Shown here: in pieces, positions 1 to 64,000 of the stretch
Numbering within the stretch: the stretch's first letter is position 1
How the letters are laid out: every line of letters starts with the position of its first letter
DNA from: Brooklawnia cerclae
GTDB lineage: Bacteria; Actinomycetota; Actinomycetes; Propionibacteriales; Propionibacteriaceae
NCBI RefSeq assembly: GCF_011758645.1
Contig: NZ_JAAMOZ010000001.1
Coordinates: 372,001 to 436,000 of the forward strand
Length of the DNA stretch: 64,000 nt
Direction of reading: 5' to 3'
Notes under the pieces: model-generated
Seen by the model: the letters and a program-made list of their open reading frames with translations, nothing else
Databases searched by the model: none
Told to the model about the DNA's origin: nothing
Program-made: the position numbers and the translations under genes

Positions 1-5
1 CCGAT

Positions 6-230
6 ATGGGGCGCGGCCGTGCAAAGGCGAAGCAGACAAAGGTAGCTCGCGATCTGAAGTATCGCTCAGTTGACACAGACTTCGCCTCACTGGAGCGAGA
101 GCTCCGAGGTGAGACTGCTGACGGTGAGGACATCTACGAAGAGGTCCCCGACAAGTACGCTGACCTGGCCTCGCGCTATGACGAGGATGACGAAGTCGCG
201 TACGAGCAGGACGACGACGAGCGCCGCTGA
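6..230 (+). CDS. DUF3073 domain-containing protein
   Basis: A 74-residue acidic protein that opens with MGRGRAKAKQTKVARDLKY, the conserved basic N-terminus of the actinobacterial DUF3073 family, followed by a strongly acidic tail rich in Asp and Glu. The length fits the family. The function of the family is unknown; the mixed basic/acidic layout without membrane segment or signal peptide suggests a small cytoplasmic protein. The ATG is only five bases inside the window, so the promoter and ribosome binding site cannot be judged. The family itself is a good marker that the host is an actinobacterium. Confidence 0.9.
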   Translation: MGRGRAKAKQTKVARDLKYRSVDTDFASLERELRGETADGEDIYEEVPDKYADLASRYDEDDEVAYEQDDDERR

Positions 231-262
231 TTCCTGACGGGTCGTGGCGCTAGCGTTGTGCC

Positions 263-1228
263 ATGAACCACGCTTGGGTTGACGACCGCCTCCTGCGGGG
301 GTACCAGGCCACCACGTGGCCGCTCGAAGGAGCACAGATCGCTGACGGTGAGCCCGACAGCACCCTGACCGCCACCCTCGTGCGGCGCAACGCACCCCGT
401 CACGCACGGGCGGTGCTCTATGTCCACGGGTGGAACGACTACTTCTTCCAGACCCATCTGGCTGATTTCTGGGACCGCGAGGGCTTCGACTTCTACGCGA
501 TCGACCTGCACCGCTACGGACGCAATCTGCGCCCGGGGCTGTTCGCCGGCTACACCACCGATCTGGACGAATACGTCGCCGAACTGGACGAGGCGTACGA
601 CATCGTCCGCGCCGAGGGACATGACCTCATCACGGTGAACGCCCATTCGACGGGAGGCCTCGTGGCCAGCCTGTGGGTTGCGGGATCGGAGCACCAGTTC
701 AATGGGGTCGTCCTCAACTCGCCGTGGCTCGACATGTCTGCCCCCGAGTTGTTGAGGCGTGCCGCCATGCCGCTCATCACCTCTGTGGCGGCACTGAAGC
801 CGACCTCCGTGATGCAGACGAGCGATACCGGCTTCTATGCGCGTACGATCTTCGCCGACCAGGACGGGGAGTGGACGCCTGACCACGATTACAAGTCGAA
901 CCCCGCGTTCCTGGCCCGGTTCGGGTGGGGGAAGGCGATCCTGCGCGGGCAGGAGCGGGTGGCCGAGAGCCTGGGCATCCAGACCCCGGTGCTGTCGATG
1001 ATGAGCGCCCGCAGCAACCTCAGTGCGACGAAATGGGACGAGTCCCTGAACACGGTCGACCTCGTCCTCGACGTCGATCGGCTGGCAGCGATCTCATGGC
1101 GGCTGGGTGCCCTGGTCACCATCGTCCGTATCGAGAACGGCATGCACGATCTGGTGTTGTCCCCGCATCCGGTCAGGGACGAGGTATTCGCGGAGATCTC
1201 GCGTTGGTTGAAGGTGTACGTGCGCTGA
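263..1228 (+). CDS. Alpha/beta hydrolase (serine aminopeptidase S33-like)
   Basis: A 321-residue alpha/beta hydrolase. An oxyanion-type VLYVHGWND segment lies near residue 55 and the nucleophile elbow reads NAHSTGG near residue 123, with Ser as presumed nucleophile. A late NGMHDLVLS segment supplies the likely catalytic His. This is the layout of monoacylglycerol-lipase/lysophospholipase-like members of the S33 group; the substrate is unknown. No signal peptide is visible, so a cytoplasmic esterase or lipase is likely. It follows the DUF3073 gene by 32 bases on the same strand and may be cotranscribed. A strong stem-loop lies 57 bases downstream of its stop. Confidence 0.8.
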   Translation: MNHAWVDDRLLRGYQATTWPLEGAQIADGEPDSTLTATLVRRNAPRHARAVLYVHGWNDYFFQTHLADFWDREGFDFYAIDLHRYGRNLRPGLFAGYTTDLDEYVAELDEAYDIVRAEGHDLITVNAHSTGGLVASLWVAGSEHQFNGVVLNSPWLDMSAPELLRRAAMPLITSVAALKPTSVMQTSDTGFYARTIFADQDGEWTPDHDYKSNPAFLARFGWGKAILRGQERVAESLGIQTPVLSMMSARSNLSATKWDESLNTVDLVLDVDRLAAISWRLGALVTIVRIENGMHDLVLSPHPVRDEVFAEISRWLKVYVR

Positions 1229-1284
1229 GGCCGTGGCCCGTTGGGTCGGCCGACTTCGTGCGTCAGAAGAACAGGCGCGGACGG

Positions 1285-1326
1285 AATCCGTTGTTGCGGA
1301 CAAGATCTCATCCGCAACAACGGATT
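1285..1326. repeat. Perfect 16-bp inverted repeat (hairpin, possible terminator)
   Basis: The arms AATCCGTTGTTGCGGA (1285-1300) and its exact reverse complement (1311-1326) enclose a 10-base loop. There is no long T run on either side, so simple Rho-independent termination is uncertain. It sits between the convergent hydrolase gene and the leftward tRNA genes, where a bidirectional terminator would be expected. Confidence 0.65.
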
Positions 1327-1403
1327 TCATCCGCAGGTCTGTCAGCCGAGGACGCCCGTTGCCGGGGAACGTCCGATGCGGGCATATCGAAGAATCGGTG
1401 GGG

Positions 1404-1477
1404 TGGCCAGGGGCGGGGTCGAACCGCCGACCTTTCACTTTTCAGGCGAACGCTGCTACCTACTGAGCTACCTGGCC
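1404..1477 (-). tRNA. tRNA-Phe (GAA)
   Basis: The minus strand folds as a full tRNA: acceptor GGCCAGG pairs with CCTGGCC, the D arm starts GCTCAG, the anticodon loop is CTGAAAA with anticodon GAA between the stem TTCGC/GTGAA, and the T loop is TTCGACC with stem GGCGG/CCGCC. The discriminator base is A at 1404. No encoded CCA follows. It lies four bases after a tRNA-Asp gene on the same strand, so the two are probably processed from one transcript. Confidence 0.95.
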
Positions 1478-1481
1478 GTGG

Positions 1482-1555
1482 CGACCCCGACGGGACTCGA
1501 ACCCGCGACCTCCGCCGTGACAGGGCGGCGCGCTAACCAACTGCGCTACGGGGCC
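1482..1555 (-). tRNA. tRNA-Asp (GTC)
   Basis: The minus strand gives acceptor GGCCCCG pairing with CGGGGTC, D arm GCGC/GCGC, anticodon loop CTGTCAC (anticodon GTC) in stem CCGCC/GGCGG, and T loop TTCGAGT in stem GCGGG/CCCGT. Discriminator G at 1482. It is the promoter-proximal member of an Asp-Phe tandem. Confidence 0.95.
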
Positions 1556-1623
1556 AGGTGCGTCCGCAACCGGACAGCTTGGAAAGCATAACCCGAACCC
1601 GGTGTGGGACGCAAAGCGGCGGG

Positions 1624-2280
1624 CTACTGGGCCATGTGCCGCTCTTCGGGGCTGAACGCGGCGGCGGCGCGTATCTCGTCGGGGGTGACGTCAGGCCCTG
1701 CCAGAAGGAGCTCCCGCGTGCGACCGACGGCCCCGGATGCGGCTTCGTAGGCGCCGCGAGAGTTCCCGCGGCTGTACGTCAGTGAGCGTTCGCGCGAGAT
1801 TCCCATGCGCATGCCCTCCTCGATGGCGTCCTGCCCCGATCCCATGTAGAGGAAGGTCCAGCTGTACTGCCTCTCCTGTTGTGCGATGAGGTCTGCGACC
1901 GCTTGGTAGCTGAACTCCTTGGACGAGTTCTCGAGCCCGTCGGTGACGATGCACACGATGACGGCACCAGGGCGATCCTGCTCCGGAAGCGTCGCCAGCC
2001 GTGTGCCCAGTTCGATGACGGTGCGGCCGACAGCATCGAGCAGAGCGGTCGCACCGCGCGGCTCGATGGACAAGGGCGGCACTCGGTGGATCGGGACATC
2101 GCTAAAGACCGGTTCGTAGCTGGTGTCGAACTGGGTGAGCGAAACGACACACTCGCCCGGAATGGCCTGCTGGGACTCGATGAATGCGTTGAAGCCGCCC
2201 TCGGCGTCGGAGCGGATCCCCGCCATGGATCCGGATCGGTCGATGACGGCCTGGATGTGGGTGAGTTTCGGGTTGGTCAT
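1624..2280 (-). CDS. von Willebrand factor A domain protein
   Basis: A 218-residue single-domain vWA protein. The MIDAS motif DRSGSM (DxSxS) lies near residues 12-17 and further metal-coordinating positions follow in the fold, including a Thr/Asp region around CIVTDGLEN. No signal peptide or membrane segment is visible, so it looks like a cytoplasmic metal-dependent adhesion-fold protein of unknown partner, similar to bacterial vWA proteins next to stress or MoxR-type genes. I chose the ATG at 2280 because a GGGAGA ribosome binding site lies just upstream; an upstream in-frame ATG would add 21 residues of low plausibility. It stands alone here. Confidence 0.85.
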   Translation of the reverse strand: MTNPKLTHIQAVIDRSGSMAGIRSDAEGGFNAFIESQQAIPGECVVSLTQFDTSYEPVFSDVPIHRVPPLSIEPRGATALLDAVGRTVIELGTRLATLPEQDRPGAVIVCIVTDGLENSSKEFSYQAVADLIAQQERQYSWTFLYMGSGQDAIEEGMRMGISRERSLTYSRGNSRGAYEAASGAVGRTRELLLAGPDVTPDEIRAAAAFSPEERHMAQ

Positions 2281-2443
2281 GGCGTGTCTCCCGTCGCTGG
2301 AGGATCGCATGGTTGCGAAGCGAGTCCGACTGTAGGGGCGCACTGTGACAGTTTTCCGAGCACTCGGGTCGGCTGGCTCGCGTCGTCATGGACGCGAACT
2401 GTTCCGCTGCGTCCTGGCCCAGGCGACGCTCAACCAGCCCACC

Positions 2444-3238
2444 TCAGGCGAAACGTCCACCCTCCATGCAGGCGATGACGGCCCCGCGCACGCCGCGCAC
2501 GTCCAGTTCGGAGGTTGCGCGTATCGTCGTCCCGCCCGGTGTGCTGACGCGGTGCTGATGGGCCGACGGGGGCAGGTCGGAAGCGGTCAGGGTCGCTCCC
2601 GCGCCCGACACGGCGGCTGCGACGATGCCTCGCGCCTGCTCGCGGGGGAATCCGGCCATGACCCCCCACTGCACCAACGCATCGGCCACGTAGTAGATCA
2701 CGGCTTGACCGTGGCCTGCCAGGGTGCCGATCGTGCCGAGTTGTTCCTCGTCCAGATCGATGACGGTGCCGACCTGCTCCAGGAGCGTGTGGACGCGCCG
2801 GGCGATCGTGCCGGGGCAGTCGTCCGCGGGGCAGAAGCCGATCACGGCCGCGCCGACGGCCATGGCCGGGTTGGGCATCGCCCGGATGATCGGGATGCCC
2901 GCGGGCAGGTGCTCGGAGAGGACGGCGAGGCTGGGAGCGCCAGTGAGCGACACGACAACCGCACCTGGTGCGAGGCTCTCACGGAGGTCGTCCAGCACGC
3001 CCACGACCTGGGCGGGACGCACGGCGACGACGACCAGGTCCGCGTCCCGCACGGCGGCCCGCGCGGGCAAGGGGACGACGCCCAGCCGCTCGGCCAGCGC
3101 CTCGGCGTGCTCGGGCGAGTGCGTCGACACCCGGATCGTCCCGGGATCGATCCCCGCCCGGACGAGCCCTTCCACCAACGATGATCCCAGCTGACCGGCT
3201 CCGATCACCGCGATCGTGCCCTGCCATGCCTCGCCCAT
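2444..3238 (-). CDS. proC: Pyrroline-5-carboxylate reductase
   Basis: A 264-residue protein with an N-terminal Rossmann dinucleotide site IAVIGAGQLGSSL (about residues 9-21), the MPNPAMAVG segment typical of P5C reductase near residue 115, and the C-terminal proline-biosynthesis signature ending STPGGTT near residue 235. It should catalyse the last step of proline synthesis, reducing pyrroline-5-carboxylate with NAD(P)H in the cytoplasm. Length fits the family. The ATG at 3238 is preceded by GGAGGACTC. It is monocistronic, divergent from the metal-sensor operon starting at 3386. Confidence 0.88.
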   Translation of the reverse strand: MGEAWQGTIAVIGAGQLGSSLVEGLVRAGIDPGTIRVSTHSPEHAEALAERLGVVPLPARAAVRDADLVVVAVRPAQVVGVLDDLRESLAPGAVVVSLTGAPSLAVLSEHLPAGIPIIRAMPNPAMAVGAAVIGFCPADDCPGTIARRVHTLLEQVGTVIDLDEEQLGTIGTLAGHGQAVIYYVADALVQWGVMAGFPREQARGIVAAAVSGAGATLTASDLPPSAHQHRVSTPGGTTIRATSELDVRGVRGAVIACMEGGRFA

Positions 3239-3358
3239 GAGTCCTCCTTCTTCGCCGTCCGGTCCGGCATTCGCTCTGCCGGTGTCCCCGCAAGCCTAGG
3301 AGGGACGAGGGACATTCGGGCGCGTCCTCAGATCCGGGCGGCGACCCCCGTTCCATTC

Positions 3359-3394
3359 ATCGCCAACTGGCGATACCATCGTTTCATGACGATG
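3359..3394. promoter_or_regulatory. Tandem palindromes over the CmtR-like start (probable operator)
   Basis: Two palindromes are visible: ATCGCC-aact-GGCGAT (3359-3374) and CATCGT-ttcatg-ACGATG (3377-3394). The second spans the start codon of the ArsR-type regulator at 3386. This is the expected place for an autorepressing metal-sensor operator. The sites are read directly; their binding by the neighbouring regulator is an inference. Confidence 0.55.
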
Positions 3395-3763
3395 AATGTC
3401 GAAGTGCTACGTGGCCCTGACACGGTGGCGACGGCCACGTACGCCCGACTCTTCCATGCGCTGTCGGACGAGTCGCGTCTGGCGATCCTCCAGCATCTGT
3501 CGCTGGGGGAACACCGGGTGCGCGACCTCGTCGAACACATGGGATTCGCGCAATCGACGATCAGCAAGCACCTGAGCTGCCTGCGTGAGTGCGGTCTGGT
3601 GACCGTGCGCACCGAGGGGCGGGCATCGTGGTTCGCGCTGGCCGAGCCGGAGTTGCTGGCAGAGCTCCTGAGGGGGGCCGAGGGCCTGCTGGAGGCGACG
3701 GGTTCACAGGTGATGCTGTGCCGCCAGCTGCTGCGCCACCGGCCCGGTGGGAGGGCTCGCTGA
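3386..3763 (+). CDS. ArsR/SmtB-family metal sensor, CmtR-like
   Basis: A 125-residue winged-helix repressor of the ArsR family. Cys65 and Cys69 sit in the recognition helix (KHLSCLRECG), and Cys112 lies near the C-terminus. The C-x3-C pair plus a distal Cys is the ligand set described for the cadmium/lead sensor CmtR of mycobacteria, rather than that of ArsR or SmtB. It should repress its own operon until Cd, Pb or a similar thiophilic ion binds. Its stop overlaps the start of the CDF pump (TGATG), which makes translational coupling likely. Palindromes cover its start codon. Metal identity is an inference. Confidence 0.85.
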   Translation: MTMNVEVLRGPDTVATATYARLFHALSDESRLAILQHLSLGEHRVRDLVEHMGFAQSTISKHLSCLRECGLVTVRTEGRASWFALAEPELLAELLRGAEGLLEATGSQVMLCRQLLRHRPGGRAR

Positions 3764-4710
3764 TGGGAGCGGGACACGATCACACCCACGGACACGACCA
3801 TGACCACAGCCATGGCGGTGACGTAACCCGGACGAAGCTGGCCATTGCCTTCGGGATCGCGGCGACGATCGTCGTGGCTCAGGCGGTCGGCTCGCTGCTG
3901 ACCGGAAGCCTCGCGCTGCTGACCGACACCGCGCATGCACTCACAGATGCGGCCGGTCTGCTGGTCGCGCTGGTCGCCGCCCACCTGATGACGCGTCCCG
4001 CCACCAAGAGCCGCACGTGGGGATTCCGCAGGGTCGAGGTTCTCTCCGCCCTGGGCCAGGCCTCGCTGTTGCTCGCCGTCGGCGTGTATGCGGCGATCGA
4101 GGGTGTGCGACGGCTCTTCGCGCCGCCCGAGGTGCCCGCGACCGAGCTGTTCGTTTTCGGTGTGGTGGGCCTGGCCGCCAACGTGGTCGGCATCCTCGTG
4201 CTGTCGTCCGGCCGCACCTCGAGCTTCAACATGCGGGCCGCCTTCCTCGAGGTCGTCAACGACGCACTCGGGTCGGTCGGCGTCATCGTCGCCGCGATCG
4301 TCATGGCGACCACCGGCTTCGCCCAGGCGGACGCGATCGCCGGTCTGTTCATCGTCGCGCTGATCGTCCCGCGGGCGATCCGGCTGATGCTCGAGACGTC
4401 GAAGGTGCTCATGGAGTTCACCCCCGAGGGCCTCGACCTGGACGAGGTGCGCCGCCACATCCTGTCGATCGACCACGTGCGAGGCGTCCACGACGTCCAT
4501 GCGTCCACCGTTGCCACAGGGCTGCCGACGATCTCGGCGCACATCGTCGTGGACGACGAGTGTTTCAGCGACGGTCACGCGCCCGAGATCTTGCACCGCA
4601 TCTCGGAGTGCGTCGCGAAGCACTTCGACGTGTCGATCACGCATTCGACGTTCCAGCTGGAGACCGAACGGCTGAGCGGGGACGAGGCCCCGGCCGTCCG
4701 GCACGCCTGA
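3763..4710 (+). CDS. Cation diffusion facilitator (CzcD-like metal efflux pump)
   Basis: A 315-residue CDF transporter. It opens with a His-rich stretch (MGAGHDHTHGHDHDHSHGG) likely to bind metal, followed by six hydrophobic segments and a cytoplasmic C-terminal domain. The TM2 site reads HALTD (HxxxD), as in zinc/cadmium CDFs. The TM5 site reads EVVND, so a Glu stands where most CzcD-type pumps have His; this may alter metal choice. I chose the ATG at 3763, which overlaps the stop of the CmtR-like regulator and is followed at once by the His cluster. The pair forms a self-contained metal-resistance operon that ends at the left att site of the integrated element. Confidence 0.9.
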   Translation: MGAGHDHTHGHDHDHSHGGDVTRTKLAIAFGIAATIVVAQAVGSLLTGSLALLTDTAHALTDAAGLLVALVAAHLMTRPATKSRTWGFRRVEVLSALGQASLLLAVGVYAAIEGVRRLFAPPEVPATELFVFGVVGLAANVVGILVLSSGRTSSFNMRAAFLEVVNDALGSVGVIVAAIVMATTGFAQADAIAGLFIVALIVPRAIRLMLETSKVLMEFTPEGLDLDEVRRHILSIDHVRGVHDVHASTVATGLPTISAHIVVDDECFSDGHAPEILHRISECVAKHFDVSITHSTFQLETERLSGDEAPAVRHA

Positions 4711-4713
4711 CTG

Positions 4714-4758
4714 GTATCCCCAACCGGATTCGAACCGGCGCTGCCGCCTTGAAAGGGC
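4714..4758. repeat. attL: 45-bp duplicate of the tRNA-Glu 3' part
   Basis: These 45 bases are identical to 14900-14944, which form the 3' part (T arm and anticodon stem/loop) of the intact tRNA-Glu at the other end. The match ends abruptly on both sides. This is the standard footprint of a tyrosine integrase that recombines inside a tRNA gene. The left copy is a tRNA fragment without acceptor 5' half and is not a functional tRNA. Confidence 0.92.
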
Positions 4759-4862
4759 TAGCCGTGGGGCGTTGGCCACGTTTGCTAGTGGTGGGGGCGC
4801 TAGTCAAGTGGCATATGAGTGGTTGGTCAAGTTGGCCAGAATTTGCAAGTTTCGAAAATCCT

Positions 4863-4882
4863 GTGTTCAAACCGTGTTGAAA
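4863..4882 (+). promoter_or_regulatory. Candidate integrase arm-type sites, left end
   Basis: Two direct copies, GTGTTCAAA (4863) and GTGTTGAAA (4874), start 11 bases apart, 105 bases inside the left core. A matching pair with the same 11-base step is found near the right end (14810 and 14821). One helical turn of spacing at both ends fits arm-binding sites of a tyrosine integrase. The assignment is an inference from pattern and position. Confidence 0.45.
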
Positions 4883-4889
4883 AGTGAGA

Positions 4890-4922
4890 CCCCCCGCGCT
4901 CCCGAGCATTGGACGCGGGGGG
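4890..4922 (-). terminator. Terminator for the leftward capsid operon
   Basis: The arms CCCCCCGCG (4890-4898) and CGCGGGGGG (4914-4922) form a 9-bp GC stem, extended inside by TCC/GGA. Read leftward the stem is followed by TCTCACTTTT, a modest T-rich tail. It lies about 90 bases after the last structural gene of the element. Confidence 0.7.
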
Positions 4923-5012
4923 CCTCGGTCGGTGCGAGCAGGTCGGTTGGAGAGAGAAGGACCGCCTTCGCGCGGAAGTAACGAAACGCGTTGACTCGCA
5001 CACGTGTTGGGG

Positions 5013-5396
5013 TTAGGTGACCCGGACGCAGGGGAGCCGACGGGCGACACCCCAGTCGTCGAGCACTGCACCGACGACGGACAGTTCCACCCCGGGCAGC
5101 GCCGGATCTCCGGGTGCGCTGGTGATGATGGCGCGGAGCTCGCCGGCCGGGATCGAGGTATCCATGGGCAGCCGCAACTCGAAGTTGGAGACGGTGAGCG
5201 GTTGCCCGGCGGAGACGGCTTGCTCGAACCTGTCGAGCGACTTGAGCCAAGCCGGGCCCTCGTAGAGGGTGACCCAGTTCGGCGTGATCATGTTCGTCAC
5301 CGGGTCGTACAGCTCGCCGTCCTTGAGCTGGAGGCGTGCCGTGAGTGTCATCGACATGCGGAACTTGCGGCGCAGGACGTTCGACTGTGGTCTCAT
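5013..5396 (-). CDS. Phage head-tail connector-like protein (DUF6093-like)
   Basis: A 127-residue protein and the last gene of the leftward structural operon of the element. It sits where head-completion or head-tail adaptor proteins are found, directly after another small connector gene, and its start overlaps that gene's stop. Residues such as LKDGELYDPVTN and the segment YEGPAW resemble actinophage DUF6093 proteins, which I recall only by sequence style, so the family call is tentative. No signal peptide, membrane segment or enzyme motif is seen. With the capsid present and tail genes absent, its likely role is to close the head and offer a docking surface for helper-phage tails. Confidence 0.55.
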   Translation of the reverse strand: MRPQSNVLRRKFRMSMTLTARLQLKDGELYDPVTNMITPNWVTLYEGPAWLKSLDRFEQAVSAGQPLTVSNFELRLPMDTSIPAGELRAIITSAPGDPALPGVELSVVGAVLDDWGVARRLPCVRVT

Positions 5397-5731
5397 GACG
5401 CTCGCTTCCTCCAGCGGTTGAGTGCTTGCTGCTCAGCCAGCGTGAAGCCGAGGAACGGCGTGCTGACGACCGAGTAGTCGCCGACCTGCTCGCGGACGTT
5501 CTGGGCCGGGTTGGTGACCAGCCGGGCGGTGGCCGTGGTGATCACTGCGGCGATCTCCGGGGCCACGAACCCTAACTCATCGTCGAAGCCCCGGTTGCGG
5601 GTGTAGCCGCGTACGAGGTCGGTTACGAGCTGGACGTGGCGGGTGGCCAGGGCAACCAGCGTGGTGTCGGTGCCCTGGTCGAGAAAGCTCGCCACGTCCT
5701 GCCCGGTCGGGACGGTCTTGTCGAAGCTCAC
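5393..5731 (-). CDS. Phage head-tail connector-like protein
   Basis: A 112-residue, largely helical protein lying between the capsid gene and the terminal connector gene. Size and place match gp6/gp15-type head-tail connector proteins that form the ring under the portal. Ala-rich helices such as TTATARLVTN and a basic C-terminus (NRWRKRAS) are visible. It starts five bases after the capsid stop and its own stop overlaps the next start by four bases, so the three genes are translated as a unit. Sequence alone does not show a specific family with certainty. Confidence 0.6.
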   Translation of the reverse strand: MSFDKTVPTGQDVASFLDQGTDTTLVALATRHVQLVTDLVRGYTRNRGFDDELGFVAPEIAAVITTATARLVTNPAQNVREQVGDYSVVSTPFLGFTLAEQQALNRWRKRAS

Positions 5732-5736
5732 GATGA

Positions 5737-6651
5737 TCAGGACCTGGTGATCCCGGTGATAGTCACGATCGCCTCGGGGTTGAGCGGCGCGGCGTCGTAG
5801 CGGGCGACCACGCGTATTGCTTGCTGGTCGAAGTCGGCGTACCGCTCGGTCAGCACCTTCACCGACGGGGCCAGGTCGCGGGCGACGGCGATCTGGGAGA
5901 AGTCGACCAGTGCCGCCCGGCCGGTGGTGACCTCGGAGACGGTCACGTCGGGCACACGGTTCGAGACGATGACCTGGGAGCCCCAGAGCCGGAACACTCC
6001 GTCGGCGGTCGGGTCGGGGGTCAGTAGGTACTTCGACGAGCCAGTGGCTTCCTTGAGCTTGCGGAGCTCAACGAAGTCGCCAGGCTGCATGATCCACTTG
6101 AGGCTCGACATGTTGACGCCGGCGGCCAAGGCCAGGCCCCATGCGTCCAGCAGGACGTCGAGGTCGAGGGCTCCGGCAGCGTTCACGGTCTGGACTCCGG
6201 AGTAGGCGAACAGCCCCTTGGGCGTCTCGATTCCGTCGCCTCCGGCTGACAGGAACTGCGTGTCGAGCTTTGCGGCGACGGAGTTGACGAGCCGGTCGCG
6301 GATGGCCGCGTCGAGGCTGACGACCGACTGGCGGGCCAGTTCGTTGGAGAAGCGCGTGATGACCTTGACCGACGCCAGGGTCGAGGGCAGCAGGGTCACC
6401 TCATCGAAGTCGATGTCGGCTTCAGGGATCTCCTCGTTCTCCCCCGTGAACGCCAGAGACGAGTCGATCAGGTCGCCGTTCTTCGGGATGCGCAGGGGCC
6501 CGGCGGTGTCGAAGATCCGGGGCCCCGCAGACAGGAACACCGATCGTTCCTGCAGCGGCTGGACAAGGATGCGCTGCACCTGCTCTGCGGTCAGCTCGGC
6601 GGCGGCGGTCGACCCGGCGCCGGCGGTGGTGGTCTGGCTGGAAAGTGCCAT
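5737..6651 (-). CDS. Phage major capsid protein (HK97 fold)
   Basis: A 304-residue capsid protein. After a flexible N-terminus it shows the segment pattern of actinophage HK97-type capsids: a LQERSVFLSAGPRIFDT strand region, the P-loop-like LRIPKNGD, the E-loop region near ENEEIPEADIDFDE, and a late VVARYDAAPLNPEAIV segment. At about 300 residues it lacks a fused protease or long delta domain, consistent with the separate scaffold gene upstream. It should build the head of the element's own particle. A GC-box palindrome about 100 bases upstream (6749-6768) may control it. Confidence 0.88.
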   Translation of the reverse strand: MALSSQTTTAGAGSTAAAELTAEQVQRILVQPLQERSVFLSAGPRIFDTAGPLRIPKNGDLIDSSLAFTGENEEIPEADIDFDEVTLLPSTLASVKVITRFSNELARQSVVSLDAAIRDRLVNSVAAKLDTQFLSAGGDGIETPKGLFAYSGVQTVNAAGALDLDVLLDAWGLALAAGVNMSSLKWIMQPGDFVELRKLKEATGSSKYLLTPDPTADGVFRLWGSQVIVSNRVPDVTVSEVTTGRAALVDFSQIAVARDLAPSVKVLTERYADFDQQAIRVVARYDAAPLNPEAIVTITGITRS

Positions 6652-6748
6652 GAGAATGCTCCTAGCGGTGAGGATTCGGGTGAATCGCCCGGCCGCCAGG
6701 GCCGCGAGCTGTTGGGGGTGCCGGATACCAGACCCGACACCCCCAAGT

Positions 6749-6768
6749 ATATACCCCTGGGGGTATAT
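6749..6768. promoter_or_regulatory. Perfect palindrome ATATACCCC-TG-GGGGTATAT
   Basis: Nine-base arms around a TG centre, in the 122-base gap between the capsid gene and the small gene upstream. A related palindrome (ATACCCC-CTA-GGGGTAT) lies just before the terminase start at 10725-10741. Both resemble copper-sensor CsoR operators (TACCC...GGGTA) in form. They may be regulatory sites for late genes of the element. Confidence 0.5.
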
Positions 6769-6773
6769 GGGTG

Positions 6774-6977
6774 TTAGCGGCGGAAGTGGACTACGCTCTT
6801 GTCCTGCTCGTCGGTCCCGACGAATGTTGCATAGGTGCGCTCGCCGGCGGTCCAGAAGATCGGCCCGGACTCGATCCTGATCTTGCGGGCGGCCAGGTCC
6901 GCGATGGTGGCCTGCAACTCGGCGTCGACTTCGTCGGCTCCGGCCATGTACCCGATCTCGGTAGTGCTGGTGATCAT
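6774..6977 (-). CDS. Small structural-operon protein of unknown function
   Basis: A 67-residue protein starting MITSTTEIGYMAGADEV and ending with a beta-rich stretch (TYATFVGTDEQDKSVVHF). I chose this ATG because it is preceded by GGAGGAGAACGAC, a strong ribosome binding site; the longer open frame upstream is only a shadow of the scaffold gene. It lies between scaffold and capsid, where some phages place a small head-decoration or capsid-stabilising protein. No family is recognised, and that role is only suggested by position. Confidence 0.6.
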   Translation of the reverse strand: MITSTTEIGYMAGADEVDAELQATIADLAARKIRIESGPIFWTAGERTYATFVGTDEQDKSVVHFRR

Positions 6978-7005
6978 GTCGTTCTCCTCCAAGGGTGTCG
7001 TTGTG

Positions 7006-7392
7006 TCAGGCGTTGGCGCGCAGGATTGCGGCCAGGTCCACCGTGCCGGTGTCTGCGGCTGTCGCACCCTGCCCGATGGTTCCGTGCGGTGTGCGGGTGG
7101 CGTAGTGGGGGTGGGCGTCCAGCAGCTCGTCAATGGCGGCGTCGAGCTTCGACCAGTCGTCGAGGATGGCTTCATCGAAGGGCAGGTCGTTGGGGTCGGC
7201 CAGGCGGCCGGTGGCGGCGACCCGGGAGACGAACAGCTCCTTAGCAAGGTCGTCGGACCGCTTGGCCTTCACGCGGGCCTCGGCTGCCTCCTTCCGGAGC
7301 TGTTCGACGTAAGCCCTCGGGAAGGTGTCGGGCTCGGTATCCGGCTCCTGGGGGGCCAGTTCGCCGTCGTCGGTGTTCGTGTTCTCACTCAT
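7006..7392 (-). CDS. Phage scaffolding protein
   Basis: A 128-residue, highly charged helical protein: an acidic N-terminus (MSENTNTDDGELAPQEPD), a coiled-coil core with YVEQLRKEAAEARVKAKRSD, then an Asp-rich helical tail. This is the pattern of gp20-like scaffold proteins encoded just upstream of HK97-type capsids. It would guide procapsid assembly and then be released. AGGAGAGAACC precedes the ATG at 7392, and its first codons overlap the end of the MuF-like gene. No protease gene is seen nearby, so scaffold exit is probably by host proteolysis or escape. Confidence 0.75.
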   Translation of the reverse strand: MSENTNTDDGELAPQEPDTEPDTFPRAYVEQLRKEAAEARVKAKRSDDLAKELFVSRVAATGRLADPNDLPFDEAILDDWSKLDAAIDELLDAHPHYATRTPHGTIGQGATAADTGTVDLAAILRANA

Positions 7393-7942
7393 TGGTTCTC
7401 TCCTCTCCGGTCATGGAGACCGGTTGCTGGACACAACGGCACCCGGTGTGCCGGTGCATGGGCGTGGTCACGAGTAGCTCGCGGCCGTTCGCCAGGCCGG
7501 TGCATACCGGGCACTTAGTCCCGGCCTCCGGCCGTCTGGTCCACTTGGCTTTCGGAGCACGAGCTTGAAGGTGCTCTTGCCAGGCGTCCGACGCGGTGTT
7601 GTACACGGCCGCCCGCATGGTCTTCGCCAGGGTCGTTACGCCCTCGCGCGCGGCCACGGCGTCCCTGAGCGCCGCCACGGTCGACGTGCTGGTGCGGGGC
7701 ACGATGCCAAGCGGCAGGGTGTCAGCGGCAGCCAGGCGGGTCAGCAGCGCTCCGGCGGATACCTCGGCGAGCCCTGCCGCTTGGCGGGCGGTGGCATCGA
7801 CCAGCGCGGCGAGCAGGGTAACGGCCTCGTCGTCGCTCAGCGTGCCGGCGCTGTTCGCCGCGTAGATATCGGAGATGCGATCCTCGGCCCGGTCAGTCAG
7901 GTCGACAAGCGCGTGCTGGTAGTCGTCGATCAGGTCAGGCAT
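7385..7942 (-). CDS. MuF-like phage head morphogenesis protein
   Basis: A 185-residue protein between portal and scaffold. Its C-terminus carries a cysteine/histidine cluster: CPVCTGLANG followed by MHRHTGCRCVQQP, the zinc-like end seen in many MuF/phage minor head proteins. The N-terminal two thirds is helical. Such proteins sit inside or on the head and may travel with the DNA. It overlaps both neighbours by eight bases, consistent with one late operon of portal, MuF-like, scaffold and capsid genes. Confidence 0.7.
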   Translation of the reverse strand: MPDLIDDYQHALVDLTDRAEDRISDIYAANSAGTLSDDEAVTLLAALVDATARQAAGLAEVSAGALLTRLAAADTLPLGIVPRTSTSTVAALRDAVAAREGVTTLAKTMRAAVYNTASDAWQEHLQARAPKAKWTRRPEAGTKCPVCTGLANGRELLVTTPMHRHTGCRCVQQPVSMTGEERTNE

Positions 7943-9254
7943 TGGTGCCCCGGTTCAGCAGGTCGGGCAGGGACGTGGCGAGCTGGTCGAGTGCCTCGGC
8001 GCGGCGGGCCTGCCGTATGGCCTCTATTTCGTCGGTGCTGTAGCCGAGCCGGGCCAGTGCATACGTGGAGGGCAGCAGTCCGGCGGTGTACAGCTTGACG
8101 ACGGCGTCGGCCTCCTGGGCGACGCTCCTTGTCGACGGGTCGGCCCAGCTCACACGGACGTCCAGCGCTGCCGGGTCGGTTCCGGTGCGCACCGCGTGCA
8201 TGAGCCGGGCGACCTGCTCCCACGAGCGTCCGAACGTGGCCTGCCGCGCTTCAGCGCGGGCGGTCAGGCTGGCCTCAGCGGCCCGCAGCGCGTCAGCCGA
8301 AGCGGGCTGATTCGACAGGACCCCGATGTAGTGCTCTGGCAGCGCGGAGACCGCCATGATCTGGCTCGTCAGCACCTTCACCGCCGACTCGTAGCTGGCC
8401 AGGTCGGCGGCATCGAGCTGGCCGAATCGGGAGTCGGGAGCCTCCGACAACATCATCCTGTTGTTCTCGGGATACGGGTTGACCGGGTTGCCAGCCTCGT
8501 CCTCCTCCAGTTCGACGCCGGTCGCCCAGCGTCGGGGACGGCCCGCGTATTCCGAGGCGACCATCAGGTCGCTCAAGATCTTGTTCTGTGCGTCGACCAG
8601 CGGGATCAGGTCGTCGAGTTCCGAGGCGGGAGGGCCCATCAGACGGTCGGAGTTGCGCAGCGGGACCACCGGAACCACCCCGAGCGGATTGGGCAGCGAC
8701 TCGGCCAAGGTGAACCCTGATGTGGCACCGACGGCGTCTGAGTGGAGGCGGTCGATACGGTCAGGCAGGTACAGGACAGCATCGGTGCCCGTCGGCGCAT
8801 CGAGGGGTCCGGTGGTCCACCGCTTCACAGCGGCCGTCACTGCCCTGGTCGCTGGGTCCCGCAGCACCGCGACTTGTTCTGCTGATTCGACGGTGACCAG
8901 CGGGCGTCCGGTGGCATCGGCCCAGACGATCACGAATGCCTCGCCGATGGTCAGGGCTTCGCGGTGCGCCACTGGCGCGAGCTGGTCAAGGTCGTTGGCC
9001 AGCCAGTCGGTCCACAAGGTGGAGGCGAACTGGCCGTCGATGGTGAAGCCGGTGACCCGCAGGCGTTCGGCCAGGGCCGTCACGGCGACCCGTGGGATGT
9101 TCACCGCCATGCGCGAGAACCGGTTCCCGATCGCCGTACGGGCCTCGGGTGCCAGGAACGCCAGGGGCTGGTCGCCGCGATAGTAGCGGTTCAGGGTCTC
9201 CCGGCGGGGAGCGCCGGCGTCGAGCCGGGCGAGCAGTTGTTCGAGTGGTTGCAC
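7935..9254 (-). CDS. Phage portal protein (SPP1 gp6-like)
   Basis: A 439-residue portal protein. Portal features include an early RRETLNRYYRGDQPL, a wing region with VNPYPENNRMMLSEAPDSRF, and the stem/crown helices with LTSQIMAVSALPEHYIG. I chose the GTG at 9254 because AGGAGAC lies directly upstream and the frame further up only repeats the terminase end in another frame. It forms the dodecameric ring through which the terminase packs DNA. It directly follows the terminase gene, the standard order in head modules. Confidence 0.88.
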   Translation of the reverse strand: MQPLEQLLARLDAGAPRRETLNRYYRGDQPLAFLAPEARTAIGNRFSRMAVNIPRVAVTALAERLRVTGFTIDGQFASTLWTDWLANDLDQLAPVAHREALTIGEAFVIVWADATGRPLVTVESAEQVAVLRDPATRAVTAAVKRWTTGPLDAPTGTDAVLYLPDRIDRLHSDAVGATSGFTLAESLPNPLGVVPVVPLRNSDRLMGPPASELDDLIPLVDAQNKILSDLMVASEYAGRPRRWATGVELEEDEAGNPVNPYPENNRMMLSEAPDSRFGQLDAADLASYESAVKVLTSQIMAVSALPEHYIGVLSNQPASADALRAAEASLTARAEARQATFGRSWEQVARLMHAVRTGTDPAALDVRVSWADPSTRSVAQEADAVVKLYTAGLLPSTYALARLGYSTDEIEAIRQARRAEALDQLATSLPDLLNRGTNA

Positions 9255-9267
9255 GTTGTCTCCTGGT

Positions 9268-10722
9268 CTAGAACGAGGCGGCGCGTCTGCGCCGTCGCTG
9301 GTTGTGGAAGGCGGCCCGGTCGAAGGCGACGATGGCCGCCACGGCAAGGTCGATCTTCCGGGGTGAGTGGGCACGGTCTTTGGTAATCACGTCGCCCTGG
9401 GGGGTGCGCTTCGCCACGGCATGGGCAATGTGGGCGGCCAGGCGGGCATCGGCGTCGTGGGTGATGCTCTGGTCGGCCACCGACTGATAGAAGCGGTCAG
9501 TCGCCGGAGCCATGCGGCCCACGACATTGGTCGGCCACTCGATCACCCGGCGTTCGCCGTACCGTTTCGCCCAGCTCTCGATCTCCGAACGCCAGCCCCA
9601 TGGGTCACATGCGAGCTCGACCACATCCCACCTGCCGAACGCCACGTCGACCGCTTCCGACACGTCACCACGCGGAACCCTCCAGCGCGCATCGCCAGGG
9701 TTCTCCCACGCGCCGACCACGAACACGTGGCCGTCGAGGGTGCAGCCGACCAGCGCGGTGGAGTCACCGGACGCCGACCCGTCGAACCCGAGGACGACCC
9801 GCTCACCATCAGCAGGTACGCCACGATCCCGGTCGGCGCAGGCATCCCACGCGCCGAAGGGCAGCCAAGCGTCCGAGCCCGTGACCCACTGCCCGAGCCG
9901 CAATTGCCGGAACACCGGTTCCCGCATCGTCCGCAGCACCGCAGCCATGCCGTCGGCTGCAAGGAAGTCGCCCAGCGCCGGATTGGCGACCGTCCACGCC
10001 TTCCGGTCGTCGACCGCGCACCCGTCCGGCGCCGCGAACTCCCGCAGGTAGAAGGACGGGTCGTCTTCTGTGCGGCCGTGCTCGACCAGCCTCCACATGA
10101 TCGAATCCGGCGTCGCGGCCGGGGTGGATATGGCCAGCGTCAGCGACTCCGGACGCTTGCCCGAAACCGAGGTCACCGCTTCCCAGACCTCGGCAGTGAC
10201 CACGTGGAGCTCGTCGACGATCAGCAGCGACGGGTCCCAGCCGTGCAGTGCCGCAGGGTCCGCCGGCAGGGCGATCATCGTCGCGTCGTTGTGCGGAACG
10301 ACCAGCTTGTCCTTGAAGATCTGGCACCGTGCGGCCAGCTCCGGGTTCAGCTCAACCATGCGCCGAGCCATCGAAAGTGCGATGTTGGCCTGCCGTTGGT
10401 CGGATGCCACCACGAGCACCTCGGCCGATGGGGGCCCGCAGAACAGCTCCGCCACCGCCAGTGCAGCGGCCAGGGCAGTTTTCCCGTTCGCTCGCGGCAA
10501 CGAGACCAGAGCCGTCCTCACGCCGGGTGCGAACGCGCCGGTCACAATCTCCTTCTGCCACGGCCGCAGGCGGAACGGCTGCAGTGCGCCAGCCCCTTTC
10601 GGAGTGATCACGAACGTGTTGATGAATTTCATGCGCCGCTTCGCCCGATCACGAGGCCAGCCCGTGAAGTCGAGCGGCTCGGCGGTCACAGGAGCCTTCG
10701 CGCCAGCCCTCAAGCCTGCCAT
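9268..10722 (-). CDS. Phage terminase large subunit
   Basis: A 484-residue packaging motor. The ATPase domain carries a Walker A-like LPRANGKT (residues 75-82) and a Walker B LLIVDELH with acidic pair near 170-171. The C-terminal half has the Asp-rich nuclease fold (VLGFDGSASGD, near residue 290). The small terminase subunit is not recognisable in the element, but an HNH nuclease gene lies immediately upstream and overlaps, as in cos-type phages that use HNH plus TerL. The start codon sits three bases from a conserved palindrome. It should pack the element's own genome into its own capsid. Confidence 0.9.
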   Translation of the reverse strand: MAGLRAGAKAPVTAEPLDFTGWPRDRAKRRMKFINTFVITPKGAGALQPFRLRPWQKEIVTGAFAPGVRTALVSLPRANGKTALAAALAVAELFCGPPSAEVLVVASDQRQANIALSMARRMVELNPELAARCQIFKDKLVVPHNDATMIALPADPAALHGWDPSLLIVDELHVVTAEVWEAVTSVSGKRPESLTLAISTPAATPDSIMWRLVEHGRTEDDPSFYLREFAAPDGCAVDDRKAWTVANPALGDFLAADGMAAVLRTMREPVFRQLRLGQWVTGSDAWLPFGAWDACADRDRGVPADGERVVLGFDGSASGDSTALVGCTLDGHVFVVGAWENPGDARWRVPRGDVSEAVDVAFGRWDVVELACDPWGWRSEIESWAKRYGERRVIEWPTNVVGRMAPATDRFYQSVADQSITHDADARLAAHIAHAVAKRTPQGDVITKDRAHSPRKIDLAVAAIVAFDRAAFHNQRRRRRAASF

Positions 10723-11111
10723 ATATACCCCCTAGGGGTATTCTGACCGAAACTTTCCCTGGAATGCGGCTCCCGGGCAAGGGGCTTTACCCCTACCCCC
10801 CTGGGTTGGTCTCCACGAGCGGCTCCGCGTGCCCGGTTGCAGGGTCCGCAGACGACCTCAACGTCGGCACCGAGCCGCAAGGGCAGGTGGGCGGCGACCC
10901 GCTCCCACGCGCCAGGCAGGTGGTCGAGCTGGAGGTCATCTGTACGTCCGCAGTCCGTGCACCATGGCTGCAGCTGGCGAGCCCTCCGGCTCAGCTTGTC
11001 CCAGCGCGTGTCGTACCCGCGCGCCCTCGATGGGCGACTGGTGTCGGTGTGCAGCTGGCAGCGGGCGCCCTCGGTCAGGGCCCCGCAGGTCAGGCATGGC
11101 TTGAGCGTCAC
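10710..11111 (-). CDS. HNH endonuclease (phage packaging-associated)
   Basis: A 133-residue HNH nuclease. It has four CxxC-type pairs or half pairs: CLTCG at the N-terminus, CTDCG near residue 50, the catalytic LQLDHLPG, and CGPCNRARG closing the zinc knuckle. HNH genes next to terminase are known to stimulate cos cleavage in many siphophages. I chose the GTG at 11111, which overlaps the ATPase stop as GTGA; the ATG seven codons upstream is less likely. Its 3' end overlaps the terminase start by 13 bases and contains a GC-box palindrome. Confidence 0.85.
   Translation of the reverse strand: MTLKPCLTCGALTEGARCQLHTDTSRPSRARGYDTRWDKLSRRARQLQPWCTDCGRTDDLQLDHLPGAWERVAAHLPLRLGADVEVVCGPCNRARGAARGDQPRGVGVKPLAREPHSRESFGQNTPRGYIWQA
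10725..10741. promoter_or_regulatory. Palindrome ATACCCC-CTA-GGGGTAT before the terminase
   Basis: Seven-base perfect arms around CTA, ending three bases before the terminase start codon and lying inside the 3' end of the HNH gene. It matches the capsid-upstream palindrome at 6749-6768 in core and flanking TATATA. A shared regulator for the packaging and capsid blocks is possible. Confidence 0.45.
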
Positions 11112-12274
11112 GCTGCGCCTCCTTGATCGCATGCTGGATGAGTCGTAGCGCCGTCACCGAGGTCGACCATGGGGAACCCGCAGACGGTGCAGCGCTTCTG
11201 TGGGGGTGTCACACCTGTCACGCCTGTCACGTCTGGGGGTGCTCCCGTGGTAAACGTGACACCCGTGACAGGTGTGACACCCCCCACAGGGGAGGGCACA
11301 TACAGCCCCGTTGCCCTACGAGCAATGCGCCCCGAGTCGTACAAGCGCTTTAGGTACTGCCGGGCCTTTTCGGTGGTGAACCCCAGAGCATCTACCACGT
11401 CAGCCGCCCGCACACCATCGGGCCGGGTCGCGACAAGAGTGAGGATGCGCGTTGTGTCGTCGCCCAAGCCCTGGGTCGCTTCAGCGTCCGCCGCAAGCTT
11501 CGCGGCAGCGTCCAGGGAGCCGCCCGCCAGGTGCCAGCGGCAGCCGTCCATGCTCACGGCGTATTCGGCCTCGGTCACGTCGCGGCCGGTCACGAGGAAC
11601 TTTCCCGACGCCTCGTTGCGTCTTCGGTTCAGCACAACGATGGTGTCGGCAGCCCCGGCGATTCCGTTGGTGCCGGAGACCGTGTTCACGAAGTCGTCGG
11701 ACGCGGCCTTGCGGTCATGGTGGAGCACGAGCATGGCCATGCCAGGCCGGGCGTCAGCAATCGACTTCAACGCCCCGGCGACCCGGTAGTCGCGCATGTA
11801 GTCGGATTCGCCGGGCCGTGCAGGCGGCAAGATTTTCCCCAGCGTGTCAAGGATCACCAGCGGCCGGGGGAGCCGCTCTGGCAGTGAGTCGAGCCACGCC
11901 GATATCGTCGGCTGCACGGTTCCGGGCACAACCCGCGTCATGTAGTTCAGCGCTGCCGGGATCGGCTCGCCGCCAAGCAGCTTGCGGGCCCGGGACTGCA
12001 ATCGCCGGTCGCCGTCTTCGAGTGCCAGCAGCAGCACGGGCCGCCACGACACCGGGATGCAGCCGACCGCCCGGCCGCCTGTGGCCGCTGCCAACGCGAT
12101 GTCGAAACTCAGCCAGGATTTCCCGATCTTCGGGCCCCCAACTAGCAGCGTCATGCCCTCGGGCACGAGCCCGGGCACGATCCACGTGAGCTCAGGGAAG
12201 ACCTGCTCGTCGAGCCACGCACCCGTCCGCAGACCCGCTAGCAGGTTCGGCTCTTCGGGCACCTTCTCGATCAT
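11108..12274 (-). CDS. RepA/RAD55-like AAA ATPase (replication helicase)
   Basis: A 388-residue RecA-fold ATPase with Walker A GGPKIGKS (residues 46-53), a Walker B-like PLVILDTLGK near residue 138, and a LVLHHDRKAASDD segment near 185 typical of plasmid RepA-type hexameric helicases. A winged-helix region follows (VRAADVVDALGFTTEKARQYLKRL), and the C-terminus ends with a CTVCG zinc-like motif. A Val-Thr-Pro-rich linker lies between these and is encoded by a long inverted repeat at 11198-11289. It likely drives replication of the excised element. The ATG at 12274 overlaps the upstream stop (ATGA). Confidence 0.8.
   Translation of the reverse strand: MIEKVPEEPNLLAGLRTGAWLDEQVFPELTWIVPGLVPEGMTLLVGGPKIGKSWLSFDIALAAATGGRAVGCIPVSWRPVLLLALEDGDRRLQSRARKLLGGEPIPAALNYMTRVVPGTVQPTISAWLDSLPERLPRPLVILDTLGKILPPARPGESDYMRDYRVAGALKSIADARPGMAMLVLHHDRKAASDDFVNTVSGTNGIAGAADTIVVLNRRRNEASGKFLVTGRDVTEAEYAVSMDGCRWHLAGGSLDAAAKLAADAEATQGLGDDTTRILTLVATRPDGVRAADVVDALGFTTEKARQYLKRLYDSGRIARRATGLYVPSPVGGVTPVTGVTFTTGAPPDVTGVTGVTPPQKRCTVCGFPMVDLGDGATTHPACDQGGAA
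11198..11289. repeat. Long inverted repeat inside the ATPase gene (candidate origin)
   Basis: Arms of 35 and 36 bases (11198-11232 and 11254-11289) flank a 21-base loop and match at nearly every position; the core of each arm is TGTCACACCTGTCACG or its complement. Within the arms the unit TGTCAC(g/a)CC repeats, giving iteron-like steps. In the protein it encodes a low-complexity Val-Thr-Pro linker. Replication origins embedded in the initiator gene are known in phages and plasmids; that role here is an inference. Confidence 0.6.
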
Positions 12275-12561
12275 GCGGCCTCCCCAAGGACGGCAGCATC
12301 GAGTTCGTCGATCAGGCCGTCGGGCAGGCCGAAGTTGGCGATGAGCCAGGCGTGGGCCCGGCACTGCTCGGCGGCCTCGTCGGCCCACGGCGTGCCCACG
12401 GTCTCCAGCTCGGCGGCTCGGCGGCACCAGTAGGCGGGCAGCGCTTCGCGGAACGCGTCCACGATCACCGCGAGCGCCATCGTCTGCACCAGGTCCGGCA
12501 GGTTGATCAGCGCGTTCACCACGTCACGGGACGGCGCTGGGCCGGTGTCGTATCTCTCCAT
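12271..12561 (-). CDS. Hypothetical protein of the element's early operon
   Basis: A 96-residue, mostly helical, acidic protein (MERYDTGPAPSRDVVNALIN...). I recognise no family. AGGAGCTCGTTG precedes the ATG at 12561, and its stop overlaps the ATPase start, so it is translationally coupled to the replication gene. There is one Trp-Cys (YWCRRAAELE) segment but no paired metal motif. By position it may be a replication accessory or a packaging specificity factor, but nothing in the sequence decides this. Confidence 0.65.
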   Translation of the reverse strand: MERYDTGPAPSRDVVNALINLPDLVQTMALAVIVDAFREALPAYWCRRAAELETVGTPWADEAAEQCRAHAWLIANFGLPDGLIDELDAAVLGEAA

Positions 12562-12575
12562 CAACGAGCTCCTAA

Positions 12576-12872
12576 TTAAGTTGTGATCTCCACGTTGCGG
12601 ATGGCGTCGTACGCCGTCGGGTCTGAGTAGCCGCCGCGCTCGTTTCGGCAGCCGCGTAGGTGCTGGGGCAGTGCGGCGACCACCCGCAGCTGTCTTGCGG
12701 CCCAGTCGAGGGCCTCGGGTGTGGCTGAGCCGTAGCGGATGATCGCCGCGCCGGCCATCTTCCGCGCCTGCGATCGGCTCGAGTAAGGGGCCAGCCGCTG
12801 CAGCGCCTGCTCGAGGGCGCGCCTGTCCGTGCCCTCCGCGATCCAGCGCGGAGGGATAACCGCTTGGGTCAA
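12576..12872 (-). CDS. Hypothetical protein with TTG start
   Basis: A 98-residue basic protein with the segment WIAEGTDRRALEQALQRLAPY and many Arg. The likely start is a TTG at 12872, overlapping the stop of the excisionase-like gene as CTTGA; no ATG or GTG is better placed, since the frame upstream only shadows the HTH gene. No family is recognised. The basic helical character would suit DNA binding. It forms the second gene of the early leftward operon. Confidence 0.55.
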   Translation of the reverse strand: MTQAVIPPRWIAEGTDRRALEQALQRLAPYSSRSQARKMAGAAIIRYGSATPEALDWAARQLRVVAALPQHLRGCRNERGGYSDPTAYDAIRNVEITT

Positions 12873-13054
12873 GCCGCGTCCCCTTCGAACTTGGCATCGA
12901 GCCATGCGAGCACGTCGTCCTCGCGGTATACGACCCGGCGGCCAAGCTTCGCGCTTCGGGGCCCAAGGCCCATGTGGCGCCAGTAGCGCAACGTCGCCTC
13001 GGGCACCCGGATTTGCTCGGCGACCTCCGGCGTAGTCAGCAGTTTCGCGGCCAC
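12869..13054 (-). CDS. Excisionase-like MerR/AlpA-type HTH protein
   Basis: A 61-residue winged-helix protein: LTTPEVAEQIRVPEATLRYWRHMGLGPRSAKLG... followed by RRVVYREDDVLAWLDAK, the compact form of excisionase/AlpA-type DNA-binding proteins. In satellites an AlpA-like activator often heads the leftward operon and turns on the replication and packaging genes. GGAGGAGAC lies close before the ATG. It diverges from the XRE repressor over a 136-base region with palindromes, which looks like the lysogeny/induction switch. Confidence 0.82.
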   Translation of the reverse strand: MAAKLLTTPEVAEQIRVPEATLRYWRHMGLGPRSAKLGRRVVYREDDVLAWLDAKFEGDAA

Positions 13055-13190
13055 GTCTCCTCCTAGTGACTTGTTGGTACATGCAGTATTGCATGACTAT
13101 GTGATGTACGAAAGCTAACACACCGAAACTGCAAATGGGTTATGAGTCAAGTCGAAGATTCGCGACTATGGTTGACACGACGACGCAACG
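13055..13190. promoter_or_regulatory. Divergent switch region between excisionase and repressor
   Basis: This 136-base intergenic region, distinctly AT-rich for the window, holds the palindrome CATGCA-gtat-TGCATG (13080-13095) and an outer pair GTACAT (13077) and ATGTAC (13104). A TTGACA box occurs at 13172-13177, close to the repressor start. It must carry both divergent promoters and is the natural operator of the XRE repressor. Individual -10 boxes cannot be assigned with confidence. Confidence 0.6.
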
Positions 13191-13727
13191 TTGCCCATGA
13201 TTGAATGCGTGAGTGAATCGCTAAATGATGCAGACGCCAACTTCGTCCGAAACATGAAGGCTGCACGCGAGGCGCGGGGGTGGTCTCAAGCGGTGCTGGT
13301 CGACCATCTGGAGCTTCTGGGCGTCGAGACCCTCAACCAGTCGACCGTCAGCCGGATCGAGAAGGGCGAGCGTGATGTTCGACTGCCCGAGGCTCGCGCC
13401 ATTGCCAAAGTGTTCAGTGTCAGCTTGGACACTATGTCGTCCGGCCCTGAGAAGTTCGAGAGTTACCTGGACTGGCAACGGGTGTATGGCGCATTCCGGG
13501 ACGCCAGGAAAGGGCTGGCTCGGGCAACGGTGGAATACGAGGATGCCCGCCGGACGCTGGCTGAGTACCTCCGCGAGCCAGGCGTCCGGCTCGCGGAGGA
13601 CTTCCGGGACAAGCTCATGGACGACGTCGAGCGGACGGCGAGCGACGAAGCGCATGAGGCTGAGATGAGGTATCGCAGCGACTCCAGCCATACCGCCAGC
13701 GCCGCATACGACGAGCCCCCATTCTGA
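13191..13727 (+). CDS. XRE-family repressor of the element
   Basis: A 178-residue protein with an N-terminal HTH_3 domain (about residues 15-70: MKAAREARGWSQAVLVDHLE ... STVSRIEKGER) and a long helical C-terminus rich in Arg, Glu and Asp. It is divergent from the excisionase-like gene and directly upstream of the integrase, the position of master repressors such as Stl in SaPI-type satellites or cI in phages. The start may be the TTG at 13191 or the ATG at 13197. There is no LexA-type Ser-Lys peptidase signature, so induction by self-cleavage is unlikely; release by a helper-phage protein is possible. Confidence 0.82.
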   Translation: MPMIECVSESLNDADANFVRNMKAAREARGWSQAVLVDHLELLGVETLNQSTVSRIEKGERDVRLPEARAIAKVFSVSLDTMSSGPEKFESYLDWQRVYGAFRDARKGLARATVEYEDARRTLAEYLREPGVRLAEDFRDKLMDDVERTASDEAHEAEMRYRSDSSHTASAAYDEPPF

Positions 13728-13728
13728 G

Positions 13729-14838
13729 ATGGCCACCGTCGAACGGCGAGTCAGCGACCGGACTGGGAAAACGGTCTACGTCGTGCGCTACCGGACTCCT
13801 GAGAGGGCCTCGCGGCAGAAGACGTTCAAGCTCCGGCGCGACGCGGATCGATTCGTGACCAGCATCGAGTCGTCGAAGATGACCGGGGCGTTCGTCGATC
13901 CCGCCCGGCAGGAAGTGAGCGTCGCCGACTGGTGCGACAAGTGGCTTGCGGCGAAGACCAACATCGGGCCAAAGACGCGAGAGCGCTACGAGGGCATCCT
14001 TTCCGCCCAGATTCGGCCGAGGTGGTCGACGGTGAAGCTCAAGGACGTCAGGCACGCGGATGTGCAGACGTGGCTCGCTGGCCTCGATCTCGCTCCCGCG
14101 TCTGTGCGGAAGGTCCACCGTGTCCTGTCGCAAGCGATGGACTTCGCGGTCAAGGACGGACGCTTGGCGGTGAATCCTGCCTCCGGGGTGAGCCTGCCCC
14201 GGGTCGAGTCGACGGAGAAGCCGTTCCTCAGCCACGAGCAAGTAGCCGAGCTGGCGAAGCGGTGCGGGCCCGGCGATGGGCTGATCGTCACGTTCCTTGC
14301 CTACACCGGCCTTCGATGGGGCGAGATGGCCGCGCTTCGGGTGAAGCGGCTCGATTTCCTCCGCCGGCGCATCGTGATCGCCGAGTCTGTCACCCCGGTG
14401 AAGGGGGTCATGACGTTCGGCCCGACGAAGGGCCACGAGCGCCGCGAAGTGCCGATGCCCAGATTCCTCGCCGCCGATCTGTCGAGGCTCGTTGATGGCA
14501 AGGGTCCCGACGATCTGGTGTTCACGGGGGAGCGGGGAGCGCCGATGCGCTCGCAGGCGTTCCAGCGGCGGTCGCTGACCGCTGCCTCCACCGCCATGGG
14601 GCTGGAGGGCTTCACGCCGCACGAGCTCCGCCATTCGGCGGCGAGTCTGGCCATCGCCTCAGGCGCGGACGTGAAGGTCGTGCAGACGATGCTCGGGCAT
14701 AAGAGCGCAACGATGACACTCGACCTCTACGGGCATCTTTTCGGCGACCGTCTCGACGTGGTTGCCGACGCCATGGACGTGGCGCGCACCGAGGCACTCT
14801 CGAAGCCGCGTGTTGGAAATGTGTTGAAATTGGCCTAG
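13729..14838 (+). CDS. int: Tyrosine site-specific integrase
   Basis: A 369-residue phage-type integrase. The AP2-like arm-binding domain (residues 1-50) and a SAM-like core-binding domain (about 60-160) precede the catalytic domain with the full set Arg196 (TGLRWGE), His298-x-x-Arg301 (HELR), His324 (LGHKSA) and the nucleophile Tyr334 (LDLYGH). It begins one base after the repressor stop. It lies next to the intact tRNA-Glu, which is the attachment site. Its last codons contain two GTGTTGRAA repeats that may be arm sites. It should integrate and, with the excisionase, release the element. Confidence 0.95.
   Translation: MATVERRVSDRTGKTVYVVRYRTPERASRQKTFKLRRDADRFVTSIESSKMTGAFVDPARQEVSVADWCDKWLAAKTNIGPKTRERYEGILSAQIRPRWSTVKLKDVRHADVQTWLAGLDLAPASVRKVHRVLSQAMDFAVKDGRLAVNPASGVSLPRVESTEKPFLSHEQVAELAKRCGPGDGLIVTFLAYTGLRWGEMAALRVKRLDFLRRRIVIAESVTPVKGVMTFGPTKGHERREVPMPRFLAADLSRLVDGKGPDDLVFTGERGAPMRSQAFQRRSLTAASTAMGLEGFTPHELRHSAASLAIASGADVKVVQTMLGHKSATMTLDLYGHLFGDRLDVVADAMDVARTEALSKPRVGNVLKLA
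14810..14829 (+). promoter_or_regulatory. Candidate integrase arm-type sites, right end
   Basis: GTGTTGGAA (14810) and GTGTTGAAA (14821) are direct repeats stepped by 11 bases inside the last codons of the integrase, about 70 bases from the right core. They mirror the pair at 4863/4874. Confidence 0.45.
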
Positions 14839-14856
14839 TGGCCGTCCGGGCAAGAC

Positions 14857-14895
14857 GAAACCCCCTAGCCAATTGTGCTCTGGCTAGGGGGTTTC
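14857..14895. terminator. Strong terminator after the integrase
   Basis: Perfect 15-bp arms GAAACCCCCTAGCCA (14857-14871) and their reverse complement (14881-14895) around a 9-base loop. Each arm has an A3 or T3 end, so it can act in both directions. It separates the integrase from the tRNA-Glu and the chromosome. Confidence 0.85.
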
Positions 14896-14899
14896 TCTC

Positions 14900-14944
14900 G
14901 TATCCCCAACCGGATTCGAACCGGCGCTGCCGCCTTGAAAGGGC
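14900..14944. repeat. attR: 45-bp core within tRNA-Glu
   Basis: Identical to 4714-4758 over 45 bases and forming the 3' part of the intact tRNA-Glu. Marks the right boundary of the integrated element. Confidence 0.92.
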
Positions 14945-14973
14945 GGTGTCCTAGGCCGCTAGACGATGGGGAC
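14901..14973 (-). tRNA. tRNA-Glu (TTC), integration target
   Basis: The minus strand gives acceptor GTCCCCA pairing with TGGGGAT (with a G-U closing pair), anticodon loop CTTTCAA with anticodon TTC in stem CCGCC/GGCGG, and T stem GCCGG/CCGGT around TTCGAAT. Discriminator A at 14901. The element entered through the 3' half and restored it, so the tRNA remains intact. Confidence 0.95.
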
Positions 14974-15047
14974 GCGTGAGCTATGGTACTGGACCAAGTG
15001 TTGACCCCCCAAAACACGCGCACGGGCTAGGGGCCCGAGATGCGGGT

Positions 15048-15260
15048 CTACCGCTGTGCCGCGCACTCGGGGCACAGGCTGTCTGTCTTATCGCGCAGCG
15101 TGGTCAGGCGTTGTAGGCAGGTCAGGCCGCGGCACAGCACGCCGATAGGTGCCTCGGTCGGCGCGCTCGACTCAGCATCTGCAAGAATCTGCCTGTCCTC
15201 GACAGGCGTGCTGGACGAACGCTCGGGGGCCATGCGTGACGGGCTGCGCGCGATCTGCAC
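15048..15260 (-). CDS. Possible small Cys-rich protein
   Basis: A possible 70-residue protein (or 61 residues from an internal Met) ending GVLCRGLTCLQRLTTLRDKT then CPECAAQR. The spacing of Cys (C-x4-C ... C-x2-C) could bind zinc. No family is recognised and the ribosome binding site is weak. It lies next to the integration target in a region of about 350 bases that otherwise has no gene. It could be a chance frame. Confidence 0.35.
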   Translation of the reverse strand: MQIARSPSRMAPERSSSTPVEDRQILADAESSAPTEAPIGVLCRGLTCLQRLTTLRDKTDSLCPECAAQR

Positions 15261-15329
15261 GAGCTTTCGGAGCCCGGAGACGGACAGTGATAGGCGATCG
15301 GTGCGCAGTTGGAGCAGCTTTGTCTGCGC

Positions 15330-16697
15330 TCAGTAGTTGACGGTCACGTGCACATGGTCGTAGTGGTTGGCGGTGGTGCCGCCGCGATCGGCCATCCACG
15401 TCCAGCCGCCGCTGCCGTTGATCCAGATGCGCTGGCGCCAGATCAGGTATTCGATGTTGAGCGAGTCGGCGTTGGCCTGGAGATATGCGGCGACCGAGTC
15501 GCCCAGCGCCACGTCACTGGCACCGTTCGGCATCATGAGGTCGACGGCGCGTCCGCTCGGATGGTCGGGCAGGGGGTCGGAGCGGACGCCGTACATCGTG
15601 GTGATCTGTGGGTAGTTCGCCCGGATCGCGTACACGACCTGCTTGGTGGTGTCGCGCAACTGGTCGAGGCCGGACGACCCGCCCGTGTTCAAGGAAGTGG
15701 AGCCGTTGGCCGCCGGCGCGGCGGGTCCCTGTGCCGATCCGCCGGAGCTGCCGGACGAGCTCACGGGGCTCGACGACAGGTATTGCGTCGAGATCCAGCG
15801 CAGCTGGCCGTCGTCCGACACCTGGCTGAAGCCATCCTGCGTCACGCCGGTGAGCTGCACCTGTGTGTTCGTGTTGAGTACCCGGATGATGCGGTAGTCG
15901 ATGGAGGGCCCGGTGCGCAGGTTGACCCCGGTCGTCGTGTAGGCGGTCGACGCGCCCGAGGAACCCCCACCGAAGTTCAGGTACTGCGCGGAGATCCAGG
16001 CGCTCTGGCCGTTCCAGGTGACCGGCGTCCAGCCGTTCTCCGACGAGCCCCGCAGGGTCACTGTGGCCCCGGTGGCGAGAACGCCCAGGATCCGCTGGGA
16101 GGTGCTGGGGCCGGTGCGAACGTTGACGTACGTGGTCGCGGTGGCCGTGCCGGATGAGGTCGGAGTGGAGGCGTTGGAGGTGGCGGGGGTCGATGAGGAC
16201 GAGTCGAACGACAGGTAGGCGCCATAGACGAACCCGTCACGACCGTTGTGGTTCACGGGGACCCAGCCGCCTTGGCTCGATCCGGTGACTGCGACCTGTT
16301 GCCCGATCCGCAGGACGGCAAAGGTCTGCGACAACGTGCTCGCACCCGTGCGGACGTTGACGTAGTCGGTGGCCGTGGCCGTTCCCCCGGCTGCGGACGT
16401 GAGCCCGCCGAGGGTGGTGTAGGCGGAGTAGACCCACGCGTCCTGACCGCGGAAACGCACCGGCGTCCATTCGCCCTGTGGGTCGCCGCGCCGCTCCGTC
16501 TGCTCGCCGGCCGCCAGGACGCCGAGGACGCGCGTGGAGGTACTGGGGCCGCTGCGCACGTTGAGTGCCGTGGTCGCCGACACCGTGCCGTAGTCGGCGA
16601 GGGCTGATTGGGGCACCATGACGGCGCCGGCGGTGATGGCGCTGGCCGCTACGAAAGTGGCCAGGCCTCTGCGGGCATGCTTCGACACATGTGTCAC
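15330..16697 (-). CDS. Secreted SH3b-repeat cell-wall hydrolase (ARB_07466-like)
   Basis: A 455-residue exported protein. It has a basic N-terminus and signal peptide ending near PQSALA, four bacterial SH3 repeats each marked by a motif such as LNVRSGPSTSTRVLGVL, YVNVRTGASTLSQTF, YVNVRTGPSTSQRIL and VNLRTGPSIDYRII, a Ser/Gly linker, then a C-terminal metallohydrolase-like domain with DHPSGRAVDLMMP and NHYDHVHV. The His/Asp/His pattern recalls M15-type peptidases and the ARB_07466-like catalytic domain. It probably binds and trims peptidoglycan. I chose the GTG at 16697, preceded by GAAGGACC. The start could be one of two nearby GTGs. Confidence 0.85.
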   Translation of the reverse strand: MTHVSKHARRGLATFVAASAITAGAVMVPQSALADYGTVSATTALNVRSGPSTSTRVLGVLAAGEQTERRGDPQGEWTPVRFRGQDAWVYSAYTTLGGLTSAAGGTATATDYVNVRTGASTLSQTFAVLRIGQQVAVTGSSQGGWVPVNHNGRDGFVYGAYLSFDSSSSTPATSNASTPTSSGTATATTYVNVRTGPSTSQRILGVLATGATVTLRGSSENGWTPVTWNGQSAWISAQYLNFGGGSSGASTAYTTTGVNLRTGPSIDYRIIRVLNTNTQVQLTGVTQDGFSQVSDDGQLRWISTQYLSSSPVSSSGSSGGSAQGPAAPAANGSTSLNTGGSSGLDQLRDTTKQVVYAIRANYPQITTMYGVRSDPLPDHPSGRAVDLMMPNGASDVALGDSVAAYLQANADSLNIEYLIWRQRIWINGSGGWTWMADRGGTTANHYDHVHVTVNY

Positions 16698-17028
16698 GTT
16701 CAGGTCCTTCCCCAACCCGAGTGCGGTCACGCCGGCAGGAGCGACGAAGCGTCTTCCCCGATCGACCGGTCTTCCCACCGGTCGACCACGCCATGAGGCC
16801 CCCGCCGACGGGCCGACCGTAAAGCCTTGTCAGGGGTGAGTGCTAGCAGATTGAGAATCACCCAAACGGCTGATCCGCTACTGACTAGGGAAGATAAAGA
16901 ACGAAGTCGGCTAAAGCGGCACTTGAGGTTCAGGGTGTGGGTTGCATCGTGGGTCCGGGCCGACCCGGGCGTGCCGGGCGGATGTGTTCCCAAGTCAGGA
17001 GCGTGTGGACAACATCTGCGAAAGTGCT

Positions 17029-17041
17029 ATGGTATTACCAT
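17029..17041. promoter_or_regulatory. GntR/UxuR-type operator palindrome
   Basis: ATGGTA-T-TACCAT is a perfect 6-bp palindrome with the TGGT...ACCA form used by FadR/UxuR-type GntR regulators of sugar-acid genes. It lies about 215 bases before the mannonate dehydratase-like gene, in a 557-base gene-free stretch (16698-17254) in which I see nothing else firm. No GntR gene is in the window. Confidence 0.5.
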
Positions 17042-17254
17042 TGATGTGGTCGTTTCAGAGGACGAAACGAAGGCAGCGGGGCCGGTTTGTCACGGCTTTG
17101 CCTCTACTCATCGGATGGATTTGAATTGCCTTCCATTCGCCGCGGAAAACATATCTGGAATCACGCATGAGCCAATTGGCCCGGACGCGTCGCATCGATG
17201 GGCGACAACCGGCCGGGCGATGCGTCTCCACCCGATCAGGAGGAGCAGCGATCG

Positions 17255-18475
17255 ATGCACGATCGGATCGAACGCGTAGATGTCATCGTGGCGAGTCCCG
17301 GCAGGAACTTCGTCACGCTGAAGATCACCACGGCTGACGGCATCGTCGGGCTGGGTGACGCCACGGTCAACGGGCGTGAGTTGGCTGTGGCCAGCTACCT
17401 GCGCGACCATGTCGCCCCACTGCTCGTCGGACGCGACCCCGGGCGCATCGAGGACACCTGGCAGGAGCTGTATCGAGGCGTCTACTGGCGCCGCGGCCCC
17501 ATCACCATGGCCTGCATCGGCGCGGTGGACATGGCCCTGTGGGACGTGCTCGGCAAGCGGACCGGCCGTCCGGTGTACGAGTTGCTCGGCGGGCGCGTGC
17601 GTGACCGCGTCGACGTCTACCGTCACTGCTTCGGGTGGGAGCTCCCGCAACTGCTCGAGTCGTGCGATCGCGAGATCGCCCAGGGCGTCCGCTTCGTGCG
17701 CGTCCAGTCGAGTGTTCCCGGCCTTGACAAGGTGTACGGCATCTCGAAGGATCCCAACTACGAGCCTGCCCAACGCGGTGCCCTGCCCGACCAGGAGACC
17801 TGGGACTCGGCCGCCTACGTGCACCACCTGCCGGGTGTCGTCGAGGCCGTGCGTGAGCATGTGGGATGGGGGATCGGCCTGCTCCACGACTCGCATCATC
17901 GCCTGACCCCCACCGAGGCGGGGCAGCTCGGGCACGCCCTGGAACCCTACGGCCTGTACTGGCTGGAGGACGTCACGCCGGCCGAGGACCAGGACGCGCT
18001 GCGTGTGGTCCGCGAGCACACCCGCGTCCCGTTGGCGATCGGCGAGGTCTTCAACACCGTGTGGGATTGCCAGAAGCTCATCGAGGATCGCCTCATCGAC
18101 TACGTGCGGTGCGCGATCGTCCATGCCGGCGGCATCAGCCACGTACGAAAGATCTACGCGCTCGGTGAGCTGCACGGGGTGAAGGGCGCGCCGCACGGCC
18201 CGTCCGACGTCTCGCCGATCGCGCTGGCAGCCTCGATTCACCTGGCCACCGCCACCTACAACTTCGGCCTCCAGGAATACATGGGCTACCCCGACATCGT
18301 GCACGAGGCATTCCCCCATGCCTGGAGCTACGCCGACGGCGCGCTCCAGCCGGGCGAGGAGCCCGGTCTCGGCGTCGCGATCGACGAGCAGCTTCTGAGC
18401 CGCCCGGAGTTCGAGTACTCGACCGCCTACCTGCCCGTCGCCCGACGCCTCGACGGCACGGTTCAGGACTGGTGA
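17255..18475 (+). CDS. D-mannonate dehydratase-like enolase-superfamily enzyme (ManD/RspA)
   Basis: A 406-residue enolase-superfamily protein of the ManD/RspA group. Visible hallmarks are DVYRHCFGWE, LLHDSHHRLTP (metal Asp and catalytic His), YWLEDVTP and IGEVFN (two metal Glu), and HGPSDVSP late in the barrel. ManD proteins dehydrate D-mannonate to 2-keto-3-deoxygluconate in glucuronate breakdown, though many family members have low or different activity. AGGAGGAG precedes the ATG at 17255; the ATG at 17198 is less likely. The next gene is an MHS transporter, so uptake of a sugar acid and its dehydration probably go together. Confidence 0.85.
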   Translation: MHDRIERVDVIVASPGRNFVTLKITTADGIVGLGDATVNGRELAVASYLRDHVAPLLVGRDPGRIEDTWQELYRGVYWRRGPITMACIGAVDMALWDVLGKRTGRPVYELLGGRVRDRVDVYRHCFGWELPQLLESCDREIAQGVRFVRVQSSVPGLDKVYGISKDPNYEPAQRGALPDQETWDSAAYVHHLPGVVEAVREHVGWGIGLLHDSHHRLTPTEAGQLGHALEPYGLYWLEDVTPAEDQDALRVVREHTRVPLAIGEVFNTVWDCQKLIEDRLIDYVRCAIVHAGGISHVRKIYALGELHGVKGAPHGPSDVSPIALAASIHLATATYNFGLQEYMGYPDIVHEAFPHAWSYADGALQPGEEPGLGVAIDEQLLSRPEFEYSTAYLPVARRLDGTVQDW

Positions 18476-18644
18476 CGACCCCGTCGTCCACGGGCATCGC
18501 TTGTTCGCGGACGACGGCAAAGCCGCTTCCTTCTCGATGACGAGCTCGGCACACGATGCCGTGGAGGTATTCGGGGAAGCACACACATCGAGCGATCCAG
18601 CACGGTGCTGGACTCGTTCCTGCTGAATGAGGAGCAGAACAACT

Positions 18645-20180
18645 ATGTCGTTGATTCATGAGGGGAAGGGCCTCCCGGAAGGAAGCTCTCCCAATGGGAC
18701 TCCGTCGAGAACCATCGAACGTTCCACGTCGGATCTCGCGAAAGCGGCGGTGTCGGGTTGGCTGGGCACCGCATTGGAATTCATGGATTTTCAGCTTTAT
18801 TCGCTTGCCGCGGCATTGGTCTTCCGGAATGTCTTCTTCGCCAATGAGTCCGCGGGTATGGCCGTCATCTCGTCGATGGCTACCTACGGGGTGGGCTATC
18901 TGACCCGTCCCCTCGGTGCCTGGTACTTCGGCCGCCTCGGCGACCGCATCGGGCGCACGAAGGTGCTCTTCTACACGATCGCGCTCATGGGTGTGGCCAC
19001 GACGCTCATCGGTGTGCTGCCGACGTACGGCCAGGTGGGCATCCTCGCGCCGCTGGCTCTCGTCGTCCTGCGCCTGGTGCAGGGCTTCGGTGCGGGCGCC
19101 GAGATCGCGGGCTCGTCGGTCATGCTCACCGAGTACGCGCCGCGCCGCCGTCGTGGCCTCATCGGGTCGCTCACGGCGCTGGGCACCAACTCGGGCACTC
19201 TGGGCGCGTCCGCCATCTGGGGCATTCTCGTCGCCGCCCTGCCGAAGGAGGACATCGTCGCGTGGGCGTGGCGTATCCCCTTCCTGGCAAGCGTGCTCAT
19301 CATGATCTTCGCCCTGTGGCTACGCCGTAGCCTCAAGGAGAGCCCCGTCTTCGAGGGCCGCGAGGACGTCGTCGACGGCGTGGCCATGTCGAAGGAGCAA
19401 CTCGCCGAGCACATGCAGACCGAGCACGAGGACATCCTCGCCAAGGGGCTGCGCGAGCGCAAGGGTCGCGCTTTCTTCGAGGGCTTCCTGCTGCGGTTCG
19501 GCCAGGCCGGCAACTCCGGCATGATCCAGACCTACCTCATCAGCTACATCACGGCGACGCTGATGATGGCCTCCAGCGTCGGCACGAACGTCGTCATCGT
19601 CTCGTCGCTGCTGGGCTTCGCGACGGTGCCCCTGGTGGGTTGGCTTAGCGACATCGTGGGCCGCAAGACGATGTACATCGTCATGACCTCGATCTCGCTG
19701 GTGCTGGTGTTCCCGATGATCTACCTGGTCTCCACCGCACAGGTGGGCAAGCTGTTCGCCGGGTACATCATCATGCACCAGGCATCCGTGCTCGCCTTGG
19801 CGTCGCTCGAGAACCTGACCATGGCCGAGATCTTCGGCGGGCGCAACCGCTACACGCAGATCGCGCTGGCCAAGGAACTCGCGGCCATCGTGGCCACAGG
19901 TATCGGGCCCGTGCTCGCCGCGGCCCTCGTCGTGGCCACCGGGTCGTGGTGGCCGATCGCCGTCATGATCGCCGTCTTCACGGCGTGCAGCCTCGCGGCC
20001 GCGATCATCATGCCGGAGGTGGCCGGACGCGACCTCACGGTGCTCACCGACTCCCGCAAGGGAGAGGGCGTCATCGGGCCGTTCGCCGCGCGCGAGCGTC
20101 GCGAGCTGGGTCTGCCCACCTGCGAGGAGGCGCTGGCGGAGTACGAGGCCACGACGATCGTCTCGTCCAAGCGGGGATGA
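18645..20180 (+). CDS. MHS-family MFS transporter (organic acid:H+ symporter)
   Basis: A 511-residue major facilitator with twelve hydrophobic segments. It has the MHS-family features GTALEFMDFQLYSLAAALVF in TM1, the conserved loop GRLGDRIGRTK between TM2 and TM3, and a charged cytoplasmic insert (VFEGREDVVDG to LRERKGRAFF) in the middle. MHS carriers import mono- or polycarboxylates. I chose the ATG at 18645 because the earlier ATG at 18627 overlaps the GAGGAG ribosome binding site. Following the ManD-like gene, its substrate is probably mannonate or a similar sugar acid. Confidence 0.88.
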   Translation: MSLIHEGKGLPEGSSPNGTPSRTIERSTSDLAKAAVSGWLGTALEFMDFQLYSLAAALVFRNVFFANESAGMAVISSMATYGVGYLTRPLGAWYFGRLGDRIGRTKVLFYTIALMGVATTLIGVLPTYGQVGILAPLALVVLRLVQGFGAGAEIAGSSVMLTEYAPRRRRGLIGSLTALGTNSGTLGASAIWGILVAALPKEDIVAWAWRIPFLASVLIMIFALWLRRSLKESPVFEGREDVVDGVAMSKEQLAEHMQTEHEDILAKGLRERKGRAFFEGFLLRFGQAGNSGMIQTYLISYITATLMMASSVGTNVVIVSSLLGFATVPLVGWLSDIVGRKTMYIVMTSISLVLVFPMIYLVSTAQVGKLFAGYIIMHQASVLALASLENLTMAEIFGGRNRYTQIALAKELAAIVATGIGPVLAAALVVATGSWWPIAVMIAVFTACSLAAAIIMPEVAGRDLTVLTDSRKGEGVIGPFAARERRELGLPTCEEALAEYEATTIVSSKRG

Positions 20181-20199
20181 CGCCGTACCAGCCTGCTGC

Positions 20200-20955
20200 T
20201 TAGTCGTCGTCGAACTCGGCCCGTGCCACGGAATCCCATTCCGGCACGGGCCGAGGCGGCTCCGGATCGGGGACGCCGCCCACGATCCAGGTCTGCTTCT
20301 CGTCCACCACGATCCTGTCGCACCGGCCGAGTCCGTCCCATGACGCGGCGCCGGCCATCCTGTCGGACGCGGGGACCGGCGCCGTCCCGGTGGCGGTGGC
20401 CAGTGTGGTGATCGCGTCCCGCTCGCCGAAGACGACCGCGACCGGCAGGGTGCCCGCGAGCTTGTTGGCGATCACGGTCTGCAGCGTGTCGGCGTCCATC
20501 TCGGGCGCGGCGATCAGCAGGGGAGTCGCCTCGTCGGCGGCGCGTCCCATGAGGACGAGCAGTTCTCGTACGCTCAGCACAGCGTCCTCGCAAGCCAGCA
20601 GTCTTGGCCTGTCGAGCACGGCCCGGGTGCCGGTGTGTGTGGCCAGCGTGGGCGCGGCGAGCCGGCAACTCACGGTACGGGCGGACGACAACTCGGACGC
20701 CAGCTCCCGTTCCTGGGCCGGTGAGAAGGCTTCGGCGCGCGGGGCGTCGTCCAGCAACTGCCGGGCGGTCACATAGGGAGCCTGGGCCGGGGCCGTGCGA
20801 GGCGACGAGGTCGCGTGCGGGGCGGCGTCGGTGTTCGTCCGGGGAGATTCCTCGCCGGCAGCTCGGCGCGCGGATCGCCGATCGACCAGGGTGGCGATCA
20901 CGACGAGCGCTACGCCTGCCAGGAGGATGACGACCGCGATGAGACCGGGACTCAC
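20200..20955 (-). CDS. Membrane-anchored protein with GroEL apical-like domain
   Basis: A 251-residue protein with one N-terminal membrane segment (LIAVVILLAGVALVVIATLV) and a short basic linker, then an Ala/Thr-rich spacer and a globular domain. The segment LLIAAPEMDADTLQTVI followed by NKLAGTLPVAVVFGERDAITTLATATG closely follows the pattern of the GroEL apical domain ([21 protein letters not shown], then GTL.VAAVKAPGFG). The equatorial and ATPase regions of GroEL are missing. It may be a substrate-binding chaperonin fragment fixed to the membrane; its function is unknown to me. It is convergent with the MHS transporter gene, 19 bases away. Confidence 0.7.
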   Translation of the reverse strand: MSPGLIAVVILLAGVALVVIATLVDRRSARRAAGEESPRTNTDAAPHATSSPRTAPAQAPYVTARQLLDDAPRAEAFSPAQERELASELSSARTVSCRLAAPTLATHTGTRAVLDRPRLLACEDAVLSVRELLVLMGRAADEATPLLIAAPEMDADTLQTVIANKLAGTLPVAVVFGERDAITTLATATGTAPVPASDRMAGAASWDGLGRCDRIVVDEKQTWIVGGVPDPEPPRPVPEWDSVARAEFDDD

Positions 20956-21225
20956 ACGACCAGCCTAGGTGCGGCCGGCACTTCTGCGGTCGATCCGACG
21001 CGACGCAATCCCGATTCTCGCGGCGGCCGTGAACAAGGTGTGCGGCGGCCGCCTGTGCGCGTCGGCGGGTGAAACAGCTACCCTATGGTGTGTCGTCGAC
21101 AAAGCGCGTGAGCCCTACCAGGCCGGACGCCCACGTCGGCGGTGACAACTGAAATTTTGTGAGCGGCCTGCGCGAGCGCACGACAGCGCGGCCATGCTCC
21201 TGATGGGGTCGGTAGACGGCCCCGA

Positions 21226-21298
21226 GCGCCTATAGCTCAGTTGGCAGAGCAGGGGACTTTTAATCCTCGGGTCCAGGGTTCGAGCCCCTGTGGGCGCA
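21226..21298 (+). tRNA. tRNA-Lys (TTT)
   Basis: Acceptor GCGCCTA pairs with TGGGCGC; D arm GCTCAGTTGGCAGAGC; anticodon loop CTTTTAA with anticodon TTT in stem GGGGA/TCCTC; T loop TTCGAGC in stem CAGGG/CCCTG. Discriminator A. No encoded CCA. It stands alone between the GroEL-like gene and the TetR gene. Confidence 0.96.
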
Positions 21299-21463
21299 CA
21301 AGAAGTCCGAGCCTTACGTGCGGGCCCGACTTGTCGCGTACGTCCTCGGACCTTCCTCCGCACCGGCGTCTTTGTCGTGGGTGTTATCTCGGCGACCTGC
21401 CTAGCGCAGTTGAGGGAGATATGTGCCGAGTGTTTGGCCGCGGGTTGATGGTGCGAGGTCGTC

Positions 21464-22198
21464 TCAGCGTGCGGCGAGCCCCTCGAGAAGAGTGGCGAGG
21501 GTGAACTCGAAGCGATCGTGTCCGTCGCCTGCGGTGAGTTCGTCCGCGTGGGCGACAGTATTGGGGAACAAGTGCGCAGGCAGCATGCGCAGGCGGTTGC
21601 GGACCTCGGCGCGGTCGATGATCCGCCCGTCGATGTCCGAGTCGTGGGCACGAGTGATGCCGGCCTCGAGGCAGTAGCCGGTGATGTAGAGGAACGCGGC
21701 GTCGCTTGCCCACGCTGCCGGCTGGGGCGGAATGCCTCCGGTCAGGAGGATCGACAGCAGCCCTTCTTCGACACGTAGCAGGGACAGGCCGCTCGGCGCG
21801 GCTGCGAGAGCAGCCTGGGCGACTCCTGGGTAGGCCAGCAGCTGATCGCGGACCTGACTGCACACATCCAGGAACTGCGCGCGCCATTGCCCGGGATCGG
21901 CGTCCGGAACCTGGACGCGGGACATCAGCTCGTCGATCAGCAGGTCGCCCAGCTCGGACTTGTTCCGCACATGGGCGTACAGCGATGCCGGCCCGGTACC
22001 GAGGGCCGCCGCGACGCGACGCATGGTCAGGTCCTCGAAACCTTCGGCCGCGATGACATCGAGGGCCGCCGCGACGATCCGGGCCGCCGAGATCGGCGTC
22101 CGGGGCGGCACACCGGTATCGGGCCGTTCCGCTGCCGCGATTCGTGCTGCCCACTGGTCTCGTGTGATCGTCTCGCGAGAGGCGCGCCTTCCTGCCAT
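21464..22198 (-). CDS. TetR-family repressor of the adjacent MFS pump
   Basis: A 244-residue TetR protein. The HTH region reads IVAAALDVIAAEGFEDLTMRRVAAALGTG then PASLYAHVRNKSELGDLLIDE, with the usual ligand-binding helical domain after it. It is divergent from the DHA2-type efflux gene with only 52 bases between the two starts. A perfect inverted repeat (CGAACAAT ... ATTGTTCG) fills that gap and is its likely operator. It should release the pump when a toxic substrate binds. Confidence 0.88.
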   Translation of the reverse strand: MAGRRASRETITRDQWAARIAAAERPDTGVPPRTPISAARIVAAALDVIAAEGFEDLTMRRVAAALGTGPASLYAHVRNKSELGDLLIDELMSRVQVPDADPGQWRAQFLDVCSQVRDQLLAYPGVAQAALAAAPSGLSLLRVEEGLLSILLTGGIPPQPAAWASDAAFLYITGYCLEAGITRAHDSDIDGRIIDRAEVRNRLRMLPAHLFPNTVAHADELTAGDGHDRFEFTLATLLEGLAAR

Positions 22199-22214
22199 GC
22201 GTCCACATTAGCAC

Positions 22215-22251
22215 TTGACGCGAACAATAATCGTATGTAGAACATTGTTCG
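22215..22251 (+). promoter_or_regulatory. Promoter/operator of the MFS pump
   Basis: A -35 box TTGACG (22215) and, 17 bases later, a -10-like TAGAAC (22238) would start transcription almost at the GTG at 22251, giving a leaderless mRNA. The arms CGAACAAT (22221-22228) and ATTGTTCG (22244-22251) form a perfect 8-bp inverted repeat overlapping both boxes, as expected for a TetR operator. Confidence 0.65.
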
Positions 22252-23720
22252 TGACTAACTCGCTGCACACCACCCCCGCCATCGAACCGCTGCCGTTGCG
22301 GCGCGCCTGGCTGGTGCTGGTCGTCGTGGTGATCGCGGACGTGATGGACTTCATCGACTCCAGCATCGCCAACGTCGCCGGCCCCTCCATCCGCGCCGAC
22401 CTCGGCGGCGACGAGTCCACGCTCCAGTGGGTGCTCTCGGCCTATACCGCGGCGTTCGCGATCGGCCTGGTCACCTCCGGCCGCCTCGGCGACATCCTCG
22501 GCCGACGGCGCTTGTTCCTGGTCGGTATGACCGCTTTCACCCTCGCCTCCCTGGCCTGCGGGCTCGCGCCGAACGTCCCTGCGTTGATCGTGCTGCGGAC
22601 GATCCAGGGGCTGGCGGGGGCGGTGATGATCCCGCAGGGCTTCTCCTTGGTGAAGATCGCCTTCCCGCCTGAACACCTGCGCAAGGCCTTGGTGCCCTTC
22701 GGCCCGATCATGGGTGCCGCCGGGGTCCTCGGCCCGATCCTGGCCGGCTGGCTGCTGGCCGCGAACCCTTTCGACACGCAGTGGCGCTCCATCTTCCTGA
22801 TCAACGTCCCCATCGGCGTGGCCGCGATCGTTCTCGCCGCGCTCTTCTTGCCGCGACATGCCGCCGAAGACCCGAGCGTGCGCGTCGACGTCATCGGCGT
22901 GGCCCTGCTCACCGCGGGCTCGGCGCTACTGATCGTCCCACTCGTGCAAGGCCGAGAACTGGGCTGGCCATGGTGGACCTACGTGATGTTCGCCGCCTCG
23001 CTCGCCGCGTTCGCCCTGTTCGTCCGCTCGGAACGCCACAGCGCCCACCCCGTGCTCACTCCCAGCCTGTTCCGCAAACGCAGCTTCATCGTCGGCCTCG
23101 GCGTCACGGCCGCGTTCTTCGCCTCCCAGACCGGGTTCACTCTCGCCTTCAACCTGCTCCTCCAACTCGGATTCGGCTGGACCGCGTTGCACACGGGCCT
23201 CACCCTCATCCCCTGGGCGTTGGGCTCGGCCGTCGGGACAGTCCTGTCCGGAGCGATCCTCGCCGCACGTCTCGGCCGCCGCACCCTGCACCTCGGCCTC
23301 GCCCTCGCCGTGATCGGCATGCTCGGCCTGCTCCGGACGATCACCACGCGCGGCAACGACCTGAACTCGCTTGTGGTCGCCCCCGCCCTGCTCGTCGGCG
23401 GCCTCGGCGCCGGTATGGTCTTCATCCCCCTGTTCGACTACATCCTCGGAGACGCCACCGCAGAAGAAGTCGGCACCGGCTCCGGGCTCCTCAACGCCGT
23501 CCAGCAGTTCGCCTCCGCCATCGGAGCCGCCGCGCTCGGCACCGTCTTCTTCGCCCGCGCGGGAGGAACCCAGCACGGCTACACGACAGCCGCCGAACTC
23601 GTCGTCGTGATCGTCGCCATCGCCTTCGCCATCACCTTCCTGCTCATCGGACTGCTCCCCAAGCACCTCCGACAGCGGGGAGCACTCGTTGAGGACGTCA
23701 ACCCCGCCACCCTCGGATGA
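22251..23720 (+). CDS. DHA2-family MFS multidrug exporter (EmrB/QacA type)
   Basis: A 489-residue MFS transporter with fourteen likely membrane helices. It has DHA2 features: DVMDFIDSSIANVAGP in TM1, GRLGDILGRRRLFL (motif A), and the mid-protein PRHAAEDPS loop. The likely start is GTG at 22251, which gives a short N-terminus and a leaderless transcript; an ATG at 22215 would lie upstream of the promoter. It should pump antibiotics or dyes outward by proton exchange, under the divergent TetR repressor. After its stop, 163 bases hold a 13-codon frame starting ATGTTCGATCTC that looks like the remnant of a lost gene. Confidence 0.9.
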   Translation: MTNSLHTTPAIEPLPLRRAWLVLVVVVIADVMDFIDSSIANVAGPSIRADLGGDESTLQWVLSAYTAAFAIGLVTSGRLGDILGRRRLFLVGMTAFTLASLACGLAPNVPALIVLRTIQGLAGAVMIPQGFSLVKIAFPPEHLRKALVPFGPIMGAAGVLGPILAGWLLAANPFDTQWRSIFLINVPIGVAAIVLAALFLPRHAAEDPSVRVDVIGVALLTAGSALLIVPLVQGRELGWPWWTYVMFAASLAAFALFVRSERHSAHPVLTPSLFRKRSFIVGLGVTAAFFASQTGFTLAFNLLLQLGFGWTALHTGLTLIPWALGSAVGTVLSGAILAARLGRRTLHLGLALAVIGMLGLLRTITTRGNDLNSLVVAPALLVGGLGAGMVFIPLFDYILGDATAEEVGTGSGLLNAVQQFASAIGAAALGTVFFARAGGTQHGYTTAAELVVVIVAIAFAITFLLIGLLPKHLRQRGALVEDVNPATLG

Positions 23721-23884
23721 AGTCGTCGACGGACACACGGGTAGCACGCCATACAGGACAAGGAAGCCTCAGCATGTTCGATCTCGCCCGCATGAGGCCG
23801 GCCATCGCAGCCTGATCAAACGACAAGAGCCAGTTGGTCGGCTCGATCCCGCTGCATAGCCTTCACACCCTTCTTCCCCGAGCG

Positions 23885-24970
23885 TCACGGCGTGCGTAGG
23901 ACGCGAACGGGATCGTGGTGTGAGGCCGCAATAGCGGGCGGCAGAGCGGCGAGAGCGGCAGTAAAAGTAGACAGTAACGCGATAGCGGCGCCGAACGCGG
24001 GGTCTGGGGGAGTACCAGTCCAGATGAGAATGATGGTAGCGGTGATGGTGCCGGCAATCGCGCCGAAAGCCCCTGCAGCCGCGGATCGTCCGGTGACGAG
24101 CGCGACAATCACCCACCGGGGGGCGCCGAGCGCGCGCCGGCGGCCGAGGTCGGTGCGGTGGAGCAGTACATCGGCTAGCACAACGATGGCGGTAAGCAGG
24201 GCTCCCGCTGCCAGCACGATGACTACCAAGGAGCGTCCATAGGCTTCGAGGTCACCCGCGAGATCGACTTGGAGCTTGGCGATGTCGGTAGGGGAATCGA
24301 TCTTGACGTCTTCGTTGGGCTGATTGAGGACAGCGAGGACACCCGCCTTTGCGGCCGAGACTGCGTAGGGGGTGGTGGCGAGCACATGGACGGTACGGGC
24401 AGTAACATTATCGTCGGCCTGCACGAGAACCCCGGTAGCCATGTCTGAGAACGGGTCGCGTGCGGCGTACTGGCCAACGATCGGATAAGTGATGCCGGTT
24501 GTGGTAGTGACTGACCCAACAGGAAAGTCGAAAGCCAGTGCGCTCGTTGCAGCGGCTGATGCGATGGCCTCGCCTGGCTGAGGCCATCTGCCCCAGGTGA
24601 GAGTCACGACGTCGGCGATGTTGCCAACGACCTGCCAGGAAGCTACTCGTTGGCCCTCATTGGTGGCCGTGCTGGTGACGTCGATGGCGGCAGTAAAACC
24701 GACAGCACGATCAATGACATTCAGGCCACTGATCTGGGTGACGACCTCTTGAGTGAGAAAACTCTTCTGCTTCGCGTCGGTGAACGTTATGACACGTGAC
24801 CCGGCCGCTTCCATGCGGGCCTGCAGCTGATGTTCGGCGGCTGCTGCTCGTCCGACGGTCAAAAGCGTGGTCACGCACATTGCAGCGGTAAGCAAGGCAA
24901 CGAGAACGGTAGACACCCTTTGGGCTCGTGCCGAAGCCCAGATTTCCCGAACCAGTTCGGTGACTCTCAC
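23885..24970 (-). CDS. MacB/FtsX-like ABC transporter permease
   Basis: A 361-residue permease. One N-terminal membrane helix (VLVALLTAAMCVTTLLTVG) is followed by a long extracytoplasmic domain (about residues 50-230) and three C-terminal helices with a GRRRALGAPRWVIVALV loop, the FtsX/MacB layout. Together with the ATPase and the adaptor upstream it forms a three-part export machine (mechanotransmission type) for peptides or small molecules. It is the last gene of a leftward operon. Base composition of this operon is clearly lower in GC than its surroundings, a sign of transfer. Confidence 0.85.
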   Translation of the reverse strand: MRVTELVREIWASARAQRVSTVLVALLTAAMCVTTLLTVGRAAAAEHQLQARMEAAGSRVITFTDAKQKSFLTQEVVTQISGLNVIDRAVGFTAAIDVTSTATNEGQRVASWQVVGNIADVVTLTWGRWPQPGEAIASAAATSALAFDFPVGSVTTTTGITYPIVGQYAARDPFSDMATGVLVQADDNVTARTVHVLATTPYAVSAAKAGVLAVLNQPNEDVKIDSPTDIAKLQVDLAGDLEAYGRSLVVIVLAAGALLTAIVVLADVLLHRTDLGRRRALGAPRWVIVALVTGRSAAAGAFGAIAGTITATIILIWTGTPPDPAFGAAIALLSTFTAALAALPPAIAASHHDPVRVLRTP

Positions 24971-25602
24971 AGCGCTACCTGCTGGTCGCAGTGCTGTACG
25001 ACGGAATCGTCGTGGGTGGCAATGATTACTGCCGCACCGAGGTGCGCTGCTCGACGGAGGGTCGTGAGTACGACGGAGGTATTGTCACGGTCAAGGTTGC
25101 CGGTGGGCTCATCGGCAAGGATGACAGATGGAGTGTTGATCAGAGCCCGGGCCACAGCCACACGTTGGGCCTGCCCACCAGAGATTTCCCCAGGACGATG
25201 ATCGGCGCGTTTCTCCACGCCCAGCGCCATCAGCAACTCCTTGGCGTGTTCAAGGATGTCGCGCCGACGTGCTCCAGCGTAAAGCGCCGGTTCTATCACT
25301 GAGTCCAAGATTGTTCGGGCCGGGTCTAGAACAGCATCTTGAAAAACAAAACCCAAGTGCTTGGCACGTAATTCTGCTCGGCGAGCATCGGGTAACTGAT
25401 CCACTCGAGTGTCATTGACGATGATGGTGCCACTGGTAGGCTGTAGCATCAATCCGAGTAAATACAGCAATGTCGATTTTCCACACCCTGATGGGCCGGT
25501 AAGAGCAGTCACTGAACTGGTGGCGAAGGTATGCGTCAGTCCATCGAATAGCTCCTCGGAACCACGCCTGTAGTTGAAGCGCAGATCGACAACAGTGATC
25601 AT
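24967..25602 (-). CDS. ABC transporter ATP-binding protein (MacB/LolD type)
   Basis: A 211-residue ATPase with Walker A GPSGCGKST, Q-loop in GFVFQDAVLDP, signature ISGGQAQRVAVARALI, Walker B VILADEPTGNLD and the switch His in IIATHDD. This is the LolD/MacB subfamily. The ATG at 25602 follows the adaptor stop at once and the gene overlaps the permease by four bases. The sequence upstream of this ATG in frame is antisense-like shadow of the adaptor end. Confidence 0.92.
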   Translation of the reverse strand: MITVVDLRFNYRRGSEELFDGLTHTFATSSVTALTGPSGCGKSTLLYLLGLMLQPTSGTIIVNDTRVDQLPDARRAELRAKHLGFVFQDAVLDPARTILDSVIEPALYAGARRRDILEHAKELLMALGVEKRADHRPGEISGGQAQRVAVARALINTPSVILADEPTGNLDRDNTSVVLTTLRRAAHLGAAVIIATHDDSVVQHCDQQVAL

Positions 25603-25603
25603 G

Positions 25604-26659
25604 TTATTTGCCACTTTCGGCCTGCAATACGACGATCCGCTCTCCCACCGCCAAGCCACTAATGACGGCTAGCCCACGGTCGGACGCCAGTACTGTGACC
25701 GTCGTTCTCGTGCCATCGGGACGCAGCACATAAAAACCACCTGCTTCATCCGTACGTACAGCGGCTGCCGGTACCGCCGGGCCAGAGATCGGTGGCACTA
25801 CCTGCACGCGGCCAGACATGGAGGTAAACTCTGCAGCAGGTAGCGAATCGCACTGGACTCCACAAACAACAGAACCGTCCGGTGCAGCCAAGATCAGATC
25901 TGTTTGGCCGCTAGCTTGCTGTCGAGAATCAATTATTTTCGCAGACCATGTATATTCTTCGAAATCGATCTGCACCGTGGCGTCCGACGGGAGATTGTTT
26001 GCTTGCTCAACAGTAAGTTGTAATGCAAACTCTGGCGTACCCAGGTAAGCCATCAGTCCAGCTACTCCGGGAGAGGCCTGCGCCCCCACGGCGATCGCCT
26101 CTCCCGGAGTGATCGTTGCAGGAAGCTGGGGAACGGCCGCTAGAGTTCCCAACGGGATACGGCCGGTTTGTTCCTGTTCCTGATCCCTTTGCCAAGCCTT
26201 GACATTTGCGGTCGTTATTCCTGCCCAATCCCCGGTGACGGGCTGGTCATAGCCAAGGTCGGCAAGCAACTGCTGCACCTGCTCGACGTCAGAGCCCTCG
26301 CAGCCCTCTGCCAGGTCGCGATAAAAAGGCATCGAGCCACGCGCAACTCGCACAGGCACATTCGCAACCGAGTAGACTTCGGCGCCCTGGTCGAGGAACC
26401 CAGGGGAAATAGATGTCACAATGCCGGACAACAAATTGGTGGCAACCATTTTCAACTGCTGTCGAACAGACACGGTGTAGTTCACGACCTGACCCACACT
26501 AGCTTCAGTGACCACCGCATTCACCTGGTAAGGACTGGCGGAAGCCTCGTCATCAGTAACGCCCAGCGTGACCCGGCCCGCCCACCAACCGCCAGCACCG
26601 ACCAAAACGATTGCTGTCAGAACACCGATCCATCGTACAACAACTTTGTTCCGCACCAT
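25604..26659 (-). CDS. Export adaptor with peptidoglycan-binding domain (HlyD-like)
   Basis: A 351-residue membrane-fusion-type protein. An N-terminal signal anchor (IGVLTAIVLVGAGGWWAG) is followed by a beta-rich region, a PG-binding_1 domain near residues 115-160 (CEGSDVEQVQQLLADLGYD ... TTANVKAWQRDQ), and further lipoyl/barrel-like segments to the C-terminus. In actinobacteria such adaptors bridge MacB-type permeases to the cell wall. An AGGAACTG site precedes the ATG. It heads the ABC block and is probably co-transcribed with the lipoprotein gene upstream. Confidence 0.8.
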   Translation of the reverse strand: MVRNKVVVRWIGVLTAIVLVGAGGWWAGRVTLGVTDDEASASPYQVNAVVTEASVGQVVNYTVSVRQQLKMVATNLLSGIVTSISPGFLDQGAEVYSVANVPVRVARGSMPFYRDLAEGCEGSDVEQVQQLLADLGYDQPVTGDWAGITTANVKAWQRDQEQEQTGRIPLGTLAAVPQLPATITPGEAIAVGAQASPGVAGLMAYLGTPEFALQLTVEQANNLPSDATVQIDFEEYTWSAKIIDSRQQASGQTDLILAAPDGSVVCGVQCDSLPAAEFTSMSGRVQVVPPISGPAVPAAAVRTDEAGGFYVLRPDGTRTTVTVLASDRGLAVISGLAVGERIVVLQAESGK

Positions 26660-26732
26660 CAGTTCCTAGGAGTAGGCGATTATGCCGTAAGCGGTATCGA
26701 CAGCCAATGATATTGCCTCCTGATGTCGTGTT

Positions 26733-27398
26733 CTACTTCTGGTAGGTCCTGAAGCCGTCGGGACGTTGCGGGCAACTGAGATATGCCGAAGAGAGAGTGT
26801 TTTCATCTTCATCCGGATACAGACTAACTAGTTGATTCCATAGGTCTTGGGCAACCTCTAGTTCAGATCTCTTCATTGAATCCGCGAACGTTCCGTAGGA
26901 GGGCAGTCGTAGACCTGGGTACCCGGCTTCGTTTAGGCACGGAATGAAGTTGTTCTCGAGATGGTCATAAACCTGCTTGATCTCATCGCCTTCGGGCGGA
27001 CGTCGGATATCTTGTCGTACTGGGTACTGTGCAAAGCACTGATATTCTGCAAGATGATCCAACTCAGCTTGCCTGTCGTTGGGGGATGTGATTTGGTAGC
27101 CATCCTCGGTGGCCGTGACGCTGGTTCCCAGCGCGCGAATGCAGGGCACTCTGATGTTGGGAACATCTTCCGGATTTATCCATGTAATAACCTCAAAGTC
27201 CGGAGGATCAACAATTCCGTAGCCTTTTGCAAACGCAGCCTTTGATTGCTCAAGCAGCTCCCAATCCTGCGTGGACGGGGTGTACTCACTTATGCGTGGA
27301 AGCGGCTCGGAAGGTATAGGCATAGCTGAAGAACAAGCAGTCAGCGTCAGCACTGCGATGAGTTCGGCTGCAAAGCTAATGCGCTTACCAAAATTCAT
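26733..27398 (-). CDS. Putative lipoprotein of the export locus
   Basis: A 221-residue secreted protein with a lipobox LTAC at residues 19-22 (ELIAVLTLTACSS), so it should be lipid-anchored outside the membrane. The mature part has five or six Cys, likely in disulfides (RVPCIRALG, YQCFAQYP, FIPCLNEAGYP, YLSCPQRP). No family is recognised. It lies between the small secreted protein and the ABC adaptor, so immunity, maturation or capture of the secreted product are possible roles. Codon use is more AT-rich than the flanks. Confidence 0.75.
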   Translation of the reverse strand: MNFGKRISFAAELIAVLTLTACSSAMPIPSEPLPRISEYTPSTQDWELLEQSKAAFAKGYGIVDPPDFEVITWINPEDVPNIRVPCIRALGTSVTATEDGYQITSPNDRQAELDHLAEYQCFAQYPVRQDIRRPPEGDEIKQVYDHLENNFIPCLNEAGYPGLRLPSYGTFADSMKRSELEVAQDLWNQLVSLYPDEDENTLSSAYLSCPQRPDGFRTYQK

Positions 27399-27522
27399 TC
27401 AGAGCCCTACGATTCTGAGGACGGTGAGTGGATGCCAGATCACAACTGTTGGAATGAGATTCGCCGATGCGGCTTGGCGAGGGAGCTTGGCCTCACCAGG
27501 CCGCATTTGGCGTGTCAATATC

Positions 27523-27870
27523 TCAGGCTCTCGCTGGCGCTCCCGTGCAACTTTGGCTGGTGCCCGTGACCCATCCATCTGTTGCGGTGTTGAGGAATGC
27601 GACTCGCCAGAACGGCGTGACCCAGGTTCTTACGCCATATCCGCTGTAATACTGGGACGCGTAGCCGTTCGTCGCGAGATCCTTGGCGGAGATGGTTTGG
27701 AAGGACGCGAGTGTCACTCCGGACGTTGCGACGACCAGTTGATTGCTGTTGAGGCAGGAGAAGTTCTCGGCGTACCGAACATTTGTATCCGCGTGTGCAG
27801 GTGCAATGCTTAATGACGCAATGACGGTGCCAGCGCTCAAGGAGATAAGTAGTGTGCGCAGTTTTGACAT
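27523..27870 (-). CDS. Small secreted protein (possible export-system substrate)
   Basis: A 115-residue protein with a clear signal peptide (MSKLRTLLISLSAGTVIAS ... APAHA) and a mature part of about 88 residues with two Cys, many Tyr/Gly/Ser/Thr and the segment YYSGYGVRTWVTPFWRVAF. The ATG at 27870 is preceded by GAGG. No bacteriocin family is matched with certainty; size, export and linkage to an ABC/adaptor/lipoprotein set suggest a bacteriocin-like or surface-active peptide. It is the first gene of the leftward locus. Low GC supports recent acquisition. Confidence 0.65.
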   Translation of the reverse strand: MSKLRTLLISLSAGTVIASLSIAPAHADTNVRYAENFSCLNSNQLVVATSGVTLASFQTISAKDLATNGYASQYYSGYGVRTWVTPFWRVAFLNTATDGWVTGTSQSCTGAPARA

Positions 27871-28285
27871 CAGAAACCTCGATTCGACGGTGAACAAGGA
27901 ATAGCCTTAACTGACTTGCTAAAGGATGACCGTAAGCCGCCTAGCCACGACCAGCTATTATGAAGAGGGTGAACTGGCTCCTACCGGCGAAGCTACCGGA
28001 GTCCGTTGAGGTTGTCAATCCTTCGCGCCAGTTTTCTTGGTAGCAAACTCTTGAGGGAAGCCTCACTTTGTAGCGGCCGCTACTCACGGACGGCCGAGTA
28101 GCGTCGACTTTCGCGGACGCTGACAGGGGAACGCGCGACACACTCGTGCATGACGGCTGCTTTTCGAACAAGATGTGAGTCGGCTCGCGTCGCGCTCCGC
28201 GAGCTTGGTTGTGGTGCTCTTCGTAGTCGACATCCGTCCGTGGCGCCTCGTCATGAGGGGCGGCAGGCCTCCGGCCTGAGCGTCC
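27871..28285. other. Intergenic stretch, no supported gene
   Basis: About 415 bases between the secreted-protein gene and the lysG-like gene. Short frames are present on both strands, but none has a convincing start site, family resemblance or codon bias. It probably contains the promoter of the leftward export locus and the right edge of the acquired segment. Confidence 0.5.
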
Positions 28286-29185
28286 TCACCGGACAGGGTC
28301 GAGCATCGCGCGCGCCTCGATCACGACCTCGGCTGCGACCGCGTCCAACAGGGGGGACCGTAGGTTCCACCGCTGCCAGTAGAGGGGCACGGTGATCGCG
28401 GGCCCGCCCAGGGGCACGAGTTCTCCGGTGGAGAACGCCTCGCGCGACTGGAAGGGCGGCAGCATCCCCCACCCTATTCCGAGCCGCACAGCGGTCGCGA
28501 AGTCGTTCGTGGCGGGCACGAAGGTGCGGGGTGGAGCGAGCGGGTCGGCATGCTTCGCCCGTAGCCAGCGGGACTGCAGGTCGTCGTGCCGGTCGTAGTC
28601 GACGACCGGTGCCCGCGCGAGTGACTCGGCGCTCACCCCGTCGGGGAACCACTGGTTCTTGAACTCCGGTGTCGCCGCCGCGGCGTACCGCATCAGGCCG
28701 AGCGGGGTGACCGTGCGTCCGGCTACGGGCGATCCCTGCGATGTGACGGCCGCCATCACCGTGCCGTCTGCGAGCAGGTCGGCGGTGAAGTCCTGGTCGT
28801 CGCGGTACAGCTCGAATGTGACGGGGTGCTCGCGTGAGACGCGCGCGAGCGGGGCGAGGAACCAGGTGCCGAGCGAGTCGGCGTTGACGGCTATGGCGAT
28901 CCTGGCGGGCGAGCCGCCGACGCCGGCGTCCGCACCGAGGGCGAGCAGCGTCTCGTGTTCGAGTAGCGCGGTCTGACGGGCAAGCCGCACGAGCGCCGCG
29001 CCGGCCTCGGTCGGCTGCACCGGTTTGGTCCGCACCAACAGCAGCCTTCCGAGTTGGTCCTCGGCACGGCGTATGCGCTGGCTCACTGCCGACGGTGTGA
29101 GGTGCAGGCTTGCCGCTGCGGCTTCGAAGGTGCCCTCGTCGATGACGGCCGCGACTGTCTCCACGAGTTCGAACGGAATCCTCAT
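28286..29185 (-). CDS. lysG: LysR-type regulator of the lysine/arginine exporter (LysG/ArgP)
   Basis: A 299-residue LysR regulator. The N-terminal HTH reads FELVETVAAVIDEGTFEAAA then HLTPSAVSQRIRRAEDQLG, close to LysG and ArgP. The effector domain follows. It is divergent from a lysE-like exporter with 71 bases between them, the classical lysG-lysE arrangement of Corynebacterium. It should activate the exporter when intracellular Lys, Arg or His rises. The ATG at 29185 was chosen over one three codons upstream on family start position. Confidence 0.88.
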   Translation of the reverse strand: MRIPFELVETVAAVIDEGTFEAAAASLHLTPSAVSQRIRRAEDQLGRLLLVRTKPVQPTEAGAALVRLARQTALLEHETLLALGADAGVGGSPARIAIAVNADSLGTWFLAPLARVSREHPVTFELYRDDQDFTADLLADGTVMAAVTSQGSPVAGRTVTPLGLMRYAAAATPEFKNQWFPDGVSAESLARAPVVDYDRHDDLQSRWLRAKHADPLAPPRTFVPATNDFATAVRLGIGWGMLPPFQSREAFSTGELVPLGGPAITVPLYWQRWNLRSPLLDAVAAEVVIEARAMLDPVR

Positions 29186-29256
29186 GATAAGCAACGCTAA
29201 TGTAGATGAAGAATCTTGAACTGGATTGTTGATATTCGGACGCGTAGCGTCGCCCC

Positions 29257-29919
29257 ATGCTCACCGCTCTGTTCTCCGGTCTCGGTCTCGGCCTGTCGCT
29301 CATCGTCGCCATCGGCGCGCAGAATGCGTTCGTCCTGCGCCAGGGCATTCGCCGAGAGCACGTCGGTGCGGTTGCGCTCGTGTGCATCGCGAGCGACGTC
29401 GTGCTCATCACGACCGCCGTCGCTGGGGCGGGAGCCATACTCGCCGCCGCGCCGTGGCTTCTTGTCGCCGTGCGATGGGTGGGTGCCGCCTTCCTCGTCG
29501 GCTACGGCCTGCTCGCCGTGCGCCGCGCCTGGAAGCCGACCGGCGAGGCCCTCGCGATCGGGGAGGAGGACCACGCAGTCATGGCAACGACCGCATCATC
29601 GGGAGCACCGACCGCGACGCTCGTGCGCACTCGGTCCCTGACATCGGTCGTCGCCACGTGTCTGGCGCTCACCTGGCTCAATCCGCACCTGTACCTCGAC
29701 GTCCTGTTGCTCGGAACCGTCGCCAGCACGCACGGCGACCAGCGGTGGTGGTTCGCGACCGGTGCTGTCTGCGCGAGCATCACCTGGTTCCTGACGCTCG
29801 CCTTCGGCGCGCGCCTGGCCGGACGATGGTTGCGCTCGCCACGCGCCTGGCGCGTCTTCGACGCCTGCATCGCCGTCTCGATGATCGCGTTGGGCCTCAG
29901 GTTGGCCGCGTCGGCGTGA
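29257..29919 (+). CDS. lysE: LysE/ArgO-type amino acid exporter
   Basis: A 220-residue LysE-superfamily carrier with about six hydrophobic segments, an N-terminal IVAIGAQNAFVLRQGIRREH motif typical of LysE, and WLNPHLYLDVLLLG in the second half (the family NPH region). It exports lysine or arginine and protects the cell during peptide-rich growth. It is controlled by the divergent LysG-like activator. A 40-codon frame with a membrane segment starts just after its stop. Confidence 0.92.
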   Translation: MLTALFSGLGLGLSLIVAIGAQNAFVLRQGIRREHVGAVALVCIASDVVLITTAVAGAGAILAAAPWLLVAVRWVGAAFLVGYGLLAVRRAWKPTGEALAIGEEDHAVMATTASSGAPTATLVRTRSLTSVVATCLALTWLNPHLYLDVLLLGTVASTHGDQRWWFATGAVCASITWFLTLAFGARLAGRWLRSPRAWRVFDACIAVSMIALGLRLAASA

Positions 29920-29926
29920 CGGTGCT

Positions 29927-30049
29927 GTGGGTCGTCCTGGCGGTCATCTGATCGCCGTGCTCGGGATCGCTTTGGCGCTGCGAATGCGGCGCCGGCGCCT
30001 CTATAGCGAGGTGTATCCGCGGCTGCGGCAACGGATCGGCCTCGTGTAG
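29927..30049 (+). pseudogene. Possible small membrane protein, perhaps frameshifted
   Basis: A 40-codon frame from GTG at 29927 ends with IAVLGIALALRMRRRRLY and SEVYPRLRQRIGLV: a membrane segment with a basic tail. The preceding bases in another frame read VTVLWVVLAVI before a stop, which would give a natural N-terminus if one base were added or lost near 29948. Either a tiny real protein or a broken one. It lies eight bases after lysE. Confidence 0.3.
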
Positions 30050-30110
30050 TCGCTCGGACGCCCCTCCGCGAGAAGTTCTCCGCGGCCGCGACTGTGAGTA
30101 GGCTGGTCGG

Positions 30111-31040
30111 GTGAGTTCCACCGAGCCGACACTGCGCTATGCGCCCCCGCCTGACCTCAGCGGATACGCCTGGCTGTCCATCGCCGCGGCGATCGTCACG
30201 GTCTGCCTGAAAGGCGGTGCGGCCTGGCTCACCGGGTCGGTCGGCCTGTTCTCGGACGCGGCGGAGTCGTTGGTCAATCTGGTCGCGGCGATCGTCGCGC
30301 TGATCGCCCTCAAGGTCTCGATCAAGCCGCCGGACGACAACCACCCCTTCGGACACAGCAAGGCCGAGTACTTCTCGGCCGCGGTCGAGGGAATCATGAT
30401 CTTCGCGGCGGCCGCCGTCATCATCGCCAGTTCCGTCGATCGCATGATCCACCCGCGGCTGCCGGAGCAACTCGGCCTCGGCCTGGCGATCTCGGTGGTC
30501 GCCTCGGTGGTGAACGGCGCGGTGGGCTTCGTCCTGCTGCGACAGGGGAGACGCTACGGCTCGGCGACGCTGATCGCCGACGGCAAGCACCTCATGACCG
30601 ATGTCGTCACCTCGGTGGCAGTGCTCATCGGTGTGGGCCTGGTGGCGATCACTCAGCAGCCGATCCTCGACCCCATCGTCGCGCTCCTGGCAGGGGTCAA
30701 CATCCTGTGGACCGGCTTCGGCCTCATCCGGGCGTCGACCGACGGGCTGATGGACATCGCGTTGCCGGAGGCCACGCACGACAAGCTCATTGCCGTGCTC
30801 GACACCTACCGTCGTCCCGGGTCGATCGAGTTCCATGCGGTGCGAACGCGCCAGGGGGGCAACCGCCAGTTCATGGAGTTCCACATCCTCGTTCCCGGCT
30901 GGTGGAGTGTGCGCAAGGCCCACGACCTCACGGAGGAGGTCATCGACGCGCTGGTGGCCGAGGTTCCCCCGGTGCGGGTGTCGGCCCACATCGAGCCGAT
31001 CGAGGATCCGTTGTCCTACGCCGACGAGGAGGATTACTGA
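30111..31040 (+). CDS. Cation diffusion facilitator (FieF-like)
   Basis: A 309-residue CDF transporter with six membrane segments and a cytoplasmic ferredoxin-like domain (from about residue 210). The TM5 site is HLMTD (HxxxD). The TM2 site reads AESLVN, with Glu and Asn where FieF has two Asp (VDSLVD), so the transport site differs from the classic DxxxD. Metal choice is therefore uncertain (Fe, Mn or Zn). It starts at a GTG and is followed by a deaminase gene one base later, so the two form an operon. Confidence 0.85.
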   Translation: MSSTEPTLRYAPPPDLSGYAWLSIAAAIVTVCLKGGAAWLTGSVGLFSDAAESLVNLVAAIVALIALKVSIKPPDDNHPFGHSKAEYFSAAVEGIMIFAAAAVIIASSVDRMIHPRLPEQLGLGLAISVVASVVNGAVGFVLLRQGRRYGSATLIADGKHLMTDVVTSVAVLIGVGLVAITQQPILDPIVALLAGVNILWTGFGLIRASTDGLMDIALPEATHDKLIAVLDTYRRPGSIEFHAVRTRQGGNRQFMEFHILVPGWWSVRKAHDLTEEVIDALVAEVPPVRVSAHIEPIEDPLSYADEEDY

Positions 31041-31041
31041 G

Positions 31042-31491
31042 ATGAACGCTCCCAGGCGGGTGCCGGGCTGGGACGAGTACTTCCTGGGCATCGCCGCCGC
31101 GGTCTCGGTGCGCGCCAAGTGCACCCGGCGATGCGTGGGCGCGGTGATCGTCGATGCCGATCACCGCATCATCGCCACCGGCTACAACGGGGCGGCACCG
31201 GGGCGCCCCGACTGCCTTGAGGGCGCATGCCCGCGCGGCAGGCTGGGATACGACCAGGTCCCCGGTCTCGGGGACTACGACCGCCCGGGCAGCCCGGGCT
31301 TCTGCATCGCGATCCACGCCGAGGTGAATGCGCTGCTGTTCGCCACTCGCGACACACGCGGTGGCATCGCCTACATCACCGACGAGCCTTGCCCGGGCTG
31401 CCGGAAAGCCCTCGCCGCAGCCGGGATCGAGCGCGTGATGTGGCCGGACGGCCAGCTGTCCGCCGGCGAACTGGTCGCCTGGGACTGCTGA
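31042..31491 (+). CDS. dCMP deaminase-family protein
   Basis: A 149-residue zinc deaminase. The catalytic HAEVNALLF and the zinc-binding PCPGC with an upstream second cysteine cluster (CLEGACPRG) match the dCMP deaminase/ComE-like group. Such enzymes convert dCMP to dUMP for thymidylate synthesis. The length is normal. It follows the CDF gene directly, probably cotranscribed, without an obvious functional link. Confidence 0.85.
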   Translation: MNAPRRVPGWDEYFLGIAAAVSVRAKCTRRCVGAVIVDADHRIIATGYNGAAPGRPDCLEGACPRGRLGYDQVPGLGDYDRPGSPGFCIAIHAEVNALLFATRDTRGGIAYITDEPCPGCRKALAAAGIERVMWPDGQLSAGELVAWDC

Positions 31492-31508
31492 CCGCTCGGC
31501 TCACGACC

Positions 31509-32222
31509 TCACTGCTGGACGGTGCCATCCTCGGGCCCGGGCTCGTCCGTCTCGGCGACGGTCGTGGGCTCGGGTGCCGCGGCGCCCGGGATGTGGGCCT
31601 CGGCCTCGGTGACGAAGCCGTCGGCGTCGCGGGCTCGTTCGGCTTTCCAGGCTTCGTCGTCGAGTCCGTAGTGGGTTTCGGGGTTGCCGACCGCCGGTGC
31701 ACCCAGGGGCAGGTCGTCGTCGGTCTGCTCGACGGCATGCGTGAGAGCCACGTCCTCGGCCTCGGCGACGACGGGCTCGGACGGGATCTCGGGCGCGACC
31801 TGCGGGATCACAGGCGCCTCGGCCTCGGCGACCGGCGTCTCCGCAGCCGGCGGTACCTCGACCGGGGTCTCGGTGACCGGTGCTTCGGCGGAGGTCGGCT
31901 CCGGCGCGGTCACGGTGGTGAACCCGTAGTACTCGTAGAGTTGGGCCTCCTCGTCCGCGTCCAGGTGCTTGTCGGGGTCGACCCGCGGCGCTTCCTTCAC
32001 CTTCGATTCGGTGAACGGCACCTTGATCTGGCCGTTGCCGACCACTGCGCGTTCCAGGGGAACGAAGGTCTCCTTGAGACCGAACCAGCCGGTCTTGACC
32101 GTCACCCAGCTGGGCTGTCCGGTCTGGTCGTCGAGATAGACCTGGCCAATGCTCCCGATCTTGTTGCCATCGACGTCGATGACATCGGAGTCGAACAGTT
32201 CTTCGTAGTTCGTGTCAGCCAT
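31509..32222 (-). CDS. PRC-barrel protein with long acidic tail
   Basis: A 237-residue protein with an N-terminal PRC-barrel domain (MADTNYEELFDSDVIDVDG ... GQVYLDDQTGQPSWVTVKT) and a VDPDKHLDADEEAQLYEYYG segment near residue 95. The second half is a low-complexity Ala/Pro/Glu/Val-rich tail. No signal peptide. AGGAACC precedes the ATG at 32222. It is paired with a shorter PRC protein upstream that shares the barrel and the HLD.EE.. segment, evidently a tandem duplication. PRC proteins often act in stress response; the role here is unknown. Confidence 0.85.
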   Translation of the reverse strand: MADTNYEELFDSDVIDVDGNKIGSIGQVYLDDQTGQPSWVTVKTGWFGLKETFVPLERAVVGNGQIKVPFTESKVKEAPRVDPDKHLDADEEAQLYEYYGFTTVTAPEPTSAEAPVTETPVEVPPAAETPVAEAEAPVIPQVAPEIPSEPVVAEAEDVALTHAVEQTDDDLPLGAPAVGNPETHYGLDDEAWKAERARDADGFVTEAEAHIPGAAAPEPTTVAETDEPGPEDGTVQQ

Positions 32223-32311
32223 GCTGGGGTTCCTTTCTGGCGCGGTGACAAGGACAACGCTATTGCCCGTAGCCCACGGGCGCGGAAGAAGCGCCGCAAC
32301 TTGCCCATGGT

Positions 32312-32704
32312 TCATCCCTGAGGTGCATCGTCTCCGGTCGTGACTCCGTCTGGCGACGGAGCGGCTTGGTCGGGCCCCGGGGCACCCGAGCGCACCGAGA
32401 ACTCGAGGCCGTAGTGCCGGTAGACACCGGCCTCCTCGGCCGGATCGAGGTGGCGGTCCGACGGCACCTGCGGGGCCTGCTTGATGATCTCGGCCGGGAA
32501 CGGCACCCGGACGAGGCCCTCTCCGAGCATGGCTCCGGCCAGCGGGACGAAGACCTCGCGGGTGCCGAACAGACCCATGCGTGCGGTGACGTAGACCGGC
32601 TGGCCGGTGGCGTCGTCCAGGTAGACCTGCCCGACGGGGCCGACGCGGGCGCCCCCGGCGTCCACCACGGTGCTGGAGTACAGGTCGTCATGCGCTGCGG
32701 ACAT
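32312..32704 (-). CDS. PRC-barrel protein (shorter paralogue)
   Basis: A 130-residue PRC-barrel protein. VGPVGQVYLDDATGQPVYVTA and RHLDPAEEAGVYRHYGLEF align with the longer neighbour, but the acidic tail is short. It lies 89 bases upstream of that gene on the same strand. The pair looks like an ancient duplication with tail loss or gain. Confidence 0.85.
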   Translation of the reverse strand: MSAAHDDLYSSTVVDAGGARVGPVGQVYLDDATGQPVYVTARMGLFGTREVFVPLAGAMLGEGLVRVPFPAEIIKQAPQVPSDRHLDPAEEAGVYRHYGLEFSVRSGAPGPDQAAPSPDGVTTGDDAPQG

Positions 32705-32748
32705 CGAGGCGCCCTTCCCGGTCGGCGTGTTTTGTTCCTCTCGTGAGG

Positions 32749-33468
32749 TTACCGCCTGCTGCCTCGGCGCAGCCGCTCAAGTGCCCCCGCGTCGTGCTCG
32801 TGCCCCGCCGCGGCCATCCGCGCGGTGAACCTTCCGACCCCCTGCGACAGCGTGAGGCCGGGGACGAAGACGGTGTAGACGTTCGTCACCAGCACCTCCG
32901 CACCGAGCGAGAGGCATTCCTCGGCGAGCTCGTCGTCGATCCCGCCGTCGATCTCGATGAGCGGGCTCACGCCTTCCTCCCGTGCCAACTCCGCGATCCG
33001 CGCGAGCCGCTCCAGCGAACCGGGCAGGAACCGCTGGCCCGCGAAGCCGGGCTCCACCGACATGAGGACGATGTAGTCGGCCAGGTGTACGAGGGGTTCG
33101 AGGGTCGTGATCGGCTGCGAGGGGTTGAGGACGACCCCCGCGCGCATCCCCGCGTCCTGAATCCGGGCGATCATGCGCCGTGCGAATCGGGTCGCGTCGG
33201 TCGGGAAGCTGACGGCGTCGCAGCCGAGAGCGGCCAGGCGGTCGACGTGGCCGGCCACGTCCTCCACCATCAGATGGGCGTCCACGACGAGGCCCGGATA
33301 CCGGTGTTTGATCTCTTCCACCACAGACAAGGGAAAACACAGGTTCGGCACGTAGTGGCCGTCCATGATGTCGATGTGGACGATCTCGATGCCGGCGTCC
33401 ACGAGTTCGGCGAGGTTGGCGCCGAGATCGAGAAGCGGGGAATTGGCCATGGACGGTGCGTTGAGCAT
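32749..33468 (-). CDS. Ribulose-phosphate 3-epimerase-family protein
   Basis: A 239-residue TIM-barrel epimerase. Metal-binding and active-site segments are visible: IVHIDIMDGHYVPN, VVDAHLMVED, VVLNPSQPITTLEPL, IVLMSVEPGFAGQRF and LIEIDGGI. These match the Rpe family, but the enzyme is in a catabolic operon and may act on a related sugar phosphate such as allulose-6-phosphate rather than ribulose-5-phosphate. The ATG at 33468 follows the IolB-like stop by 11 bases. It is the last gene of the seven-gene leftward operon. Confidence 0.85.
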   Translation of the reverse strand: MLNAPSMANSPLLDLGANLAELVDAGIEIVHIDIMDGHYVPNLCFPLSVVEEIKHRYPGLVVDAHLMVEDVAGHVDRLAALGCDAVSFPTDATRFARRMIARIQDAGMRAGVVLNPSQPITTLEPLVHLADYIVLMSVEPGFAGQRFLPGSLERLARIAELAREEGVSPLIEIDGGIDDELAEECLSLGAEVLVTNVYTVFVPGLTLSQGVGRFTARMAAAGHEHDAGALERLRRGSRR

Positions 33469-33479
33469 GCGGGTCCTCC

Positions 33480-34250
33480 CTAGTCGAATGTCGTGCCGAA
33501 GCGCGGCTGGATGGTCAGGTCCATGAACTCGCGAGCCTCCTTGCGGCGCGAAGCCATGAAATAGGCGTAGGAGATCGGCCCCGCTGGGCAGCCGACGCTC
33601 GGGTGGTATCCGCCGGGGACCGACACGAGATGCCCCTCCTGGACGAGGGCCACGTTCGCCGGGCGGTCCATGCCCGGGCCGTCGTCGTACACCAACTGGA
33701 CGCCGAAGGCGTCCCCCATGCCGAAGTAGACGTAGGTCTCCTCCCGCTGCTCGGCGTGCTCGTGCGGCGGCCATGCCGTCCACCCCCCGGGGCGTCCGGA
33801 GCACAACCCGACGAGCATGCGCTGGGAGTCGAAGCCGGCGTCGATCGCGTCCCAGACGTCGCGGCGGCTGCCGGTGGCCTGATCGCCGTAGACATGATGG
33901 CGGGCCGGGTCGGCGTCCACGTCGGCGAAGGCGATGTGCGCGAAGGAGGTGTCGCGATCACAGGGCACCCAGTAGCACATGACCGCACCGCCGTCGGTGC
34001 TCGTCAGGCCGAGCGTCGAGCGGCGTGGCACGTACACCATGTCGCGGGTCACGGCCGTTCCCCGCGTCGTGGAGCAGGCGAACGAGACGCTGCCCCGGAT
34101 GACGATGGCGACCATCTCCTCCTCGCCGGTGGCCACGGACGTCACCTCCGCCCCCGGCTCGATCCGCTGGGCGGAGGTGAGTTCCTGCCCCAGGTCGCCG
34201 GGTTCCAGCCGGTCGCGTAACTGGTCGGGTAGCAGATGCACACTGTTCAT
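33480..34250 (-). CDS. IolB/KduI-family isomerase
   Basis: A 256-residue cupin isomerase of the IolB group. The metal-binding cupin motif WPPHEHAEQREETYVYF lies near residue 160, and HPSVGCPAGPISYAYFM near the C-terminus. IolB converts 5-deoxy-glucuronate into 5-dehydro-2-deoxygluconate in inositol breakdown; no other iol gene is present, so the true substrate may be a different deoxy sugar acid. The ATG at 34250 is preceded by GGAGACG. It sits in the LacI-controlled operon. Confidence 0.8.
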   Translation of the reverse strand: MNSVHLLPDQLRDRLEPGDLGQELTSAQRIEPGAEVTSVATGEEEMVAIVIRGSVSFACSTTRGTAVTRDMVYVPRRSTLGLTSTDGGAVMCYWVPCDRDTSFAHIAFADVDADPARHHVYGDQATGSRRDVWDAIDAGFDSQRMLVGLCSGRPGGWTAWPPHEHAEQREETYVYFGMGDAFGVQLVYDDGPGMDRPANVALVQEGHLVSVPGGYHPSVGCPAGPISYAYFMASRRKEAREFMDLTIQPRFGTTFD

Positions 34251-34290
34251 AGGGTCGTCTCCTTTGTCGTCTGTTCGTTGTCTCTGGTGG

Positions 34291-35442
34291 TCACAGCGCG
34301 AGCACTCCCGGGCGTGGGCGATCGCCCACCCGTAGGGTCGGCCACTCGGTCGCCCCGGCCGCCGGCGAGAGGCGGCCGTCGTCACCGACGAGGTGAAGGT
34401 CCTCGATCTTCCAGCCGTCGGCGCTCGGGTTCCAGGCGAGGACCATTCCCGGTCGCAGGACGAGGTCGGGGTCGCGTCCGGCGATGACTTCGCGAGCGGC
34501 GAACCCGCCCAGCCCTCCCTGGTGGTGCTGCAGCCAGGTGTCGTCGGGGAACCCGTTGCGCCGGTATGCGGCCGCTCCGGTCCGTAGCGCCTGCGACAGC
34601 GAGACTCCGGGCAGGGAGGCGTCGAGGAAGGCCGCCTCCACGTCGAGCAGCCGGCGGTACGAGTCGTTCCCGGTGCGCGCCGGTCGGTCGAAGGTGACGT
34701 ACCTCGTGACGCTGGTGAACAGGCCGCGCCGACGCGCGCCCACCGAGATCATGCAGCGGCCGTGGACGGGCACCGGCCGGGGCAGCGGATGCCGGTGCCG
34801 CACGAGATCGTCACCCGACCCCACGAGCAGCACGATCGGATCGATCCCACCGCTCACGAGTTCGCGGGCGACCAGACCGGCCACGTGGCTCTCGCTGACG
34901 CCGGGACGAAGCCCCCGCGCGATGCTCTCGACCACGGCCGTGACGGCATCGGTCAGCGCGGAGAGCTGCTGACGCTGGCGGGCGTCGAGCCGTCGGCGCA
35001 GCAGTGCGATGTGTTCGCCGAGGTCACGGAATCCGGGACGCGGCAGGTCGGCGCCCATACCGGCCCCGGCAGGGATCTCCGCCCACAGGTCCTGTTGCCA
35101 GCCGACGGTCCTGATCACCGGTGTGACCCGGCAGCCGGGATCGGTGAACTCGACATCGGCGAGCCGGGCAGCCTCGTTGACCGTCGTCCAGACCGTGAGG
35201 CTCGGATCGGCCGGCTCGCCCGACACAACGGCCAGCAGGCACGGCGGGGCTGTCGTCGAGACGTGCGTGCGGACGCCCAGCAGCCAGGCGAGGTTCCGGG
35301 AATCGCCCAGCACGACGCCGTCCACGCCGGTTCCCGCCATGAGGTCCCCCAGGCGGCGAAGGGGCGCCCGATCCGCGTCGCCCGGAGCGCCGGGGGTCGC
35401 CCGGGAAGCCCCGGCAGGGGCTCCCGGGCTGTCGGCGTTCAC
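34291..35442 (-). CDS. M24-family (creatinase-fold) protein lacking metal ligands
   Basis: A 383-residue protein of the pita-bread fold. The N-domain is followed by a catalytic-like domain with LQHHQGGLGGFAARE and LRPGMVLAWNPSADGWKIED. Ordinary M24 peptidases carry two Asp in DFG...DxTR, here read VGARRRGLFTSVTR, and a Glu in the GMVFTIEP region, here AWNP. Most metal ligands are therefore missing, so it is probably not a peptidase; a lyase, hydrolase or pseudoenzyme role is possible. The GTG at 35442 overlaps the DctP stop by four bases (GTGA). Confidence 0.75.
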   Translation of the reverse strand: MNADSPGAPAGASRATPGAPGDADRAPLRRLGDLMAGTGVDGVVLGDSRNLAWLLGVRTHVSTTAPPCLLAVVSGEPADPSLTVWTTVNEAARLADVEFTDPGCRVTPVIRTVGWQQDLWAEIPAGAGMGADLPRPGFRDLGEHIALLRRRLDARQRQQLSALTDAVTAVVESIARGLRPGVSESHVAGLVARELVSGGIDPIVLLVGSGDDLVRHRHPLPRPVPVHGRCMISVGARRRGLFTSVTRYVTFDRPARTGNDSYRRLLDVEAAFLDASLPGVSLSQALRTGAAAYRRNGFPDDTWLQHHQGGLGGFAAREVIAGRDPDLVLRPGMVLAWNPSADGWKIEDLHLVGDDGRLSPAAGATEWPTLRVGDRPRPGVLAL

Positions 35443-36464
35443 TCGGCGCGTTCCCGGAAGGCCTGGTAGAGCGCCTTCTGGGTCTCGGTGGTCAGCGCCG
35501 CCTCGGTCACCGGTTGGAGCACGGCGCGGAACGCGTCCGCGTCGACCTCGTTGTACTGGCTGCCGGCGGCCTTGGTCTGTTCCTCGGCATCGGCGACCGT
35601 GGCGTCCCACAGCTCGTTGAACTCGTCCACGGAAGCCGCGAACTCCTCCTGCCAGACCTCCTTGTCCTCGTCCGACCAGGAGTTGTAGACGTCGGCGTTC
35701 ACGATCGTGAGGTCGGCGCCGATGAGGTGGTTGGTGTAGCTGTAGTACTTGGCCACCTCGTAGTGTTTCATCGTGATGTACGACACCTGGTTGTTCTCGG
35801 CGCCGTCGATGACACCGGTCTGCAGGGCGCCGTAGACCTCGCCGAACGACAGCGGGGACGCTGTGGCACCCATCGCCTCGATCATCTTGACCTGGGTGTC
35901 GGTCTCCTGCACGCGGATCTTCAGGCCCTTCATGTCGTCGGGCGTCACGATCGGCTGCTTGCTGTTGTAGACGCTACGTGCCCCCTGCGTGTACGCGCCG
36001 GTGATGACCATGTTGTGGCTGTCGGCGAGTGACATGTAGAGGTCGCCGACGAGGTCGGGATCGTTGAGGCAGTTCATCTGGTGCTCGACGCTGTCGAACA
36101 CCAGGGGCAGGTCGAGCACCTGGAAGTCGGTGTTCAGGTTGACCAGCTGTGGCGCCGACAGGCTGGCCAGGTCGATGACCCCCTGTTCGAGCGACTGCAT
36201 GCTCTCGGTCTGGGCACCGAGCACGGCGTTCGGATACACCTTGATGTTGATCCGCCCGTCGGTGCGCTCACGCATGCGGTCGGCCAGATGGGCGAGGGCT
36301 ATGTAGTTCGGGTGCTGTTCGGTCTGGTTGATCGACAGCTTCAGCTCCTTGCCCGACGTGCCGCCGGAACTCGCCCCTGTGGAGCCGCCGTCGGCTCCGC
36401 AGGCGGCCATCGAACACAGCAGTGCGGCCATCGCGCCGCCCGCCAATATCTTCTTCAAGCTCAT
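35439..36464 (-). CDS. TRAP transporter solute-binding protein (DctP-like lipoprotein)
   Basis: A 341-residue exported binding protein. The lipobox is SMAAC near residue 22 after a hydrophobic signal (KKILAGGAMAALLC). The DctP fold is recognised by RINIKVYPNAVLGAQTESMQ, the TRAP signature around KGLKIRVQET (residue about 165) and ENNQVSYITMKHYEVAKYYSYT. TRAP DctP proteins hand organic acids or sugars to a DctQ-DctM permease, but no permease gene is in the operon or elsewhere in the window. It likely binds the substrate of this operon. Confidence 0.88.
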   Translation of the reverse strand: MSLKKILAGGAMAALLCSMAACGADGGSTGASSGGTSGKELKLSINQTEQHPNYIALAHLADRMRERTDGRINIKVYPNAVLGAQTESMQSLEQGVIDLASLSAPQLVNLNTDFQVLDLPLVFDSVEHQMNCLNDPDLVGDLYMSLADSHNMVITGAYTQGARSVYNSKQPIVTPDDMKGLKIRVQETDTQVKMIEAMGATASPLSFGEVYGALQTGVIDGAENNQVSYITMKHYEVAKYYSYTNHLIGADLTIVNADVYNSWSDEDKEVWQEEFAASVDEFNELWDATVADAEEQTKAAGSQYNEVDADAFRAVLQPVTEAALTTETQKALYQAFRERAE

Positions 36465-36503
36465 TACTGACTCCTTTGTTGGTGGATGAGCCCGATCGGT
36501 TTC

Positions 36504-38111
36504 CTATTGAGTTGTGAGACTGCGCCAGTCGTCCGGCAGGGGGTCGGGTCGCAGGATGCGGGCGTCCATCGGACGCAGGTCCGCGGCGACCTCCAGCTCC
36601 CATGCCATGAGTGACCGGATGTCGGCGTCGGCGTCGACGCCGGGGGCGACCTCGCAGAGCGTGAGCCCGGCGGAGGTGAGGCGGAAGACGGCCCGCTCGG
36701 TGACGTAGAGCACCCGCTGGCCGCGCTTCAGCGATTCGGACGCGGCGAAGCTGATCTGCTCGACCTCGGGGACGAACTTGCGGTGACGTCCCTCCTGCGT
36801 GATGGCGAGCGCTCCGTCTCCCGGCCTGGCGTCGAGGCCGCCGGAGGTGAACGTGCCGCAGAACACCACGGTGCGGGCGTTCTGCGAGATGTTCGCGAAC
36901 CCGCCCAGCCCGATCAGCTTGTTGCCGAACTTCGACACGTTGACGTTGCCGTGCCGGTCGACCTGCGCGAAGCCCAGGAAGGCGATGTCGATGCCGCCGC
37001 CGTCGTAGAAGTCGAACTGCGAGGGCGCGTCGATCATCGCCTGGGGGTTCGTCGACGTGCCGAAGTCGATGCCCCGGGAGGGAACACCACCGATCAGGCC
37101 CTGCTCGATGGTGCAGGTGAAGCGATCGATCCAGCCCTGCTCGGCGGCCACGGCCGCCACACCGTCGGCGATCCCCACGCCGAGGTTGACCACGTCTGCG
37201 TCCCGGATCTCCTGGACGGCTCGCCGGGCGACGATCTTCCGCTCGTCGAAGGGCAGGGGGTCGAGGGACGACAGCACGACCCGCGTCTGGCCGCTCAGCG
37301 CGGGGTTGAACTCCGCGGAGTCCATCTGGCGCTGCTCGGGCACCACCACCACGATGTCGACGCAGATGCCGGGCACCAGGACCAGCTTGGGGTCGATGGC
37401 CCCGCGCTGGACGTACCGCTTCACCTGTGCGATCACCAGGCCCCCGCTGTTGCGGGTGGCCTGCGCGATGGCGAGGTTTTCGAGCCTGGCCCCCTCGTGT
37501 TCGAACGAGATGTTCCCGTCCTCGTCGGCCGCGGTGCCCCGGATGAAACAGACCGACGGGGGAACCGCCTTGTAGAACAGCCATTCTCGGCCGGCCAGGC
37601 TGACGAGCTCGACGAGTTCGGCGGGCGTCCGGTCGTTGAGGCGGCCACCCTGCCTGCGGGGGTCGCAGAAGGTGCCCAGCCCCACGTGGGTGATCACGCC
37701 CGGCCTGCCCGCGGCGACCTCGCGGAACATCTGGCTCACCACGCCCTGCGGGAAGTTGTACGCCTCGAACTCTCCGGCCACGGCCAGCTCGCACATGCCG
37801 GGGGCGTTGCCCCAGTTGCCGCCGACGACCCGCGCGTGCATGCCGTGGTGCGCGAGATGATCCATCCCCGAGCCCTTCCGGTCGCCGATACCGGTGGCGT
37901 GGAGCAACGTGAGCCCGTGGGGAGAGGCGGTGCGGACGAACCGCTCGCCCAAGGCCTTCAACAGGGCGCCGGGCTCGAGCAGGCCACCACCCGACCCGCC
38001 CACGGCGAGGACGTCGCCGTCACGCACCTGCGCGGCGGCGTCCTCGGGAGACATCAGGACGGGCCCGCCCCTGTGACGCCGGTCGTCGTCGTCCGCGGCT
38101 GCCGAGGTCAT
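36504..38111 (-). CDS. Acyl-CoA:carboxylate CoA-transferase (YdiF/propionate CoA-transferase-like)
   Basis: A 535-residue fused alpha/beta CoA-transferase of family I. The N-half has the SGGGLLEPG loop and the second half the active-site Glu in CTIEQGLIGGVP, with FGTSTNPQAMIDAPSQFDFY after it. It should move CoA between short-chain acyl-CoA and a carboxylic acid, activating a pathway intermediate. It overlaps the SDR stop by four bases. Its presence suggests the substrate or an intermediate is handled as a CoA thioester. Confidence 0.87.
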   Translation of the reverse strand: MTSAAADDDDRRHRGGPVLMSPEDAAAQVRDGDVLAVGGSGGGLLEPGALLKALGERFVRTASPHGLTLLHATGIGDRKGSGMDHLAHHGMHARVVGGNWGNAPGMCELAVAGEFEAYNFPQGVVSQMFREVAAGRPGVITHVGLGTFCDPRRQGGRLNDRTPAELVELVSLAGREWLFYKAVPPSVCFIRGTAADEDGNISFEHEGARLENLAIAQATRNSGGLVIAQVKRYVQRGAIDPKLVLVPGICVDIVVVVPEQRQMDSAEFNPALSGQTRVVLSSLDPLPFDERKIVARRAVQEIRDADVVNLGVGIADGVAAVAAEQGWIDRFTCTIEQGLIGGVPSRGIDFGTSTNPQAMIDAPSQFDFYDGGGIDIAFLGFAQVDRHGNVNVSKFGNKLIGLGGFANISQNARTVVFCGTFTSGGLDARPGDGALAITQEGRHRKFVPEVEQISFAASESLKRGQRVLYVTERAVFRLTSAGLTLCEVAPGVDADADIRSLMAWELEVAADLRPMDARILRPDPLPDDWRSLTTQ

Positions 38112-38863
38112 GCCATCACCCCGCCGCCGTTGGGATGCAGCACCTGGCCGTGCAGGTAGCTGGCCCCGGGAGAGGCGAGGAACACCACGCAGGACGCCAC
38201 CTCCTCCGGGTCACCGAAGCGCTGGTCGACGAGGGTGGTCGTCCGCTCGTGGATGTAGGCCGGAGTGGCGTACGGCGCCACCAGGGGAGTGTTGATCGGC
38301 CCGGGAGCAACGGCGTTGACCCGGATCTCCGGGCCGAGCTCGCGGGCCATCGCGCGGGTGAGTCCGACGACGCCCGCCTTCGCCGCGCTGTAGGCGGCGT
38401 AGTCGTGCGCGCCTTTGAAAGCGAGCTGGGACGACATGTTGACCACCACGCCGTGCCCCTGTCGCCGCATGAGCGGGACGACGTGGCGGCTCACGATGAA
38501 CGGTCCGTTGAGATCGACGTTGATGGTGCGGTACCACTGGTCGAAGTCCATGTCGGTGATCCGGCCGCTTTCCAGGTAGCCCGCGTTGTTGACCAGGATG
38601 TCGATCGCACCGAATCGCTCGTACACGTCGCCCGCGAGACGTTCGGCCTGCGCCCAGTCGGTGATGTCGGCCTCGAACGCCTCGGCGTCCGTGCCCGAGG
38701 CCCGCAGCTGTTCGACGCGCTCGCGTGCCTCATGGGCCTGACCCAGGTGGTGGATCGCGACACGGGTGCCGGCTTCGGCGAATGCCGTGACGATGGCGGC
38801 CCCGATGCCGCCGAGGGCGCCGGTCACCAGGACGACCTCGTCCGCGAACCTGACGGTGGTCAT
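38108..38863 (-). CDS. SDR-family oxidoreductase (FabG-like)
   Basis: A 251-residue short-chain dehydrogenase. The NAD(P) site is VLVTGALGGIGAAIV, the NNAG motif is present, and the catalytic Tyr-x-x-x-Lys is YSAAKAG with the Ser about 13 residues upstream. It probably oxidises or reduces a hydroxy intermediate of this operon's pathway. It overlaps both neighbours by four bases. Confidence 0.9.
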   Translation of the reverse strand: MTTVRFADEVVLVTGALGGIGAAIVTAFAEAGTRVAIHHLGQAHEARERVEQLRASGTDAEAFEADITDWAQAERLAGDVYERFGAIDILVNNAGYLESGRITDMDFDQWYRTINVDLNGPFIVSRHVVPLMRRQGHGVVVNMSSQLAFKGAHDYAAYSAAKAGVVGLTRAMARELGPEIRVNAVAPGPINTPLVAPYATPAYIHERTTTLVDQRFGDPEEVASCVVFLASPGASYLHGQVLHPNGGGVMA

Positions 38864-39648
38864 CGCCCCACCTCCGCCTTCTGGGCGTGCCGGGCCGCCC
38901 GGGCCGCCAGGAAAGCGGTCTTCCGCTCGTGCGAACCCTCCAGCAGGGCGCTGAGGCCCGCGAGCGCCGATTCGGTGGGGGCGTCCGACTCGAAGCCGGC
39001 CAGGACGAGCTTCGCGAGCGCGAGGGACGCGGGGTCGTTCGCGGCGATCCGCTCGGTCAGTGCGTCGGTCGCCGCGTCCAGCCGGTCGTCGTCCACCACG
39101 TCGTGGACGATGCCGAGCGCTGCGGCACGGTCGGCGCCGACGATCTCCGCGGTGAGCAGCATGCGGCGCGTCACCCCCAGGCCGGCGACGTCGACGAGGC
39201 GTGCGACGCCTCCCCAGCTGGGCAGGTTGCCGAGGCTGGGCTCGGGCATCCCCAGCCGGGCGTTGCGGGCGGCCACCCGGAGGTCACAGGCCAGCGCCAG
39301 TTCCAGGCCGCCACCCAGCACCGGGCCCTCCAGCACGGCGATCGTCGGGACCGGCAGCTCCGCGAGGCGGCGGAAGACCTCGCGTCCGCGCCGGGACTGA
39401 AGCTCGGCCCGGGCGGCGGGGATGTCCGTCCAGTCCTCGATGTCGGCGCCCGCGCAGAATGCGCCGCCCGCGCCCCGGAGCCTGACCACGCGCAGGCCCG
39501 GCGACGCCCGGAGTTCGTCCAGCCGCGAGCCCAGGTCCTCGATCATCGTCGCGGTGAGGGCGTTCTTCTTCGCCGGCCTGTCGAGGACGAGGTCCATGAT
39601 CCCGTCGCCGCGTGATCGAACTGTGATGTCGCTGACGTGCATCGTCAC
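38860..39648 (-). CDS. Enoyl-CoA hydratase/isomerase
   Basis: A crotonase-family protein of about 262 residues. The CoA/oxyanion segments are GAFCAGADIEDW and EGPVLGGGLELALACDL, and LGMPEPSLGNLPSWGG carries the second catalytic region. It acts on CoA thioesters, consistent with the CoA-transferase two genes downstream. The start could be GTG at 39648, six bases after GGAGGG, or ATG at 39642. It is the first gene of the operon and has a LacI-type operator upstream (39663-39676). Confidence 0.88.
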   Translation of the reverse strand: MTMHVSDITVRSRGDGIMDLVLDRPAKKNALTATMIEDLGSRLDELRASPGLRVVRLRGAGGAFCAGADIEDWTDIPAARAELQSRRGREVFRRLAELPVPTIAVLEGPVLGGGLELALACDLRVAARNARLGMPEPSLGNLPSWGGVARLVDVAGLGVTRRMLLTAEIVGADRAAALGIVHDVVDDDRLDAATDALTERIAANDPASLALAKLVLAGFESDAPTESALAGLSALLEGSHERKTAFLAARAARHAQKAEVGR

Positions 39649-39662
39649 TTCCAACCCTCCGT

Positions 39663-39676
39663 AGTTAAGCGCTTTC
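39663..39676. promoter_or_regulatory. LacI-type operator before the catabolic operon
   Basis: The bases GTTAAGCGCTTTCC include the palindrome AAGCGCTT, the core of LacI/GalR operators, and match the site at 40750-40763 (GGAAACCGCTTTCC) at most positions. It lies between the enoyl-CoA hydratase start and the LacI gene stop, where repression of the operon would act. Confidence 0.6.
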
Positions 39677-39716
39677 CTATGTTTGAAAGAACAATCATTG
39701 TTCCTGTTTCGGTATG

Positions 39717-40766
39717 TCAGTCGCAGCCGCAGGTGCGTCGTGTGACGAGCCTGGGCGGAATCACGGTCGATGTGGCGCCCGTGGCGTCCGGAGCCTCGCT
39801 GTCGTTCGCCTCGAACCGGCGCAGCAGGATGGTCGCCGCGGTCTGGCCGATCAACCGGGCGGACGCGTCGATGGTGGTCAGCTCGACGTTCGGCAGCCCC
39901 GCGACCCAGACGTTGTCGAACCCGACCACGGCGAGGTCGTCGGGGACGCGGATCCCGTTCCGGTTGCAGTGGTCGAGCACTCCCATGGCCATGAGGTCGT
40001 TGGCGACGAAGACCGCCGTGGGGGAGTGCTTCTCGAGGAGCCGCCGACAGGCGTCGGCGCCGTCGGCCATCGTCGGGTAGCGATTGTGCACTTCGAGGTC
40101 GATGTAGTCGAGCCCCGCCCTGGTGCAGGTGTCGCGATAGGCCTGGGCGCGCTGCTTGAACGAGTACGCGTCCTGAGGGCCCCCGATGTGGGCGATCCTG
40201 CGATGGCCGTGCTCGATCAGGTGCTGTGTGGCCATGGTCGCGCCGGCCACACTGTCGACCTGTACGCGGTCGATGTCGGTGCCGACCGACTCCCGGCTGA
40301 CCAGCACGGTGTCGATTCCGGTACCCGCGATGCGGGCGAGGTCCTCGTCCCGCGGGGCTCGTCCGAGCACCATGCCCGCGACGCGTTGCTGCCGCATGGA
40401 CGCCAGCACCGCCGACTCCCGCTCGGGCGAGTCGTTCGTGGTGGCCAGGCTCAGGGTGTAGCCCGCGGCCTCGGTGACGTCCTCGATGCCGGCGATCACC
40501 TCGGGGTAGTAGGGGTTCACGATGCTCGGCACCACGACCCCGATCATCTGGCTCCGCTGCTTGGCCAGCGCCCTGGCCGCGGCGTTCGGCAGGTAATCGA
40601 GCTCCGTGATCGCTTCGCGGATCCGGCGGCGCGTCCCCTCGGCGATGTAGTAGTCGCGGTTCGCCAGGTATTTCGACACGGTGGCGGTCGAGACGCCGGC
40701 GCGCCTGGCCACATCGTCGATGGTGACGCGCTGGTGAGCCGCCACGGTAGGAAACCGCTTTCCCAT
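39717..40766 (-). CDS. LacI/GalR-family repressor
   Basis: A 349-residue regulator. The HTH reads VTIDDVARRAGVSTATVSKYL, the hinge helix includes LPNAAARALAKQRS, and the ligand domain is of the periplasmic-binding type. It lies upstream of the seven-gene operon and on the same strand, with operator-like sequences before the operon and at its own start. The ATG at 40766 fits the usual LacI start. The inducer is probably the operon's substrate or a sugar phosphate made from it. Confidence 0.9.
   Translation of the reverse strand: MGKRFPTVAAHQRVTIDDVARRAGVSTATVSKYLANRDYYIAEGTRRRIREAITELDYLPNAAARALAKQRSQMIGVVVPSIVNPYYPEVIAGIEDVTEAAGYTLSLATTNDSPERESAVLASMRQQRVAGMVLGRAPRDEDLARIAGTGIDTVLVSRESVGTDIDRVQVDSVAGATMATQHLIEHGHRRIAHIGGPQDAYSFKQRAQAYRDTCTRAGLDYIDLEVHNRYPTMADGADACRRLLEKHSPTAVFVANDLMAMGVLDHCNRNGIRVPDDLAVVGFDNVWVAGLPNVELTTIDASARLIGQTAATILLRRFEANDSEAPDATGATSTVIPPRLVTRRTCGCD
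40750..40763. promoter_or_regulatory. LacI-type operator at the repressor start
   Basis: GGAAACCGCTTTCC is palindromic in its arms (GGAAA/TTTCC) and lies inside the first codons of the LacI gene. It resembles the site at 39663-39676 and suggests autoregulation. Confidence 0.5.
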
Positions 40767-40800
40767 GGCCACGGATGCTAGCCCCACCAGAACCTGTGCG

Positions 40801-42087
40801 TCAACGGGGCGAGTCGTCGACCTCCTCGGTCAGCGTGCCGCGTTCGAGCCGCACCCAGCCCCGGGCGCCCGTGTCGAGGTGCAGGTGGAGGTCGTCGGTG
40901 CGCATGACGACGGCGGTGATGACGACCAGCGAGACCCCGACGGCGATCACGCCGAACAGAAGTGTCGACTGCGGGCCTGCGTGGTCGCCCAGCCAGCCGA
41001 CCAGGGGAGCGATCAGCGGCGTGACGCCCATGATGACCAGCCCCCACAGCGCCATGACCCGTCCGCGCATCTGGGGTGACGTGCGCGACTGAATCATGGT
41101 GTTTCCCGTCACCAGGACGGTGATGGTGGCCAGCCCCACCGGAATCTGCAAGGCCGTGAAGAGGGCGAACGACGGCGAGAGTGCCGCCGCGAGGTTGAAC
41201 ACGGTGTAGCCCGCCATGCCGCCGAGGATGTAACGCAACCGGGGCTTGGCGCGTCCCGCCGCCCACAGCGCTGCCACGAGGGCCCCGACGCCCATCGCCG
41301 ACCCGACGATGCCGTACTCACCGGGCCCCCGGCCGTAGAACTCCGTGGCCATCACGGCGTTGGAGATCTGGTAGTTGAAGCCGAGGCCGCCCACCGCCAG
41401 GCCCGTGGCGAGGATCACCAGCAGGTCGGGACGCCGCAACGCGTACCGGAACCCCTCACGCGTGCGTCCCCGGCCGGTCGCCACGGGTGCCGGGTGCAGC
41501 TCGTCCGCCCGCATCACGGCGAGCGCGATGAGCATCGCCAGGCACGCGAACGCCTCGACGACGATCGCCCACCCGGTGCCCACGACCGCTATGACCACGC
41601 CGCCGAGCCCCGGGCCCACGAGCCGTGCCATGTTGAAGCTCGCCGAGTTGAGGCCGATCGCGTTGGGAAGGCTACGGGCCGGCACCACCTCGCTGACGAA
41701 CGACTGCCGAGCCGGGTTGTCGAAACTGAAGGCGATCCCGTCGTTGAGCGCCAGCAGATAGACCATCCACAGCTGCGCGTGCCCGGACAGGACGAGGGCC
41801 GCGAGGACCACCTGGTCGAGGGCGGTGATGACGTTGGTCACCAGCAGGATCCGGCGCTTGGGCAGACGGTCGGCGACCGAGCCCGCGAAGGGGGCGAGGA
41901 CCAGCCCTGGTGCGAACATGATCGCGGTGACCAGGCCGAGCGCCGATGCACTGCCCTGGGTCAATTCCATCAGGACGAGCCACGACACTGCGGTACGGCC
42001 CATCCACGACCCGATGTTGCTGACGATCGCGCCGGTGAAGTAGATGCGGTAGTTGGGAATCGCGAGAGAACTGAAGATTGAACGCAT
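40801..42087 (-). CDS. MFS transporter (EntS-like exporter)
   Basis: A 428-residue MFS_3-type transporter with twelve membrane segments, an IPNYRIYFTGAIVSNIGSWM start, and LAPFAGSVADRLPKRRIL as motif A. Members of this group export siderophores or drugs. The ATG at 42087 was chosen because the family begins close to the IPNYR motif; ATGs nine and thirteen codons upstream are possible. It is 35 bases downstream of, and convergent in no way with, the LacI gene; both run leftward. Confidence 0.85.
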   Translation of the reverse strand: MRSIFSSLAIPNYRIYFTGAIVSNIGSWMGRTAVSWLVLMELTQGSASALGLVTAIMFAPGLVLAPFAGSVADRLPKRRILLVTNVITALDQVVLAALVLSGHAQLWMVYLLALNDGIAFSFDNPARQSFVSEVVPARSLPNAIGLNSASFNMARLVGPGLGGVVIAVVGTGWAIVVEAFACLAMLIALAVMRADELHPAPVATGRGRTREGFRYALRRPDLLVILATGLAVGGLGFNYQISNAVMATEFYGRGPGEYGIVGSAMGVGALVAALWAAGRAKPRLRYILGGMAGYTVFNLAAALSPSFALFTALQIPVGLATITVLVTGNTMIQSRTSPQMRGRVMALWGLVIMGVTPLIAPLVGWLGDHAGPQSTLLFGVIAVGVSLVVITAVVMRTDDLHLHLDTGARGWVRLERGTLTEEVDDSPR

Positions 42088-42152
42088 GCCGTGGACACGG
42101 TACATGGCGGCGGTGGCCGGGCGCACCGCGCCTCACAGGAAACGCACAAAAA

Positions 42153-42410
42153 CTACAACCTGCGCAGGAAATCCGGGTCGTCGTCCGGTGGCGCCGTCGG
42201 GCGAGCCGCTCCTGACGGATGCTGCGGGCGTGACAGCGGGCGCCCGAAGAGCAGCCATGCCAAAGGCCCGACCAGAGGTATCCCTATGACCACGACCGCC
42301 CAGAGCCACTTGGGCATGTAGCGCACGTCCAGTGTGCGCGCCTGGGCCACCTCGACCGTGCAGTACACGGTCAAGGCGATCAATACGATGATCGGAAGCA
42401 CCCGCCCCAT
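42153..42410 (-). CDS. PLDc_N-domain small membrane protein
   Basis: An 85-residue protein with two membrane segments (PIIVLIALTVYCTVEVAQA and LWAVVVIGIPLVGPLAWLLF), the PLDc_N / cardiolipin-synthase N-terminal layout, and a Pro-rich hydrophilic tail. Such proteins are common in actinobacteria and of unknown role. It precedes the MFS gene in the same direction. Confidence 0.8.
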   Translation of the reverse strand: MGRVLPIIVLIALTVYCTVEVAQARTLDVRYMPKWLWAVVVIGIPLVGPLAWLLFGRPLSRPQHPSGAARPTAPPDDDPDFLRRL

Positions 42411-42657
42411 GCACCCATTCTAGACGCGTTCCCCGGCGGTGACGCCCGCCCCGGCGGGCGAACCCGTGCGATCGAACGACCGCGTGTCCGAATACAGAAA
42501 TCGGTTGGCGACCGTCGCTCCGTGTGTAACATTCTTGTTAACGCATCCCCCGTCAACCGGGTGGATCCGGGGCGAGACACCCGCGAAGAGGCAGGTGAAT
42601 CCCGGATTGCTCGTGGGTTGTGTCGCGATGCATCGGATCGATTCTCAGGAGCTACCA

Positions 42658-43035
42658 ATGAAGATAGCGATGCTGCTGGACGCTGCCGGCCGGGCGACTC
42701 ACCCCGAGGCCGACGGCACCCTATACGTCTACGAACGGCGGGGGAACGACTGGGTCGTCTCCTGCACCCGAGAGCACTTGGCCGCTGGTCGCGTCACGGT
42801 CATATCCATGCGCGGGTACCTGACCGGCATGTGTGACTGGTTGCGCGACAGCGGCTGTACCGTGCTCGCCGCTCAGGCCCCGCGGGGCTTCGGGCGTCTG
42901 GTCTTCGGCCGGAAGAACATCGACTACTGGCTCGTCGACGGTGAACCCAACAACTACCTGGACGAGATCGAGGACTGCTACCTGCGCAGGGAACAGGCGG
43001 CCGCAGCGGCTGCCCAGGCGGCCGCCACCAGCTAG
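42658..43035 (+). CDS. AnfO-like protein (Fe-nitrogenase accessory family homologue)
   Basis: A 125-residue protein starting MKIAMLLDAAGRATHPEADG. The pattern of a G-x-LYVYERRGNDW strand, a central IRG/MRGYLTGMCDWLRDSGC helix, and the ending YWLVDGEPNNYLDEIEDC matches the AnfO family (iron-only nitrogenase accessory protein). No nitrogenase gene is present and the host is not expected to fix nitrogen, so a wider role in metal or cofactor handling is likely. CAGGAGC precedes the ATG at 42658. A 247-base leader upstream may contain a structured RNA. A stem-loop follows the gene. Confidence 0.72.
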   Translation: MKIAMLLDAAGRATHPEADGTLYVYERRGNDWVVSCTREHLAAGRVTVISMRGYLTGMCDWLRDSGCTVLAAQAPRGFGRLVFGRKNIDYWLVDGEPNNYLDEIEDCYLRREQAAAAAAQAAATS

Positions 43036-43070
43036 TCGCTCGTGACACTCAGCGCCGGCATCCAGCCCGT

Positions 43071-43100
43071 GGCACCTCTGCTGAGGAGCCGCGGGCTGGA
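43071..43100. terminator. Stem-loop after the AnfO-like gene
   Basis: The arms TCCAGCCCG (43071-43079) and CGGGCTGGA (43092-43100) form a nested GC-rich hairpin. No long T run follows, so termination is only likely. It separates the AnfO-like gene from menE. Confidence 0.55.
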
Positions 43101-43139
43101 CGCTGTCATGGTGCGAGCCACCGCACGGCGTCCTACGAT

Positions 43140-44318
43140 GTGACGATGGCCGAACGACGACACGTGCGCGTCTGTCACCCGGACGACGTCGCATCCCTGC
43201 TGCCCGAGGCCCTGGCCGGGGAGTTCGTGCTGGCGCCGGTCGCCGACGACGCGGCGCTGGGTGCGGTACGGCCCGACGAGCCGGTGACAGAGCCCGATGC
43301 GGCGCTCATCGTCACCACCTCCGGGTCGACCGGACGACCGAAAGGCGTCGTCCTGTCGGCGTCGGCGATCCGCGCGGCGGCCGCCTCGTTCCGCACCCGG
43401 TATGGGGCCTTCACCTGGACGCTGGCGTTGCCCGCCCAGTATGTCGCCGGGGTCATGGTCGTGGCCCGCGGCCTGCTCGATCTGCAATGGGGTGGCCAGG
43501 GCGTCCGCCAGATCGGCCGGCATCTCACGGGACTCGAGCAGGTCGGCGCCGAGCCCGGATCAGGACGCAACGCGATCTCCATCGTCCCGACGCAACTCGT
43601 GCGCGCGCTGGCCGACACCACCCTGACCGCTGCTCTGGCGCGATTCGACGCGGTGCTGGTGGGAGGCGCGGCGATGTCCCCCGAGGTACTCGATCGCGCC
43701 CGGGACGCGGGCATCGTGGTACTGACGAGCTACGGCATGAGCGAGACCTGCGGGGGCTGCGTCTTCGACGGCGTCCCGCTGCCCGGTGTCGACGTGACGC
43801 TCGGCGAGCGCGGACGCATCGCACTGGGCGGGCCGATGGTCTTCTCCGGCTATCGCGGAGACCCGGAGACGACATCGTCCACGCTTGTCGGGGGCTCGGT
43901 GGTGACCAACGACCGGGGCGAATGGCGTGAGGACGGGCACGGCCCACGGCGGCTGGCCGTGCTGGGGCGGTTCGACGACGTGGTGATCAGCGGCGGCGTC
44001 AACGTCGACCTGGCGGCGGTGCAGCGCGCGGTCGACACCGTCGGGAGGGACGCGGCGGTCGTGGACGCCGAGGACGCAGAATGGGGCGCCCGGATCGTGC
44101 TGGCCACCACCGACGCGGCCGTGGATCTCGATTGGTGGCGGCAGACCCTGCGCACGACCCTGCAGCCCGCGGCGCTGCCCCGTCAGGTCATCGTCTTCGA
44201 CGAACTGCCACGCACCGCGTCCGGGAAACTCGATCGCCGCGCCCTGCGAACCCTGGTGGCAAGATGGGGCGGCGGGCGCGCCGTGCGGGCGTCCGGTCAG
44301 GAGGTCGTAGGTGGCTAG
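43140..44318 (+). CDS. menE: o-Succinylbenzoate-CoA ligase
   Basis: A 392-residue AMP-dependent ligase. The P-loop is TTSGSTGRPKGV, followed by SYGMSETCGG, LGRFDDVVISGGVNV and RTASGKLDRRAL, the adenylation and C-terminal Lys motifs. It makes o-succinylbenzoyl-CoA in menaquinone synthesis. It is shorter at the N-terminus than typical MenE, as in other actinobacteria. The start is GTG at 43140 or ATG at 43146. It overlaps menA by eight bases. Confidence 0.92.
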   Translation: MTMAERRHVRVCHPDDVASLLPEALAGEFVLAPVADDAALGAVRPDEPVTEPDAALIVTTSGSTGRPKGVVLSASAIRAAAASFRTRYGAFTWTLALPAQYVAGVMVVARGLLDLQWGGQGVRQIGRHLTGLEQVGAEPGSGRNAISIVPTQLVRALADTTLTAALARFDAVLVGGAAMSPEVLDRARDAGIVVLTSYGMSETCGGCVFDGVPLPGVDVTLGERGRIALGGPMVFSGYRGDPETTSSTLVGGSVVTNDRGEWREDGHGPRRLAVLGRFDDVVISGGVNVDLAAVQRAVDTVGRDAAVVDAEDAEWGARIVLATTDAAVDLDWWRQTLRTTLQPAALPRQVIVFDELPRTASGKLDRRALRTLVARWGGGRAVRASGQEVVGG

Positions 44319-45189
44319 TCTCGCGGAATGGGTCGAGGGAGCCCGGCTCAGGACGCTCAACGCGGCCATCGCGCCGGTGTTCGCCGGGAGCGCGATCGCG
44401 GTGCACGAGGACGCGTTCAGCCCGGTCCGTGCGCTGCTGGCGCTCGTCGTCGCGCTCGCCCTGCAGGTGGGCGTCAACTACGCCAACGACTACTCCGACG
44501 GCGTGCGAGGAACCGACGAGGTGCGCGTGGGGCCGCAGCGCCTGGTCGGGTCCGGGGCCGCGGAGCCGGCCGCCGTCAAGCGGGCGGCCTTCATCTGTTT
44601 CGGGATCGCCGCAGTGGCCGGGCTCGTCCTGGTGGCCCTCAGCGGCCTGTGGTGGCTGCTCGCCGTGGGGGTGGCGAGCATCCTCGCCGCCTGGTACTAC
44701 ACCGGCGGGCGGAACCCGTACGGCTACCGGGGACTCGGCGAGGTGTTCTGCTTCGTCTTCTTCGGCCTCGTCGCGGTCGCGGGCACGACCATCGTCCAAG
44801 TGCTCGGGGTGCCGGGGCCGACCTGGTTCGCGGCGAGCGCCATGGGTGCCCTGGCGTGTGCGGTGCTGGTCTGCAACAACCTGCGCGATCTCCCGACCGA
44901 TCGGCAGTCGGGCAAACGAACCCTCGAGACGATGCTCGGTGACGGGCGGAGCCGCGCCTTCTATGCGGTGCTTGCCGTCGTCGCGACGGCATGCGTCGTG
45001 GCGACCGCTGCGACCACCACCTGGTGGGCACTCCTCGGTCTGGGCGGGCTCGTCTTCCTGGTCCCGGCCGCCCGGCACGTGCTCTCGGGCGGGACGGGCA
45101 TGGCCTTGGTGCGCACCCTGAAGCTGACCGGGTTCGCCGAGCTGGCCGCGGCGGTCGGTCTCTACGCCGGCATGCTGATCGGGGCCTGA
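44311..45189 (+). CDS. menA: 1,4-Dihydroxy-2-naphthoate polyprenyltransferase
   Basis: A 292-residue UbiA-family membrane enzyme with eight or nine hydrophobic segments. The two Asp-rich motifs are NYANDYSDGVRGTDE and NNLRDLPTD. It joins the polyprenyl tail to the naphthoate ring, giving demethylmenaquinone. The GTG at 44311 overlaps the menE end; menC follows after one base. Confidence 0.93.
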   Translation: MASLAEWVEGARLRTLNAAIAPVFAGSAIAVHEDAFSPVRALLALVVALALQVGVNYANDYSDGVRGTDEVRVGPQRLVGSGAAEPAAVKRAAFICFGIAAVAGLVLVALSGLWWLLAVGVASILAAWYYTGGRNPYGYRGLGEVFCFVFFGLVAVAGTTIVQVLGVPGPTWFAASAMGALACAVLVCNNLRDLPTDRQSGKRTLETMLGDGRSRAFYAVLAVVATACVVATAATTTWWALLGLGGLVFLVPAARHVLSGGTGMALVRTLKLTGFAELAAAVGLYAGMLIGA

Positions 45190-45190
45190 C

Positions 45191-46207
45191 ATGGCCGTTC
45201 GGGAGTTCGACGAGGCCGTCGCCTATTCGATCGGCCTGCGCACCCGCTTCCGCGGTATCGACGTGCGTGAAGGCATGCTGTTGCGGAGCGGCGAGCAATG
45301 GGCCGAGTGGAGCCCCTTCACCGAGTACGACGACGCCGAGGCCGCGACCTGGCTGCGGGCGAGCCTCGCCGAGGACGATCCCGTGCCGCTGCGCACGCGG
45401 GTGCCCGTCAATGTCACGGTGCCCGTGGTCACCCCCGACGTGGCTCGCCGGCTCGTCGAGGACTCGCGATGCCGCACGGCCAAGGTGAAGGTGGCCGATC
45501 CGCGGTCGTCCCTGGAGGACGACCTGCACCGCCTGGAGGCCGTGCGCCGGGCCCTGGGCCCGGATGGCGCGCTCCGGGTCGACGCCAACGGCGCATGGAG
45601 CGTGGGCGAGGCACTCGTCGCGTTGCGGGCGATGGAACGGTTCGGCCTCCAGTACGCCGAGCAGCCCTGCCGCACGGTGGAGGAACTGGCCGAACTGCGG
45701 CGAAGGCTGCGCGCCGAGCACGTGGCGGTGCCGGTGGCGGCCGACGAGTCGATCCGGCGATCCGGTGACCCGATGCGCGTCGCCGAACTCGGCGCCGCCG
45801 ACGTCGTCGTGCTGAAGGTCCAGCCCCTCGGCGGCTGGCGGGCATGCCTCGAACTCGTCGCCGCACTCGGCCTACCCGCCGTGATCAGCTCCGCGCTCGA
45901 AACCTCGCTCGGCATCTGGGCGGGGCTGCGGACCGCGGCGGCACTCCCGTCGTCGTCCGGCCCGGGCGGATCGGTGCCGGCCTGCGGGCTCGACACGGTT
46001 CGGCTGTTCACCGGCGACGCCATCGCCGAGCCGCTGATCTCCCAGGACGGGGAGATCAGCGTCGGCGAACGGCCCGTCCCCGACACGGCCGCACTCGCTC
46101 GGGTGCGGGCGGATGCCGACCGGCAGCGATGGTGGCGCGAACGGCTCGAACGGTGCCTGCGGATCCTGGACGTACCCAGGCGCGATGCGAGCGGGGGGAC
46201 GCGATGA
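45191..46207 (+). CDS. menC: o-Succinylbenzoate synthase
   Basis: A 338-residue enolase-superfamily enzyme. The active-site set is visible: first Lys in TAKVKVAD, metal Asp in RVDANGAW, Glu in YAEQPC, Asp in VAADESI and second Lys in VVLKVQPLGG. It dehydrates SHCHC to o-succinylbenzoate. It overlaps menD by four bases. Confidence 0.93.
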   Translation: MAVREFDEAVAYSIGLRTRFRGIDVREGMLLRSGEQWAEWSPFTEYDDAEAATWLRASLAEDDPVPLRTRVPVNVTVPVVTPDVARRLVEDSRCRTAKVKVADPRSSLEDDLHRLEAVRRALGPDGALRVDANGAWSVGEALVALRAMERFGLQYAEQPCRTVEELAELRRRLRAEHVAVPVAADESIRRSGDPMRVAELGAADVVVLKVQPLGGWRACLELVAALGLPAVISSALETSLGIWAGLRTAAALPSSSGPGGSVPACGLDTVRLFTGDAIAEPLISQDGEISVGERPVPDTAALARVRADADRQRWWRERLERCLRILDVPRRDASGGTR

Positions 46208-47763
46208 GTTCGGCCCGGCTCGGGGCCGTGGTGGCGGCCGCGCTCGCGGCGGCGGGGGTGCGCGAGGTCGTCGTCTGCCCTGGATCGCGAAACACACCGT
46301 TGGCAGTCGCGCTGGCCCGCTCCGAAGCCGCGGGACGCCTGCGCGTCCACACGCGTACCGACGAGCGATCGGGTGGCTTCCTCGCCCTCGGCCTGGCGCG
46401 CGCGGCGGGCATCGCGGCCGTCGTCGTCACCTCGGGCACCGCCGTCGGCAACCTCATGCCCGCTGTGATGGAGGCACGAGCAGCGGGGGTGCCGCTGGTG
46501 GTGCTCACCGCCGACCGCCCGGCGACCCTCGTGGGCAGCGGAGCGAACCAGACCGCCGATCAGCGAGGCATCTTCGGTGTCCAGGTGGTGGCTGACGTGC
46601 AGTTGACGAGCACAGACGCTTCCCCGAAGGCATGGTCTGCGGCGATGAGGCGGGCGATCGGCGCCGCGCTGGGCGTCCGCACCCGCAACCCCGGCCCCGT
46701 ACAGGTCAACCTGGCATTCACCGAGCCCTTCGTCCACGACGGCCCGTCGGAGGACGTGGAGATTCCGCCGTGGCTCATCGCGGCATCGCGGCCGGCCGAT
46801 CCGGTGGTGCTTCCGGCAGGCCCGCGCACCGTCGTCCTCGCGGGGGACGCGTCGTCCGCGGTGGGGCGCCGGGCCCGGGATGCGGCCGAGACCGCCGGGG
46901 TGCCGTTGCTCGCCGAGCCGTCCAGCAACGCGCGGGGCGGGCCCTGCGCGGTGCCGCGGTATCGCGAGGTGCTCGACGGGCCGCTCGGGACACAGATCGA
47001 ACGGGTCGTCCTGTTCGGGCATCCCACCTTGTCGCGGCCGGTGACACGGCTGCTGGGCCGCGAGGATGTGGAGTTGGTCGTCGTGGCCGACCGTGCGTGG
47101 TGGCCCGACCCCGGTTTCGCCGCCGACCTGGTCGTCGACGGCGTGCTGCCCGAGCCCGGTGGGGACGCGGGCTGGCTGGGGGAGTGGCTCGCCTCAGGCG
47201 CCGCACGATCGACCGGACCGGGCGAGGCTCCGATCACCGGGCCCGAACTCGCCGCGGCCGTCGTGGCGGCCGCCGAGGGAAACCTGGTGTTCGGCTCGTC
47301 CAACCCCATCCGCGACGCCGATCTCGCTCCCGTCCGTCCGGACGACGGCCCTGTTTGCTGGGCGAATCGAGGCCTGTCCGGCATCGACGGGGTGATCTCG
47401 ACCGGCGCGGGCATCGCCCTGGGCACCGGCCGGCCGACCACGGTGCTGCTCGGCGACCTCGGCTTCCTTCACGACCTCGGGAGCCTGCACGTGCCCGCCC
47501 GCGACATCGTCCCCGACCTGCGCGTCGTCGTGGCCGACGACGACGGCGGGAGCATCTTCCGCACACTGGAGATCGCCGAGGACGCGCCTGACCTGCTGGA
47601 ACGCGTGTTCCTCATGCCGCACGGACGAGACCTCGCCGCGCTCGCGGCGGGTTTCGGCTGGCCGGCGCACCGGATCTCGTCGCGGGAAGAGCTGTGGGCT
47701 CGCCTGGCCGAGCCGGTGCGCGGGATCGAGGTACTCGTCGTCGGCATCGATCGCACCCGTTGA
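46204..47763 (+). CDS. menD: SEPHCHC synthase (MenD)
   Basis: A 519-residue ThDP enzyme. The conserved N-terminal Glu lies in RTDERSGGFLALGLA, and the ThDP/Mg motif is GDLGFLHDLGSLHVPA followed by VVADDDGGSIF. It joins isochorismate and 2-oxoglutarate in the first committed step. The ATG at 46204 overlaps the menC stop. It is the last gene of the rightward men operon. Confidence 0.95.
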   Translation: MSSARLGAVVAAALAAAGVREVVVCPGSRNTPLAVALARSEAAGRLRVHTRTDERSGGFLALGLARAAGIAAVVVTSGTAVGNLMPAVMEARAAGVPLVVLTADRPATLVGSGANQTADQRGIFGVQVVADVQLTSTDASPKAWSAAMRRAIGAALGVRTRNPGPVQVNLAFTEPFVHDGPSEDVEIPPWLIAASRPADPVVLPAGPRTVVLAGDASSAVGRRARDAAETAGVPLLAEPSSNARGGPCAVPRYREVLDGPLGTQIERVVLFGHPTLSRPVTRLLGREDVELVVVADRAWWPDPGFAADLVVDGVLPEPGGDAGWLGEWLASGAARSTGPGEAPITGPELAAAVVAAAEGNLVFGSSNPIRDADLAPVRPDDGPVCWANRGLSGIDGVISTGAGIALGTGRPTTVLLGDLGFLHDLGSLHVPARDIVPDLRVVVADDDGGSIFRTLEIAEDAPDLLERVFLMPHGRDLAALAAGFGWPAHRISSREELWARLAEPVRGIEVLVVGIDRTR

Positions 47764-47802
47764 GACGGTGGCGGCCCCCGGCGACTCGGCTCGCCGCCCG
47801 GC

Positions 47803-47911
47803 CGTGACACAGTTCCTCCAAACTTCGTCTCCGAGCCCGGCGTCGAGATGAACGTGCTTGTGAACGCAATCCCTCGACCTGAGCCCGCAAATTTGAAGGA
47901 ACTCAGTCACG
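47803..47911. repeat. Terminal-inverted-repeat element A
   Basis: A 109-bp segment bounded by CGTGACACAGTTCCTCCAA and a near-complementary right arm (ATTTGAAGGAACTCAGTCACG). The right arm runs into the last codons of the DUF559 gene. A related element lies on the other side of that gene (48830-48949) with the same CGTGAC..AGTTCCT.CAAA ends. No transposase is present, so MITE-like or structural RNA origin is possible. Confidence 0.6.
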
Positions 47912-48766
47912 CCACCGGCCAGGAACCACGGCGCGGGTCTGCGCGATCACCAACCGTGACTCGTTCCAGATCATGCGCGGGGTGACGTGGAGCACCGCCC
48001 ACCCATCGGCCACGAATGAGTTGTGACGGTCACGGTCCGACTCGAAACTGCCCGGGCCGTCGTGATGGCTCCGACCATCCACCTCCACGATCACCCGGGC
48101 GTGTCGGAAGGCGACGTCCGGAATGAACCTCCGGCCGCCGCAGATCATCGGTTGATTGCCGACCCATCCGGTGATCCCGGCCGACCTGTACAGCTGATGC
48201 AGGTCGAGTTCGGGCACCGACCACGGGTTGCCCGATGCGGCGAGGAGGCATTCGGCGCGGGACGAGACCCCGTGGCGCCAGGGCAGGGTGGCGTCGGCCC
48301 AGGACAAGGACTCGAGGCTTACGGATCCGGTTCGCAAACCGTGGCACAGCGCGTCCCAGCGTCCCATCGCCGCCATGTCGAGCACGGTCAGCGCGGGGTT
48401 GGTCGCCTGCCCTGCCTCCCAGGCGACTCTCAGGTCGTACGGCACGCTCACCTGGTGCAATCGCACACCGTCGGGAACCAGTCGGGTGTTGGCCCCGGCG
48501 AGATCGATCGCATCCACAGGGCAGTCACGCCAGAAGGTCACGAGTGCCGCAGCCGGGCCCATCAGGACGTGTCCGGGCTGCCAGGCCAACGCTGCGCGGG
48601 CGCGGATTCCCGGGTCCGCCGACAGGTTCGAGGCGACAAGCACCCCCGGGAAGAGTCGCACCAGTTCTCCCGCCGCGATGGCGCGTGCGAACTGGTTGCG
48701 AAGATGCCGATGCTCGCGGGTCACTATGATCCCGCGACCCTGTTCCAGTGCCGATTCGATGGACAT
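47903..48766 (-). CDS. DUF559 endonuclease-like protein with AbiEi-like N-terminus
   Basis: A 287-residue protein of a group common in actinobacteria. The C-terminal part is Vsr/DUF559-like with FIPDVAFRHARVIVEVDG and SHHDGPGSFESDRDRHNSFV, a likely PD-(D/E)xK site. The N-terminal half (residues 1-150) has the HTH-like AbiEi pattern (GELVRLFPGVLVASNL). Functions are not settled; defence or repair roles have been proposed. It is an accessory gene between menD and the rest of the men set and is flanked by two related repeat elements. Confidence 0.8.
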   Translation of the reverse strand: MSIESALEQGRGIIVTREHRHLRNQFARAIAAGELVRLFPGVLVASNLSADPGIRARAALAWQPGHVLMGPAAALVTFWRDCPVDAIDLAGANTRLVPDGVRLHQVSVPYDLRVAWEAGQATNPALTVLDMAAMGRWDALCHGLRTGSVSLESLSWADATLPWRHGVSSRAECLLAASGNPWSVPELDLHQLYRSAGITGWVGNQPMICGGRRFIPDVAFRHARVIVEVDGRSHHDGPGSFESDRDRHNSFVADGWAVLHVTPRMIWNESRLVIAQTRAVVPGRWRD

Positions 48767-48829
48767 GCCCAGATCGTGGGTGTCTCGGGCCCGCTTGCAC
48801 CAAAATCGGCCCGCCTGTGGATGAGCGCG

Positions 48830-48949
48830 CGTGACTGAGTTCCTTCAATTTATGTCAGCGTCGGCCTGCCGTCAGCATCTCCCGTAGTCGTGGTGATCCG
48901 ATGACCCTTGTGGAGGCCAGCCGGGCGTGTTTGAAGGAAGCTGGTCACG
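48830..48949. repeat. Terminal-inverted-repeat element B
   Basis: A 120-bp segment bounded by CGTGACTGAGTTCCTTCAA and CGTGTTTGAAGGAAGCTGG / TCACG, related to element A at 47803-47911. The interiors of A and B are unlike, so only the ends are conserved. Confidence 0.6.
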
Positions 48950-48999
48950 GGCGGCAGCGGTGACCTTGCGGCTCGGCCGCACGGGACGGGCAGAAGACC

Positions 49000-50793
49000 T
49001 CAGTCCTGTTCCCGCAGCCAGTCCCGCAGGGCGGCGGTGGCGCGGACGTCGTCCTCGTTGTAGTCGAGGACGCGCCGGCGTGCCTCCTCGCGGGCGTGCT
49101 CGTCCGCGCCGTGCACCGCATCGACGAACCAGCGCTGCGAGTTGAGCCCGCCGGGGCTGTCGTCGCGCCAGCTGAACCCCGCCACCTTGTTGGCGACCAC
49201 CTTGAGGCTCAGCCCGTGGGCGCCGAAGAAGTTCTCCCTGACGACGGTGAACAGGTCGACGTGGCGATGCGTGGTGGCCGTCAGCGCCTGCCGCAGCACC
49301 TCGTCGTGACCGGCACCGGCCAGCTTGGCCAGATGGATGATCTCGTAGTCGGAGTAGTGGAACACGGTGGCGTCCGGATGATCGGCCAGCACCTGGGTGA
49401 GCCACTCCATGGCCTGCCTGGCAAGACCGATCTCCCGCTCGTCGTCCAGATCCTCGAAGCGGACGAAGGGACGGTAAGTTCCCCCGTCGAGCGGGTTGGA
49501 GCGGTCGCGGACGAGGAAACCCCACAGATAGACGCGGTCGTTCGACGAGGTCTCGATGTCGAGGTCGATCTCGAAGTCACCGTCGGGCAGGTTGAGCGGG
49601 TCGGACGACGTACGTTCGAGCTCGACTCCCTGGGCCATCATGTGGGCGCGCCGGGCCGCCAGCTTCAGGCGCTCCTCGGCGCCCGGCCGGTGCATGACCT
49701 CGGGCAGGTACCGGGGCAACAGGGCGTCGAGGTCGGCGTCCACCAGATCGTGGACGCTGCGAACGCCCAGGCTGCGCAGCACGCTGATCTCGCGCACGTC
49801 GAGCGGCGACTTGTTGATACGCAGGGACAGGTCGTCGTCCCCGAGCGCGGGCTGGCAGACCGACCACCAGTGGCACGACTCGCACTCACGGATGACGATC
49901 GGGGCGACCATCGGGCGGGGGTCGTCGGACGCGCCGGTGCGTCGGCGGGCGACCTCGGCCACCTTGACGCGGAAGCTGAACTCGTGGTCGTAACGCTCCA
50001 GCGGCGAACGGGCACGCCAGCCGTCCGGCGCGGTACGCGAGAAGGTGCGGATCTGCTTGCGGGTGAGGGGCACCCATGCGATCGCCAGGGTGCCCTGGCC
50101 GGCTCGCGGAGCGGACATGGCAAGGACGTTCTCCTCGTAGTCCGAGGTCGTCGGGGTGAGAAGGTCGGTGCCGACGAGCCCTGCCAGGGGTTCGCCGCCG
50201 GCCTGCCACTGGCATGCCTCGAGCAGCCGCCAGAAGTGGGCGACGTACAGTTGGTCCTCCTCGCGTCCCGTGCGCAGCCGGGCGTCCACCACGTTGAGGG
50301 ATGAGCCCGGCACCGGTCGTCCCACGGGGCTGCACCGCAGCAGACCCGGCCGATGATGCCGTTCGAGCATGCGCCGCGCCCGCACCTGGACGGGCACGTA
50401 ACCGGGGCTGCCGTCGTCCCGGTCCTGGCCCCTGACGAGCACGGCGGGGCTTCCACGCCGATGCCCCTGGCGGTCGACGGGCAGGCGGGGCCCGATGATC
50501 ACCGGTGCCCCGGTCCGGACGGCCTCGCGGGTCTCGGCCTCGGCGACGGTCCAGTCCTCCTCCGCGAGCAGGCGCAGATCGACCGCTCCGGGAACCGCCG
50601 CGAGCATCGCCAGGACGCGGTCGACGAAGGCGCGTCCCCCGAAGAGTTCGTGCTGCAGGTCGCTGCTTCCCCGCATGCCGACAGCCGAGGCGCCCTCGGG
50701 CAGCCGCACGGTGGAGTCGTGATGGTTCTGGACCTTCACCGGGCAGCGGATGGCCGCGTAAGCATCGAGGACGATGTCATCGTCGCAACTCAC
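49000..50793 (-). CDS. TM0106-family RecB-like nuclease
   Basis: A 597-residue protein with a RecB-type nuclease region in the N-terminal half ([10 protein letters not shown] type iron-sulfur or zinc cluster near residue 300) and a C-terminal RNase-H/DEDD-like exonuclease region ([51 protein letters not shown]). Such proteins belong to the TM0106 RecB-like group; some are fused to a helicase, this one is not. The GTG at 50793 overlaps the menG stop as GTGA, so it is cotranscribed with menG. Confidence 0.85.
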
Positions 50794-51482
50794 GGCGCCC
50801 ATCCGCGGTGGATCGCCACGATGCCGCCCGTGAGGTTCTTCCACTGGACGCGGCGCCAGCCGGCCTCCAGCATCAGGCCCGCGAGCGTGGGCTGGTCGGG
50901 CCAGGCGAGGATCGACTCGACGAGGTAGTCGTAGGCGGGGGCGTTGGTGGACGCGCTCTCGAACGCCGGGAGCACGTGCTGCAGATACCAGTCGTAGGTC
51001 TTGCGGAACGGGCCCCACACCGGGGTGCTGAACTCGGCGATCACGACGCGGCCGCCGGGCCTGGTCACTCGCAGGAGTTCCGCGAGCGCCGCCCGTGTGT
51101 CCTGCACATTGCGCAGGCCGTAGCTGATGGTGACGGCGTCGAAGCTCGCGTCCCGGTAGGGCAGTGCCAGCCCGTCACCCGCCACGAACGACAGATCGGG
51201 GTAGCGGGCGCGTCCGGTGGACAGCATGCCCAGCGACAGATCTGTCGGAAAGGGAACGGCGCCCGCGTCCGCCAGGGGCCGCGACGACGTGCCCGTACCC
51301 GCTGCGAGGTCGCAGATGAGCTCGCCGGGGGCGGGATTGATCGCGCGGGTCACCGCACGCCGCCACAGACGCACCTGACCGGCCGTCATGAGGTCGTTCA
51401 TCAGGTCGTAGCGCCGGGCGACGTCGTCGAACATGGCGGCGACGTCGGTGGGCGACTTGTTGAGGTCCGCTCGGGTTGGCAC
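50790..51482 (-). CDS. menG: Demethylmenaquinone methyltransferase
   Basis: A 230-residue UbiE/MenG methyltransferase. SAM-binding [13 protein letters not shown] and the family motif YGLRNVQD are present; [16 protein letters not shown] matches the C-terminal signature. It adds the last methyl group to menaquinone. The start is probably GTG at 51482, preceded by AAGGTAGGGG; a longer frame from 51509 is possible. Its promoter region is shared with the cobalamin riboswitch that points the other way. Confidence 0.93.
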
Positions 51483-51547
51483 CCCCCTACCTTGCCACAG
51501 GACTGTCACGATGAAGGCAGGTGGTTGGATCGCACACGCCCGGCGAC

Positions 51548-51735
51548 CGTGTTAACCTGCTGGTGACCGCGTGGAGAACCGGGTGCAAATCCCGGGCTGA
51601 CCCGCAACCGTGACCGGCCTGTCGCCGGGAGCCGGACCGAGACGTGGCCGCAGGAACTCACCGTCTCGCCGCGGACAAGCGAGTGTGGGGCACCCCGGTT
51701 CGGGATCCCCGGCTCTGGCGTCGCGGCTGGACCGA
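51548..51735 (+). promoter_or_regulatory. Cobalamin riboswitch
   Basis: The core reads GGAGAACCGGGTGCAAATCC, then GGGCTGACCCGCAACCGTGA, the hallmark of the cobalamin aptamer (GGTGC.AATCC...CTG.CCCGCAAC.GT). A B12-box-like GAGCCGGACCGAGACG follows, with further helices to about 51735. It points rightward. Only a 50-codon frame and then an ABC ATPase gene lie downstream; no B12 synthesis or transport gene is next. Confidence 0.88.
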
Positions 51736-51750
51736 CCGGAAGGGAAAGCC

Positions 51751-51903
51751 ATGTGTGCGTCCCGTAATCACTGCGTGCCGGTCGTGTTCCCCCTGGTCTC
51801 CCGCACCGGGCTCGGGACGTCGTCCACGGACGCCCCGAGCTCTCGACCCGGAACAGCGATGCCATGCTCCCGTGCATCCGGTCAGGGTCACGTCCCACGG
51901 TAG
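51751..51903 (+). CDS. Possible 50-aa protein behind the riboswitch
   Basis: ATG at 51751 is preceded by GGAAGGGAAAGCC, a good ribosome binding site, directly after the cobalamin aptamer. The 50 codons encode a Cys/Ser/Pro-rich peptide (MCASRNHCVPVVFPLVSR...). No family is known to me. It could be a regulated small protein, a leader peptide, or chance. A stem-loop follows. Confidence 0.4.
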   Translation: MCASRNHCVPVVFPLVSRTGLGTSSTDAPSSRPGTAMPCSRASGQGHVPR

Positions 51904-51910
51904 CGGGAAG

Positions 51911-51983
51911 AAGCGGGGTCCGGCACGCCCGGGCGGCTCTCCTCCCAGATCCGTCCCCTCGGCGAAATGTCCGGGCCCCGCTT
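51911..51983 (+). terminator. Long-range stem after the riboswitch ORF
   Basis: AAGCGGGGTCCGG (51911-51923) pairs with CCGGGCCCCGCTT (51971-51983) with one G-U pair and a 47-base loop. The following CACCTTTC is only weakly T-rich. It may end the riboswitch transcript before the ABC gene. Confidence 0.45.
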
Positions 51984-52047
51984 CACCTTTCGTCGGCGAC
52001 GGGAGGCGGGTTCGACGACTGTTGGCCGACCGGCCACAATGGGAATC

Positions 52048-52728
52048 ATGGCCAGACGCGCGACGATCCTCAAGGTGACCGACCTCATGAAGAAGTACGG
52101 TGACCACGTCATCGTCGACCACTTCAATCTCACTGTCGGTGAGGGGGAGGCGATCGCGCTCACCGGGCGCAACGGCTCCGGCAAATCCACGGTGCTCCGT
52201 TGCATCATCGGAGCGGACAAGCCGAGCGAGGGCCTCGTCGAGGTGTTCGGCAAGAAGGTCAGCGAGACCGATCCGCAGTTCCGTCGCGATGTCGCGACCG
52301 TTGTGGACGACCTGGACTTCTTCCCCGACCTGTCGGTGGTGGAGCACCTCGATCTGCTCGCGCGGGCTCACGGCATGGCCGAGCCCGACGAACTGGTGGA
52401 CGAGGTGCTCGAGGAGGTGCAACTGGTCGCGCAGTCCGGGCAGTTGCCCGGGACGCTGTCGAGCGGCCAGCGACGTCGCCTCGCCCTGGCCACGGCACTC
52501 GTCCGGCCCAAGAAACTACTGGTGATGGACGAGCCCGAGCAGCGCCTCGACGTCGAGGGCGTGGCTTGGCTCGGCGCACGCCTCAAGCACGAGATGAGCA
52601 AGGGGCTGGCCATCATCATGGCAAGCCACGAGCCCACCCTGGTCAACGCGCTCGGCGCCCGGATCGTCCGGCTCGGCCAGGCGAGTGCCGCCAACGAGTC
52701 GCAGATCGAGCCGGAGTACCAGCTGTGA
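52048..52728 (+). CDS. ABC transporter ATP-binding protein
   Basis: A 226-residue ABC ATPase with Walker A GRNGSGKST, signature LSSGQRRRLALATAL, Walker B LLVMDEPEQRLD and the switch His in IIMASHE. It overlaps the DUF6297 gene by four bases, so the two form one exporter. The start may be ATG at 52039 or 52048. Substrate unknown. Confidence 0.88.
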   Translation: MARRATILKVTDLMKKYGDHVIVDHFNLTVGEGEAIALTGRNGSGKSTVLRCIIGADKPSEGLVEVFGKKVSETDPQFRRDVATVVDDLDFFPDLSVVEHLDLLARAHGMAEPDELVDEVLEEVQLVAQSGQLPGTLSSGQRRRLALATALVRPKKLLVMDEPEQRLDVEGVAWLGARLKHEMSKGLAIIMASHEPTLVNALGARIVRLGQASAANESQIEPEYQL

Positions 52729-54491
52729 GCGGTTCCAGCAAGCGGCGCCGCAGGCGTTCGGCGGCCAGGCCGCAGCCGTCGGCCGAGCAGGGGGCTGTGG
52801 CTGAGGTCATCGCGGTCGAGCGCCCCGAGGTCGTCTGGGAACCGGAGCGTCCGTTCGCCGACGTGGAGGAGTTCGAGGCGGGCGAGGCGGACGAGCGCCT
52901 GTTGAGGCTGCTCATGAAGGACTGGCGCAAGGGACGCGCCACCCGCAGCGTGTGGGACATGATCACCGACAGCTACGTCACGATCTTCTCGCTGGTCGTC
53001 ATCGTCGCGATGTTCGCCAGCGGCGTCATGTCGGTGCAGCGGTCGACCGCGGGATGCTCCACCGCAGGCTGTACGACGGCGCGCGGGCTGGTCCCGTGGC
53101 TGCTCTACGCGGGGGCGGTGCTCGTGGCACTGACGGTCTCGCGCATCTTCGGGCCGGTCATCGCGTCGGCGGCCGAGGGATTCTGGTTGCTGGATGCGCC
53201 CGTGCGCCGTGCGAAGCTGCTGAACCGGCGGCTGTGGCTCGTGCTCGTCGTCGCCTTCCTGGCCGCCGTGCTCGCCGGTGGGCTCGTCGTCTCGCTGATC
53301 GGCATGGCCACCGAGGCGGTCCTCGTGTGGACGGCTGCCTTCGGTCTCGCCGCCGCGGCGGCGACCGCGTTCGCGGCCAGGGCACAGTCCGCCGAGCGGA
53401 CGCTTCCCCTGGCCATCGCCCAGGGGATCGCCGCGGCAGTGTGCACGATCGTCCTGATGGCTATGGTCGCGGTCTCCTACGGCTGGCTCCAGGTGATGGT
53501 CGATCCGGTCGTGACCGAAGAACTGGGCATCATCGCGCTCGCCGTGGCGCTGGTCGGGCTGATCGGAGCCGTGGCCGCAGCCCGGATGGGGCTCGGCCAG
53601 ACCCGTCGCGCCCGGCTGGTCAGTGGAGGCGATCTGCTCAGCGGTATGCAGGGCGCTGCCTTCGCGCTCGACTTCGGGCTGATGCGCGACATCCTGGTCG
53701 AACGACGCTGGGTCGAGCGGGGGTTCGTCCACCCCACGCGGGGGCGCGGCACCGGTCGCCAGACGCTCATCTGGCGCGACGTCGAGCGCCTGGTCCGCAG
53801 CCCCCGCAGTGTGCTCGTCCTGCTGGTGAGTGCGCTGGTGCCCTACGCGCTGCTGTCGCTGGGGCTCGGGAACTTCACTCCGGCCATCGCGGCGATCGTC
53901 CTCATGTTCGTGATGGTTCCGTTCTTCGACTCGCTGCGCGTCCTCAACAGGACCAAGGGGCTCGCCCGCGCGTTCCCGTTGTCGACCTCGGAGATCAACG
54001 GGGCGCTCACGACGGTGCCCGCGGCGCTGGCGATCGTCTGGGCGTTCGCCGCCGCTCCGGCGTTCGTGGTCATCGGGCAGGAAACCGTCGGGCTCGAGCA
54101 GTTGGGCGTCGGTCTCGCACAGAGCTTCGTGACCGCCGCAGCCGGCTATGTGGCCGCCATCCGGTGGGTGAGCGCGAAGTCTGCCGACTACTCCTCGCCC
54201 ATGGTCGCCACCGGCATGGGTGCCCTGCCGCCCGGGCTGGCGTTCAACCTGGTGCGCGGGTTCGACGTCATCGCACTGATCAGCCTGCCGTTGATCGTCG
54301 GCTGGTCGCCGCTGGTGTCGATCGCGATCGCGGCCGTCTGTTACTTCGTCCTGCGTTCGGGTGGCATCAACACTCAAGACCTCATGGAGCGCAACGAGGA
54401 GGCCCAGAAAGAACTGGCCACCATGCGCTCCGGGCAGGCCAAGCCTCGCGAGAAGATCGTCGTCGAACGCAGCCGGCGGCGTACCACCTAG
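52725..54491 (+). CDS. DUF6297-family membrane protein (exporter permease)
   Basis: A 588-residue protein with about ten to twelve membrane segments (e.g. VLVALTVSRIFGPVIASA, FVMVPFFDSLRVL) and a basic N-terminal cytoplasmic stretch. It matches DUF6297, an actinobacterial partner of ABC ATPases. The GTG at 52725 overlaps the ATPase stop. Its substrate is unknown. Confidence 0.82.
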   Translation: MSGSSKRRRRRSAARPQPSAEQGAVAEVIAVERPEVVWEPERPFADVEEFEAGEADERLLRLLMKDWRKGRATRSVWDMITDSYVTIFSLVVIVAMFASGVMSVQRSTAGCSTAGCTTARGLVPWLLYAGAVLVALTVSRIFGPVIASAAEGFWLLDAPVRRAKLLNRRLWLVLVVAFLAAVLAGGLVVSLIGMATEAVLVWTAAFGLAAAAATAFAARAQSAERTLPLAIAQGIAAAVCTIVLMAMVAVSYGWLQVMVDPVVTEELGIIALAVALVGLIGAVAAARMGLGQTRRARLVSGGDLLSGMQGAAFALDFGLMRDILVERRWVERGFVHPTRGRGTGRQTLIWRDVERLVRSPRSVLVLLVSALVPYALLSLGLGNFTPAIAAIVLMFVMVPFFDSLRVLNRTKGLARAFPLSTSEINGALTTVPAALAIVWAFAAAPAFVVIGQETVGLEQLGVGLAQSFVTAAAGYVAAIRWVSAKSADYSSPMVATGMGALPPGLAFNLVRGFDVIALISLPLIVGWSPLVSIAIAAVCYFVLRSGGINTQDLMERNEEAQKELATMRSGQAKPREKIVVERSRRRTT

Positions 54492-55735
54492 TCGAGGCCG
54501 CGAAGAGCGGCTTTCATCGGAACCATCTTGGCCTCGGTCTCGACCAGTTCCGCCCATGGATCGGAGCGCTCGACGACGCCGACGCCCGCGAACAGGCGCA
54601 TGCGCGTGGGGTCGGCGGGGTCCAGCTGGCCGCAGCGCAGTGCGATGGCCCATTCGCCGTCGCCCTGGGCATCGACCCAGCCGACCGGCCCGGCGAAGCG
54701 TCCGCGGTCGAGATGCTCCAGGTCGCGGATGAGCTGTCGTGCCACGTCGGTCGACACCCCGCACACGGCCGCCGACGGGTGGGCGGCCTGGGCCAGCGCG
54801 AGCGTGCTGAGCCACGGCTGTGAGATGCCGCAGATGTCGGTGGCGAGGTGGAGCACGTTGGGCAGGGTCAGCACGTAGGGCGACTCCGGGACGTGCATGC
54901 CGCTGAGGTATTCGCCGAGGGACTGGCGGACGGACATCACGGCCAGCCGGTGCTCGTCGAGGTCCTTGGTGGACGAGATGAGCCGCGCGGCCTGCTGGGC
55001 GTCGTCCACCCCCTCGACCCGGGGGATCGTGCCGGCCAGCACACGCGAGCAGGTGAGGCCTTCCTCGCGGCGGACGAGCATCTCGGGGGTGGAGCCCACG
55101 AAGCCGTCGACCAGGTAGTTCCAGCACGATCCGTAGGCGGACGCGAGCCATCGCAGCGTCGAGCGGGGGTCGATCGGGCCGTCGGCCTGGGCCACCACGT
55201 CGCGTGCGAGGACGACCTTGCTGGCCTCACCGGCCCGGATGTGGTCGGTGACCTGACGCAGGTTGGCCATCCAGTCCTGCTCGGACAAGGAACCGGGAAG
55301 GAACTGGAGCTTGCCGGGGGCCGCCGGAGGCTCGTAGCGATCAGGGGGTTCGGGGCTGACCCGGTCGAAACCGATCTGGGTGAGCCATGCCTGCCCGCCC
55401 CGGCGTCCGATCACGGTCTTCGGGACGATGAGCAGCGAGGTCGAGCGCGTGTTGTCGGGGTCGAAACAGAACGTGCCGATCGCCAGCGGGCCCGTGCCGA
55501 ACCGTCCGGGCATCTCGGACTCGTTCTCGATCGTCCCCGAGAACTCCGCCCACCATTCCTCGGCGGCACACATCGAATCGGTCTCGAAGCGGGCCACCTG
55601 ACCGATGGCCACGAAGCCCTCGTTCCCGTGGAGGAACGCCGCGTCGCCGGGGCCGATGTAGTCCGTGAGTGGGCCGGGATCATCGATGCGGACGGTTGCC
55701 GCATGCAGTCGGGATGATCCTGGATTGACGATCAC
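54488..55735 (-). CDS. menF: Isochorismate synthase
   Basis: A 415-residue chorismate-using enzyme. Motifs are LAGTIPRV, STKDLDEHRLAV, and GPVGWVDAQGDGEWAIALRC, with the conserved ELVETEAKM end region. It makes isochorismate, the substrate of MenD, completing the menaquinone head pathway in this window. It converges with the DUF6297 gene, overlapping by four bases. An alternative (salicylate synthesis) is less likely given the men genes. Confidence 0.88.
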   Translation of the reverse strand: MIVNPGSSRLHAATVRIDDPGPLTDYIGPGDAAFLHGNEGFVAIGQVARFETDSMCAAEEWWAEFSGTIENESEMPGRFGTGPLAIGTFCFDPDNTRSTSLLIVPKTVIGRRGGQAWLTQIGFDRVSPEPPDRYEPPAAPGKLQFLPGSLSEQDWMANLRQVTDHIRAGEASKVVLARDVVAQADGPIDPRSTLRWLASAYGSCWNYLVDGFVGSTPEMLVRREEGLTCSRVLAGTIPRVEGVDDAQQAARLISSTKDLDEHRLAVMSVRQSLGEYLSGMHVPESPYVLTLPNVLHLATDICGISQPWLSTLALAQAAHPSAAVCGVSTDVARQLIRDLEHLDRGRFAGPVGWVDAQGDGEWAIALRCGQLDPADPTRMRLFAGVGVVERSDPWAELVETEAKMVPMKAALRGLD

Positions 55736-56043
55736 TCCACGAGGCTACCTGAAATGTGCTTGCCCGCCGAAACTCGGCCGGACGGGCCACCAGATGGGCG
55801 AAGATCTGGCGTCTCCCGGCGCGCGAGAGAGGTCTCTGGATTGTCCTTTTGTGTTAACGCAGTGTTTCATCTTCGTCTGCCGGCCGTACCTGGTTGGTCT
55901 GCTAGACCTTGTGGCGGTTGCAGGGGGAGTGTCCGTTGAGAGGCGGAGGTTGGGCGGCCTGTGCGCGAGGTGTGCGCACGGCAAACGTTCTGTTAACGGC
56001 GTGATGACGCCGACTTGGCACCGAGAGGCTCGAAGGAGCACCG
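55736..56043. promoter_or_regulatory. Upstream region of the pst operon with TGTTAACG repeats
   Basis: This 308-base stretch has no gene. Two direct repeats, TGTTAACGCAGTG (55852-55864) and TGTTAACGGCGTG (55991-56003), agree at 11 of 13 positions. Phosphate-starvation regulators bind direct repeats before pst genes, so these may be PhoP sites; this is an inference from place and form. Confidence 0.45.
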
Positions 56044-57045
56044 ATGCGGACAAAGCTGGACAGGGGAGAGGCGACTGCCGGGCGCCGTTTCGCGGCCCGT
56101 TCCACGCCGGGCGACGCCATCTTTCGTGGCGTGGCGTACGCGGCCGGTGGAATCACGGTGGGCATCATGCTGGCCGTCGGCCTGTTCCTCGCGTTGCGCG
56201 CAGGCGCTGCCCTGCGGACGACAGGTTTCTCCTTCCTCACCGAGCAGGCCTGGCAGCCCGAGACACAGACGTTCGGGGTGGCCGCGGTGCTGTTCGGCAC
56301 GGTGTCGATCGCGGTGGTCGCGATGGGCGTGAGCATCCCCCTGTCGCTGGGCACCGCGCTCCTGCTGTCCGAGTCGATCGACGAACGCTACCGGTCGTTC
56401 CTGGTCTCGCTGGTCGACCTGATGGCAGCGGTGCCGAGCATCATCTTCGGGCTGTGGGGCGTGTACTTCCTGCAGAGCCAGATCATCCCGGTGTCGCAGT
56501 GGATCAGTACGTGGTTCGGGTGGATCCCCGTCTTCGCCGTGACCGACGCGAGCGGTCAGCGCTTCACCGACGCGAGCGCCTACACCTCGTCCGCGTTCAT
56601 CGCCGGCCTGGTCGTCGGGTTCATGGTGATCCCGATCCAGACCTCGATCATGCGTGAGGCATTCTCGCGGGCCCCGGCCGGGGAACGGGAGGGGGCTTAC
56701 GCCCTGGGATCGACCCGGTGGGGCATGATCCGCACCGTGGTGCTGCCGTTCGGACGCGGCGGCATCATCGGGGGGACGATGCTCGGGCTGGGACGAGCCC
56801 TCGGCGAGACCATCGCCGTGTACATGATCATCTCGCCCATCTTCACGATCAACTGGCAGGTGCTGAAGACCGGCACCAACTCGGTGTCGGCACTCATCGC
56901 GCTGCGCTACGGCGAGGCCAGCGAGTTCGGGTTGTCGGCGCTCATGGCGGCCGGTCTGGTGCTCTTCCTGCTGACCCTGGCGATCAACTTCACGGCCTCG
57001 TCGATCGTGGCCCGGTCGAGGTCGGGGGCGCAGAGCGATGACTGA
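56044..57045 (+). CDS. pstC: Phosphate ABC transporter permease PstC
   Basis: A 333-residue permease with six membrane segments. PstC features include PLSLGTALLLSESI, a VPSIIFGLWGVYFLQ region and the EAA loop RAPAGEREGAYALGSTRW. It forms the phosphate channel with PstA. GGAG precedes the ATG. It overlaps pstA by eight bases. Confidence 0.92.
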   Translation: MRTKLDRGEATAGRRFAARSTPGDAIFRGVAYAAGGITVGIMLAVGLFLALRAGAALRTTGFSFLTEQAWQPETQTFGVAAVLFGTVSIAVVAMGVSIPLSLGTALLLSESIDERYRSFLVSLVDLMAAVPSIIFGLWGVYFLQSQIIPVSQWISTWFGWIPVFAVTDASGQRFTDASAYTSSAFIAGLVVGFMVIPIQTSIMREAFSRAPAGEREGAYALGSTRWGMIRTVVLPFGRGGIIGGTMLGLGRALGETIAVYMIISPIFTINWQVLKTGTNSVSALIALRYGEASEFGLSALMAAGLVLFLLTLAINFTASSIVARSRSGAQSDD

Positions 57046-58261
57046 CCTTCTGCAGCGCCAGGCACCCGCCGAGCAGGCCCGGCGCACGACGATACCGGTG
57101 ACGACCGATCAGCCGGACGGCCCCCGGCGCGAGGTGCGCGCCGCGCCGCTGGAGCAGCGGTTCGACCTGGTCGGCGCGATGGTCGCCGCGGCCGCGCTCG
57201 CGGCGCTGCTGTTCGGCTGGTTCGCCCCGCTGTCCGGCGTGGTCGGGTGGGTGGTGGTGGCCTTCCTGCTGTTCCTGGGGCTCTACGCGCTGCTCGTCTC
57301 GCTGGCTGCCGGCCGGGAAGAGGTCGTCGACCGGTTGACGAACGTGCTGTTCGGCAGCAGCGGGATTCTGGTGTTCGGCACACTCGTGTTCGTCGTCGTG
57401 TACACGCTGGCCCGCGGCGCCCAGGCCCTCGTGCACCCGAACTTCTTCGTCCAGACCATGGAGTTCGCCGGGCCGTTGGACGCCCTGTCGGTGGGCGGCG
57501 TCGTCCACGCCCTCGTCGGGACGCTGATACAGATCTCGATCGCGCTGGCCATCACCATCCCGCTGGGGGTGGGCACAGCCGTCTACCTGAACGAGGTCGG
57601 CGGCAGGTTCGCCCGGTTCGTCCGCACGGTGTCGGACGCGATGACGGCGCTGCCCTCGATCGTGGCGGGCCTGTTCGTCTATGCGGCCGTGATCCAGGGG
57701 GTCACGCACGAGCGGTCGGGGTTCGCCGCGTCGGTGGCGATCACGGTGATGATGCTGCCGATCGTCATCCGCTCCGCCGACGTGGTGCTGCGCCTGGTGC
57801 CGGGGAACCTGCGTGAGGCCGCCTACGCGATGGGTGCCCCACGGTGGCGCACGGTGTGGCACGTGGTGCTGCCCACGGCACGCTCGGGCCTGGTGACCGC
57901 GGTGATCCTGGGCACGGCGCGCGGCATCGGCGAGACGTCCCCTGTGCTGCTGACCTCGGGGGTCACGGCGACCATGAACACCAATCCGTTCTCGGGCCCG
58001 ATGATCTCGCTTCCGCTGCAGGTGTTCGACTTCGTCCGCTCCCCGGAACCCACCATGATCGCGCGCGGCTTCGGCACCGCCGCGGTGCTGCTGGTGCTGG
58101 TGCTCATCTTGTTCGTCGTGGCTCGCGCCCTCGGCGGGCGAGGGCCAGGTGAGATGTCGAACCGGCAGCGGCGCCGCGCGACCGAGCTGTCCCGGATGGA
58201 CATGCTGCGCATCATGTCGGCATTGGAGAGACCACCGGTCCGGGCTGAGGAGAAACGATGA
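57038..58261 (+). CDS. pstA: Phosphate ABC transporter permease PstA
   Basis: A 407-residue permease. GVGTAVYLNEVGGRFARFV and the EAA loop NLREAAYAMGAPRWRT are PstA-like. The first 100 residues form an extra N-terminal membrane region, common in actinobacteria. It overlaps pstS by four bases (ATGA). Confidence 0.9.
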   Translation: MTDLLQRQAPAEQARRTTIPVTTDQPDGPRREVRAAPLEQRFDLVGAMVAAAALAALLFGWFAPLSGVVGWVVVAFLLFLGLYALLVSLAAGREEVVDRLTNVLFGSSGILVFGTLVFVVVYTLARGAQALVHPNFFVQTMEFAGPLDALSVGGVVHALVGTLIQISIALAITIPLGVGTAVYLNEVGGRFARFVRTVSDAMTALPSIVAGLFVYAAVIQGVTHERSGFAASVAITVMMLPIVIRSADVVLRLVPGNLREAAYAMGAPRWRTVWHVVLPTARSGLVTAVILGTARGIGETSPVLLTSGVTATMNTNPFSGPMISLPLQVFDFVRSPEPTMIARGFGTAAVLLVLVLILFVVARALGGRGPGEMSNRQRRRATELSRMDMLRIMSALERPPVRAEEKR

Positions 58262-59949
58262 GGATCGCTCGATCGGGGAAGAGCCGGTGGGGACGAAAGA
58301 CCCGCCTGCCGAGGCCCCTGCGGCTGCTGGTGGTCGGTGTTCTCGTACTGGTCGAACTGACCTGGACGACCATTCCCGCCGCGGCTGTGACGTACGACCC
58401 GATCACCGGGTCGGGGTCGACCTGGTCGCAGAACGCGCTCGACCAGTGGCGCAGCAATGTGGCGAACAACTACGCGATGACGGTCAATTACTCGGGTATG
58501 GGGTCGACGTCGGGTCGCCGCGACTTCATCGACGGCACCGTCGACTTCGCGATCTCGGAGATCCCGTTCCAGGCCCAGCCCGAGGACGGTTCGGCTCCCG
58601 AGGTGCCCCGCTCGGGCTACGCCTACATGCCGATCGTCGCCGGCGGCACCAGTTTCATGTACAACCTGAAGATCAACGGCAAGCGGGTGACGAACCTGCG
58701 GCTGTCGGGCGAGACGATCACGAAGATCTTCGCCGGGGCCATCACCAACTGGAACGATCCGGCGATCCAGGCCGACAATCCCGGGCTGGCGATGCCGGAC
58801 AGGACGATCGTGCCGGTGATCCGCTCGGACGGCTCGGGTACGAGCGCCCAGTTCACGCTGTGGATGTCGAAGCAGTATCCGCAACTGTGGACGAGCGGAA
58901 TGACCTCGCAGTTCCCGCTCATCGGCAACGCCAAGGCGCAGAAGGGCTCCGACGGCGTCTCGGGCTATGTCAAGCAGGACTACGGCGAAGGCGCGATCAC
59001 CTATGTCGAGTACTCGTACGCGAAGAAGGCCGGTTTCCCGGTGGTGAAGGTGCTGAACAACGCGGGCTACTACGTGGAGCCGACGGCTTCGTCGGTGGCC
59101 GTGGCGCTGCTGAAGGCACAGATCAATCAGGATCCGTCGTCGCCGGACTACCTGACACAGATCCTCGACGGTGTCTACAACAACACCGACTCGCGCACCT
59201 ACCCGCTGTCGAGCTACTCGTACATGATCGTGCCCACCGAGGTGGCCGTGGGAAGCATCTTCAACACCGCCAAGGGCAACACGCTGGGTGCATTCACGCG
59301 GTACGTGTTGTGCGAGGGGCAGAAGTCCGCGGACACCCTGGGCTATTCGCCGCTGCCGATGAACCTCGTGATGGCCGGGTCGGAGCAGATCAAACGGATC
59401 CCGGGCGCCGGAGACACCGGCATCGACTTCAACAGCTGCAACAACCCCACCTTCGCGGCGGGGGATTCGCCCGACAAGAACCAGCTTGCCGAGACCGCGC
59501 CGTATCCGGCCGACTGCGACAAGCAGGGGCCGAACCAGTGCACCACGGGCACCGGCGGGGCCACCGACAGCACTGACGTGACGGGGTCGGGTTCCGGCGG
59601 TGACGCCAATGCGGGTGGTAGCGGTGGCGGCGACGGTGGTTCCGGGTCGGGCGGCACCGGCGGCACCGGTGGAGGCACGGGCGGCGGGACGGACAACGCT
59701 GCCGACACGGCGTCGGACCCGGTCTACGACGAGTACGGGAACCTGGTCGCCGGCGGGGACTCCTCGTCCACGGGTGGCTCGAGCAGGACTGCGGTCTCCA
59801 GTCCGTTCACGTTGCCGGACACCGGGGGAACGATGCGGCAGTGGTTGCTGGTGGCCTCGGCGATGCTGCTCATAGGTGCGGTCGTGGTACCTCCGCTGGT
59901 GTTCCAGCGCCTTCAGGGAGGGCGGGGACATGCAACTGCGGCAAGGTAG
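58258..59949 (+). CDS. pstS: Phosphate-binding protein PstS with LPDTG wall anchor
   Basis: A 563-residue exported protein. The signal peptide ends near IPAAAV. The phosphate-binding fold is seen in ITGSGSTWSQNALDQW, MGSTSGRRDFIDGTVDFAISE and RSDGSGTSAQFT. A Gly/Ser/Thr-rich spacer (residues 440-510) leads to LPDTG at residue 519, a hydrophobic stretch and a basic tail, the sortase cell-wall sorting signal. Most PstS proteins are lipoproteins; this one appears to be wall-anchored. Confidence 0.9.
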   Translation: MRIARSGKSRWGRKTRLPRPLRLLVVGVLVLVELTWTTIPAAAVTYDPITGSGSTWSQNALDQWRSNVANNYAMTVNYSGMGSTSGRRDFIDGTVDFAISEIPFQAQPEDGSAPEVPRSGYAYMPIVAGGTSFMYNLKINGKRVTNLRLSGETITKIFAGAITNWNDPAIQADNPGLAMPDRTIVPVIRSDGSGTSAQFTLWMSKQYPQLWTSGMTSQFPLIGNAKAQKGSDGVSGYVKQDYGEGAITYVEYSYAKKAGFPVVKVLNNAGYYVEPTASSVAVALLKAQINQDPSSPDYLTQILDGVYNNTDSRTYPLSSYSYMIVPTEVAVGSIFNTAKGNTLGAFTRYVLCEGQKSADTLGYSPLPMNLVMAGSEQIKRIPGAGDTGIDFNSCNNPTFAAGDSPDKNQLAETAPYPADCDKQGPNQCTTGTGGATDSTDVTGSGSGGDANAGGSGGGDGGSGSGGTGGTGGGTGGGTDNAADTASDPVYDEYGNLVAGGDSSSTGGSSRTAVSSPFTLPDTGGTMRQWLLVASAMLLIGAVVVPPLVFQRLQGGRGHATAAR

Positions 59950-62506
59950 CACCGGGGCGTTGCTGCTGGTCATCGGGATCCTGATCATCGGCGCGCAGGG
60001 CATCGGCTCCGCTCAGGCAGAGGAGCCGACGGACGGCCCGGTGTCGTCGGCGGTCACCGTCAAGGCGGCCGACTACGATGCGGATGCCGTCGACGCGCCC
60101 TTCCCCGACCTGGAGGTGACCGTCTCCCAGACCGAGGACCTGCAGGATCAGGGCATCACCGTGAGCTGGACGGGCGGGGAGAAGTCGACACGGCAGACGA
60201 GCGACACCAACGGTGGGACGAACTTCCTGCAGATCGTCCAGTGCTGGGGCGACGAGCCGGGGAGCAACGGCACCCGGCCCGACCGCACCACCTGTGTGTA
60301 CGGCGGGATCAACTCCACCGGAGCGCAGCGCAACACCATCCGGTCGGCGACGGAACTCGCGAACATCCCCGAGCAGGACGAGGCGTACACCTACCGAAGC
60401 CAGACCTGGACGGACGCGTCGCGAACCGCGATCCCGTTCCGCTCGGCCACCGACAAAACCGTCGCCAACATCCTGGACGGCAAGCCGTTGTCGTCGGGTG
60501 ACGAGCGTTACGGCAACCTGTCGACCAACGAGTTCTACACGAAATACACCACCAACGAGGTGCCCTGGGCGGGCTCGGGTGCCGACGGGTCGGGGTCGGT
60601 CAGCTTCGAGTTGCAGACCGTCGAACAGTCGCCGGGTCTCGGCTGCGGCACACCGGTGACCGGGGCCGACGGCACCGTCAGCGGCACGTCCTGCTGGCTG
60701 GTCGTGATTCCACGCGGGACGAGCGATCCGCTCGATCCGAACCTCACCAACCGGAGATCCGGGCTGTTCTGGGAGACCTGGCAGCACCACGTCGCGATCA
60801 AACTCGACTTCAAGCCGGTCGGCCTGAGCTGCGTGATCGGTGCCTCCGAGCGCCTCATCTCGGGCAGCGAACTGCTGGGCGAGGCAGTCGGGCAGTGGCA
60901 GCCGACGCTGTGCAGCGGTGAGAACGGCGCCGTCTATTCGTTGCTCACCGGCCCCGAGTCGGACGCGGCCCTGGCCGCCAACGGGACCAGCCCCGCCCCC
61001 CTTGCACTCACCACCCGGGCGTTGGCCGTCGACGACGTGACGGACAACCTGGCCTATGCCCCGATAGCGCTCACCGGGATCTCGGTGGCCTTCGCGGTCG
61101 ACCGCTACTACGGGGCCAACGAGATCTCCGAGGAACAACGGGCGAGGGAGGGCAGAGCCCTCGAGTCGATGAGGCTGAACCCTCGATTGCTGGCCAAGCT
61201 TCTGACCGCGTCCTACATCGCCGCGTTGCCCTCCAACTCTGACAAATCGCATTTGAGCAGCAACCCGAACACCATCGTCTACGATCCTGAGTTCCTCGAG
61301 CTCAACCCGGAGTGGACCAACCTCGCGCTCAACGGCGTCGGAGTCTCCGACATCCTTGTGACGCTCGGTCGCTCTGACTCCGCCCAAGTGGTGTGGGAGT
61401 ACATCCTGTCCAACCCGGACGCCGTGGACTTCCTGAACGGGGTTCCCGATCCCTGGGGGACGATCGTCAATCCCTATTACTCGACCAACCCACAAATCAA
61501 TCCGACGGGCACCGGGCTGACGCTGCCCCGGGACGACTTTCCCAAGGCCGACCCGACGGAGTTCTCCGGCTATGCCAACAACAACTACGCCGACGTCGTC
61601 AATCTGGTGACATGGCGTCCCTACACGTCGAGCCTGACGAACGCCGCGTATCTGGTGCTGCGCGGGGACGGCCAGGGGTTGGGTAAGTGGGACCCGCAAT
61701 CCGTTCCGCCGAAGTACGGGAAGTCCGATCGTGACCTGCCGGGTTACCAGCAGGTGATCGGCCTGACGGATTCCTCGGCGGCCGAGCGCTACCAGGTGGT
61801 GCAGGCTTCGTTGCTCAATCCCGCCGGAGAGTACGTTGCGCCCACCACAGTGAGTCTGCAGGCGGCGGCCGCGGCGATGACCGCCGACTCCGAGCAGCAG
61901 CAGGTGGTCGGCTTCGACCAGGATTCCGCCCCGGCGGCCGCAGCCAAGGGCGCCTATCCGCTGGCCGTTCCGATCTATGCGGCGGCCAATCCGGCGATGA
62001 CCGATGTCAATACGCGGGCCGACTACGCGTCCTTCATCACCTACGCGGCCACCGACGGTCAGCAGGAGGGCACCGACGACGGTGAGCTTCCGGCTGGTTA
62101 CGCGCCGATCCCTGACGAATGGCGCACACAGGCGCTGGCCGCGGCCGAGGCGATCCGCTCGGGTGGGTGGCCCACGGTGGTCTCGCCGCCGTCCGGCAAC
62201 GGGACCCAGCCGACCACGACCGCCCCGGGGACGGGCCAGAGATCCTCCTCGTCCGTCCCGGTCGCGACGGCTCCGGTGACGGTTCCCGCTCAGTCGGACG
62301 CGTCGCAACCCGGCAGCGGTGCCGGCAACCCGGCCGCGAGCGGCGCCCCCAGCGGTGCCGTTACTGGTGCGCCCACCCCTGACGACCCCTCCATTGGTGC
62401 TCTGGTCGCAGCCGTGCCCGCCGTCGGTGGCGTGGCGATGGCGGCCGCGATCGGGGCACCCGTGGTCACGCGTATCCGGCGTTCGCCGCGCGCGGGACCA
62501 CCGTGA
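59930..62506 (+). CDS. Large secreted PstS/PBP-like protein
   Basis: An 858-residue exported protein with signal peptide (LLLVIGILIIGAQGIGSAQA) and a C-terminal membrane segment. It resembles enlarged phosphate-binding-like proteins that sit after pstA in actinobacteria: LAYAPIALTGISVAFAVDRYYG and NLVTWRPYTSSLTNAAYLVL recall PstS loops. A Ser/Thr/Pro-rich linker precedes the anchor. The ATG at 59930 is preceded by GGAGGGCGGGGAC and overlaps the pstS end by 20 bases. Confidence 0.75.
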   Translation: MQLRQGSTGALLLVIGILIIGAQGIGSAQAEEPTDGPVSSAVTVKAADYDADAVDAPFPDLEVTVSQTEDLQDQGITVSWTGGEKSTRQTSDTNGGTNFLQIVQCWGDEPGSNGTRPDRTTCVYGGINSTGAQRNTIRSATELANIPEQDEAYTYRSQTWTDASRTAIPFRSATDKTVANILDGKPLSSGDERYGNLSTNEFYTKYTTNEVPWAGSGADGSGSVSFELQTVEQSPGLGCGTPVTGADGTVSGTSCWLVVIPRGTSDPLDPNLTNRRSGLFWETWQHHVAIKLDFKPVGLSCVIGASERLISGSELLGEAVGQWQPTLCSGENGAVYSLLTGPESDAALAANGTSPAPLALTTRALAVDDVTDNLAYAPIALTGISVAFAVDRYYGANEISEEQRAREGRALESMRLNPRLLAKLLTASYIAALPSNSDKSHLSSNPNTIVYDPEFLELNPEWTNLALNGVGVSDILVTLGRSDSAQVVWEYILSNPDAVDFLNGVPDPWGTIVNPYYSTNPQINPTGTGLTLPRDDFPKADPTEFSGYANNNYADVVNLVTWRPYTSSLTNAAYLVLRGDGQGLGKWDPQSVPPKYGKSDRDLPGYQQVIGLTDSSAAERYQVVQASLLNPAGEYVAPTTVSLQAAAAAMTADSEQQQVVGFDQDSAPAAAAKGAYPLAVPIYAAANPAMTDVNTRADYASFITYAATDGQQEGTDDGELPAGYAPIPDEWRTQALAAAEAIRSGGWPTVVSPPSGNGTQPTTTAPGTGQRSSSSVPVATAPVTVPAQSDASQPGSGAGNPAASGAPSGAVTGAPTPDDPSIGALVAAVPAVGGVAMAAAIGAPVVTRIRRSPRAGPP

Positions 62507-62514
62507 AAAGACCA

Positions 62515-62546
62515 CAGGCCGGGCGCGCTGCAACGCGCCCGGCCTG
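62515..62546 (+). terminator. Terminator after the large PBP-like gene
   Basis: Perfect 13-bp arms CAGGCCGGGCGCG (62515-62527) and their reverse complement (62534-62546) with loop CTGCAA. Strong stem without a clear T run. Confidence 0.7.
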
Positions 62547-62549
62547 AGG

Positions 62550-62571
62550 GATGACTGCGATCGCAGTCATC
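62550..62571. promoter_or_regulatory. Perfect 22-bp palindrome
   Basis: GATGACTGCGA followed by its exact reverse complement, without spacer. It lies between the terminator and the next PstS-like gene, where an operator would be placed. No regulator is identified. Confidence 0.55.
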
Positions 62572-62653
62572 GACATCGATACACAACCGCAGTGAGAAAA
62601 CCGAAAACCCTCCTACAGGCACTAACGGATCAATCACAGAGAGGTATCGACCA

Positions 62654-63766
62654 ATGAATCCTATCCGATTCATTCGGCGCACCGCCCTCGCCGCAGGCGT
62701 GGGCGTCGCGGTGGCCGTGTTCGGGTTTGTCTCCCCGGCCTCGGCCGAGCCGGTGTCGAACAGCTACGTGCTGGTCGGCTCCGACACTTTGCAGGACTCC
62801 CTCAATGCCATCACCAACGGCACCAACCTCGGTGGCTCGTTCGTGCGGTCCACCGGCGGTGGCAATACCGTTGGCAACTTCGACGCTTTCGGCTCGTCGT
62901 TGATCCAGACCAAGCCGAACGGACCGTACTTCGTCCGCCCGGCTGGCTCCGGCAACGGCCGCAACGCCCTGATCTCCTCGATCACCGGCGCGGCGTGGAA
63001 CGGCAAGACCATCACCGGCCAGGTCGACATCGCCCGCTCGTCGGGTGGCCCGGGCAGCAACGTCGCTGAAGACGGCGATCTGCTCTACGTGCCCTACGGC
63101 CGCGACGCGGTGTCCTACGCGTACTACGGCACCGGCACCGAGCTGGCTTCCCTCACGACCGCTCAGCTCAAGCAGATCTACGAGAGCGACACCGCCATCA
63201 CCATCAACGGTGTCGAGGTCAAGCCCCTGATCCCGCAGAGCGGCTCCGGCACCCGGGACTTCTTCCTGTCCGCGATCGGGGTGGCTGCAGCCGACCTCGG
63301 TGACATCGTGAGCAGCACCTACAACGGTGTCGCAAACACGCTCCCGGAGAACGACGGCTCGGTTCTCACCACCGCCGGCCAGATCGTGCCGTTCTCGGCA
63401 GCGAGCTGGATCGCTCAGGCCAACGGCGCTTCCGGGGTCAACACCATCCCGACCTCCGGCAACGTCAAGCTGGGCAGCCCGAACGGTGTTGCGCCGTTCA
63501 CCGGTACGACGACCCTCGCGCCGGCCTCGGCCTACTACAGCAGCTCGTACGGCCGCGATACCTACCTGATCGTGGAGTACGCGCGGGTGAACCCGAATGA
63601 CTCGAAGTACGACGCCGGGCTCGCCGCGCTGGTAGACCCCTCCGCCACGACGAGCCTCACCAACTTCGGCTCCCTGCCCTCCACCACCGGCGCCGCCAAG
63701 CGGAAGTTCGGCTTCCTGGCGGTCGCTGACACCACCCCGATCCGGGCCTACCCGAACGTCTACTGA
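62654..63766 (+). CDS. PstS-like substrate-binding protein
   Basis: A 370-residue exported protein with a signal peptide (GVGVAVAVFGFVSPASA) and a PBP fold: VLVGSDTLQDSLNAITNG, GDLLYVPYGRDAVSYAYY, and LIPQSGSGTRDFFLSAIG, the phosphate-loop type seen in PstS. It lacks a lipobox or wall anchor, so it may be free or held by a partner. AGAGGTATCGACC precedes the ATG. A third PstS-type protein in one locus is unusual. Confidence 0.8.
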   Translation: MNPIRFIRRTALAAGVGVAVAVFGFVSPASAEPVSNSYVLVGSDTLQDSLNAITNGTNLGGSFVRSTGGGNTVGNFDAFGSSLIQTKPNGPYFVRPAGSGNGRNALISSITGAAWNGKTITGQVDIARSSGGPGSNVAEDGDLLYVPYGRDAVSYAYYGTGTELASLTTAQLKQIYESDTAITINGVEVKPLIPQSGSGTRDFFLSAIGVAAADLGDIVSSTYNGVANTLPENDGSVLTTAGQIVPFSAASWIAQANGASGVNTIPTSGNVKLGSPNGVAPFTGTTTLAPASAYYSSSYGRDTYLIVEYARVNPNDSKYDAGLAALVDPSATTSLTNFGSLPSTTGAAKRKFGFLAVADTTPIRAYPNVY

Positions 63767-63788
63767 CAACTCCTGAAAGGAATGAATC

Positions 63789-64000
63789 GTGCGTATTGCC
63801 AAACTTAGGCGCGTAGCAGCGGTCGGCTTGGTCGCAGGCCTGCTGGCCACGGCGCTGCCGGCGACTCTCGCCCATGCGGCGGAGGAGCCGGTCTGGGACG
63901 ACACCTCCAGCGGCCCGCTCTACCTGCTCAGCAACGGTGACTACAACACTCCTGCCGCGGGAACAGAACTCACATGGGACTCTGGCATCGGCGTGGTCGG
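63789..64000 (+). CDS. Secreted protein, 3' end outside the window
   Basis: GTG at 63789, preceded by AAAGGA, opens a frame with a signal peptide (RRVAAVGLVAGLLATALPAT ... AHA) and the mature start AEEPVWDDTSSGPLYLL. The window ends after 71 codons. It follows the PstS-like gene by 22 bases and is probably cotranscribed. No family can be assigned from this part. Confidence 0.7.
   Translation, partial: MRIAKLRRVAAVGLVAGLLATALPATLAHAAEEPVWDDTSSGPLYLLSNGDYNTPAAGTELTWDSGIGVV

Follow-up and report, generated by a model that had tools for sequence, protein, structure and literature searches.

The 64,000-nucleotide stretch of Brooklawnia cerclae DNA analyzed here (the window) carries, at positions 4711–14944, an element of ~10.2 kb inserted at tRNA-Glu that is very probably an integrated, helper-dependent satellite, which would build its own head and package its own DNA but take its tail, and probably its lysis functions too, from a helper. 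As judged from gene content, the best reading is that it works like a capsid-forming PICI (cf-PICI); strict membership is not claimed because no small terminase (TerS) was found.

The element is bounded by two attachment-site copies. The distal copy (4711–4758) is a part of tRNA-Glu, and the other (14897–14944) overlaps the intact tRNA-Glu(ttc) gene (14900–14973, minus strand), as located by repeat comparison and a tRNA call. The two agree at 47 of 48 nucleotides (98%), which bears out the tRNA-Glu duplication proposed in an earlier, sequence-only reading of this DNA. In translation, the left flank encodes a putative cation-efflux-like protein and the right flank a putative SH3-repeat-like protein. 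In six genus-mates the 13.8–14 kb examined includes tRNA-Glu once, with the head module absent; an exact empty site was sought in the genus-mates and not found, the left-flank gene lying far from the tRNA side there. In one genus-mate an integrase of 69% identity lies close to tRNA-Glu, inside an uncharacterised island. PICI att sites are never occupied by prophages, according to PMC6092414. The window element is seen in its integrated form only.

Gene identities were assigned by Pfam and PHROGs profile searches, and likely starts by ORF scoring. Two genes are on the plus strand: a tyrosine integrase (13729–14838; PF00589; phrog_1, E 1.7e-72) and a divergent HTH_3 repressor (13191–13727; PF01381; phrog_8). 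All others are on the minus strand, opening with an excisionase-like HTH_17 regulator (12869–13054; PF12728, E 6.2e-11; phrog_66, E 3.8e-10) and two small ORFs without assigned function, both called by ORF scoring (12576–12905, with only a short phrog_6568 match, and 12271–12561, with no PHROG match). The RepA-like AAA_25 ATPase that follows (11108–12274, likely start 12274, frame open from 12427; PF13481, E 9.2e-21) is a predicted replication protein. An HNH endonuclease of predicted packaging type (10710–11132; phrog_144, E 7e-9; no Pfam match) precedes the terminase large subunit, TerL (9268–10722; PF03354 and PF20441; phrog_9, E 3.4e-97), and an SPP1-type portal (7935–9254, likely start 9254, frame open from 9374; PF05133, E 5.5e-43). 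The next gene (7385–7942) had been called MuF-like; it keeps the position of a MuF or minor head protein, but the label is weak, with no Pfam match and a PHROG match, to the ‘head maturation protease’ family phrog_13257, at E 0.0011 only. The head scaffolding protein (7006–7392; phrog_233, E 7.5e-6) is separated from the HK97-type major capsid protein (5737–6651; PF05065, E 8.6e-39; phrog_10) by a small ORF without assigned function (6774–6977, by ORF scoring), whose longer frame (6774–7247) weakly matches a connector family (phrog_2377, E 0.041). Two connector genes close the operon: con1, a head–tail adaptor of the Ad1 type (5393–5731; phrog_137, E 1.4e-5), and con2 (5013–5396), which matches a family with no annotated function (phrog_13779, E 5.4e-5). 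Apart from the MuF label, the profiles agree with the gene assignments of the sequence-only reading, and the intact, tightly packed frames that it described are seen here as reading frames open throughout the element, with neighbors overlapping by a few bases.

Equally, its statement that tail, lysin and holin genes are missing stands, in that none was matched among the element's scanned genes in either database. By the same searches, TerS was not found among these genes, the two small ORFs included, although a diverged TerS could escape detection, and none of them is a confident head maturation protease. A phrog_57 match of the excisionase (E 0.0024) was read as an HTH cross-match and not as TerS.

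PMC10690885 and PMC11389934 describe cf-PICIs as encoding major capsid, portal, head–tail connectors, TerL, TerS, HNH and a head maturation protease, without tail genes, and their particles as own capsids joined to helper tails. The window element is likewise integrated, shares capsid, portal, connectors, TerL and HNH with them, and lacks tail genes, for which it would depend on a helper. It differs, when compared by description, in that TerS was not found, the protease is a weak candidate and cos is predicted directly between HNH and TerL. The cf-PICI gene content proposed earlier is supported by the shared genes; with no TerS and no clear protease found, the element is cf-PICI-like without every published feature. 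As outlined in PMC6092414, classical PICIs share with it the order of att sites, int, divergent regulators, xis and replication genes, but are without phage structural genes, whereas the window element has a head module and no lytic gene was found in it. Similar Actinomycetota candidates are already published, as predictions. The Mycobacterium candidate PICIs and phiRv1/phiRv2, compared through their description in PMC10654092 only, likewise combine integrase and capsid, with tyrosine-integrase types at tRNA genes. The Streptomyces satellites MulchRoom and MiniFlayer, as presented in PMC10690885, also carry TerL, portal, scaffold, capsid, adaptor and HNH, and MulchRoom has an integrase, as the window element does; they differ in that terminal repeats of ~1 kb take the place of cos, TerS is present and a primase is absent, and that paper sets them apart from predicted Actinomycetota PICIs.

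The core gene order is common to relatives in many actinobacterial genera, some of them in Mycobacterium and Mycolicibacterium genomes, and family elements occupy many different att sites. Near full-length portal matches of at least 41% identity occur in 13 of the 391 genomes of the order, the element's own genome included, whereas the best tailed-phage portals found reach 38%; five loci with portals at 29–33% are tailed prophages, in which tape-measure and major-tail proteins were matched. In a portal tree, 69 of 71 de-replicated family portals fall in one clade, with L142 and L136 outside. The entry MT836167 was rejected as a packaged satellite: it is an unannotated 12.25-kb faecal ‘Bacteriophage sp.’ whose portal, at 34%, groups with phage portals. 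Att repeats are spaced 9,590–11,664 bp apart in 23 of the 32 distinct relatives examined, and there con1 lies 144–1,574 bp from the att repeat, a gap too short for an ordinary tail module. The other nine yielded no att repeat, although one of them (L044) was improperly tested by the script. The sequence-only reading had suggested a search of related genomes for the tail-less order at tRNA-Glu and had held that a full prophage at this site in close relatives would count against a satellite; the order does recur, at many att sites, and the head-module relatives examined show no adjoining tail module among the best 25 of 117 and the best 25 of 36 PHROG families. Two elements in one genome (G255) share 5,649 bp at 99.4%, yet their integrases and sites differ, and a second genome (G529) has a similar sharing pattern; modules appear to have been exchanged recently among elements. 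PADLOC, run on 43 proteins (23 of 33 scaffold–capsid ORFs and 20 of 235 upstream ORFs), returned one match each to seven models, untraced to genes.

Packaging is predicted to start at the HNH–TerL junction. Three IMG/VR contigs of relatives (L089, L140 and L158) are permuted, with con1 followed by int, carry joined att ends and terminate at this junction; together with the conservation of the junction, they suggest a cos site whose overhang measures 10–11 nt. Drawing on the relatives' junction pattern and these termini, the window's cos region is placed at 10747–10804 (minus strand), in the 3'-terminal part of the HNH frame, with a CCAGGGG block from 10804, an HNH-side arm to 10770, a predicted 11-nt 3' overhang at 10769–10759 and a TerL-side arm from 10758. 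Of the 86 non-redundant junctions, 28 share a 45/46-nt spacing, where the null gives a mean of 4.9 and a maximum of 12 in 500; more than half of the junctions lack it. The count leaves out a GGC-starting stretch that opens L087 and L130, far from TerL, and a CCA[C/G]GGG string in L139, 21 nt from the end and within a terminal repeat. A scan of IMG/VR for read-through of the L140/L158 junction returned only L158 and L166 (the L140 contig again), so the missing junction bases are inferred from other relatives. Within the phage set, TerL has its best-covered relatives (~36%) among phiC31-type actinophages. In phiC31 and Lilbooboo, complete tailed phages unlike the window element, the last gene (HNH in Lilbooboo) sits at the right end of the genome and the terminase at the left; Lilbooboo has TerS before TerL, whereas none was found in the window element. 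Neither last gene resembles the window HNH by tblastn, and the CCA[C/G]GGG block is absent near both genome ends.

The AlphaFold2 model of con2 (pLDDT 75.9, pTM 0.65) matches phage neck proteins in Foldseek, such as the SaPI1 neck (9mu3) and the SPP1 connector complex (7z4w), and con2 is predicted to be a tail-facing stopper of the head-closure type. With one window query per gene against 42 relatives picked by portal, capsid and contig size, capsid and adaptor were each recovered in all 42 and con2 in one. It is not the sole variable gene, since the MuF-position gene (8/42), the ATPase (2/42), the repressor (7/42) and the excisionase (16/42) were also poorly recovered. A further count covered 61 candidates after con1, of which L061, L062, L161, L143 and L162 were later removed as non-connectors; recovery counted this way favors con1, because members were picked by their con1 match. 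Nor is con2 always the last gene: G255 has a phrog_501 match in the scaffold–capsid interval, and L131 and L132 have a con2 match before scaffold. Of seven con2 representatives that lie outside the window's group, five match phrog_501 (E 0.016 or better), and rapid divergence within a single old family may therefore explain the variation instead of exchange. The con2 family is also common in control prophages, with 5 members among 60 proteins taken from five of them. A broader reading is put forward tentatively, and we regard it as somewhat doubtful in its entirety: an old actinobacterial satellite family of ~10 kb would combine a fixed core (HNH, TerL, portal, scaffold, capsid, adaptor) and a TerS-free HNH–cos–TerL packaging start, with a 10–11-nt overhang, with a stopper, and the MuF-position gene, swapped to fit each host's helper tails. 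Confidence in stopper exchange is lowered by the variation of the MuF-position gene and by the chance that the con2 groups are distant relatives.

Other origins were weighed against a satellite. The element could be a decayed prophage, left immobile after a tailed phage had shed the genes for its tail and for lysis, and its head module is indeed arranged as in actinophages such as Persistence. Decay is unlikely, however, because a narrow size is conserved at many different att sites, with the same boundaries across many genera; the window frames are open, and boundaries and size are kept in the 23 relatives noted above. The exception is a minority of seven relatives with a split match in a core gene (L048, L092, L105, L111, L121, L137 and L148), which points to decay or misreading of some copies. 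The gap in identity between tailed-phage and family portals and the recency of module exchange also speak against decay, as does selection. In five close pairs dN/dS is 0.02–0.30, with the exception of con2 in one pair (0.58), and by this measure the head genes are under purifying selection. Between the window element and its nearest relative, L077, where divergence makes the method unreliable, the values are 0.26–0.27 for TerL and portal, 0.59 for capsid, 0.85 for con1 and 1.32 for con2. The earlier preference for a selected unit over a decayed prophage is thereby upheld, and its proviso that head genes should not be disrupted is supported by the close pairs but not by the relatives with split genes.

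A minimal phage able to do without a helper, whether it has just a head or also a short tail that escaped recognition, would account for the complete head-closure genes and the few small ORFs without assigned function; it is quite improbable, given that no lysis gene was found, that an ordinary tail module would not fit, and that con2 resembles neck stoppers and has family members in the resident tailed prophages. Selection that keeps head genes without tails would also suit a particle maker domesticated by the host, similar to a gene transfer agent, but the integrase, excisionase and att duplication, the patchy distribution across the order and the relatives' contigs with joined att ends make it very improbable.

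As a helper-dependent satellite, the element would be kept in tRNA-Glu by its repressor and integrase until an active helper turned on the divergent operon. Xis and Int would then excise it, the AAA ATPase would drive its replication, and HNH and TerL would cut cos at their junction. Capsid, scaffold and portal would form a procapsid, filled with one ~10 kb unit, and adaptor and stopper would close the head and present a docking face for a helper tail. Induction, replication and cos cutting are inferred, as are the size of the head, the capture of a tail and reliance on helper lysis. The host genome has two prophage regions with two tape-measure genes, and both tailed prophages carry con2-family (phrog_13779) genes, which among 15 family-bearing genomes occur only in the window's own. 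Outside satellites, phrog_501 occurs in G255, G369, G177 and G687, and satellites match it too only in G255. The two resident tailed prophages are candidate helpers.

The finding strengthens the case that satellites which borrow tails form a conserved family within Actinomycetota, and it gives an exact predicted packaging site within the window. It also singles out the stopper gene, which may decide which helper tails fit, so that how head-making satellites change helpers becomes testable in one small element, in a host with two candidate helpers.

The element lies between two direct-repeat copies of its attachment site (att), a distal one at 4711–4758 and another at 14897–14944 that overlaps an intact tRNA-Glu gene; the copies are identical at 47 of 48 nucleotides, their starts are 10,186 bp apart, and the host genome carries the element once. 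Pfam and PHROGs name an integrase, repressor, excisionase, AAA_25 ATPase, HNH protein and terminase large subunit (TerL), together with an SPP1-type portal, scaffold, HK97-type capsid and head-tail adaptor (con1, 5393–5731, minus strand). Among the element genes scanned, none matched a tail, lysin or holin family, and the sequence-only reading of head genes without tail or lysis genes stands. Most of the gene list in that reading was recovered as well; its MuF-like label (7385–7942, minus strand) is weak, and its second connector, the predicted tail-facing stopper con2 (5013–5396, minus strand), matches phrog_13779 and has no annotated function in either database. The element probably works like a capsid-forming PICI, providing its own heads and packaging and taking its tail from a helper. 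It differs from that class in having no TerS recognisable, and no protease confidently called, by Pfam and PHROGs, so strict membership is not claimed. The kind of element is already known: PMC10690885 reports predicted Actinomycetota PICIs, and PMC10654092 reports Mycobacterium candidates, whose induction and transduction, its authors state, have yet to be established.

Searching one genome per species with the portal returned 18 loci, with record titles naming Arachnia, Mycolicibacterium, Mycobacterium, Janibacter, Tsukamurella, Nocardia, Skermania and an uncultured actinobacterium. The order HNH, TerL, portal, scaffold, capsid, con1, whose recurrence in related genomes had been proposed as a check, is kept in these loci wherever the contig permits; 15 also match the integrase and nine the excisionase. 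Within the taxonomic order of the host, a portal match of any kind occurs in 58 of 391 genomes, and a near full-length one of at least 41% identity in 13, its own included, while four of 396 genomes in the phylum sample, again with its own, pass E 1e-60. In a portal tree built from the 71 family members left after de-replication of 109, together with 12 portals of phages or prophages, 69 members group in one clade (support 100/99), with L142 and L136 outside it; a long branch makes the position of the root uncertain. Mycolicibacterium rhodesiae JS60 holds at least three family elements (L033, L045, L046). At seven loci (L048, L092, L105, L111, L121, L137, L148) core-gene matches are fragmented, which points to decay or misreading of some copies.

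Direct repeats of at least 17 nt flank 23 of 32 distinct relatives (10 of 15 in one set and 13 of 17 in another, leaving out L053, which repeats L032), often inside tRNA genes and in one case at a tmRNA gene; none was found in the other nine, among them L044, which the script tested improperly. Repeat-to-repeat spans in relatives are 9,590–11,664 bp (10,186 in the window), and con1 lies 144–1,574 bp from the repeat (635 bp in the window), so that an ordinary tail module would not fit between them. Five comparison loci with 29–33% identical portals, four of which run off the end of the stretch read, consist of tightly packed phage operons that include long frames resembling tape-measure genes, and PHROGs on 60 of their 73 downstream proteins gave tape-measure and major-tail families. 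The same search on 124 of 159 downstream proteins of 31 family elements, plus con2 of the window, gave matches to head closure (8) and head-tail adaptor (5) and, for the most part, to families typical of host genes, with no tail family among the matches listed (25 of 117 families). Beyond con1 in 16 IMG/VR contigs (45 of 54 proteins scanned), none appeared among the matches listed either (25 of 36 families).

IMG/VR scans found 43 loci by portal and 50 by capsid, with three common to both; most of the loci are on contigs of 4–13 kb, and one, L076, is 100% identical to the window in both genes. Terminal repeats of 77 nt (L139) and 117 nt (L145) are as expected of circular contigs. Three contigs, L089, L140 and L158, have a permuted order: the integrase follows con2/con1, with ~300–340 bp between called frames, so both att ends are joined. 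Across 3.9 kb of the integrase half, L140 and L158 show 97.6% identity, and the permuted contigs thus represent two lineages more than three. Both ends of all three lie at the HNH-TerL junction, where L151 and L153 also start and L157 ends. The junctions of many relatives carry a CCA[C/G]GGG block with GG[C/A] placed 45 or 46 nt after it, a spacing present in 28 of the 86 junctions that remained when 104 were de-replicated (shuffled mean 4.9, maximum 12 in 500) and absent from the other 58. Contigs end 35 nt past CCA (36 in L157) and start on GGC (L089 starts one base before it); among 35 distinct rows selected by CCA[C/G]GGG, spacing and AGGC, the intervening bases show C at 77–83% in three positions starting at the contig ends and G at 77% at -5. 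This pattern suggests a cos site with a 3' overhang of 10–11 nt, which would have been lost in library preparation, a step that removes such overhangs. In the window, the predicted overhang is at 10769–10759 on the minus strand, followed by GGAAAG where others have GGC. Phages phiC31 and Lilbooboo, whose TerL is ~36% identical to that of the window, have the terminase at the left end and the last gene (gp30 and HNH, respectively) at the right; their records hold the same ten bases at opposite ends. Their genome ends lack the CCA[C/G]GGG block, and their last genes gave no tblastn match to the HNH gene of the window. We found neither this predicted cos site nor the stopper pattern of the family, which follows, described in open-licence papers.

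Searched with a single window query for each gene, the 42 relatives of sufficient length that remained after de-replication (from 48) yielded HNH, portal, capsid and con1 in all 42, TerL and scaffold in 41, integrase in 36, excisionase in 16, the MuF position in 8, repressor in 7, AAA in 2 and con2 in 1. Among 56 elements with a connector-like ORF past con1, a comparison biased toward con1, all 1,540 con1 pairs were similar at 1e-4 and 270 con2 pairs (17.5%). Representatives of seven other con2 groups had phrog_501, 763, 1531 or 10309 as best matches, one having none, and five touched phrog_501. The low pair similarity and differing families suggest that con2 is either exchanged or diverging fast. 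Its predicted model (pLDDT 75.9) matches neck proteins, including the SaPI1 neck, phage NF5 neck and SPP1 connector complex, at TM 0.39–0.64; the match with the best E-value is a Shigella protein that looks unrelated, and no more than two matches pass E 0.001. The stopper gene sometimes sits between other head genes rather than last (G255 C1:1627006–1627257 and 2083253–2083504), and in L131 and L132 it precedes the scaffold gene. Between scaffold and capsid, L061–L065 carry extra ORFs at one site, some on the opposite strand; PADLOC on a set of 43 accessory proteins, drawn from these elements and from others, gave single matches to PDC-S47 (three models), LmuA, RTasMBL, PDC-M48B and Avs1a.

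In five close pairs (L051/L052, L056/L057, L119/L120, L120/L123, L131/L132), dN/dS was 0.02–0.30 where computable, except for con2 of L119/L120 (0.58). Values were higher in more diverged pairs: 0.12–0.31 in L157/L158; 0.15–0.60 in L126/L129; in L140/L158, 0.21–0.25 for TerL, portal and con1 against 0.63 (capsid) and 0.87 (con2); and 0.26 for TerL, 0.27 for portal, 0.59 for capsid, 0.85 for con1 and 1.32 for con2 between the window and L077. Two further pairs had zero differences in the genes compared, and one pair gave no result. The two elements of genome G255 have 5,649 bp in common at 99.4% identity, from HNH to past con1, but carry different integrases and occupy different sites; a comparable pair is present in G529. 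Six genus-mates have tRNA-Glu once in the 13.8–14 kb read, with no head module there. One of them, G356, has within an island near tRNA-Glu an integrase 69% identical to that of the window (L192:4282–5364) with an excisionase match. The host genome has three more integrase matches with stop codons (C1:808825, 948765 and 2246001).

Two prophage regions of the host genome, whose tape-measure frames are 972 and 982 aa long, are candidate helpers: C1 at about 2.082–2.127 Mb (L204–L206) and C3 at about 199–237 kb (L195, L193, L194). By tblastn, con2 is the one structural gene of the window that matches both, at 27–28%; in addition, there is an integrase match in the second region and a weak match to the portal in the first. 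Among 15 family-bearing genomes, phrog_13779 occurs in the host genome alone, in con2 and both prophages, and it was also found among the five comparison prophages (5 of 60 proteins). In this one genome, the distribution of the con2 family is consistent with a stopper matched to local tails.
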